Shown here in pieces: positions 1 to 29,264 of a DNA stretch of 29,264 nucleotides (position 1 is its first letter; every line of letters begins with the position of its first letter). The notes beneath the pieces were generated by a model. That model did not search any database. It was not told the origin of the DNA and saw only the letters and a program-made list of their open reading frames with translations. The position numbers were made by a program, and so were the translations under genes. Source of the stretch: a virus. The stretch is taken from positions 1 to 29,264 of the IMG/VR virus record IMGVR_UViG_3300025128_000223; one strand, written 5' to 3'.

Positions 1-108
1 GAACCGGTCGGAGTCGGTGTAACGCTTGACGGTGGTCGTTTCCTCGATGACCGGGGGAGATTTCTCCCGGGCCATCTCCATCAATCGTTGTCCGCCTTTC
101 TTTCTCAT
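1..108 (-). CDS. Hypothetical protein, N-terminal 36 residues (runs off left edge)
   Basis: An open frame starts with ATG at 108 and stays open through base 1 (36 codons, beginning MRKKGGQRLMEMARE). Its ATG overlaps the TGA stop of the giant protein gene in an ATGA arrangement, the same coupling seen at many junctions here, which supports it as the next gene of the operon. The visible part is basic and then polar and carries no recognisable domain. Its place after three internal virion-type proteins suggests a structural or late gene, but the function is unknown. Confidence 0.6.
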   Translation of the reverse strand, partial: MRKKGGQRLMEMAREKSPPVIEETTTVKRYTDSDRF

Positions 109-3100
109 TGCTCGATAAATTTCTGGAGGATCTCCATCGCCCGGTCTTTGCGCTCTTCTTTCTCTCTCTCGGGCAATCGATAAATCTTATCCATCACCAG
201 TTTCACCGGTTGACTGGTGGGAGTTATCTGAGTCGGTGTGCGGATACCGGGGGTGGCGGGCATAAATCTTTTTCCTGACTCTGGCTCGTCACCTCTCGCC
301 CATCTTCGCAAGTCGCCAATTATTCTTTTAGAATTAGATACATCGTATTCAAGCGACAGTCGTTTCCCCGCATCATCCTCCGCATCTAAATAAATCTCCC
401 CATCTTTTAGGTCTGAGATTTCTTTTACGCGGATTTCCTGCTGCTTCGTAAGTGGGGTTCTTCCATGTACCGAAATCATCCCGGATTTCGCGTCAACTCT
501 AACCGCGCCTCTCTTCATGAAGTCCACCATCCCCGACCACTGTTCATCCGCTGGAACACCATCATACTCGACCTCTCGATGGTCTACTTGTCGCTGACCA
601 GTCATGTGATCTTTACCGTACTTGGGTTTTAGTTCCCAATAGCCATCTTTGAGGAAATACTCGTCTGTCCAGTGTCTGCCAGAAAAATCCAATAGTTTCC
701 CGTCTGGGAGAATATACCCAGCCTCCTCGATGTTCCGAGTTAAGCCATGATTCTTCTTCGCGGAACCAAACGCATTCGCATTACTTACCCCCGGCATGAA
801 CTTCACCTGGCCGCCCACCACGCTACCCGCCTCATCGCCACGCATGGCAGGCGTGATGTCGATGGCTTTGAAAGAACTCCCACGGGGTTGAAACGGTTCG
901 TCTGGGATTGCTACACTAAAATCCTCGACCTTCGCGCCAAACTTCTTGCCGTACTTCTTCATGAACTGCGGGATCATGCGGTCGTACAGATTGCTCGCCC
1001 ACTCGCCGCCGACTTTGAGGTCAACGCCGGTCAGCTTCCCCGGAGACTCAAATGCCATGACCTTCTCAGCCATTTCTTTCCCGATCACCTCGTCCAGTTG
1101 CTTGCCGGTAAATTGTTTAGCGGATAAAACTCCATCAACTTTTCCCCCATTATCAACCATCAGCTTAAAAGAAGTGCCTCTAATCGGATCAATTCTCACT
1201 GACCTGACGTTCGACTCAACCGATGGCACTGCAATCTCATTCACCTGCTTACTCAGATCATATCGCTTGGCAGTCTCGTCGCCGCTGATCCAGGCGAGCT
1301 TCTCGTATCCGTTCTCGGCGGCATGACGCAACATCCGCTTCATCACCAACTCATGCCATGAAGTCTTGAACGGTGCGTCTGGGACTTTCTCCAACCGTGT
1401 CGGAGGAACTTCGTTTACAGGTTCAAAACCTAAACTTGTTGCTTTCTCTGCTGCTTCTTCTCTGGTCGAAAACCACCCAATTCGCTCTTTGTCTGGACTG
1501 TAAAGAGCGTAACTTTCGCCACTGTTAGATTTTAATATCGCAGCTTTTGGCTTTCCTGCCTCACCCGCATACCCGCTCTTGCGTCCTTCGCGGTGCCAGT
1601 CCGATTGAACCTCCTCAACAAACAGAATCTTCTCTCCGTTTGGCCCGGTGCGGTCGTTGAAGCGGACATGCGCCAGGACGTTGGGTTCGTCCCAGTGGGA
1701 GGACTGGTAGTTGCTTGGGTCTTTGCGGTGATATTCCCCGGTCGATTCTCGTTCAACGTAAGCGGTCAACTCGCGTTCTGCCGCCTGCCTGGAATCAATT
1801 CCATGCGATGACCGAGAACCGTCAGAATGTTCAATATAAAAAAGACCATCATCGCCTTCAACCACCCGCGACTTCTGCCGTTCAGTCGGTAACCGCAACA
1901 CCATCTCACGGTAGCTGCCGGGTTCTGCGCCGGGGAGTTGGTAGTCTTCGTACTGAGTAGGTTTGGTTTTTTTATCAGGATCAATTGGATCAAATCGATC
2001 ACCGCTATATACGGTCTCCTCCAGCCGGACATCGTTCTCCCGAATGAAATCAGATAACTCCTGTTTGGTGACTTGTTTCTTGCCACGCAGGAAATCCTCC
2101 AGGCCGAGCCACGCAATCTCCTCCTTCTTCACGCCGGGTTGCTTGGCTATCGTCGCCAACATCTGATCGCCGGTTGCCCGGGTGGGGATCTTGTCGCCCG
2201 CCGCCACCTCGGCTACCCGACTGTAAAACCCCAGGTCATCGACCGGCGGGCGGGTAGCTTCTCCGGGCATGTATCTGGCCCGCGCTTTGCCGTAGTTGAT
2301 CGGGAAGTTTTCGCCCATCCCCGGGGTGAGTTCCTGCATCCGGTCAACTCTCAGGCTGTGAATCTGCTTCCGATCCTTCGCCGACACGTTCCAATCTTTG
2401 CGCCCCGGCTCGAATGGCTTGATGCCGAGAAACGAATACATCTTCTCTTTCTTCACGCCTTCCGGGAATCTCTTCGCCGGGTCATCCGCCAGGTGTGTCC
2501 CAAGCAACTCAAGCACATCGTTTCGGAACGCATCCACATCTACGCGCCCATCTTCATCCGCCCATTCTTTCCAAAACTTCTTCTTACCCGACTGTCCCAA
2601 CCACCGATTGATCTTGTTATCGAAATAACCGATGTTGAACACTGTCGCATTGAAGTTGCCATGCGAACTGATCGACATCCCGATGGGCGTAAAGAGTTGG
2701 ACTTTCATCCTGGCTTTCGAGGTATACCCACCGCCGCTTATCGCCTTCCAGTAGTCCGCTAGGAACGGTTGACCTTCACGGTTCTTCACCGCTTCGTTCA
2801 TCATTCGGATGTTCTCTTTGAACACCGGACGAACAACGTCATCGGGGGCATCCATGATGGCAGCCATCTGGGCATCATCAAAGTAACCCCCGGAAAAATT
2901 CTTACCTCCATCGGCAGTCTCCCGCCACTGGACAACCCCCACCGATGGCTCGTCCTCCCCGACTTGCTTGGTGACCGGCTCAAGCGCAGAAACCAATGCC
3001 GCCACCCGGTTCTTGTCCATCCGGGTTCTCTCTCTTGCCGTGGTGAACGCAGGACGCTGACCGGGCTGCCACTTGCCGCCAGTCGAGTTGAGGATGTCAC

Positions 3101-5978
3101 CGTCTTTTAATTTATCGTCAGTCGGCTTCTCGTCAGTCGGCTTCTCGTCAGTCGGCTTCTCGTCAGTCGGCTTCTCGTCAGTCGGCTTTTTGGTGGTCGG
3201 CTTCTCGTCAGTCGGCTTTTTGCTTTTGTAAACCTTCACCCAACCGGACTCCGCCCATCTTTCGATGATTGCCGCCGGGATTTTTGGTGTGCCGTCTTTG
3301 TTCTTCTTAACTGCGTCACCGGCTTTATAAGTCACCTCCGAACCACCCACCTCGTCGGTCTCCGAAACCCGGGTGACCAGTTTATCTTTCTCGATGATGT
3401 ACTGGGCTATTAGATGTTCGACCCCCGGATCTACCACCATCTGCCTGCCGGTCTTCGGGTCTTTGAAGATAACGCTCGTTGCCGTCATGTCGCCCCGGGG
3501 GTTGCCCGCCAGGTCGAACTTCACTCCCACCTGTTCAAGCGTCTTACGCAACCGGCCAAGCGTATGCAGTTTCAGCTTGTCGATCTCCATCCCGAGGAAT
3601 TTGTCCCGGAAATAATCTTTCTTGAGAACGGTGTTCCGCGCTTTGCGGATAATGCCGTGCCGGGCCGACTCACCGAACATGGCGAACTGTTCACTCAAAA
3701 TTTCCCGGGCAATGAATTTTCGCTTTTCGGATTCCGGTAACATCTCAAATGCCGCCAATTCTTTGGCTCGGTCATCCTGCTTGATTGTTAGCTCATCGAG
3801 TTCCCGGTTCATGAGTGCCAAGTCGGGCGTTTCCGCTCCTCCCGACTTTTTGAACTCCTCCGCAATCTCCGCTTTTTTCGCAATTATTTTACTCGTCTGA
3901 TCGGGGTACAGTTTGCTGTTGTACTGATCAATGAGTTTCCCGAGTTCGTCTGCACTGTACAACCCCGCCTTCATCTGGCTGCCGTCCGGGCCATACGTCC
4001 CGACAATCGTCTGCACCAGGTCAGTCTGCAAATCCTGCAACGGATCAACATCGATGGTCTCGTCCAGTTCAGTGTCGAGTTTCTTCTGACGCGAACTCCA
4101 GGTCTCGGTGGGGTGGAACACTTCATGCAGAAGCGTCATCGTCGAGACTTCCGCATCGGTGTTGATGTAAATTTTGTTGGTGTCAGGCCAATAGAACCCG
4201 GCGACCGTTTCATGGAACCGATTCCCGGTCTCCGCCATCACCTCCTGCGCGTTTCCGACAAACAGATCAACGTCCTTCCCGGCATACCGCTTCGCGCCCA
4301 TCGCCCAGTTCACCGCTTCCGCCTGGGTTGCCATGTCGTGGACGCTCAAACCCCGGTCAGGATCGACAAACCTCACACGTTGTTCCTCCGGTAACCCGGC
4401 AGCAAATCGTTCGACCACTGCCTCGCTTGCCAGTTGGTGGTCGGGTGTCTCTTTGATCCTCAACCGTAGATCCGCGCTTGGCACTCCTCCGCGACTGATC
4501 TCTACCCGGGCAAGTTTGCTCAACGCTTTGGCACTAGCTAACCCGGCAGGCGCGGCGAATGTTCCGATACCAAGTCCTGCCGCCCATCCGGGGTTGTTTG
4601 GGTCGGTAGGCATAAGCGAACCTATGCCTGCACCCAGACCGGCACCCACGGCAGCGGTGTCCGCTATTTTTGCCGCACCGGATAAAAGTTTGTTCGCTAC
4701 TCGGTTGTCGTACTTGACGAACTGTTTCGCGACATCCTCGCTCATCTTCCGCGTCTTCGCCACCGTCCCGAGTCCGCTGACTCTGACCGAGTTGATCTTG
4801 GCAGCCTCCGCTGCGCCTCCAATGCGTTGTGCGGTCTTTTCCAGACTCTCCCCGAGTTGCCCCCCATACCGGATTCCGGTGCCTAATACACCACCTGTAG
4901 CGGCGCCAGTCAGCACTCCTTCGAGCTTTCGACCTTCGGGCGCGGTGAAATATCCAAGCGTACCTCCGCCAACCACACCGACTGTCGGTGCTTTGGTGAT
5001 TACTTTTTCACCGATCTCCGCGCCTTTCTGCATCCCGCGCCCAACCACCTCTCCAACTTTACCTGTTCCGCTAACAAATGAGGTAATCGGGGTGGCAACA
5101 CGTTGACCGACTTCTTTTAATGCTTTACCTCCCGCCGCACCGATCTTGGTGTTCGCCGCTTTGCTGGCTGCCGCCATTACTTGCTTGGCATATTTGTTGG
5201 TGACCTTCGGGACATGTCGCATTCCCGCCGCACCGACCTTCGCCAAGCCACCACCAACCAGGTAGGTCGGATCGAAAATTAAACTGAGCGAGTCGGCTAC
5301 CTCGGGGTCGATGCCGTCATCGTATACCTCGGCCAACTCTTTCGCCCCAAACATCCTCGCCACATCGCCCATGCGCGACTTCCGCAATTCCAACTGGCGG
5401 AATATCTGATCACCGAACTCCGCGTATGCCTCGTACTCGGCTTTGTTCTCCTCCTCCTCAGTGCGGAACGGTTTTGCGAGAAGTCGGCCCGCTCCTCCGC
5501 CAATCATCCTCACGCCTTCCATAGCGGCGAGGAACGACTCGGGGATATTCGCGGATGCTTCCAGTACGCCTTCTTCTTTTATCTTGCCGGGGATCTTCGT
5601 GAAACCTCCCGCAAGATGTTTCACCGCACCTGTCGCCACCTCCCACCAATCGACATCGCCTTCGTTCTTTTGTTTAAGCCACTCGTCGTAGGTCATCACC
5701 CCACGCTCGCTGTGAGTCATCCTGCCGGTACTGTCGTACTTCGGGCGGTGGAGGCGTTTGCCCGCGTCATCGTAAACCGGGAGAGATACTTCTTTGCCGT
5801 GACGGTCGTATTCGGTGACCATCTCCTCGAACTCCTCGGCCTCCTCCGGTTCATCGCGGGGGGGCGGGAAGTCTTCTTCCACCAATGGAAAATACTGTAA
5901 CCCAGTGTCCTGGGTGGTCGATGGGAGTGGGGCGGGTGGGGTGAACCGATCCTCAACAATCTGGAACGTCTCAGGCAT
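105..5978 (-). CDS. Giant polyvalent internal virion/ejection protein with HEVFH metallopeptidase-like motif
   Basis: This 1957-residue protein is the largest gene of the window. The acidic N-terminus is followed by Ala/Gly-rich, helix-prone and glycine-zipper-like stretches (about 110-490), typical of phage ejection proteins that enter the envelope. An HEVFH motif (H618, E619, H622) after a predicted beta segment matches the HExxH zinc metallopeptidase signature. A Lys-Pro-Thr-Asp-Glu repeat linker occupies about 923-953. A C-terminal section contains EEVQSDWH (Q1458-H1462) and, downstream, a TSWHELVMKRML helix, a combination I recognise from large polyvalent phage proteins. Near 1752 a GYILPDGKLLDFSG block resembles another domain of that group. 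The start overlaps the preceding stop (TAATG). Inferred role: a multidomain protein injected with the DNA. Enzymatic activity is inferred from the motif only. Confidence 0.8.
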   Translation of the reverse strand: MPETFQIVEDRFTPPAPLPSTTQDTGLQYFPLVEEDFPPPRDEPEEAEEFEEMVTEYDRHGKEVSLPVYDDAGKRLHRPKYDSTGRMTHSERGVMTYDEWLKQKNEGDVDWWEVATGAVKHLAGGFTKIPGKIKEEGVLEASANIPESFLAAMEGVRMIGGGAGRLLAKPFRTEEEENKAEYEAYAEFGDQIFRQLELRKSRMGDVARMFGAKELAEVYDDGIDPEVADSLSLIFDPTYLVGGGLAKVGAAGMRHVPKVTNKYAKQVMAAASKAANTKIGAAGGKALKEVGQRVATPITSFVSGTGKVGEVVGRGMQKGAEIGEKVITKAPTVGVVGGGTLGYFTAPEGRKLEGVLTGAATGGVLGTGIRYGGQLGESLEKTAQRIGGAAEAAKINSVRVSGLGTVAKTRKMSEDVAKQFVKYDNRVANKLLSGAAKIADTAAVGAGLGAGIGSLMPTDPNNPGWAAGLGIGTFAAPAGLASAKALSKLARVEISRGGVPSADLRLRIKETPDHQLASEAVVERFAAGLPEEQRVRFVDPDRGLSVHDMATQAEAVNWAMGAKRYAGKDVDLFVGNAQEVMAETGNRFHETVAGFYWPDTNKIYINTDAEVSTMTLLHEVFHPTETWSSRQKKLDTELDETIDVDPLQDLQTDLVQTIVGTYGPDGSQMKAGLYSADELGKLIDQYNSKLYPDQTSKIIAKKAEIAEEFKKSGGAETPDLALMNRELDELTIKQDDRAKELAAFEMLPESEKRKFIAREILSEQFAMFGESARHGIIRKARNTVLKKDYFRDKFLGMEIDKLKLHTLGRLRKTLEQVGVKFDLAGNPRGDMTATSVIFKDPKTGRQMVVDPGVEHLIAQYIIEKDKLVTRVSETDEVGGSEVTYKAGDAVKKNKDGTPKIPAAIIERWAESGWVKVYKSKKPTDEKPTTKKPTDEKPTDEKPTDEKPTDEKPTDDKLKDGDILNSTGGKWQPGQRPAFTTARERTRMDKNRVAALVSALEPVTKQVGEDEPSVGVVQWRETADGGKNFSGGYFDDAQMAAIMDAPDDVVRPVFKENIRMMNEAVKNREGQPFLADYWKAISGGGYTSKARMKVQLFTPIGMSISSHGNFNATVFNIGYFDNKINRWLGQSGKKKFWKEWADEDGRVDVDAFRNDVLELLGTHLADDPAKRFPEGVKKEKMYSFLGIKPFEPGRKDWNVSAKDRKQIHSLRVDRMQELTPGMGENFPINYGKARARYMPGEATRPPVDDLGFYSRVAEVAAGDKIPTRATGDQMLATIAKQPGVKKEEIAWLGLEDFLRGKKQVTKQELSDFIRENDVRLEETVYSGDRFDPIDPDKKTKPTQYEDYQLPGAEPGSYREMVLRLPTERQKSRVVEGDDGLFYIEHSDGSRSSHGIDSRQAAERELTAYVERESTGEYHRKDPSNYQSSHWDEPNVLAHVRFNDRTGPNGEKILFVEEVQSDWHREGRKSGYAGEAGKPKAAILKSNSGESYALYSPDKERIGWFSTREEAAEKATSLGFEPVNEVPPTRLEKVPDAPFKTSWHELVMKRMLRHAAENGYEKLAWISGDETAKRYDLSKQVNEIAVPSVESNVRSVRIDPIRGTSFKLMVDNGGKVDGVLSAKQFTGKQLDEVIGKEMAEKVMAFESPGKLTGVDLKVGGEWASNLYDRMIPQFMKKYGKKFGAKVEDFSVAIPDEPFQPRGSSFKAIDITPAMRGDEAGSVVGGQVKFMPGVSNANAFGSAKKNHGLTRNIEEAGYILPDGKLLDFSGRHWTDEYFLKDGYWELKPKYGKDHMTGQRQVDHREVEYDGVPADEQWSGMVDFMKRGAVRVDAKSGMISVHGRTPLTKQQEIRVKEISDLKDGEIYLDAEDDAGKRLSLEYDVSNSKRIIGDLRRWARGDEPESGKRFMPATPGIRTPTQITPTSQPVKLVMDKIYRLPEREKEERKDRAMEILQKFIEQ
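3121..3210 (-). repeat. Six tandem 15-bp units encoding a KPTDE linker
   Basis: The unit gtcggcttctcgtca (plus strand) occurs four times in perfect tandem at 3121-3180. A variant unit follows at 3181-3195 (encoding KPTTK) and another perfect unit at 3196-3210. A partial copy begins at 3211, and a degenerate one precedes 3121. On the coding strand the array gives Lys-Pro-Thr-Asp-Glu repeats, a charged, extended linker between the metallopeptidase-like half and the C-terminal domains of the giant protein. Near-identical DNA units suggest recent expansion by slippage, so copy number may vary between relatives. Confidence 0.95.
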
Positions 5979-7615
5979 TAGAGATTCTTGAGCGTCTCTT
6001 TGTTATCAAGTATGGACTTTTTGATGCGCTTTTCCGATGCGGTTTCGCGCCCACGCAGGATTCCACCCCGCTTACGCTTGTTTCGCTCTGCATCAAGTGA
6101 TTCCTCCAGGAACTCAATCCGCCGTTCAATCTGTGATCGACGTTCTGAATCCGACTTGGGTGCTTCCGCTTTCTCCGGTTTCTCCGCCACACCGCCTGCC
6201 CAATCCCAGTCAAATCCGGTGGGGTCAGGTGTGGGCGCAGCAATTGTCTCCTCGGTGGGGGGATTGACGTTGATCTCTCTGATTACATCAGTGCCCGCTT
6301 CTCGAACTTTCACCCGACCATCCGGGCCTGCTGCCGCCCGTGCGGCTGCCGCCTGGTCAGGTGTGAGACCCACCGCACCTGACTGGGGTAAATTCTCAAC
6401 CTCGATAATCGGGGTTTCCGGTTCTTCGACTCCGAGGAGTTCTTGGCTTTGCTTCTTTACGTCTCTGAGTTGATCGAGGTAACCCGAGACGTTCTTTCTG
6501 CTTTTCGCCAACGTGGATAGTTTATTTTCAAACCCACGCGCCACCATGTCCATCGCCGCTTCGGTAAGTGCTTCGTTTACCTCTTCCGGGGTGTTCAGAT
6601 TACCAATCGTCTTGGAATACATGGCGACATCTTGGTCAGTCAAAACGCCAACCTCGCCGAACACACCCCGCGCCAAACCGGGGATGATCTTGGTGATCTG
6701 TGCTTTGATCAATAATGCTTTATCGTCAAGACCCAACCCGGCTTTGAAATTCCTCCACACGCCAGATATTGGCCCGGTTGTCTGGCCTTCAATTAGTTCC
6801 GACAACTCGCTCAACCGGTCAGTCGTAAACTTGTATTTGCCCAGACTCTCCGACTCGCTTTGGCTTGGCGCATCACCCCACACATAAGATGCCTCGACAA
6901 TCTTCTCATTGTCTTTCGTTGCTGTCGCTTTATCGAAAAACTTGTTTCTGTCGATGATGTACCTCTCTCGTACCCCCGGAGAAAGTTCACTTGGTTTGGA
7001 ACCGAAGAACTTCGACATGCCTCCTTCTCCGTACATCGCCGTTTGCAATCTTTTCTTTTTCTCGACTTCTTTTTTGAGCGCGTCTTCTTCGAGGAAGTTA
7101 TTCATCGCAGGCAAGTCCAACTGCGTTTCTCCGTCTGGCGTGAGAATAAAACCACCGTCCTCGTCTCTCTTGTAAATCGGATTATCTTCGCCGCTGACTG
7201 TTTTATAGTTTTCAATCGTGAGCAAACGATTACGCTTCTGCGCCAAATAAACAGGATAGCCTTCTTTATCCTCGAACTCTTTCGAGAACGCTTCATATCG
7301 CTTCCAGGTGGCCGGGTCTCGACTGATGTTTGGCTCAACTGATGACTTTATACTCGAATAGTGTTCTCGGCCTTCGGGAGTAGAAAAATCGATTTCCCCG
7401 GAAGCGAGAGCGGCGGGAAGATAATCAACGAACTTGTCGAATGTACTTTCCGATGCCAACTGGTTGTCCAGTGCTTTCTTCCGCTGCGTCTGCTCGAACT
7501 GAAACTGCGTTTTAAGCATGTCCAGTCGCTTGCCCGCCATCGCGTTGTTGACGGCACTGTTCCAGATGTTCTGGCCCGCTCTTACTCCACTCGCAAATGC
7601 TGATCCTGCGCTCAT
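5978..7615 (-). CDS. Internal virion/ejection-type protein
   Basis: A 545-residue protein, soluble and helix-rich, with a Ser/Ala/Gly N-terminus (MSAGSAFASGVRAGQNIW) followed by a long charged helical region (QFQFEQTQRKKALDNQL). The middle is mixed alpha/beta and the C-terminus is a highly charged coiled coil (about 495-545). It has no signal peptide or obvious enzyme motif. It lies between a 291-residue Gly/Gln/Ala-rich protein and the giant polyvalent protein, the position of internal core proteins in short-tailed phages. The TAA stop overlaps the ATG of the giant gene (TAATG). No Shine-Dalgarno precedes its own ATG. Virion assignment rests on context and composition, not on a domain match. 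Confidence 0.65.
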   Translation of the reverse strand: MSAGSAFASGVRAGQNIWNSAVNNAMAGKRLDMLKTQFQFEQTQRKKALDNQLASESTFDKFVDYLPAALASGEIDFSTPEGREHYSSIKSSVEPNISRDPATWKRYEAFSKEFEDKEGYPVYLAQKRNRLLTIENYKTVSGEDNPIYKRDEDGGFILTPDGETQLDLPAMNNFLEEDALKKEVEKKKRLQTAMYGEGGMSKFFGSKPSELSPGVRERYIIDRNKFFDKATATKDNEKIVEASYVWGDAPSQSESESLGKYKFTTDRLSELSELIEGQTTGPISGVWRNFKAGLGLDDKALLIKAQITKIIPGLARGVFGEVGVLTDQDVAMYSKTIGNLNTPEEVNEALTEAAMDMVARGFENKLSTLAKSRKNVSGYLDQLRDVKKQSQELLGVEEPETPIIEVENLPQSGAVGLTPDQAAAARAAAGPDGRVKVREAGTDVIREINVNPPTEETIAAPTPDPTGFDWDWAGGVAEKPEKAEAPKSDSERRSQIERRIEFLEESLDAERNKRKRGGILRGRETASEKRIKKSILDNKETLKNL

Positions 7616-7621
7616 TGTCTT

Positions 7622-8497
7622 TTATACTTTCGGGGTTTGGCCTTTGCTTTGTCCTTTGCCGTATGCCCAACCACCGAGTGCCTGGCCTCCGATTCCCGCT
7701 GCCATACCCAATAACTGCGAACCAATCGGTTGCTGGTTCGCGGCGAAATTCATCTGCTGGTTGTAGGTGTTCATGGCCCACTGCTGTCCTTGTGCCCCAG
7801 CGTTGGGGTCAACACCGATACCCGCCTGGATTCCCATTGGGTTAAACGGACTGGCACCGGCCTGCGCCCCGCTCAGTTGACCGAACTGGGCGACCGGCGT
7901 TGTGCCGCTCAGGAAACTGGCGGCATTCGCCAGGCGTTGTTGGTACTGCCTAAACGCTGCGTCTCCCCGTCTTTCCCCAACTTGAACGGCTGAACCCGAT
8001 CCTAATATGTTCCCGGTGGCTGCCATGTGACTGAGCGAGCCTTGGTCAACCTCCCGCCTCATGCCTGGGTCAAGTTCGTAACCCCGTTCCAATCCTGCCA
8101 ACGCTTCTTCGCCGAGTTTCTTCCTAACCGCCGCGCCGATAGGATCGGATGCCTCCAACTCTAAATTTCGTTGGGCGACAAAATCCAATCCATGCTTCTT
8201 CTGAACATCCAGCATTCCCGCTGCCATCTTGTCGGCAGCCTCAAGTCCGAACTCCATCTCCTCCCGGGTAGCGTCCGCGTCTGAGTAGCCTTTAAAATCG
8301 TAAGTGACATCTTTGAACCCGGTCTTGTTGCCGTCTGCATCGAAGATCGGAACCTTAACGTCTACCGACTTGCCGAACTTCGCCGCGTTAGCAATCAATT
8401 TCTGAATGCCTACCGTCTCCAAATTTGCCCACACCCCCGCCTCGTTAGCACCGGCAATGCTCGGCGGGTCAGGTTGGTCTGATGAATATAATCCCAT
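7622..8497 (-). CDS. Probable internal virion protein, Gly/Gln/Ala-rich C-terminus
   Basis: A 291-residue protein beginning MGLYSSDQPDPPS. The first half is mixed and charged. The second half (about 195-291) is low-complexity, rich in Gly, Ala, Gln and Asn, with hydrophobic glycine-rich stretches such as LLGMAAGIGGQALGGWAYG that could associate with membrane. A good Shine-Dalgarno (AGGAG, 8 nt before ATG) precedes it. It comes directly before the 545-residue and giant ejection-type genes, matching the first of a three-protein internal core/ejection set. I recognise the general type from short-tailed phages but no named family. Confidence 0.6.
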   Translation of the reverse strand: MGLYSSDQPDPPSIAGANEAGVWANLETVGIQKLIANAAKFGKSVDVKVPIFDADGNKTGFKDVTYDFKGYSDADATREEMEFGLEAADKMAAGMLDVQKKHGLDFVAQRNLELEASDPIGAAVRKKLGEEALAGLERGYELDPGMRREVDQGSLSHMAATGNILGSGSAVQVGERRGDAAFRQYQQRLANAASFLSGTTPVAQFGQLSGAQAGASPFNPMGIQAGIGVDPNAGAQGQQWAMNTYNQQMNFAANQQPIGSQLLGMAAGIGGQALGGWAYGKGQSKGQTPKV

Positions 8498-8499
8498 AA

Positions 8500-8928
8500 T
8501 TAAAACTCCTCTTTCAAAAACAACTCCCGAACTTTTAAACTTATATTTCTCAAGTGATCACTTCCTCCAGTAATATACGCGACCAACAACACCAACTCGG
8601 TTATCTGATCGCGTATCACCAAAGCATAATTTTTTCTTGTCTTGTCTTTCTCCATCCAATCGTTTGAGTCGATCCAGGCATTGACGCTCGTCAAGTGAAG
8701 CGGCACAAGCGACAGTCTGTGCGCGATAAAGAACGGATTGCTTGGCAATGCCACCAACAATAGATCGGCCAACTTGTACTTGTCCTCGACAGTAACTTTT
8801 TTCGGTTCATCCACTAGGTCATCAATAATTCTCAACGCTCTCGCGATTATAAATAAATAATTCCAGGCATCCTGGTTGCCGTTGGATGCAAGCGCAACAG
8901 CCTCAGCGACTTTCTTGTCATACGTCAT
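8500..8928 (-). CDS. Hypothetical all-helical protein
   Basis: A 142-residue protein predicted to be almost entirely alpha-helical. It contains WNYLFIIARALRIIDDLVDE (about 22-41), whose IIDDLVDE recalls the Asp-rich helices of trans-isoprenoid synthases. The match is too short to claim an enzyme and the second Asp-rich motif is absent. Its ATG overlaps the stop of the tail tubular B-like gene (ATGA), and it ends just before the internal virion genes, so a tail- or core-associated role is plausible. Function unknown. Confidence 0.6.
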   Translation of the reverse strand: MTYDKKVAEAVALASNGNQDAWNYLFIIARALRIIDDLVDEPKKVTVEDKYKLADLLLVALPSNPFFIAHRLSLVPLHLTSVNAWIDSNDWMEKDKTRKNYALVIRDQITELVLLVAYITGGSDHLRNISLKVRELFLKEEF

Positions 8929-10811
8929 GACTCCACCCCCACACTGTTAAGAAATCCACCCGCATGGATGGATCGCAGTGCCAAGTATTTGCTGTCGGTT
9001 CCCGCCTCGGCGGATTGCTTAAAATTAAATTGTAACTCCCGGAACTCCGGGTACTGGGTCATCGAATAACGGAACCGCGTGATGGCCCCACTGCCAAGCG
9101 TCGATGGCAGTGTGAACGTCAGTCGTAACTCCCCCGAACCGGTGTCCAGTTCATCCGCCAAATTGTCACTCGACTCGTTGTCCAGTAACACGCCGATGTC
9201 GATCACCGCATCGCTCCGGTCAAACTCGAACTCAGCGAACTCCGCATCCTTCGATGTCATCTGTTCGCCAAACGTAAATGCCCGGGTGGTCGCCTCCCAA
9301 CCGGTGTCCGCAAAAGCCGTTGTGGTCTTGTCCTGAAAATCTGTATCAACCAGGTTGATGTCCTCCACGAAATCGCGGAACTGAAGCGGGTTGCCGATCT
9401 TGTCCAGACTAATCAAAAACGGTTTGCCGCCGCTGAACTGCGTCACCGCATAGTCAACCGGGTTGATCGTGCTGGACTCCACCCCGGCAGCAATTGTTAC
9501 CGCACCACGCCACACGCCCATCCACGATTGCGTGTTTGTGTTGTATACGATGGTGGTGTCGTTGGTTGTGCTTGCGCCAGTCGGAAAGCTGAGGATGTAA
9601 CGTCCGTTCCACCAGGTTGCTGTCGCTTTTTCGGCCTGCGCCCAGTTGATGGAATCGATCACATCCTGGATCGGGTAGGAGATTATGCCCACATCGGATG
9701 CGACCATGTTCTCCTCCATCGTGCGTCTGATCGACCTCACACCTGTGCGACTTAAATAATATAAATCCTCGCCCACCTGGGCAATCGATCCATGACTCAG
9801 GCAACCACTCGATGTTGAGATGGTGCGAATCTTGAACGTGCTTGCTGCCGGGATGGTCGGGCTTGCAGTCGCAGGCACCGGGTTGGTGTCGATGACATAG
9901 CAACTATTCTTGCAGAACACCACCACATTGAACCCAACCCAACTCGCCATGCCGGTGATCGGATCTCCGAGTCCGACTTTGAATGCGTTGGCAGCCGGGA
10001 AGACGGTTGTGAATGCCGGGGTGATGACTGCGTTACCGTCACCCGCATGACTCGGCACAATCGTTGGGAGAGATGTGTAACCGGTTCCCGCATTTGTGAT
10101 GGTGACGGTTTTGATTGCACCTGCGTCCACCGTATAGGTGCCAGCAAAACTTGATCCTCCTCCGCCGGTCGCACTGAGTGTTCCTGCTGAATAGCCGGTT
10201 CCTCCTTCGGTGATGGTCAGCGAATCAACACCACCGCTCACACCCGGAAGAATGTCTGAAACATAAACCTGGTTGTCGCTTGGTTGAACTGCGAAAATCC
10301 TAAAACCGTTGTTAACTAAAAACTTGGAATTGGTCGGGCCATCGTGAACTTCGATAACTTCCCACGCGGCACCCGTCCACTTTACCTGACCGACTCGGTT
10401 GTTTGTGACATGACTCGCGTAAAACAACTTGTCCGCCACCTGGCAGTTGTCCACCTGGGCGGTGGCACTATTTGCTTTTGCCGATCCAATCGTCGTAACC
10501 GTCCCGCCCGAATCAACCCCGTAGATGTTCGAGTTAACAAACGCAACCAGTGACTCTTTCGCGTCCGTATCAAAATAGGCCAAGCCTTGGGTGTTCGTAG
10601 AGGTTGCTGTTCCCAGCAAATTCGCAAACCGATGGAACCCGCGCCGGGATTTCAGGATGCCGTTCTTTTCGGTGTCCAGGTCTTTGAGAGATTCCGCCTG
10701 GGACTCGTTGAGGAGGTTCTCGCGGAAGTTGCTTATCTGTCCACCAACGAAACTCGCTTGCCGGTCGTATTGAACCGGGTCATCGAGTCCATCGTTATAG
10801 TAGACAGGCAT
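8925..10811 (-). CDS. Tail tubular protein B/nozzle-like protein
   Basis: A 628-residue, beta-rich protein. The N-terminus (YDRQASFVGGQISNFREN) and repeated blade-like stretches (FRIFAVQPSDNQVYVSD, FNVVVFCKNSCYVIDTN, EDLYYLSRTGVRSI, RYILSFPTGAS, NTQSWMGVW) resemble the beta-propeller nozzle or tubular B proteins of short-tailed phages. A GTGY-repeat insertion occupies about residues 194-270, and a related repeat occurs in the upstream gene product. Placement directly after the tubular A-like gene supports the role. No Shine-Dalgarno is visible before the ATG. The family assignment is by fold-like pattern and gene order. Confidence 0.7.
   Translation of the reverse strand: MPVYYNDGLDDPVQYDRQASFVGGQISNFRENLLNESQAESLKDLDTEKNGILKSRRGFHRFANLLGTATSTNTQGLAYFDTDAKESLVAFVNSNIYGVDSGGTVTTIGSAKANSATAQVDNCQVADKLFYASHVTNNRVGQVKWTGAAWEVIEVHDGPTNSKFLVNNGFRIFAVQPSDNQVYVSDILPGVSGGVDSLTITEGGTGYSAGTLSATGGGGSSFAGTYTVDAGAIKTVTITNAGTGYTSLPTIVPSHAGDGNAVITPAFTTVFPAANAFKVGLGDPITGMASWVGFNVVVFCKNSCYVIDTNPVPATASPTIPAASTFKIRTISTSSGCLSHGSIAQVGEDLYYLSRTGVRSIRRTMEENMVASDVGIISYPIQDVIDSINWAQAEKATATWWNGRYILSFPTGASTTNDTTIVYNTNTQSWMGVWRGAVTIAAGVESSTINPVDYAVTQFSGGKPFLISLDKIGNPLQFRDFVEDINLVDTDFQDKTTTAFADTGWEATTRAFTFGEQMTSKDAEFAEFEFDRSDAVIDIGVLLDNESSDNLADELDTGSGELRLTFTLPSTLGSGAITRFRYSMTQYPEFRELQFNFKQSAEAGTDSKYLALRSIHAGGFLNSVGVES
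10002..10232 (-). repeat. GTGY-type beta repeat module within tail nozzle-like gene
   Basis: Two diverged repeats (residues about 194-270) follow the pattern hydrophobic strand, (G/A)GTGY, short linker, Gly-rich loop: SLTITEGGTGYSAGTL and TVTITNAGTGYTSLPTI. They match the better conserved pair in the upstream tail gene (11601-11807). Such repeats occur in phage tail proteins and probably form an exposed beta domain. Confidence 0.75.
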
Positions 10812-10814
10812 GAT

Positions 10815-11987
10815 TTAAAATCCGAAGTCATTTCGTGTGTAACCCATCCCATACACATCGGGGATTAGTCTGACTTCCTTCGCACTCTGATTGTTCTCCT
10901 GGTCACGCGCCACTTGCATCAACGCATTCGCCTGCTGGATCTCCAACTGCGCTTTACCAAATTGCCGCGACCGTTTCAACATGTCGCCGGTCGCAAAGTG
11001 AATCAGCACATTGTCGATGCCCGCCACCATGGGGGTGTCGTAATCGCTGACCATCGGCTGGATCTTCTTCTTGCCGACGATGTACAGATTCACCGGGCTA
11101 CTCGCATCATACTTTGGCCGGTCGAAAAACTTTACTCTTTGAAATTTGCTGACGTTCTCCCACTCAGGCCAAAAGAAGTAGTCGCTCGTAACGGACGGAT
11201 TCCGCACCTGGACATATCCGGTGGTCGTTTCTTTGCTGAGTGAGTGAACTGCCGACCAGGACTCGGTGGTGAGAACCGAACTCGCCAGAGTCACGGTCTC
11301 TTTCTGCATGGTCAGTTCCTGCCCCGCCAGTTCGCCAATAATCGTAATTTGCTTACCGTTGTCCGAACTGTCGCTGGACATAAATTCAATAGCCCCGTAA
11401 TTAGGATTAAAATTGATCCCCGAACTATCAATAACACTAAACTGAGCAGAGTTGGCATCGCTTTTGAAACTGTCCGGGTTGGTCATGAACTGCGTGATCA
11501 ACTGGGTCGGCAATAGGTTCTGCTGGTTGTAACTCACGCCGAGGATCGTCTCGAACTTCTGAGGACAAACCATCTCGTCCGCCAATGAGTCCGCAATCGC
11601 AGTTGCCGATGCCCCGCTGCCCGCTCCCCCGGTAAATGCTACTGTCGGCGCAGATGTGTACCCGGTTCCCGGGTTGACGATGTAAATCTTGCTAACCGCG
11701 CCACCGCCAATTTCACTCCCAGCACTAGCACCACTACCACCGCCACCAGTAAAAGATACAGTGGGTGCGGAGGTGTATCCGGTTCCGCCATCGTCCAGGA
11801 TGATCTGCGTCAGGCGACCGTCAAACGGCAGCGTGGCCTGCTCAACGTCAATCGTCTCGCGCCACAACGCTGAGTTGATGACGTTCTCATGATGTTGACG
11901 TATGAACTCTTTGCACCGGATCTTGGATGTGTCATCCGTTTTGTTGACCAGATTGCAGACATACGTTGCTATATCGATGAGCGTCAT
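10815..11987 (-). CDS. Head-tail connector / tail tubular protein A-like protein
   Basis: A 390-residue protein when started at the ATG at 11987, which overlaps the previous stop as ATGA. A longer frame exists upstream, but its N-terminus is Cys/Arg-rich shadow sequence of the fibre gene. The N-terminal helix region (TLIDIATYVCNLVNKTDD, EFIRQHHENVINSALWRE) and the C-terminal helices (LIHFATGDMLKRSRQFGKAQ, IQQANALMQVARDQENNQ) are typical of head-tail adaptor or tubular A proteins. Between them is a beta-rich insertion with two GTGYTSAPTV repeats (61-129). It is longer than T7 gp11, mainly because of that insertion and a following beta domain. Gene order before the tubular B-like gene supports the call. 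Confidence 0.68.
   Translation of the reverse strand: MTLIDIATYVCNLVNKTDDTSKIRCKEFIRQHHENVINSALWRETIDVEQATLPFDGRLTQIILDDGGTGYTSAPTVSFTGGGGSGASAGSEIGGGAVSKIYIVNPGTGYTSAPTVAFTGGAGSGASATAIADSLADEMVCPQKFETILGVSYNQQNLLPTQLITQFMTNPDSFKSDANSAQFSVIDSSGINFNPNYGAIEFMSSDSSDNGKQITIIGELAGQELTMQKETVTLASSVLTTESWSAVHSLSKETTTGYVQVRNPSVTSDYFFWPEWENVSKFQRVKFFDRPKYDASSPVNLYIVGKKKIQPMVSDYDTPMVAGIDNVLIHFATGDMLKRSRQFGKAQLEIQQANALMQVARDQENNQSAKEVRLIPDVYGMGYTRNDFGF
11601..11807 (-). repeat. Tandem GTGYTSAPTV repeat module within tail connector gene
   Basis: Residues 61-89 and 100-129 of the encoded protein are near-identical units: strand, GGTGYTSAPTVSFTGGGGSG or PGTGYTSAPTVAFTGGAGSG, then ASA. The duplication is also visible in the DNA but diverged at synonymous sites, so it is not very recent. 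A weaker pair occurs in the neighbouring nozzle-like gene, so the same module is shared by two adjacent tail genes. Confidence 0.85.
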
Positions 11988-12988
11988 GATCCAAGTCCAA
12001 ATACCGCAAGTTGAAAATATCCGACATTCGGGTAACCCGTCCACTCGGCGGCAGTTGTGATAGTAACGTAAGCAACATTTTTGGTTACTGTGCCAACCGT
12101 TGCCGCTTTTTCGTCTTCGCCTGCAAACCATCCGTTACCGATCACGATGTAGTTTGTGTTTGGCATCGGAGTTGTAAAATAAACTTTATAAGTTCCAAGC
12201 GCAGTCTGCTGTACTCCTCCCGTCGAAGTTGTCCCGTCAAGTGTGTGATCTCCAACTGCTATGTTGAACGCTGATGAAGTTACCGCTGTGACTTGACCGG
12301 CAGCCGGAGAAGTACTTTTGGCCGCTATGTTAGAGGTGAAATTGCACCACGCTTTTACCAGCATAGACGATCCGGTAGAGGCGGAAACAACATCGTTGGC
12401 TACCGCTGAAGACGGATCAATCAGTTTGGTAGCAGTGGCTAACTCACAAACACCAGTAGCTACAGTAGACGCCACTTGGGACTGTACTGCCGACTTCACG
12501 GTGGCTCGCTTTAGCGCACCGTCAGTTGCGTCTTTGATGAGTATCTCGTCCAACTCGTCGGCAGTGACACTTGCTTTTCCTCCGATTAAAGTTGCCGCTA
12601 CCCGAATGTCCGCCGCCGCTGAATCAGAAGCATCCAACTCCAGGTCGGTGGTGAAACCAACCGCATTGATCGAGTTACTCGTCCCAACAAGTAGCTTATT
12701 GGCGGCAACCGCAACATCGGTCGGGTTGGCACTTGCGTTGGTCGCGTTGGCTTTGACCGTCTTGGCCGCCATGTCGTCCAGCTTGCTGTTCTCAACGGAG
12801 TCCGCCACCAACTGCCCGGTGTCCACCGATGCAGTCGCCATTTTGGCAAGCGTCACATTCGAGTTGAGGATCTTTGCCGTGGTGACGGCATTCGCGTCAA
12901 TCGAACAGTTCGCGACGATGTTGTTCAGCTTCGCAGCGGTGACTGTGTCACCATCGCTGAACGTCTGGGTGGTGGTGAGTCCTGCCAT
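11984..12988 (-). CDS. Tail fibre/appendage protein
   Basis: A 334-residue Ala/Thr/Ser/Val-rich protein. The N-terminus (TTQTFSDGDTVTAAKLNNIV) is a pattern common at the start of phage fibre and spike proteins. It is followed by heptad-like Asn/Asp repeats (NAVTTAKILNSNVTLAKM, ENSKLDDMAAKTVKA) suggesting a trimeric shaft, and a beta-rich C-terminal domain from about 235 (DHTLDGTTSTGGVQQTALG, YIVIGNGWFAG) that could be the receptor-binding tip. An AGGAGG lies 5 nt before the ATG, one of the clearest ribosome binding sites here. It sits between holin candidates and tail tubular genes. Receptor specificity is unknown. Confidence 0.7.
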   Translation of the reverse strand: MAGLTTTQTFSDGDTVTAAKLNNIVANCSIDANAVTTAKILNSNVTLAKMATASVDTGQLVADSVENSKLDDMAAKTVKANATNASANPTDVAVAANKLLVGTSNSINAVGFTTDLELDASDSAAADIRVAATLIGGKASVTADELDEILIKDATDGALKRATVKSAVQSQVASTVATGVCELATATKLIDPSSAVANDVVSASTGSSMLVKAWCNFTSNIAAKSTSPAAGQVTAVTSSAFNIAVGDHTLDGTTSTGGVQQTALGTYKVYFTTPMPNTNYIVIGNGWFAGEDEKAATVGTVTKNVAYVTITTAAEWTGYPNVGYFQLAVFGLGS

Positions 12989-12993
12989 TTAAG

Positions 12994-12999
12994 CCTCCT
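12994..12999 (-). promoter_or_regulatory. Shine-Dalgarno AGGAGG of the 334-residue fibre gene
   Basis: AGGAGG on the minus strand, 5 nt upstream of the ATG at 12988, overlaps the stop codon of the preceding membrane protein gene. It shows that the phage does use canonical SD sites for some genes, in contrast to the SD-less capsid and scaffold genes. Confidence 0.85.
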
Positions 13000-13237
13000 A
13001 GCTCGCCTTCTTAACGACTTTCTTCTTTGGGGTGGGGGTTGTGACGCTACTCGCCGCTGCGGCGGCATCCTCAGCCGCGTCCTGGGTCTTCTGGACACCG
13101 TGACGCAGGAAGATCGCCAAAATTGCCGGTACCATCAACTGCAAGCCTTCCACCAGGCTTATCTCGTTCATGGCTATCGCCGCAATCGTCCCAACGCAGG
13201 TCGTAATCGCACTCCAAACTGTTTTACTCTTCAACAT
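12998..13237 (-). CDS. Small two-helix membrane protein, holin candidate
   Basis: A 79-residue protein with two hydrophobic segments, about residues 7-23 (VWSAITTCVGTIAAIAM) and 31-45 (GLQLMVPAILAIFLR), an Ala-rich linker and a strongly basic tail (PKKKVVKKAS). Size, two transmembrane helices and a positively charged C-terminus fit class II-type holins. A GGAG about 10 nt upstream lies inside the end of the preceding small membrane gene. Holin function is inferred from topology; no endolysin gene is recognised in the window. Confidence 0.6.
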   Translation of the reverse strand: MLKSKTVWSAITTCVGTIAAIAMNEISLVEGLQLMVPAILAIFLRHGVQKTQDAAEDAAAAASSVTTPTPKKKVVKKAS

Positions 13238-13241
13238 ATCG

Positions 13242-13394
13242 TTATTTCTCCGTTATTAGCTTCCTAATTTTCAAACCAATATAAACAATCGTCATCAGTC
13301 CTATTCCGATCTGAACCATCTCACTCAAATGCAGATAGAACGATGAGATGCCCCCACCGCTCGCGAAGATGACTTTGAGATCGTCAAAATTCAC
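13242..13394 (-). CDS. Small single-pass membrane protein (50 residues), GTG start
   Basis: The 153-bp interval between the neighbouring genes is filled exactly by a frame starting with GTG at 13394, overlapping the previous TGA as GTGA, and ending with TAA 4 bp before the next gene. The product begins MNFDDLKVIFASGGG and has one hydrophobic segment (MVQIGIGLMTIVYIGLKI, about 26-43) followed by a basic tail (RKLITEK). The start overlap, the tight fit and the neighbouring two-helix membrane protein argue that it is real. A holin/antiholin-like or other lysis partner is possible; the function is inferred only. Confidence 0.68.
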   Translation of the reverse strand: MNFDDLKVIFASGGGISSFYLHLSEMVQIGIGLMTIVYIGLKIRKLITEK

Positions 13395-13750
13395 TCGGCG
13401 GATTCTTCCTCAACCGTCTCTTCGGCAGATGCCTCCTCGGCTGCCGGTTGCTCGACCGCAACAACAGTGTCATCGCGCTCAAGCCCAAGCTGGGCGAGTG
13501 CTAGATTGGCGATATAGTCCGCATCGGTTTGTCCCGGCGTTTTGCCCCAGTCAGTCCAAGCCGCACCGTCCACCCGTAAAAGCGTCGAGACGATGGGATT
13601 GGTGCCCCACACATCTTTGCCTTCGGAATCGGTATACTTACCCCATCCCACTACGGAGAATTGCATGTTGAACTCTGCCGCACTGTTCAAGCTAATCGCT
13701 AACTTCGAGACGTTGAGTCCCGCCTTCGGTTTTGTGTTTACTTCGATCAT
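13391..13750 (-). CDS. Small acidic-tailed virion or accessory protein
   Basis: A 119-residue protein beginning MIEVNTKPKAGLNVSKL. The start at 13750 is chosen because it overlaps the preceding stop as ATGA and has GGAGGA about 6 nt upstream; the longer frame has an Arg/Gly/Cys-rich leader from the shadow of the upstream gene. The core is beta-like (EFNMQFSVVGWGKYTDSEG) and the last 25 residues are Ala/Glu-rich (PAAEEASAEETVEEESAE). It shares a short pattern (G-x-T-D-x-x-Y then Ala/Leu helix) and an acidic tail with the preceding 89-residue protein, hinting at distant relationship. Its position after the LamG fibre suggests a fibre-associated role. Function unknown. Confidence 0.68.
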   Translation of the reverse strand: MIEVNTKPKAGLNVSKLAISLNSAAEFNMQFSVVGWGKYTDSEGKDVWGTNPIVSTLLRVDGAAWTDWGKTPGQTDADYIANLALAQLGLERDDTVVAVEQPAAEEASAEETVEEESAE

Positions 13751-14016
13751 TCTGATTCCTCCGCTGCCGGTGCTGCCACAAATGCGCTTGCCTCGGCATC
13801 CCACTCTTTGCCAACGTGCGCGAATGACGCTTGCCAATCGTCAATTTCTGCTTGGCTTGCCGCCAATGCTTCCGTGACATATTGCTCGTCAGTCTTGCCT
13901 TCAGCGAGTGGCACTTGCTTGTCGATGACAAAGCGATTGCCCACATCGTCCGTTATGTTAAATCCGACAAACTTGTTGTCGCCGTCCGTTTTGAAGTCTT
14001 TTATTTCAATCTTCAT
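13747..14016 (-). CDS. Small acidic protein following the LamG fibre gene
   Basis: An 89-residue protein beginning MKIEIKDFKTDGDNKFVGF. A beta N-terminal half is followed by a helical part (EGKTDEQYVTEALAAS) and an Ala/Glu tail. AGGAGG is present but 14 nt from the ATG, inside the last codons of the fibre gene. Small proteins directly after fibre genes are sometimes fibre-assembly chaperones, but no such motif is visible here. Function unknown. Confidence 0.65.
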   Translation of the reverse strand: MKIEIKDFKTDGDNKFVGFNITDDVGNRFVIDKQVPLAEGKTDEQYVTEALAASQAEIDDWQASFAHVGKEWDAEASAFVAAPAAEESE

Positions 14017-14017
14017 A

Positions 14018-16291
14018 TTACACTAAATATCCTCCTAGTTGTGCCACGCTGAAAGTCTTCGTTGAACCCATTCGGTTTTTGAAAGTCGCGGTGTGCGAAG
14101 ATGCACTCTTGTAGACGCACATATTGCCGTCCGAATCCGTGGCGGCGACAGAACCATTGGAAGCAATTAAAATCGCCGTGCCGGAATATGTGATAAAAAA
14201 TACTCCACCGACACCGCCGCTGGTTTCATAAACTGAAACAATTGCGCTCGAACAACTACCCGACGAAAGTGGGATTGTAGCGTCATCGGCAACAGAGACG
14301 TTTTGATATGCCTCAAGTTTTACGAAGTTGCCGGTTGAATCGACATCAATCCCGTTCGCGAAGGTCGCGAGGCCCGCGCTTGAGATGGTCAGACGAACTT
14401 GGCTCGATGCTGCATCGGATGTTGAAAACTCCAGTTTGGCGGGTTGTGCGTCTGCATCTGGCGCACCTTCGCAAGTCGCAGTAATTGATGCGCTCTCAAT
14501 AAATGATGGTGCGAGATCTGCGCCTTTGAAAGTAATCTTGCCAAGTTTCTCGCCGTCCTCCGTTGCAGCGACTGTTCCGGCAGTGTTAGAACCGGATTTA
14601 TTAAATGTTAAATTTCCGCACCGACTTGTTGTCGTTGAATAGCATTCGTTCAGTATGGTGGGACTGTTAGCACCTGACTGTCTGACTTGTAAAATCTCGC
14701 CCGGTGTACAGCCAATCCCCACGAGTCCAGACCCATCAATCCGCATCGCCTCCTTGAAGGTTCCAGCGTTCTCAACTTGGAACCCAAGTTCGCCTTGGTT
14801 CGATGCACCAGAGCAAACGATTCTCACTTTGCCCCAAGAACCTCCTACTTTTTGCGCCAATTGAATCGCGGCGTAGGTGTTGGCTGTTGTGTTCAAGTTC
14901 CAAGCACTTAAAGTTGTGCCATCAGAATCTTGTCCTGCCGCTGGGTTATAAGCGTTTGAGTTGTTTCCCCGAATCCCCGTGCAACCGGTAGAGTCGATGA
15001 TCAAGCGAGTGGTAGCATCATCGCGCACACTGAACTGGCCAGAATCGTCAGAGAGTAAATTGTATGTGCGTCCAGTTCCTTCTGCTTGCGCCATCGACAA
15101 ATGAACATCCGAATCATTGGCGCGTGAAATTGTGACTTTCCCATCAATCGCCAACTCCCCATCAGCCGGTGTCGCCGCACTCGTTCCTATGCGAGCGGAC
15201 TTGCTGTTCAACTGCTCAATCGGCGTGACTTGCACCACACCCGTTGCCGACGAAGTGCCGTCTGCCGCACCAGCACGATCCTGAACCATCAACGATTGGG
15301 TCGGGTTTGCGAACGCTAGGTCGTAGTCGCTGACGCAGCCGATTTCGCGAACCGTGAAAGTCGTGATGTCCACCACATCAGCAGTTCCCGCTGTTGAGAG
15401 TCGCAAAGAAGTTTCAACGGATGTGATTTCAAGAGTGGTGTCAAAAGCACCGGCAGCTTCCGATATAGTGCCGTAAAAACCTCCAACAACCCAACGGCCA
15501 AGCGATAAGACGTTAGCGTTTGTTTTACTTCCAGCAACTCGGACGCGATATTTTTTCCCAACCGTTGTTAGGTCTTTCCGTGGGCCGCCATTTGTGCCGG
15601 TTTGTGTGAACGTGTCGGCATCAGTAGCCGTTGAATTGTACATCGTCCATCCACTTGTGAAATCGTAACCCGCATTTAAGTCCGTCTGACTCCCATACTG
15701 GTCTGCAAACGGCACGGTCGCGTTCTCGTAGGAAGCCGTTACCTCCGCTGCGGTCAGTGCTTTGTTCCACAACCTCGCCCGATAAACCGTTCCATCAAAA
15801 TACGATGCCGAGGCAGACGCATCAACTTGCGCCCCGATAGCTAAATAGTCGGCAACATTCTTAAATGAACCGCCAACCAAATCACCTTCACCATCCAAGT
15901 TGCCGTTGACATAGATTCGTAATTTTAACGCATCCCAAGTTGCAACGATGTGTTTCGGGTTTCCGTCATTGTATGAACCGGCAGAAGTTGCATCTCCGTT
16001 TGAACTATCGTTATTGAGCCGAAAGTGAATTTTACCATCTGCCTTAAAATAAAGCCGCAACGCAGTCGTGGAACGGCATTTGCTTAAAACGTCACCTTCA
16101 GTCGTGGAGCTGGTTGCCGCAATGACCTCCACCGATACTTTGGTCGCACCGTCGAGAACCGTGGTGTCTCCCGCGCTGACATAGCCAGCCGCACCGTCGA
16201 AGTGGAGGCCTTGGCCGTCGCTACTGTTAATGAGATGCGTTATGACCTCAGAACTCGAACTCCCGTTATTATAGAAAATTTGTGCGCTCAT
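14018..16291 (-). CDS. Tail fibre/appendage protein with LamG-like domain
   Basis: A 757-residue protein. Residues about 27-190 form a LamG/concanavalin-type jelly-roll pattern: LHFDGAAGYVSAGDT at the start, then HIVATWDALKLRIYVNGNLDG, and YFDGTVYRARLWNKALTAAEV at the end, a combination diagnostic of LamG-like carbohydrate-binding domains. The rest is repetitive beta sequence (SDSGQFSVRDDATTRLIID type units) as in fibre shafts. Its ATG overlaps the previous stop (ATGA). The likely role is binding a cell-surface glycan during adsorption; the ligand cannot be read from the sequence. Confidence 0.78.
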   Translation of the reverse strand: MSAQIFYNNGSSSSEVITHLINSSDGQGLHFDGAAGYVSAGDTTVLDGATKVSVEVIAATSSTTEGDVLSKCRSTTALRLYFKADGKIHFRLNNDSSNGDATSAGSYNDGNPKHIVATWDALKLRIYVNGNLDGEGDLVGGSFKNVADYLAIGAQVDASASASYFDGTVYRARLWNKALTAAEVTASYENATVPFADQYGSQTDLNAGYDFTSGWTMYNSTATDADTFTQTGTNGGPRKDLTTVGKKYRVRVAGSKTNANVLSLGRWVVGGFYGTISEAAGAFDTTLEITSVETSLRLSTAGTADVVDITTFTVREIGCVSDYDLAFANPTQSLMVQDRAGAADGTSSATGVVQVTPIEQLNSKSARIGTSAATPADGELAIDGKVTISRANDSDVHLSMAQAEGTGRTYNLLSDDSGQFSVRDDATTRLIIDSTGCTGIRGNNSNAYNPAAGQDSDGTTLSAWNLNTTANTYAAIQLAQKVGGSWGKVRIVCSGASNQGELGFQVENAGTFKEAMRIDGSGLVGIGCTPGEILQVRQSGANSPTILNECYSTTTSRCGNLTFNKSGSNTAGTVAATEDGEKLGKITFKGADLAPSFIESASITATCEGAPDADAQPAKLEFSTSDAASSQVRLTISSAGLATFANGIDVDSTGNFVKLEAYQNVSVADDATIPLSSGSCSSAIVSVYETSGGVGGVFFITYSGTAILIASNGSVAATDSDGNMCVYKSASSHTATFKNRMGSTKTFSVAQLGGYLV

Positions 16292-16602
16292 CCTTGTGAA
16301 ACTACTACGTTGCTCGTACCACTCGCTGTGATAAATGAAATCGTCCCGGTGTAACCGGATATGTCGATCATCGCCCCGGTTCCATCGTTGTCGTTGGCCC
16401 CACCAGCGAGGATATAGGAATAATTTGTGCTTGTTGTCGCGGCAGTCGCGCCCACTCTCATATACACCGCTTGTGTGCCTATATTCTGAGCCGTCAAGTG
16501 GAACGGTTTTCCGTTCGTTACATCGGCAGCCACCGTACTAACGGCAACAGTTGTCTGTGTTACTTCCTCGAAACTTCTGAACCTCTCATTTTGAACTGCC
16601 AT
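16288..16602 (-). CDS. Small virion-type protein, paralogue B of a tandem pair
   Basis: A 104-residue protein starting MAVQNERFRSFEE. It shares with its neighbour the N-terminal M-A-x-Q-N-E-R-F-R-S, an N-(V/I)-G-T-x-x-V-Y block, SYILAG, DGTGA and D-I-x-G-Y-T-G blocks in the same order, so the two are tandem paralogues. The sequence is beta-rich, with no signal peptide. GGAG lies 7 nt before the ATG. Placement between the head module and the LamG fibre suggests a minor structural or fibre-attachment role. Confidence 0.72.
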   Translation of the reverse strand: MAVQNERFRSFEEVTQTTVAVSTVAADVTNGKPFHLTAQNIGTQAVYMRVGATAATTSTNYSYILAGGANDNDGTGAMIDISGYTGTISFITASGTSNVVVSQG

Positions 16603-16605
16603 AAT

Positions 16606-16956
16606 TTAACTCCCGCTTCTCGTAAAATTAAGTAATCCGGCTACTCCGGTATCCCCCACTATGCTAAACTCACCAGTGTAACCTTCGATGTCGAGCCTAG
16701 CCCCGGTTCCATCGCCCGCGATAGTGCAACCGGCTAATATGTAACTGAACCCACCACTCGCAACCCCGGCATTTGTTCCCAGCTTAACGTAGACCGGCTC
16801 GGTTCCCACGTTTTCCAATTGAGTTAACTGTGGTCGGGCTGAATCAAAATAAGTTCCTGTACCTATATTTGTCGGGAGAAACGACACCCCGGCAGTGCTG
16901 TAATTATGCGAGTAGGTGCTTTGGTAGCTTCGGAATCGTTCATTTTGTCTTGCCAT
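16606..16956 (-). CDS. Small virion-type protein, paralogue A of a tandem pair
   Basis: A 116-residue protein starting MARQNERFRSYQS. It is beta-rich, with the blocks NVGTEPVYVKLG, GFSYILAG, DGTGARLDIEGYTG shared with the following gene product. It has an N-terminal insertion relative to its paralogue. No clear Shine-Dalgarno is visible (a G-rich stretch lies about 10 nt upstream). Likely a structural protein by context; no named family recognised. Confidence 0.72.
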   Translation of the reverse strand: MARQNERFRSYQSTYSHNYSTAGVSFLPTNIGTGTYFDSARPQLTQLENVGTEPVYVKLGTNAGVASGGFSYILAGCTIAGDGTGARLDIEGYTGEFSIVGDTGVAGLLNFTRSGS

Positions 16957-16959
16957 ATC

Positions 16960-17214
16960 TTATAACCCCCACGCTCGTTTTACTTTGTTCTTACTGTATT
17001 CGCTGCGCCACCCGGATTGCTCCTGCTTGTAATAGCCGCGCTTGATCATCTGCGACTGACTCGGCACCTCTTGCTGCCCGCCAATCGCGAAACCCGGTTG
17101 CACCTCCAACTTGAGCCAGGTGCCTGACTCGTCCTTAAAATTATCGAGATCCGAGGAGGTGTTGATTTCTCGCACCTCCCCGGTCTCGCGATTCTCGAAG
17201 TCAAACAACGGCAT
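16960..17214 (-). CDS. Hypothetical protein, FmdB-like N-terminus without cysteines
   Basis: An 84-residue protein. The opening MPLFDFENRETGEVREI recalls the first strands of FmdB-type zinc ribbons (MPxYxYxCxxCG), but the metal-binding cysteines are absent. The C-terminal half is Lys/Gln/Trp-rich and basic (GYYKQEQSGWRSEYSKNK). The start at 17214 overlaps the TAA of the preceding gene. No SD is seen. The function is unknown; the FmdB resemblance may be coincidental. Confidence 0.6.
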   Translation of the reverse strand: MPLFDFENRETGEVREINTSSDLDNFKDESGTWLKLEVQPGFAIGGQQEVPSQSQMIKRGYYKQEQSGWRSEYSKNKVKRAWGL

Positions 17215-17507
17215 TAATCCGCTTTATACACCGGCATCCAATACTGAACACCGTTGATGCTAATTAACACACCTTCGATGTCACTTGCTCCGGGTGTCAA
17301 TCCTGAGACCGCATACTTGGTCAGGTTCGTTTTCCCGTCCTTGTCGGCACCATCCACTTTCGCATTCGTGAACTCCAAAAACGGAGTTGCTGAACCGGCG
17401 GTGGTGGTGTCACCGTTGTCCGCTTTGATGGCAATCGTATCCTGACCGTTATTCCCGCCTTTTAATCGGCGGCCTTGCATCGGGTTTCCAATGTTAGTTG
17501 TACTCAT
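17214..17507 (-). CDS. Small probable virion protein
   Basis: A 97-residue protein beginning MSTTNIGNPMQGRRLKGG, then a beta-rich Gly/Thr/Asp part (DTIAIKADNGDTTTAGSA) and a strand-rich end (VLISINGVQYWMPVYKAD). An AGGAGG lies 13 nt upstream, inside the last Gly-Gly codons of the previous gene, a long but possible spacing. Gene order after the capsid suggests a capsid-decoration, head-completion or other virion role. No family recognised. Confidence 0.62.
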   Translation of the reverse strand: MSTTNIGNPMQGRRLKGGNNGQDTIAIKADNGDTTTAGSATPFLEFTNAKVDGADKDGKTNLTKYAVSGLTPGASDIEGVLISINGVQYWMPVYKAD

Positions 17508-17513
17508 AATTTT

Positions 17514-17786
17514 TTATAGTCCTCCTGCCGCGTCGATTGCTTCCATTTCGGCTATCAAATCATCCCGACTGGGCGCTTCGACTGCCACTTCTTCAGCCAC
17601 AACCTCCTCGGCATAGGCGGGTTCACCGTTGACCGACTCCATGCCTACCACGGCATACTCGTCGCCAATCGATTCAACCGCACCTTCGACAGTGAAACTA
17701 ACCGCATCACCGACTGCCGGGACAATCATGGAACCATCTTCGTCCGCCACTTGTAGTGCGGAAATTGGAATATCTACCTTTGGCAT
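17514..17786 (-). CDS. Small acidic protein directly after the major capsid gene
   Basis: A 90-residue protein, strongly acidic. The N-terminal half is beta-like (PISALQVADEDGSMIVPAVGDAVSF) and the C-terminal half is Glu/Ala/Val-rich and helical (EEVVAEEVAVEAPSRDDLIAEM). It is the first gene past the post-capsid hairpin. Its ATG has no SD and lies 7 nt from the hairpin base, so expression probably depends on readthrough. Candidate decoration or head-associated protein by position only. Confidence 0.62.
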   Translation of the reverse strand: MPKVDIPISALQVADEDGSMIVPAVGDAVSFTVEGAVESIGDEYAVVGMESVNGEPAYAEEVVAEEVAVEAPSRDDLIAEMEAIDAAGGL

Positions 17787-17792
17787 AATTAA

Positions 17793-17821
17793 ACGCCCGG
17801 GAGGCTGTTAACCCCCCGGGC
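17793..17821 (-). terminator. Hairpin/partial terminator after the major capsid gene
   Basis: An inverted repeat GCCCGGG...CCCGGGC (7 bp, extended past one mismatch by 2 bp) with a short AT-containing loop lies between the capsid stop (17828) and the next start (17786). On the minus strand it is followed by GTTTAATT, only a weak U-tract. The position suggests partial termination or a 3' stabilising stem that raises capsid mRNA relative to downstream genes. Confidence 0.75.
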
Positions 17822-17827
17822 TAGTGA

Positions 17828-18805
17828 TTAGCTATAGTTTGTGACCGAGTAAATGTTCACTGCGTGGTTCGCGTTGATAATCGCGCCCCCGTAGTAGAAC
17901 TTGAACCCAACCGTGGTCAACTGCGCCAACGGATCGGACTTGTCCGCTCCTTGCGAGATGATCATCTTCGGTGAGTACGCACTCATCGTCGCCAGGTTCA
18001 CACCTCCATACGACTGGTCACCAACGACGAATGTCGAATACTTGGTACCGGCAGCATTGTAGGTGCGCTGGGTGTTCTGACGATACGGATTCGTCGTGGT
18101 GACCACGCGAACACCCATGTACCGACCGACCTCGCCTCTGAACAATTGATCCGGGCTGCCATACTTGCTGGCATCCAACCAATCATCGTCGTTCATCAGA
18201 TCGCGAGCGACTTCCGGCGCCATGATCGCTGTGAAGTAACCACCACTCGGACGAGCGTTGTTCACTCTCAGATTGGTAGCCGCATCGAGGATATCAAGCG
18301 CAGTCATCGCGTCATCGGTTCCACCGACTGTCGCGTAGTCTGTAGCCGCACCGGCATAACGATCAACGACTGCAGTCGAGTCGCCCAGAATGTTCCGTAG
18401 CAATTCGTCAACTTTGAGTGCTGCGTCCTGTCCGTTCTGGACGGTTGCCTGCTCCATCGTGTTGAAGAGTTCGACGGCACTGAGGAGATCACTGATCGTC
18501 ACGATCTGCCCGTACTGAGCGAGCGTAACGTCCACCGTTTCCATGCTCAATTGCTTTGAATCACCCGTTGTAATTAACGTGCCTTCAGCAAGCGTTTCCA
18601 CATCGGTTGTGGCTGATTCCGGGTAACGGAAGAACCTAATCGCCTTCGCACCCGCTTTACCTGGAAGCGGTGCCTTAAATGCAAACTGATCAAGAACAAT
18701 TGTCTTGAGCGTTTGTTCGAGTAACTTCTTATCGAAGTAGTCCTGAAGTGTTGACTTTGGCCCGGCTGTTGCCGAACCGGTAGTCGTTAAAGTAGTTCCT
18801 GCCAT
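17828..18805 (-). CDS. Major capsid protein, N4-gp56 family type
   Basis: A 325-residue HK97-fold capsid protein of the N4-gp56 type. Recognisable blocks are the N-terminal arm LQDYFDKKLLEQTLKTIVLDQFA, KAIRFFRYPES followed by LAEGT, VDVTLAQYGQIVTISDLLSAVELF, the helix LLRNILGDST, GGYFTAIMAPEVARDLMND, GEVGRYMGVRVVTTTNPYR and a C-terminal KFYYGGAIINANHAVNI. It self-assembles into the head shell. An acidic scaffold-like gene precedes it and a hairpin follows it. The leader (TTAAACTATT before ATG) has no Shine-Dalgarno despite the high expression expected. Confidence 0.9.
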   Translation of the reverse strand: MAGTTLTTTGSATAGPKSTLQDYFDKKLLEQTLKTIVLDQFAFKAPLPGKAGAKAIRFFRYPESATTDVETLAEGTLITTGDSKQLSMETVDVTLAQYGQIVTISDLLSAVELFNTMEQATVQNGQDAALKVDELLRNILGDSTAVVDRYAGAATDYATVGGTDDAMTALDILDAATNLRVNNARPSGGYFTAIMAPEVARDLMNDDDWLDASKYGSPDQLFRGEVGRYMGVRVVTTTNPYRQNTQRTYNAAGTKYSTFVVGDQSYGGVNLATMSAYSPKMIISQGADKSDPLAQLTTVGFKFYYGGAIINANHAVNIYSVTNYS

Positions 18806-18811
18806 AATAGT

Positions 18812-19768
18812 TTAATTTGTTGCGAACATGTCCATCCCGGTGTCATCCGCCTGCTGCATCGCTTTCATCAGTTCCGATCTTTGCTGATCGACCGGCAACT
18901 TATCAAACGATTCAACTTCCAAGATGTTCCCGCCGGGTTGGCTTCCGTTCAGTTGTGTTTTCTCTTCGTATTCAGCGAGTTGCTTTTTAAGTTCGCTGAC
19001 CTGTTTTTCCAGTTCCGTTGACCGGTTGGCTTTGAGGTACATTGTCGCACCTTCGACTGCGTCCGTTATGCCTTCGGGGTACTGCGTCAGAACCGGCTTT
19101 TGCTCAAGCAATCGACCGACCATTTTGAACAACTCACTGTTCTGGTCGTTTAAGTCCCCATGCTCGGCTGCCGCCGCTTTCCAGTTGCTGTCCCACTTGG
19201 CTACGAACTTCGCCTGCTGCGATTTTGCGTCCTGCTCGGCAACCGCGTCACGCGCCTGCTTCGCCGCTTTTAGCGCAGCTTCGGCATTGGCATGATCGCC
19301 TTCATCCTCGAACTCTTTGGCTATCGCCTCGTATTCCTCGGGTGAATAACGACTCTGCGCTGATCGTTGAGTGATCTCATCTCGGGATGCACTCTGCTGC
19401 TCCGCAAACGCTTTTTGTTGGGCCTCCAGTTCCTGCCGCTCTTTCTTCACTGCCGCTTTCTCGGCATTGACATCGCGCCAGGTCTTGTTGGCTCGCTCCT
19501 GCGTTTTTTTCGCCCGGGAATACTTCGACTTGGATTTCTCCTCGCCTTCAGTCTGCTCGGGCTTTTCCTCATCCGCCGGTTTTTCCGGTTCTACTTCACT
19601 GGGTTTGTCTTCAGTTACAACTGACTCCTGGTCGGGTTCCTCGGCCTGCGGCACCGGGGATATGTTCGCAGTATCAAACGCGGATGCATCGGCTTCCGCC
19701 AATGCTGATAGCAATTGCTCGCGTTCGACATCCAACTCGACTGGTTTTTCTGCCACTACGTTAGACAT
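18812..19768 (-). CDS. Scaffolding-like protein
   Basis: A 318-residue, highly charged protein. It has a Glu/Pro-rich disordered region (about 35-90), a long coiled coil (about 90-205: RAKKTQERANKTWRDV, AVKKERQELEAQQKAFAEQQ, EAALKAAKQARDAV), a second coiled coil (VSELKKQLAEYEEKTQ, about 255-272) and a C-terminal FDKLPVDQQRSELMKAM segment. Composition, length and position directly before the capsid gene are typical of phage scaffolding proteins, which shape the procapsid and are then lost. No protease domain is visible. No SD is seen before the ATG. Confidence 0.78.
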   Translation of the reverse strand: MSNVVAEKPVELDVEREQLLSALAEADASAFDTANISPVPQAEEPDQESVVTEDKPSEVEPEKPADEEKPEQTEGEEKSKSKYSRAKKTQERANKTWRDVNAEKAAVKKERQELEAQQKAFAEQQSASRDEITQRSAQSRYSPEEYEAIAKEFEDEGDHANAEAALKAAKQARDAVAEQDAKSQQAKFVAKWDSNWKAAAAEHGDLNDQNSELFKMVGRLLEQKPVLTQYPEGITDAVEGATMYLKANRSTELEKQVSELKKQLAEYEEKTQLNGSQPGGNILEVESFDKLPVDQQRSELMKAMQQADDTGMDMFATN

Positions 19769-19774
19769 AAATTC

Positions 19775-20119
19775 TTATGCGGTTTTTCGCATCCACTCCA
19801 AATCGTCGGTCACCCCGACCACTTCCTCCTCCGGTAGACTCCGTATCGAAGCCATCCCATCAAGCGTTGCCAACGCGGATTTAAACCCGGCAGCATGACC
19901 GGCGTGGTACGCCAAGTCCGCTGGGGATGAAATTAACCGGTCACAATTCTGGATGTGCAAGTTCCGTAAGTGGTAACGTAACGTAACTCCCACATCGCCC
20001 GACATGAATGTCTGCAATTGGCTTGCATGTCCGTTCGTCCACTCAGGAGGATCAGACCACTGCAACACCTGGCGGAACTGCTTCCATTGCCGCCATCGGT
20101 TCTTCAATCGGTTCCACAT
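19775..20119 (-). CDS. Head-associated protein of unknown function overlapping portal 3' end
   Basis: A 114-residue protein started at the ATG at 20119 (MWNRLKNRWRQWKQFRQ); an upstream extension would need TTG. It overlaps the 3' end of the portal gene by 68 bp in another frame. The N-terminus is Trp/Arg-rich and basic, the middle is GHASQLQTFMSGDVGVTLRY, and the C-terminus is helical with an acidic end. I recognise this kind of small protein from the portal-scaffold interval of uncultured phages but know no function. Internal loading-control or connector roles are speculation. Confidence 0.68.
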   Translation of the reverse strand: MWNRLKNRWRQWKQFRQVLQWSDPPEWTNGHASQLQTFMSGDVGVTLRYHLRNLHIQNCDRLISSPADLAYHAGHAAGFKSALATLDGMASIRSLPEEEVVGVTDDLEWMRKTA

Positions 20120-21953
20120 TTTCTGGGTTCGCCTGCTGCGCCTGCTCAACTACCGCTTGCTGCATCTGGGCGAATAAATTCTTCAACTCCTGCTCCACCT
20201 GGCGACCGGTCTTCGGGTCTGCTTCTTTCAGCTTCTCCAAATGTTCGCCGATGTGTTGCTCCAAAAATTGTCCTTCCGCCGGTTCCGGGGGTGCGCCTGT
20301 GTCGGCTCGGTTGGTGATGTAACTCATCACCGTCTGGATGTGGATCAAGTGATCGTCCGAGTCTTTCACCAACGCCGGGAAACCCAATCGTAGGAACGTG
20401 ATCTCGTTGGCTTGATCCTCCGCCTGGGTCGATTGGGTCAGCATCGGATCGACGTAAAGTCGTTTGACCAGAGTCGCATCATCACTCTCTAGAATCGTCT
20501 TTCGCAGTTGGCCTTGGTCGATGTACGGGTCATTCGCGAACATCTGGAACCGGGTGATGGCTTTCTGCATCAAAAGCTGTTTATTCACCCCATCCGCACT
20601 TCCGGTGGGCTGAATGTTGTACTGCTCATGCAACGCCTCCTGGGGGATCTCCTGCGCCGTGTCGAGGTACCAGTAATTGAGGCTCGATTTGTCGTATTGC
20701 AGCAGAATCGACCAACTCATCCGGTACAAATTACCCAACGCAATGCGGAATATTCGCATCCTCAGATCGCTCGATTGCTGGTAAAGGCCGCCAATCGCTT
20801 GAATTTCGGTCGCCGTGCGTCTTTCCGTATTCTGTAAAGTCTGCGTCAACCCGAAATCGGGGGTGGATACCCGGTTCTGCGCTATCTCGCGCATGATATT
20901 CATCTGGGTATCGAACGAAATCGGGGGGGATTGGTGGGCTACCGGCTGGATTCCATACGGTAAAATGCTCCCAGGTGTCAGGCGGAGGTTGCCACTGTTA
21001 GGCATATCCCGCTCTGCCCGGTACAACGGTCGATTGAACAGCGTCATGCAGTCCATTTTCTCGTTTTGTAGCTTCGTAAGCTCGGCCTCGAACACCGCTT
21101 GCAACTCGACAACGCCTCGCGACGAGTAAAATCCCGGGTCTTTGATCTCGTAGTTGAACGCGATAAACGGTGGCTTGCCGTGGTTGTACGGAACCTTCAT
21201 CGGCGGACGAAGATCAAGATCGGGGGAGGTGGGGGAGTAGGTGCAAATGATCCACTGACCGGTGTCCGGGCAACGGTGGTAAACCTCCCACACGATGATT
21301 TTGTCCTGCTCCGGGAATGTCAGTCCTTCGCGCTCATACTTCGCCGCCTCGGTGTTCATGTCACCGGCATCGGCGTTGTAGCTCCCGATGATCTGGTCGA
21401 GGATCGCTTTGTCCTGCTTCAGATGTTTCTGCCGCTTGTAGGCATCAATCGAGTAGACGCTGATATGACAAATCCGGTCAGCGTCTGCTATGTCCCGAGT
21501 CCAGGCGGGTACTACGAAATGCTGGGGATCGACGGTGTAATACTTCAGCCGTTTAGAGGTGTAATCCCACAAGACTTTCAGAATGCCGGTGCCGCACATC
21601 AGCATCGAATCCACCGCACTCAGCACCTCGGTCTCCAAATTCGTCCGTTGCTTGATCCGATGATCGAACCACTGCGCGGCGGCAGTCGTAAACTCGGCTA
21701 CCTGGGGGGAGGTGGGAACAAACTGGGCAATCAGATCAGTCGCAAACAACTGCTGGAAGTACGCCGGTTTGAGTTCGCTGATCGTCGTATCGACCAGCGG
21801 GAAATGAACGTCTGATGCCCCGGGCCACGGTTTATTCTTCCGCCTCAACCCGTGGTGGCGCATCTCGTAGAACATCCGTTGCCGGGTGTCCCACACCGAA
21901 CGATCAGCTAAATCCTGTAAAACTTCCGCGTTTAGTTTGTCCCGACTACGCAT
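20052..21953 (-). CDS. Portal protein
   Basis: A 633-residue portal-type protein. Diagnostic stretches are the N-terminal MFYEMRHHGLRRKNKPWPGASDVHFP, VDSMLMCGTGILKVLWDY, GKPPFIAFNYEIKDPGFYSSRGVVELQAVFEAELTKL (wing/stem region), a region FGLTQTLQNTERRTATEI ahead of the tunnel helices, and a C-terminal acidic/Gln-rich helical part (VEQELKNLFAQMQQAVVEQA) like the barrel of P22-type portals. It forms the dodecameric DNA channel at the head vertex that binds terminase and the tail connector. A purine-rich tract at the end of the upstream gene precedes the start. Confidence 0.88.
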   Translation of the reverse strand: MRSRDKLNAEVLQDLADRSVWDTRQRMFYEMRHHGLRRKNKPWPGASDVHFPLVDTTISELKPAYFQQLFATDLIAQFVPTSPQVAEFTTAAAQWFDHRIKQRTNLETEVLSAVDSMLMCGTGILKVLWDYTSKRLKYYTVDPQHFVVPAWTRDIADADRICHISVYSIDAYKRQKHLKQDKAILDQIIGSYNADAGDMNTEAAKYEREGLTFPEQDKIIVWEVYHRCPDTGQWIICTYSPTSPDLDLRPPMKVPYNHGKPPFIAFNYEIKDPGFYSSRGVVELQAVFEAELTKLQNEKMDCMTLFNRPLYRAERDMPNSGNLRLTPGSILPYGIQPVAHQSPPISFDTQMNIMREIAQNRVSTPDFGLTQTLQNTERRTATEIQAIGGLYQQSSDLRMRIFRIALGNLYRMSWSILLQYDKSSLNYWYLDTAQEIPQEALHEQYNIQPTGSADGVNKQLLMQKAITRFQMFANDPYIDQGQLRKTILESDDATLVKRLYVDPMLTQSTQAEDQANEITFLRLGFPALVKDSDDHLIHIQTVMSYITNRADTGAPPEPAEGQFLEQHIGEHLEKLKEADPKTGRQVEQELKNLFAQMQQAVVEQAQQANPENVEPIEEPMAAMEAVPPGVAVV

Positions 21954-22148
21954 TTAAAATTCTTCTTCCTCCTCCTCCTCTTCCTCCTCGTCGCAACACC
22001 ATCCCATCGATTGGATCGCGAAGAGCGTGCAGTACATCTGTAACCCCCCGATGAGCGTTGCATCGGTCAAGTCAAACTCCTCCTGATAACGAGAGAGTAA
22101 CGCCTCCAGATCGTTGCAAAATGCGTTGAACTGTTTCTCGGCGGTCAT
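21954..22148 (-). CDS. Small helical protein with poly-glutamate tail
   Basis: A 64-residue protein whose helical part (LEALLSRYQEEFDLTDATLIGGLQMYCTLF) ends in MGWCCDE and an unbroken run of Glu before a final Phe. The Glu codons (GAG/GAA) create a purine-rich tract containing several GGAGG sequences just before the portal ATG, so the tail coding sequence may double as the portal ribosome-binding region. The helical part resembles small phage proteins of unknown function. Located between a basic protein and portal. Confidence 0.65.
   Translation of the reverse strand: MTAEKQFNAFCNDLEALLSRYQEEFDLTDATLIGGLQMYCTLFAIQSMGWCCDEEEEEEEEEEF
21961..21989 (-). promoter_or_regulatory. Purine-rich GAG/GAA tract, probable portal ribosome-binding region
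   Basis: On the minus strand this is a run of GAG and GAA codons holding several GGAGG cores; the nearest lies 14 nt before the portal ATG, with AAGAAGAA in between. It also encodes the poly-Glu end of the upstream protein. Spacing is longer than the usual 5-9 nt, so the use is inferred. Confidence 0.45.
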
Positions 22149-22162
22149 GCCCCCGGGGAGAG

Positions 22163-22339
22163 TTATCGCTTCTTTGAGTTCAGGCCGTACTTCTTGCCGC
22201 CTGCCGCTTTACGCGGCCCGGAAGCCATCGCCCGCCGACCAGACGCTGATACGTTTCGCTTCAGACTCTTACGCGCACCACGCCGCGCACCGAGTGACTC
22301 GTCCTGTCGGGACTTGTAGCCTTGTTTTTTCGCTGCCAT
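22163..22339 (-). CDS. Small basic protein
   Basis: A 58-residue protein begun at the ATG at 22339 (MAAKKQGYKSRQDESLGARRG); the longer frame would extend into the terminator stem. It is about one third Lys/Arg, with Gly/Ser, and has no hydrophobic segment. The KKxGYKSRxDESLGxRxG opening is familiar from small basic proteins of unknown function near phage portal genes. It is the first gene after the intrinsic terminator and may bind nucleic acid or be a packaged virion component. No strong SD. Confidence 0.65.
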   Translation of the reverse strand: MAAKKQGYKSRQDESLGARRGARKSLKRNVSASGRRAMASGPRKAAGGKKYGLNSKKR

Positions 22340-22360
22340 AAGATGATTTATTTTAGTGCG

Positions 22361-22388
22361 TAAAAAAACGCGCCCGATTGGGCGCGTC
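22361..22388 (-). terminator. Strong intrinsic terminator between terminase/lysis and head modules
   Basis: A perfect 8-bp GC-rich inverted repeat (ACGCGCCC, 4-nt loop, GGGCGCGT; 22368-22387) is followed on the minus strand by an uninterrupted T run (complement of A22362-22367). This is a textbook Rho-independent terminator for leftward transcription. It lies in the 83-bp gap after the MazG-like gene stop (22423) and before the small basic protein (22339). Confidence 0.92.
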
Positions 22389-22422
22389 AAAATCACTTAC
22401 TGGCAAACTTGTTGTGAGGTAA

Positions 22423-22710
22423 CTAGAGGTAAGTCATCGCTCGGGTGATTAGCTTCTGAGCGGAGACCGGGTTCTCGGGTGCCGCGTTCCTCGCATCATC
22501 GAGTAGCTTCTTCGCCCGGCCCAACTGCGACTTGAGCGTCAGCGCATAGGTCATCTGATCTAGTGCCTCCTCAATCAAATCATCGACCAACGGCACTCGC
22601 TCCCACAAATCCCCGCCATGCTCCGCCTGACCAACCCGGTACTTGGCATCGACCTGTTTTGCTATCGCCTGCTGGATTTCGGCCAGATGGTCTTCCTGTG
22701 CTAACGTCAT
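22423..22710 (-). CDS. Small helical protein, MazG-like features
   Basis: A 95-residue all-helical protein. The segment KYRVGQAEHGGDLWERV followed by DDLIEEALDQMTYALTLKSQL (E47, E48, D51) resembles the EExxD metal-binding helix of MazG-type all-alpha nucleotide pyrophosphohydrolases, but only one such motif is seen and the protein is short. The start overlaps the lipoprotein stop (ATGA). It is followed by the terminator. A nucleotide-hydrolase role is a tentative inference; a structural role is equally possible. Confidence 0.62.
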   Translation of the reverse strand: MTLAQEDHLAEIQQAIAKQVDAKYRVGQAEHGGDLWERVPLVDDLIEEALDQMTYALTLKSQLGRAKKLLDDARNAAPENPVSAQKLITRAMTYL

Positions 22711-22964
22711 TCCAAACTAGCTTTCTCCAACTCGTATTCGTAGGAAATTATTTTTTGTAGCAACGACTGGACGAACGTCTTGGCCTCGGGGCTTGCGTTG
22801 TACGCATCCTCGAATCCTCGTTCATTCCCCAGGATTATCTGCTTCGTCGCGTCCAGCTTCCGGGGCACCGTTGTCTGACATCCGGTCACGAACCCAATCG
22901 AGCTTGTCACGGCGACGAGCGTCAACCAGTTCTTCCAGCTTCTTCTTTTCGACTTTTTTTCCAT
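22707..22964 (-). CDS. Small lipoprotein, o-spanin-like candidate
   Basis: An 85-residue protein started at the ATG at 22964 (an upstream TTG in frame is less likely). The N-terminus is a lipoprotein signal: basic n-region (KKSKRRSWKNW), hydrophobic core (LTLVAVTSSIGFV) and lipobox V-T-G-C with Cys29. The mature part is about 57 residues of charged helix. The first 143 bp lie inside the 66-residue gene in another frame, as Rz1-type outer-membrane spanins lie inside or overlap Rz. Spanins join inner and outer membranes at lysis of diderm hosts. The upstream partner lacks a clear transmembrane helix, so the spanin call is provisional; another membrane-anchored role is possible. Confidence 0.65.
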   Translation of the reverse strand: MEKKSKRRSWKNWLTLVAVTSSIGFVTGCQTTVPRKLDATKQIILGNERGFEDAYNASPEAKTFVQSLLQKIISYEYELEKASLE

Positions 22965-23022
22965 AACCAAACAGTTCTTTTATCAACTCCAAAATCGCTC
23001 GTATTATCCCCAATGCACTCAT
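22822..23022 (-). CDS. Small amphipathic/coiled-coil protein overlapping lipoprotein gene
   Basis: A 66-residue protein: an N-terminal amphipathic helix (SALGIIRAILELIKELFGYG), a charged helix (KKVEKKKLEELVDARRRDK) and an acidic tail. Its ATG overlaps the terminase stop (ATGA). The lipoprotein gene starts within it in a different frame. By position it could be the inner-membrane half of a spanin pair, but the N-terminal helix contains Arg, Glu and Lys, unlike a standard transmembrane anchor. Because its codons are shared with the lipoprotein, composition is constrained. Function uncertain. Confidence 0.55.
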   Translation of the reverse strand: MSALGIIRAILELIKELFGYGKKVEKKKLEELVDARRRDKLDWVRDRMSDNGAPEAGRDEADNPGE

Positions 23023-24473
23023 CCCGTATTTAACCCCATCGACTCCCGCAGCTTCGCATCGCCACTCCAGTCAGTCATACCCGCTGCCAGCACTTCATTC
23101 AAGTCCGGTTGATTCATTCGCGCCCAGGCCGGGTGATCGCTGACACTCGCCAAACACATCACCAACGCATCCCCACGGTCAGGCGAACTGAACCCACGCG
23201 CCTTCATCTCTTTCTTGCTCTCCAGGTTGAGTTTGCCGGTCTTTGATGTCCCGACCCGCCGAGTAGTCAACTGACTGTGTAAAATCTCGTCACCGGGCAG
23301 TATGGCTTCCATACGGTCGATCTGGCGGGCTGCGCGGAACCACATCTCCGTTCCCCGGTTCTGGTACCGATCCGGTTCCTGCGCTCGTCCGCCCAGGTTC
23401 ACTTGATGAATCGGCCAACCCATCTCACCCAACTGATGACACATCGGTAACCCCAACCCACCCGCATCCCCGAATATCTGCTCAGGTTTCAACCCGGCTT
23501 TCTCGAACTCCAACGCAAACCTCGCACAACCGGCCATCGTGTTCGCCTCGCGCCAGGCGACTAGCTTGGTGACTTTGTTCCCGATCCGCATACAAAACAC
23601 ACTCTCATCCCCGGCAGCCGCAAAGTCGCACGCCGCCACCATCTCCTGGCCGTCTTTCGTTGGGGGATTGTCCAAACATTGCATCAAACTCTCCCACGGT
23701 ATCACCAAACCTTCGCCGCTCGTCTCCTGGAACGCTCCGTAGATCATCGACTGGATCAACGGATGTTCGCGCCCCCACATCTCGACCTGTTCGTCGATCC
23801 AGCTTTGCTTGATGTGCGGACACTCGAATGCGGTTACCGTGTGTAATTGCCACCATTTCTGCTCTTTAGAGAAAATCTTATAAAACTTCCCCGTGGTTCC
23901 ACCGGGCGAACTCATCGCCAGGATTCGATTGGGCTGAATACGCGCCACCGCCTCAAATAAATCCTCCTGAATCGACTTACACTCGTCCAGAATTATGAAA
24001 ACATTGCCGTGAAAGCCTTCAAACCTACCGGGTTGATCGGTCGCAAATCCCAAGATTCTCGACCCGTTGTCCATCGTCAGGTCGGTCTGGTTGATCTGCA
24101 TACCGAGTCCCGCCACTTTACTCGCTAACGCCCGGATCTGAGGCCAAAGCTGTTCTTTGACCTGGCGATAGACGCCACTCGTTGTGATGACAATACTCCC
24201 CGGATAGATCAACGCATACCACAACGCCGCTGGCGCCGCTATCATCGCAGTCTTGCCACTACCGTTCGCCGCCTTCAACGCCACCCGCGCACCGGGTTTG
24301 CTCAGATCCAACAGAACTTTCTTCTGCCAGTCGTAAAGTTTTAACCCAAAATATTTCTCAGTAAATACATCGCAGTCCGCGTCTCTTGAGGAGACTCGGG
24401 TCTTGGTTTTCGACCCAACAGGTTCTTCGGATTGTCTTGGTTTCGCGCTCGTCTTTGTTTTTGTTTTGCCCAT
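23019..24473 (-). CDS. terL: Terminase large subunit
   Basis: A 484-residue packaging ATPase-nuclease. A Lys/Thr-rich N-terminus is followed by Walker A AANGSGKT (68-75) and Walker B VFIILDE (158-164), then SSPGGTTGKFYKIF resembling the coupling motif. The C-terminal nuclease domain starts at MVAACDFAAAGDESVF, with FGDAGGLGLPMCHQLG and a final DRGDALVM supplying further acidic residues. It cuts concatemers and pumps DNA through the portal. The ATG at 24473 is chosen because GAGG lies 9 nt upstream; a GTG two codons earlier is too close to it. It overlaps the preceding nuclease gene by 116 bp. Confidence 0.95.
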   Translation of the reverse strand: MGKTKTKTSAKPRQSEEPVGSKTKTRVSSRDADCDVFTEKYFGLKLYDWQKKVLLDLSKPGARVALKAANGSGKTAMIAAPAALWYALIYPGSIVITTSGVYRQVKEQLWPQIRALASKVAGLGMQINQTDLTMDNGSRILGFATDQPGRFEGFHGNVFIILDECKSIQEDLFEAVARIQPNRILAMSSPGGTTGKFYKIFSKEQKWWQLHTVTAFECPHIKQSWIDEQVEMWGREHPLIQSMIYGAFQETSGEGLVIPWESLMQCLDNPPTKDGQEMVAACDFAAAGDESVFCMRIGNKVTKLVAWREANTMAGCARFALEFEKAGLKPEQIFGDAGGLGLPMCHQLGEMGWPIHQVNLGGRAQEPDRYQNRGTEMWFRAARQIDRMEAILPGDEILHSQLTTRRVGTSKTGKLNLESKKEMKARGFSSPDRGDALVMCLASVSDHPAWARMNQPDLNEVLAAGMTDWSGDAKLRESMGLNTG

Positions 24474-24816
24474 AATCACTCACCTCAAACTTTCTAATAA
24501 AATCTCCCACCTCATTCGTAATCTTGTACCCCGCCACCACCTCACTCTTCGGGTGGTACGAAAATAAATAAAACGGACACCGGAAAGATTTACTCGCCCA
24601 CCGCCCGGCTTCCATCTTGTTCCACCCCACCATCTCTTTCGGATGGAAACCCAACGGACACTCCCGACTCTTAATCTCCGCCACCGCCTTCACAACACCG
24701 TTCCTCACAAATAACCCGTCCAACTCACTGTACTTGTCGTTCGTATAAACCCAACTGTCGCCGGGATGATTCTCCAAAATTATGTCCACACATTGCTGTT
24801 CCAATCGGTCGATCAT
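24358..24816 (-). CDS. PD-(D/E)XK-type nuclease-like protein
   Basis: A 152-residue protein. D33 (SELDGLF), then VVKAVAEIKSR with E47 and K49, forms the D-x(13)-E-x-K active-site pattern of PD-(D/E)XK nucleases (RecB/VRR-like fold). A following WNKMEAGRWASKSFRCPFYLFSY fits a helix-strand continuation of the fold. The start overlaps the methyltransferase stop (ATGA) and its last 116 bp overlap the terminase start, so the three genes are translated as a set. Likely a small DNA endonuclease or exonuclease; substrate and role (packaging aid, host DNA degradation, recombination) are unknown. Confidence 0.72.
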   Translation of the reverse strand: MIDRLEQQCVDIILENHPGDSWVYTNDKYSELDGLFVRNGVVKAVAEIKSRECPLGFHPKEMVGWNKMEAGRWASKSFRCPFYLFSYHPKSEVVAGYKITNEVGDFIRKFEVSDYGQNKNKDERETKTIRRTCWVENQDPSLLKRRGLRCIY

Positions 24817-25583
24817 TTGGTGAACAGAAAGTCAGACGCTTTTACCGGTAGCTGGGTGGTTTGCAGTTGCCTCCCCAACTCCTCCCAAACCGGTTGTTGT
24901 CCCATCCCGAACTCCGCCAACTTCTCCCGATGCGCCGCCGCAAATGCGCCTTCGCCCCGCACAAAAGCCATGAACTGGGTGATGTCGGTTTCCCGCCACA
25001 AATTGTCGCCGCCCCCAACCCGCCTCATGCCGCCCATCCCCCACATCCAAGCCATCTCCACCACACTGTACGTCCTGTAACCACCCCACAACTTGCCCAT
25101 CTGCGCCAATCCGTACTGCTGCAACAAGTCAGGATCGTTTACCGCACACAAGTCTTTCACATAAATCATCCCCCCCGGATTCAACAACCCCACACACTTT
25201 TCAATCAACCTCCCCGGTTCCTCGAAATATCCGAAACTCTCACAAAAGATCAACCGATCAAATCGCCTCCCACGATCATCCCACTCCATGAAATCCGCCA
25301 ACTCCAAACTCAACTCCGCCAACTCGACCTGACGCTTGCTAATCGTCACACCCGTCACATCCTCCACACCGTTGGCCATCAACCCGCTCATCACTCCGCC
25401 CAACCCACACCCCACATCCAACACACTGTGCCCCGGTAAAATAATCCCGCGCCCCATCACTACATGAGCGAAGTCTTTCGGTTCTTTCGCAAACAATGCC
25501 GTCTGCATCAATGGGCCATACTCGCGCCCCCATAACTCGGAGAACTCGTCATAATACTCCGCCGTTGTCATTTTTAATTCCAT
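24813..25583 (-). CDS. Class I SAM-dependent methyltransferase
   Basis: A 256-residue protein with motif I VLDVGCGLGG (54-63), the post-I region DVTGVTISKRQVELAE (75-90), motif II-like FDRLIFCESFGYFEEPGRL and motif III-like LLNPGGMIYVKDL. The combination DVTGVTISxxQ is characteristic of small-molecule or lipid methyltransferases of the cyclopropane fatty-acid synthase / methyltransferase type 11 group rather than DNA methylases; no DNA-methylase (D/N/S)PP(Y/F) motif is present. The substrate is unknown. It sits among inserted genes between terminase subunits. The start at 25583 overlaps the previous stop by 10 bp; an ATG four codons later is an alternative. Confidence 0.85.
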   Translation of the reverse strand: MELKMTTAEYYDEFSELWGREYGPLMQTALFAKEPKDFAHVVMGRGIILPGHSVLDVGCGLGGVMSGLMANGVEDVTGVTISKRQVELAELSLELADFMEWDDRGRRFDRLIFCESFGYFEEPGRLIEKCVGLLNPGGMIYVKDLCAVNDPDLLQQYGLAQMGKLWGGYRTYSVVEMAWMWGMGGMRRVGGGDNLWRETDITQFMAFVRGEGAFAAAHREKLAEFGMGQQPVWEELGRQLQTTQLPVKASDFLFTK

Positions 25584-25813
25584 TTGTTTTTCTTCTTCCG
25601 ATTTGCCGCCAGGACGCGCTCCCGGTCATCGATGTACTCCTGCAACCGTCCCGCCTGTAAAACCGCCTGAGCGTGATCCTGGTGGTCGTAAAGCGTCTCA
25701 TACGGAAACAACCCGCCCCGGTTCAACCGGGTACCGGCAGGCGAATCTCCCGCCACCGACCTCACCCAGATCCGCCACCGTCCATCGTCTCCACACCTAG
25801 CGTATGCCGTCAT
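25574..25813 (-). CDS. Hypothetical protein
   Basis: A 79-residue protein begun at the ATG at 25813, which overlaps the stop of the 19-residue micro-ORF as TGATG; a GTG seven codons earlier is the alternative start. The sequence MTAYARCGDDGRWRIWVRSV is strand-like, then a helix (DHAQAVLQAGRLQEYIDDRER) and a basic tail (NRKKKNKWN). No family is recognised. Codon phase and overlaps with both neighbours support a real gene in the terminase cargo block. Confidence 0.6.
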   Translation of the reverse strand: MTAYARCGDDGRWRIWVRSVAGDSPAGTRLNRGGLFPYETLYDHQDHAQAVLQAGRLQEYIDDRERVLAANRKKKNKWN

Positions 25814-25872
25814 CACCAAAACCAAACCATGCACTCATCGTCGTAGTCCTCCGGTAAAATGTCGTACCCCAT
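25813..25872 (-). CDS. 19-residue micro-ORF between CoiA-like gene and next gene
   Basis: The frame MGYDILPEDYDDECMVWFW starts at an ATG overlapping the CoiA-like stop (TAATG) and ends at a TGA overlapping the next ATG (TGATG). It occupies the whole inter-gene interval exactly. It is acidic with a Trp/Phe end. It could be a leader or coupling peptide carrying ribosomes to the next gene, or chance. No known peptide is recognised. Confidence 0.4.
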   Translation of the reverse strand: MGYDILPEDYDDECMVWFW

Positions 25873-26519
25873 TAGTCTGTCCAACCGTCTGGAAGATTCA
25901 CCGCATCAACGCATAACTCGGAATCCCACCCAGACGGTGCGTACCGACTAATAAACGAACTCCGATTAACCCACGTTCCCCATCCGCCACACGGTATTTT
26001 GTCATAAAGTTTTTTAATCTGGAACAACCTCGAATATCCGTAATCCAAATATATCGGTTGACCCGACCACCACCACGATTTTCGAGGAGTCTTCCACCTG
26101 AATGAATCGTACTTGCCTCTGTCCCGATGATCGATGTTCCGCTTGAATCCACTCGCGTCCAATACCCAAACCATCTGCCGCTGAACGTGCTGACGGGTAT
26201 AAAACGATTCCCGCTCAAGTATGTCATCCGCACTAATCGATGAATGCTGGAACTCGATCACCCCGGCATCTGTCATCACATCCGCCCGATGACAACCGAC
26301 CACAACCTCCCGACACTCTTTCGGGAATTCGAGCTTCCAGTCCAAATGCCAGTCGGTCTCCGGTTCCGACCATGAATCGCAATCACGGTTCCGATGCGCC
26401 CAATGCCACCGGTTGATCATCCCGCACTTCGCTATCACCTCATCACCGCAACCCGGACACACCGCACGTTCGTTGGGCGAAGCGGCGACCCGGTCGTTAT
26501 CGTTCATCGCCAATGTCAT
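25872..26519 (-). CDS. CoiA-like nuclease-domain protein
   Basis: A 215-residue protein with the CoiA-type layout: a zinc-finger-like N-terminus (C21-P-G-C24, then WHWAHR at 38-43), S-E-x-E-T-D-W-H58 and K62, then C-H-R-A-D80-V and V-I-E89-F-Q91-H-S-S-I-S, and a helix RESFYTRQHVQRQMVWVLD. D80 and E89-x-Q91 match the PD-(D/E)XK-derived core with Gln at the Lys position seen in CoiA-like proteins. CoiA is linked to DNA uptake/recombination in competent bacteria; phage copies are uncharacterised. Its ATG overlaps the stop of the small terminase candidate (ATGA). A second ATG at 26507 is possible. Confidence 0.75.
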   Translation of the reverse strand: MTLAMNDNDRVAASPNERAVCPGCGDEVIAKCGMINRWHWAHRNRDCDSWSEPETDWHLDWKLEFPKECREVVVGCHRADVMTDAGVIEFQHSSISADDILERESFYTRQHVQRQMVWVLDASGFKRNIDHRDRGKYDSFRWKTPRKSWWWSGQPIYLDYGYSRLFQIKKLYDKIPCGGWGTWVNRSSFISRYAPSGWDSELCVDAVNLPDGWTD

Positions 26520-27259
26520 GATTCGGAATTCCCCGTGTGCGATTGTTTTTGACGGGGGGGGGTGTTGGGACTGGTAGCCCGGGTCGTTTGGGTGCCCCCC
26601 ACCTCTTTCTCAGCGGAACCGTCATTATCGGGTGACGATTGGGTGACTTTATCGGATGATGTATCTGTTTCCTCCGTTTCAATTAGATTCACGGCGGATA
26701 CTACATCCGTTTCAACTCGCGCAGTCTGCAACCCGGAGAGGAGATCCGCACTGATCGAGGAGCGAACATGCGTGTTACGCACATCGACCTTCTTGCTGGT
26801 TGCATACTCATCACCGAACCTGGCGCCGAGTAGCTTCATGGCCAGGTGACCGTCACCGTTTGCTATACCATCGTTGACTGTTCCCAATGCGAAAGCTTGG
26901 TACTCAGACTCTGCTTGTTCGATTGCATCTCGAAAGTCAGAGTACTGTTCCGCCCAACGATAAAGCGTACTTTTACCGACTCCCGCCATGACGGCAGCAC
27001 GTTGCACCGGCAGTCCGCTCCTCACATTCTTCAGCATCATCTCAATCGTTTCGGGAATATAACCGGTCGGTCTCCCGGTGATTTCGCCAGTGCCCAGCTT
27101 GCTCGCTTGTTTGCGCCTGGCTTCCATGACGCTCTTCGGCATCTGGATAGGCGCATTGCGGAGTGCATCGAGTCGAGACGCTTTCTCCTCATCGGAGACC
27201 GTATTCTTCCGAACCGGAACAGCTTTCTTCTTGGCTGTTGTTTTGCGTTTACCGGCCAT
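26516..27259 (-). CDS. Terminase small subunit-like protein
   Basis: A 247-residue protein. After a Lys-rich start comes RPTGYIPETIEMMLKNVRSG and a helix-turn-helix (PVQRAAVMAGVGKSTLYRWAEQY, about 84-106) followed by FRDAIEQAESEYQAFALGTV, the arrangement of terS DNA-binding subunits in many phages. The C-terminal 60 residues are Ser/Thr/Asp-rich and probably disordered. In that tail is a nine-C tract (26554-26562). It recognises the packaging site and activates the large subunit, which here lies 2 kb downstream. No SD before the ATG. A homeodomain-like regulator is the alternative, but context favours terminase. Confidence 0.75.
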   Translation of the reverse strand: MAGKRKTTAKKKAVPVRKNTVSDEEKASRLDALRNAPIQMPKSVMEARRKQASKLGTGEITGRPTGYIPETIEMMLKNVRSGLPVQRAAVMAGVGKSTLYRWAEQYSDFRDAIEQAESEYQAFALGTVNDGIANGDGHLAMKLLGARFGDEYATSKKVDVRNTHVRSSISADLLSGLQTARVETDVVSAVNLIETEETDTSSDKVTQSSPDNDGSAEKEVGGTQTTRATSPNTPPRQKQSHTGNSES

Positions 27260-27271
27260 CGTGTAGCTTAT

Positions 27272-27499
27272 TCATAGTTGTTGGGCGTTAAACGAAAGAA
27301 ACTTGCTCGGAATGCACTTGAGTCCGGCAATGTACTGATTCTTGCAAGCGTCACGGTGTCGGAGTTTATGCCGCGTAACCTTCCTAATCTGCGTTCCATC
27401 GAACCTCGGATCTTCCCGGGCAACGGTTGCTGCGTGTTTGCGGCTGGACGCAGTGACGAAGAGGTCGCCAATCGTCGTTGTTATCTTGTACTCATTCAT
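27272..27499 (-). CDS. Small hypothetical protein
   Basis: A 75-residue protein, start taken at MNEYKITTTIGDLFVTASS (27499), which overlaps the preceding coiled-coil gene; an upstream extension is Arg/Lys/Ser-rich shadow sequence. The N-terminal half has a strand-strand-helix pattern (DLFVTASSRKHAATVARED) like small YxxF/Y-type phage modulator folds, and the C-terminal half is basic with two Cys. No family recognised. Confidence 0.5.
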   Translation of the reverse strand: MNEYKITTTIGDLFVTASSRKHAATVAREDPRFDGTQIRKVTRHKLRHRDACKNQYIAGLKCIPSKFLSFNAQQL

Positions 27500-27686
27500 C
27501 GTTGTTCTTCTCTTCGATCTTCTTTTCGAGTGCAATCGTTTTATCGAGACTCATTCGTCTGAAAACAGCGAAGTCTTTTTTCAGCTTATCGATTTTTGTC
27601 TCCAATTTATCTACCCGGCTACCGAGGTTATCGTCCTTCGGTTGCTCGCCTGCCATTGTTTCGCTTGTTGTTATTCCTGTTGCCAT
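27492..27686 (-). CDS. Small coiled-coil protein
   Basis: A 64-residue protein whose residues about 20-62 form a heptad-patterned coiled coil (SRVDKLETKIDKLKKDFAVF, then LDKTIALEKKIEEK). The N-terminus is polar. Size and pattern resemble SlyX-type or small hypothetical phage coiled-coil proteins. It overlaps the following gene by 8 bp. Function unknown. Confidence 0.55.
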   Translation of the reverse strand: MATGITTSETMAGEQPKDDNLGSRVDKLETKIDKLKKDFAVFRRMSLDKTIALEKKIEEKNNDE

Positions 27687-27716
27687 GATTATCGTTTGTT
27701 CGTTGTTCGTTTCATC

Positions 27717-28022
27717 TCAAATTATCGTCCATTCGTAACCGTCCCACTCCATGTCCCGCGCATCGACACGCCAATGATTGTGCCACTTTTCCGCCTCCTC
27801 GATGACACGATCATCAACGGTGTACGTTGGTTGATCGCGGGCACTAAACGCTTTGCTTTTGCTGAGTCGATCCAGAAGTTCCTCGCCCCACCAAGATTTT
27901 CGTAGCCCGCCGGGTAACAATTTGCGCTTCCACTTCCACGCTGACCTGTCGGGTTTCCGATACTTCGACTTCTCGAATGTTTGGTATTCAAGATTCATCC
28001 ACCTAACCTCTCCCCCCGTCAT
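27717..28022 (-). CDS. Hypothetical protein
   Basis: A 101-residue protein begun at the ATG at 28022 (AGGA 5 nt upstream), overlapping the preceding gene by 20 bp; an ATG at 27998 after that gene's TAG is an alternative. It is basic in the middle (SAWKWKRKLLPGGLRKSWWGEEL), with a Trp-rich acidic C-terminus (EEAEKWHNHW, DMEWDGYEWTII). No domain recognised. Confidence 0.55.
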   Translation of the reverse strand: MTGGEVRWMNLEYQTFEKSKYRKPDRSAWKWKRKLLPGGLRKSWWGEELLDRLSKSKAFSARDQPTYTVDDRVIEEAEKWHNHWRVDARDMEWDGYEWTII

Positions 28023-28398
28023 GCGTTTCCTGAGCCTCTACGGTACCGTCACGCGATTCTTTTTCGTTTCGGGTGTCAGTACACCCCAGTATATCTTTAA
28101 ACGCCTCATGCGCTAAATTATAGAGTTCCTCCCAACGCTCATCGCTAACCCGCTCTCGGAACACCACGCCTGGTCGTTCTTTCGCTCGCAGCGGTAGCGG
28201 ATTCTCGATACCGGCGGCGAGTTGGCGAACGTGGTTCTCCATCTTCACCAAATCCCGGTACTCTTTCCGGTCACTCGGTTTGACCGTGTTTCCCGCCACA
28301 TCGTAAACACCTCGCTCCTCGATCTGCGCCATCTGTTCCCGGATCACGGTGAGTTGATTCTTGAGCGCAAACGCTTCCTGTGAGGTGAGAACTTTCAT
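28003..28398 (-). CDS. Hypothetical helical protein downstream of the iteron region
   Basis: A 131-residue protein, mostly helical (SQEAFALKNQLTVIREQMAQ; EYRDLVKMENHVRQLAAGI), with a central RPGVVFRERVSDERWEELYN and a polar tail. The start at 28398 has GGGG about 8 nt upstream. It is the first gene downstream of the 94-bp repeat/dyad region, so it is the one most likely controlled by it. No family recognised. Confidence 0.58.
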   Translation of the reverse strand: MKVLTSQEAFALKNQLTVIREQMAQIEERGVYDVAGNTVKPSDRKEYRDLVKMENHVRQLAAGIENPLPLRAKERPGVVFRERVSDERWEELYNLAHEAFKDILGCTDTRNEKESRDGTVEAQETHDGGRG

Positions 28399-28409
28399 GA
28401 TCTTACCCC

Positions 28410-28503
28410 ATACGATAATCGATAGTCGTATTACCGATACTCGTAGGAGTTATTATAAGTTTATAATTACTCTTACGGTATACCGATACTCGTATTATCG
28501 TAT
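28410..28503. other. 94-bp symmetric array of iterons and inverted repeats (origin or operator candidate)
   Basis: An AT-rich non-coding region between the DnaA-IV-like gene and the 131-residue gene. The outer arms ATACGATAAT (28410-28419) and ATTATCGTAT (28494-28503) are a perfect 10-bp inverted repeat. Three copies of CGATA(G/C)TCGTA lie at 28420-28430, 28435-28445 and 28484-28494. The centre (28442-28477) is a near-palindrome of 17 bp per arm with two mismatched pairs around GT, containing TATAAT on both strands. Symmetry centres of the outer and inner dyads differ by only 3 bp. It may be a replication origin, a promoter-operator, or both. No consensus DnaA box (TTATCCACA) is present. Confidence 0.75.
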
Positions 28504-28583
28504 AGTTACGTTCTGAATGCATTTAAGTCGTTGGGGTTAAGTGATTAGCTACGGGAGTTTTATTTTTTTTCTGCAAATTAACG

Positions 28584-28961
28584 TTAACAACCGTCTTTCC
28601 GTTGGATGTAGTTTTTAGAGAAAAATGCGAACCGTCTGAACTGCTTATCGTAGGCCGGTTTCTGCTCCCGGAGATCGGTCACCAATTCAACCGCATGGTG
28701 AACTGTGCCGTGGTCTCGATCCCACCAATCAGCGATGAACTGAAGCGTGTAACCAGCGTCTCTGGCGATGAACATGCAACACGCTCTCGGCCAGACCAGG
28801 TCGTTGGTGCGAACCTTCGACCTGAGTTCCTCCATCGACTTGTCGAAGAAGTCGGTCGCCGCCTCAGCGAGTAGTCGCAATCGTCGGCTGGAACCTGGCG
28901 GGTTGTCCTGCCATTGCGAGAGTCCGTTTTTCTTTTTTCCGTTTTTTAGTTTAGCTTCCAT
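28584..28961 (-). CDS. DnaA domain IV-like DNA-binding protein (no AAA+ domain)
   Basis: A 125-residue protein from the ATG at 28961 (an upstream GTG frame is possible). Residues about 50-115 match DnaA domain IV: WPRACCMFIARDAGYTLQFIADWW, then DRDHGTVHHAVELVTDLR, equivalent to the signature helix-turn-helix DHTTVLHA of DnaA. Domains I-III (Walker A/B AAA+) are missing, so it cannot be a standard initiator by itself. Phages carry such stand-alone domains; roles in origin recognition, helicase recruitment or transcription are possible. It lies directly upstream of the iteron/dyad region. Its stop overlaps a TTAACGTTAA palindrome. Confidence 0.8.
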   Translation of the reverse strand: MEAKLKNGKKKNGLSQWQDNPPGSSRRLRLLAEAATDFFDKSMEELRSKVRTNDLVWPRACCMFIARDAGYTLQFIADWWDRDHGTVHHAVELVTDLREQKPAYDKQFRRFAFFSKNYIQRKDGC

Positions 28962-29176
28962 AATTCCAATGCATCGGCGACTGAGTCGGAGTTTCGGTGT
29001 CTGCACTTAACGACCAACCACTCAATGTTTCCTCGTTCTAGATCAACAATCATGTTGCGGATGATCCACGTTTCGTCCTTCACGCGATTAGACCCAATTC
29101 GGCATGGGTGACTGAACGGAACCGCGCCCAGTCTTATCGCTTCTTTCTCAGATATCGCTTCGTCTTGCAGGCTCAT
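28946..29176 (-). CDS. Small hypothetical protein
   Basis: A 76-residue protein, start taken at the ATG at 29176 (MSLQDEAISEKEAIRLGAVP); an in-frame ATG at 29203 adds nine basic residues. It has a mixed alpha/beta pattern (WIIRNMIVDLERGNIEWLVVKCRHR) ending in VADALELWKLN. It overlaps the following DnaA-IV-like gene by 16 bp and the preceding partial gene by 29 bp. No family recognised. Confidence 0.55.
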   Translation of the reverse strand: MSLQDEAISEKEAIRLGAVPFSHPCRIGSNRVKDETWIIRNMIVDLERGNIEWLVVKCRHRNSDSVADALELWKLN

Positions 29177-29264
29177 ATTTCTTTTCTTCACGCCACAACG
29201 CATTCGCCGCCTGGAATAACCGCCAACCCCGTTGGAGTTCTGGCGGTGACCAAATCTTCTCGGC
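29148..29264 (-). CDS. Hypothetical protein, C-terminal 38 residues (enters at right edge)
   Basis: A frame open from the right edge to TGA at 29148-29150 encodes a helical, charged end (WSPPELQRGWRLFQAANALW, then EEKKYEPARRSDI). The absence of stops, the helix-like composition and overlap with the next gene's start suit a real upstream gene, but only 38 residues are visible. Confidence 0.45.
   Translation of the reverse strand, partial: AEKIWSPPELQRGWRLFQAANALWREEKKYEPARRSDI

Follow-up and report, generated by a model that had tools for sequence, protein, structure and literature searches.

A Stand-Alone DnaA Domain IV Gene beside an Unstable, Exchangeable DNA Patch in a Phage Family: A Possible Unwinding Element

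Genome Context

A gene encoding a stand-alone DnaA domain IV protein (DnaA-IV) was found next to an array of repeats and dyads in a 29-kb linear virus record (hereafter the window, i.e., the whole stretch of DNA analyzed). Among related phages, the sequence of this array is not conserved and can differ between near-identical flanks, though its low duplex stability is kept. We tentatively favour the reading that the locus is part of a phage replication origin, in which the array would be the unwinding element. The origin-like layout of a DnaA-IV gene beside an array, which had been noticed in a first-pass annotation, is supported. The genes named here are located on the minus strand of the window, and the features of the locus are as follows:

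28949–29203, minus strand: up85, gene of a conserved 85-aa protein upstream of DnaA-IV, present in all relatives
28584–28961, minus strand: stand-alone DnaA domain IV gene (PF08299); likely ATG start at 28961, as the alignment of relatives starts at the same Met; the ORF is open to a GTG at 29006
28508–28584, minus strand: upstream block of fixed length, ungapped in relatives, with the 20-nt core AAAACTCCCGTAGCTAATCA; possible DnaA-IV target or small-gene relic
28399–28507, minus strand: array, an unstable, dyad-symmetric, swappable cassette (lowest stability, swapping between near-identical flanks); proposed strand-opening element
28403–28522, minus strand: small ORF of 39 codons through the whole array, ending 4 nt ahead of g131 (stops avoided in this frame only, ten array types compared)
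28003–28398, minus strand: g131, which opens the downstream packaging/structural operon and is conserved in relatives

In the direction of the genes, the order is the 85-aa protein, DnaA-IV, the gap with the array, g131, two small genes, terS, a CoiA-like gene, a methyltransferase, a nuclease, terL, portal, capsid and tail genes. Neither up85 nor g131 matched a family in Pfam or NCBIfam; the up85 model had a pLDDT of 86, yet no PDB fold match was obtained at E ≤ 0.001. The CoiA-like protein (25872–26519, minus strand, between terS and terL) contains a competence-protein zinc finger and a nuclease-like domain. The GC skew of the window is strongest (−0.26 to −0.43) at 23000–26000, in the terL/methyltransferase region, and raised skew was also observed in relatives, a few kb downstream of the array.

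The TerL of the window is 84–99% identical to those of many virus contigs in a public collection and at most 36% identical to those of the closest isolated phages (of Akkermansia). A host search by alignment of TerL with genome contigs gave a sole match, in a Dehalococcoidia MAG, whose TerL is 30% identical. No similar DNA was found in isolated phages or plasmids.

The DnaA Domain IV Protein

DnaA-IV matched PF08299 with E = 1.4e-10 and 41.5 bits, above the curated cut-off of 31.5, and it also matched solved DnaA DNA-binding domains by sequence. The top matches of its modelled fold were likewise DnaA DNA-binding domains (3pvp and 1j1v). Judged by sequence and modelled fold, it is a DnaA domain IV protein, and the earlier description of the gene as encoding only this domain holds. 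The ORF of 125–140 aa matched domain IV only and has no AAA+ domain III, i.e., it does not correspond to a full DnaA initiator. In sequence alignments, DnaA-IV retains an Arg and a His aligned with the DNA-contacting ones of DnaA, and the recognition-helix threonine of DnaA is replaced by Gly, Ala or Ser. The residue roles of DnaA follow PMC9638019 and general background.

DnaA-IV matches in named phage records were weak and were set aside. The one examined, the public record CAKLQH020000026.1 (L223, "Acinetobacter phage MD-2021a"), contains bacterial chromosome with a full dnaA beside dnaN-recF-gyrB and thus seems to be mislabelled.

More distant stand-alone DnaA-IV genes were found in virus contigs of other phages, at the following positions:

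L259, 7001–7300: directly after DnaB helicase, overlapping its end
L260, 6574–6873: directly after DnaB helicase, overlapping its end
L262, 6998–7294: near DNA polymerase A and a DUF3987 ATPase

A further such gene, in L261, is also near a DUF3987 ATPase. The only distant protein compared with that of the window, from L258 (same contig as L259), showed 38% identity over 86 residues. In the relative G001, DnaA-IV is the last gene of a module that also encodes a methylase, a resolvase, an exonuclease and a protein judged SSB-like by inspection alone; none of the scanned G001 genes was identified as a phage helicase, primase or polymerase. The linkage to DnaB, DUF3987 ATPase or polymerase A, together with the G001 module, supports a replication role of DnaA-IV and, in combination with the kept instability described below, an unwinding element. 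No gap comparable to that of the window was found behind the helicase-linked genes.

Repeats and Dyads of the Array

The repeats described in the first-pass annotation, namely three copies of CGATA(G/C)TCGTA, a perfect outer inverted repeat (28410–28419/28494–28503; 10 nt, 100% complementary) and an inner near-palindrome (28442–28458/28461–28477; 17 nt, 88% complementary), were all recovered:

28420–28430, plus strand: repeat copy 1, CGATAGTCGTA (motif search)
28435–28445, plus strand: repeat copy 2, CGATACTCGTA (motif search)
28484–28494, plus strand: repeat copy 3, CGATACTCGTA (motif search)
28442–28477, no strand assigned: inner inverted repeat around an AT-rich centre (repeat search and DNA fold)

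Exact CGATASTCGTA is absent elsewhere in the window; one inverted copy with two mismatches was found at 28411. The repeats had been said not to be DnaA boxes and, in agreement with this, the gap contains none. The single-strand fold of the window array had z = −3.1 against dinucleotide shuffles. A scan against Rfam gave only a sub-threshold chance match, and a search for tRNA and tmRNA gave none. Neither sigma-70 promoters nor terminators were found, the sigma-70 consensus possibly not being the promoter type of the host. Of the loci retrieved, only the window phage, its near-identical sister L026 and L117 have the three-copy array. Four copies of TACCGATACTCGTA in L027 were rejected as an array, since the repeat lies inside an open protein frame.

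Exchange of the Array among Relatives

The order of DnaA-IV, gap and g131 is kept in 40 related phage loci and the repeat word is not, contrary to what would be expected of repeats that follow the DnaA-IV gene. In addition to CGATASTCGTA of the window (type C), the words include AAGCTTATAAGC (L119, L220 and L239, type K), TACGTTATACG (L121), TAATAGTAATAG (L154) and TATAGC (L159), and others exist too. In the phages L061 and L119, the DnaA-IV proteins are 96% identical, with an identical stretch from the helix-turn-helix to the C-terminus, and the upstream block and g131 are 99% and 94% identical, whereas the arrays show 42% identity (32% for a shuffled array). Such near-identical flanks around differing arrays indicate, at the sequence level, that the array behaves as a swappable cassette whose letters are not read by DnaA-IV. 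In L118 and L239, the block is 100% identical and g131 is 95% identical, with only 50% identity of the array and 55% of DnaA-IV. Type K is carried by three separate contigs, which makes a single assembly error unlikely. No K-type-specific residues were seen in g131 (judged by eye). As a separate observation, L239 and L220 differ from L118 and L119 by the replacement of the DnaA-IV gene with an approximately 50% identical allele between well-conserved flanks; DnaA-IV and the array thus both look like exchange hot spots.

The first-pass annotation had proposed that the repeats are iterons or an operator specifically bound by DnaA-IV, with a recognition code of their own. Adjacency, three direct copies and the dyad in the window phage speak for this model. 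However, L061 and L119 have different repeat words with near-identical DnaA-IV proteins and an identical helix-turn-helix, and L118 and L239 have different words with an identical block. These comparisons do not support the repeats as the recognition code of DnaA-IV, and we regard the iteron/operator model as extremely improbable.

Duplex Stability and the Upstream Block

In nearest-neighbour energy calculations, the minimum of duplex stability falls in the array region for segments of 50, 100 and 150 bp, both in the window and in three 35–38-kb relatives. With 80-bp segments, the minimum is at the array in 39 of 40 contigs, a count in which close relatives are entered separately and many contigs are short. 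The locally lowest stability expected of an origin with an unwinding element is therefore kept in relatives; it is not specific to origins, since AT-rich gaps are expected of promoters too. The longest AT-only run was unexceptional in most arrays. Dyad symmetry was found in most array types, not all, and its centre often lies 46–56 nt into the array. Fold z-scores under −2 were obtained on both strands for many arrays, but not for those of L140, L143, L170, L243 and L248.

The 20-nt core of the upstream block is invariant in 8 close relatives. The identity of the block is 0.86 within the clade and 0.71 over 13 relatives, compared with 0.83 and 0.70 for g131 synonymous sites, and the idea of an exceptional nucleotide constraint on the block was dropped for this reason. 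In one clade, the coding sequence of a small protein begins within the block (CKKxKKLHSVLTEDQxLRC, then a hydrophobic stretch), and in the clade of the window this frame (frame 1 of the block) is broken by two stops. In view of this relic frame and of the conservation level, a binding role of the block can only be put forward conditionally. In L156, L159, L252–L256 and L176, an intact small ORF in another frame overlaps the DnaA-IV stop; it combines the CKKxKKLHSVLTEDQxLRC sequence with a hydrophobic stretch built from repeat words (AIVAIVAI) and possibly encodes a small membrane protein.

A Small ORF through the Array

The array had been described as the only sizeable non-coding gap. A sizeable gap is indeed located there, but its non-coding nature is doubtful because a 39-codon minus-strand ORF (28522 to 28403) spans the array. 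In nearly all relatives, a minus-strand ORF starting from ATG (GTG in one clade) enters or crosses the array. This frame contains fewer stops than shuffles over ten array types (Fisher p = 0.001, approximate as the types are partly dependent), and the values for the five other frames are 0.21–1. In the exceptional L156, the frame stops after two codons. The ATG is lost in L118 and L239, where an upstream in-frame TTG could serve as the start. Neither the array letters nor the peptide are conserved. Given the quick change of the peptide, the act of translation, or coupling to g131, seems more important than the peptide made.

Discussion

In the reading that we propose, DnaA-IV would bind the origin and be encoded by the last gene of the SSB-like/exonuclease/resolvase module, and the AT-rich, mostly dyad-symmetric array that follows it would serve for strand opening (as a DNA unwinding element). 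The array would act via low duplex stability and hairpin potential rather than via its letters, in which case drift or exchange of its sequence would require no change of DnaA-IV. If DnaA-IV has its target at this locus, the candidate would be the block of fixed length that precedes the array, and not the repeats. Transcription and translation of the array, as the small ORF coupled to g131, are also probable. The DnaA domain IV fold, the instability kept without sequence conservation and the lack of co-variation between array and DnaA-IV all count for the origin reading. Against it count the missing gap behind the helicase-linked genes, the frame-specific stop avoidance, which an origin does not explain, the conservation of the block at no more than the level of g131 synonymous sites and the arrays without significant folding. 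A GC-skew turn at the site had also been suggested as a sign to look for; no change of sign was found in three relatives. Since phages whose genes all lie on the same strand often show no skew turn, the unchanged skew is weak evidence against an origin.

The strongest rival of the origin reading is control of the late operon, which we consider a serious though doubtful possibility. DnaA-IV would then be a GafY/GafA-like activator, the block its late promoter or target, and the array a translated, hairpin-forming 5′ leader ORF coupled to g131, ahead of terS-terL-portal-capsid. DnaA-IV immediately precedes the packaging/structural operon, and the reading frame across the array is preserved and, in the clade of the window, terminates close to g131. 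There are also precedents for the activation of packaging clusters by proteins of the DnaA-IV type: direct activation of such a cluster was described for GafY, a DnaA-domain-IV protein (PMC9632790, PMC11150451), and GafA binds just upstream of terS via its DnaA-like domain (PMC9638019). However, the sigma-70 scan found no promoter even though the position fits (the consensus may not be that of the host), no GafZ/DUF6456-like partner was found among the neighbours using Pfam and NCBIfam, and the relatives of DnaA-IV elsewhere sit with replication genes. In either case, the patch is more likely a strand-opening site or a late-gene leader than the binding-site set of the DnaA-like protein.

An un- or weakly selected spacer, i.e., a decayed small gene and a quasi-palindromic stretch changing by slippage, template switching and recombination, with one frame open only for coupling to g131, is in our opinion unlikely. 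The small-gene remains in the block (intact in one clade, interrupted in that of the window), its neutral-like conservation and the unconserved letters and peptide of the array would fit; the instability kept in 39 of 40 contigs and the repeated occurrence of dyads of differing sequence, often in a comparable place, argue against it. The position upstream of terS in the packaging operon and the tyrosine integrase of relatives suggested a packaging (cos/pac) or integration (attP) site. This is very improbable, as contigs of many phages run through the array, which is internal and not terminal in three contigs of 35–38 kb, and terS is ~1.1 kb away and, in G001, the integrase ~5 kb away.

The origin reading can be extended to a DnaA consisting of domain IV only that directs the opening of an adjacent, mostly dyad-symmetric patch without conserved letters, with cassettes swapped under the same protein and the patch serving both as an unwinding element and as the frame of a fast-changing small peptide. 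In this full form, it would be a rather improbable combination. L061 and L119, with one DnaA-IV protein and different patches, and L118 and L239, with the same block and a different DnaA-IV and patch, amount to natural experiments in which the effect of sequence recognition on origin (or late-leader) function can be told apart from that of duplex stability. The locus also marks a phage family in which a DnaA fragment lies where a minimal replication module meets the packaging genes.

Comparison with Known Systems

The array is similar to the DNA unwinding elements of origins in bacteria, plasmids and phages (the oriC DUE and the lambda ori inside gene O) in being the least stable, AT-rich stretch beside a gene of an initiator-type DNA-binding protein, and its function would likewise rest on instability. 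The lambda ori overlaps the reading frame of gene O, as the array overlaps the small ORF. Unlike these elements, the patch is swapped as a cassette, no initiator boxes were identified, the adjacent DnaA-IV does not contain the AAA+ domain of DnaA and origin activity is only proposed here. Iteron origins and operator arrays also combine repeated words and dyad symmetry with the gene of a DNA-binding protein, but the repeat word of this locus does not follow the protein across relatives. With GafY/GafA of gene transfer agents, the locus shares a DnaA-domain-IV-type protein just upstream of a packaging/structural cluster, the regulation here being putative. In contrast to GafY/GafA, no DUF6456/GafZ partner or fused C-terminal domain was matched in the neighbours, NCBIfam PRK06030 models scored far below the cut-off, and the phage encoding DnaA-IV also has integrase and recombination genes. 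By analogy with these systems, the locus may resemble an origin or a Gaf-type system in action.
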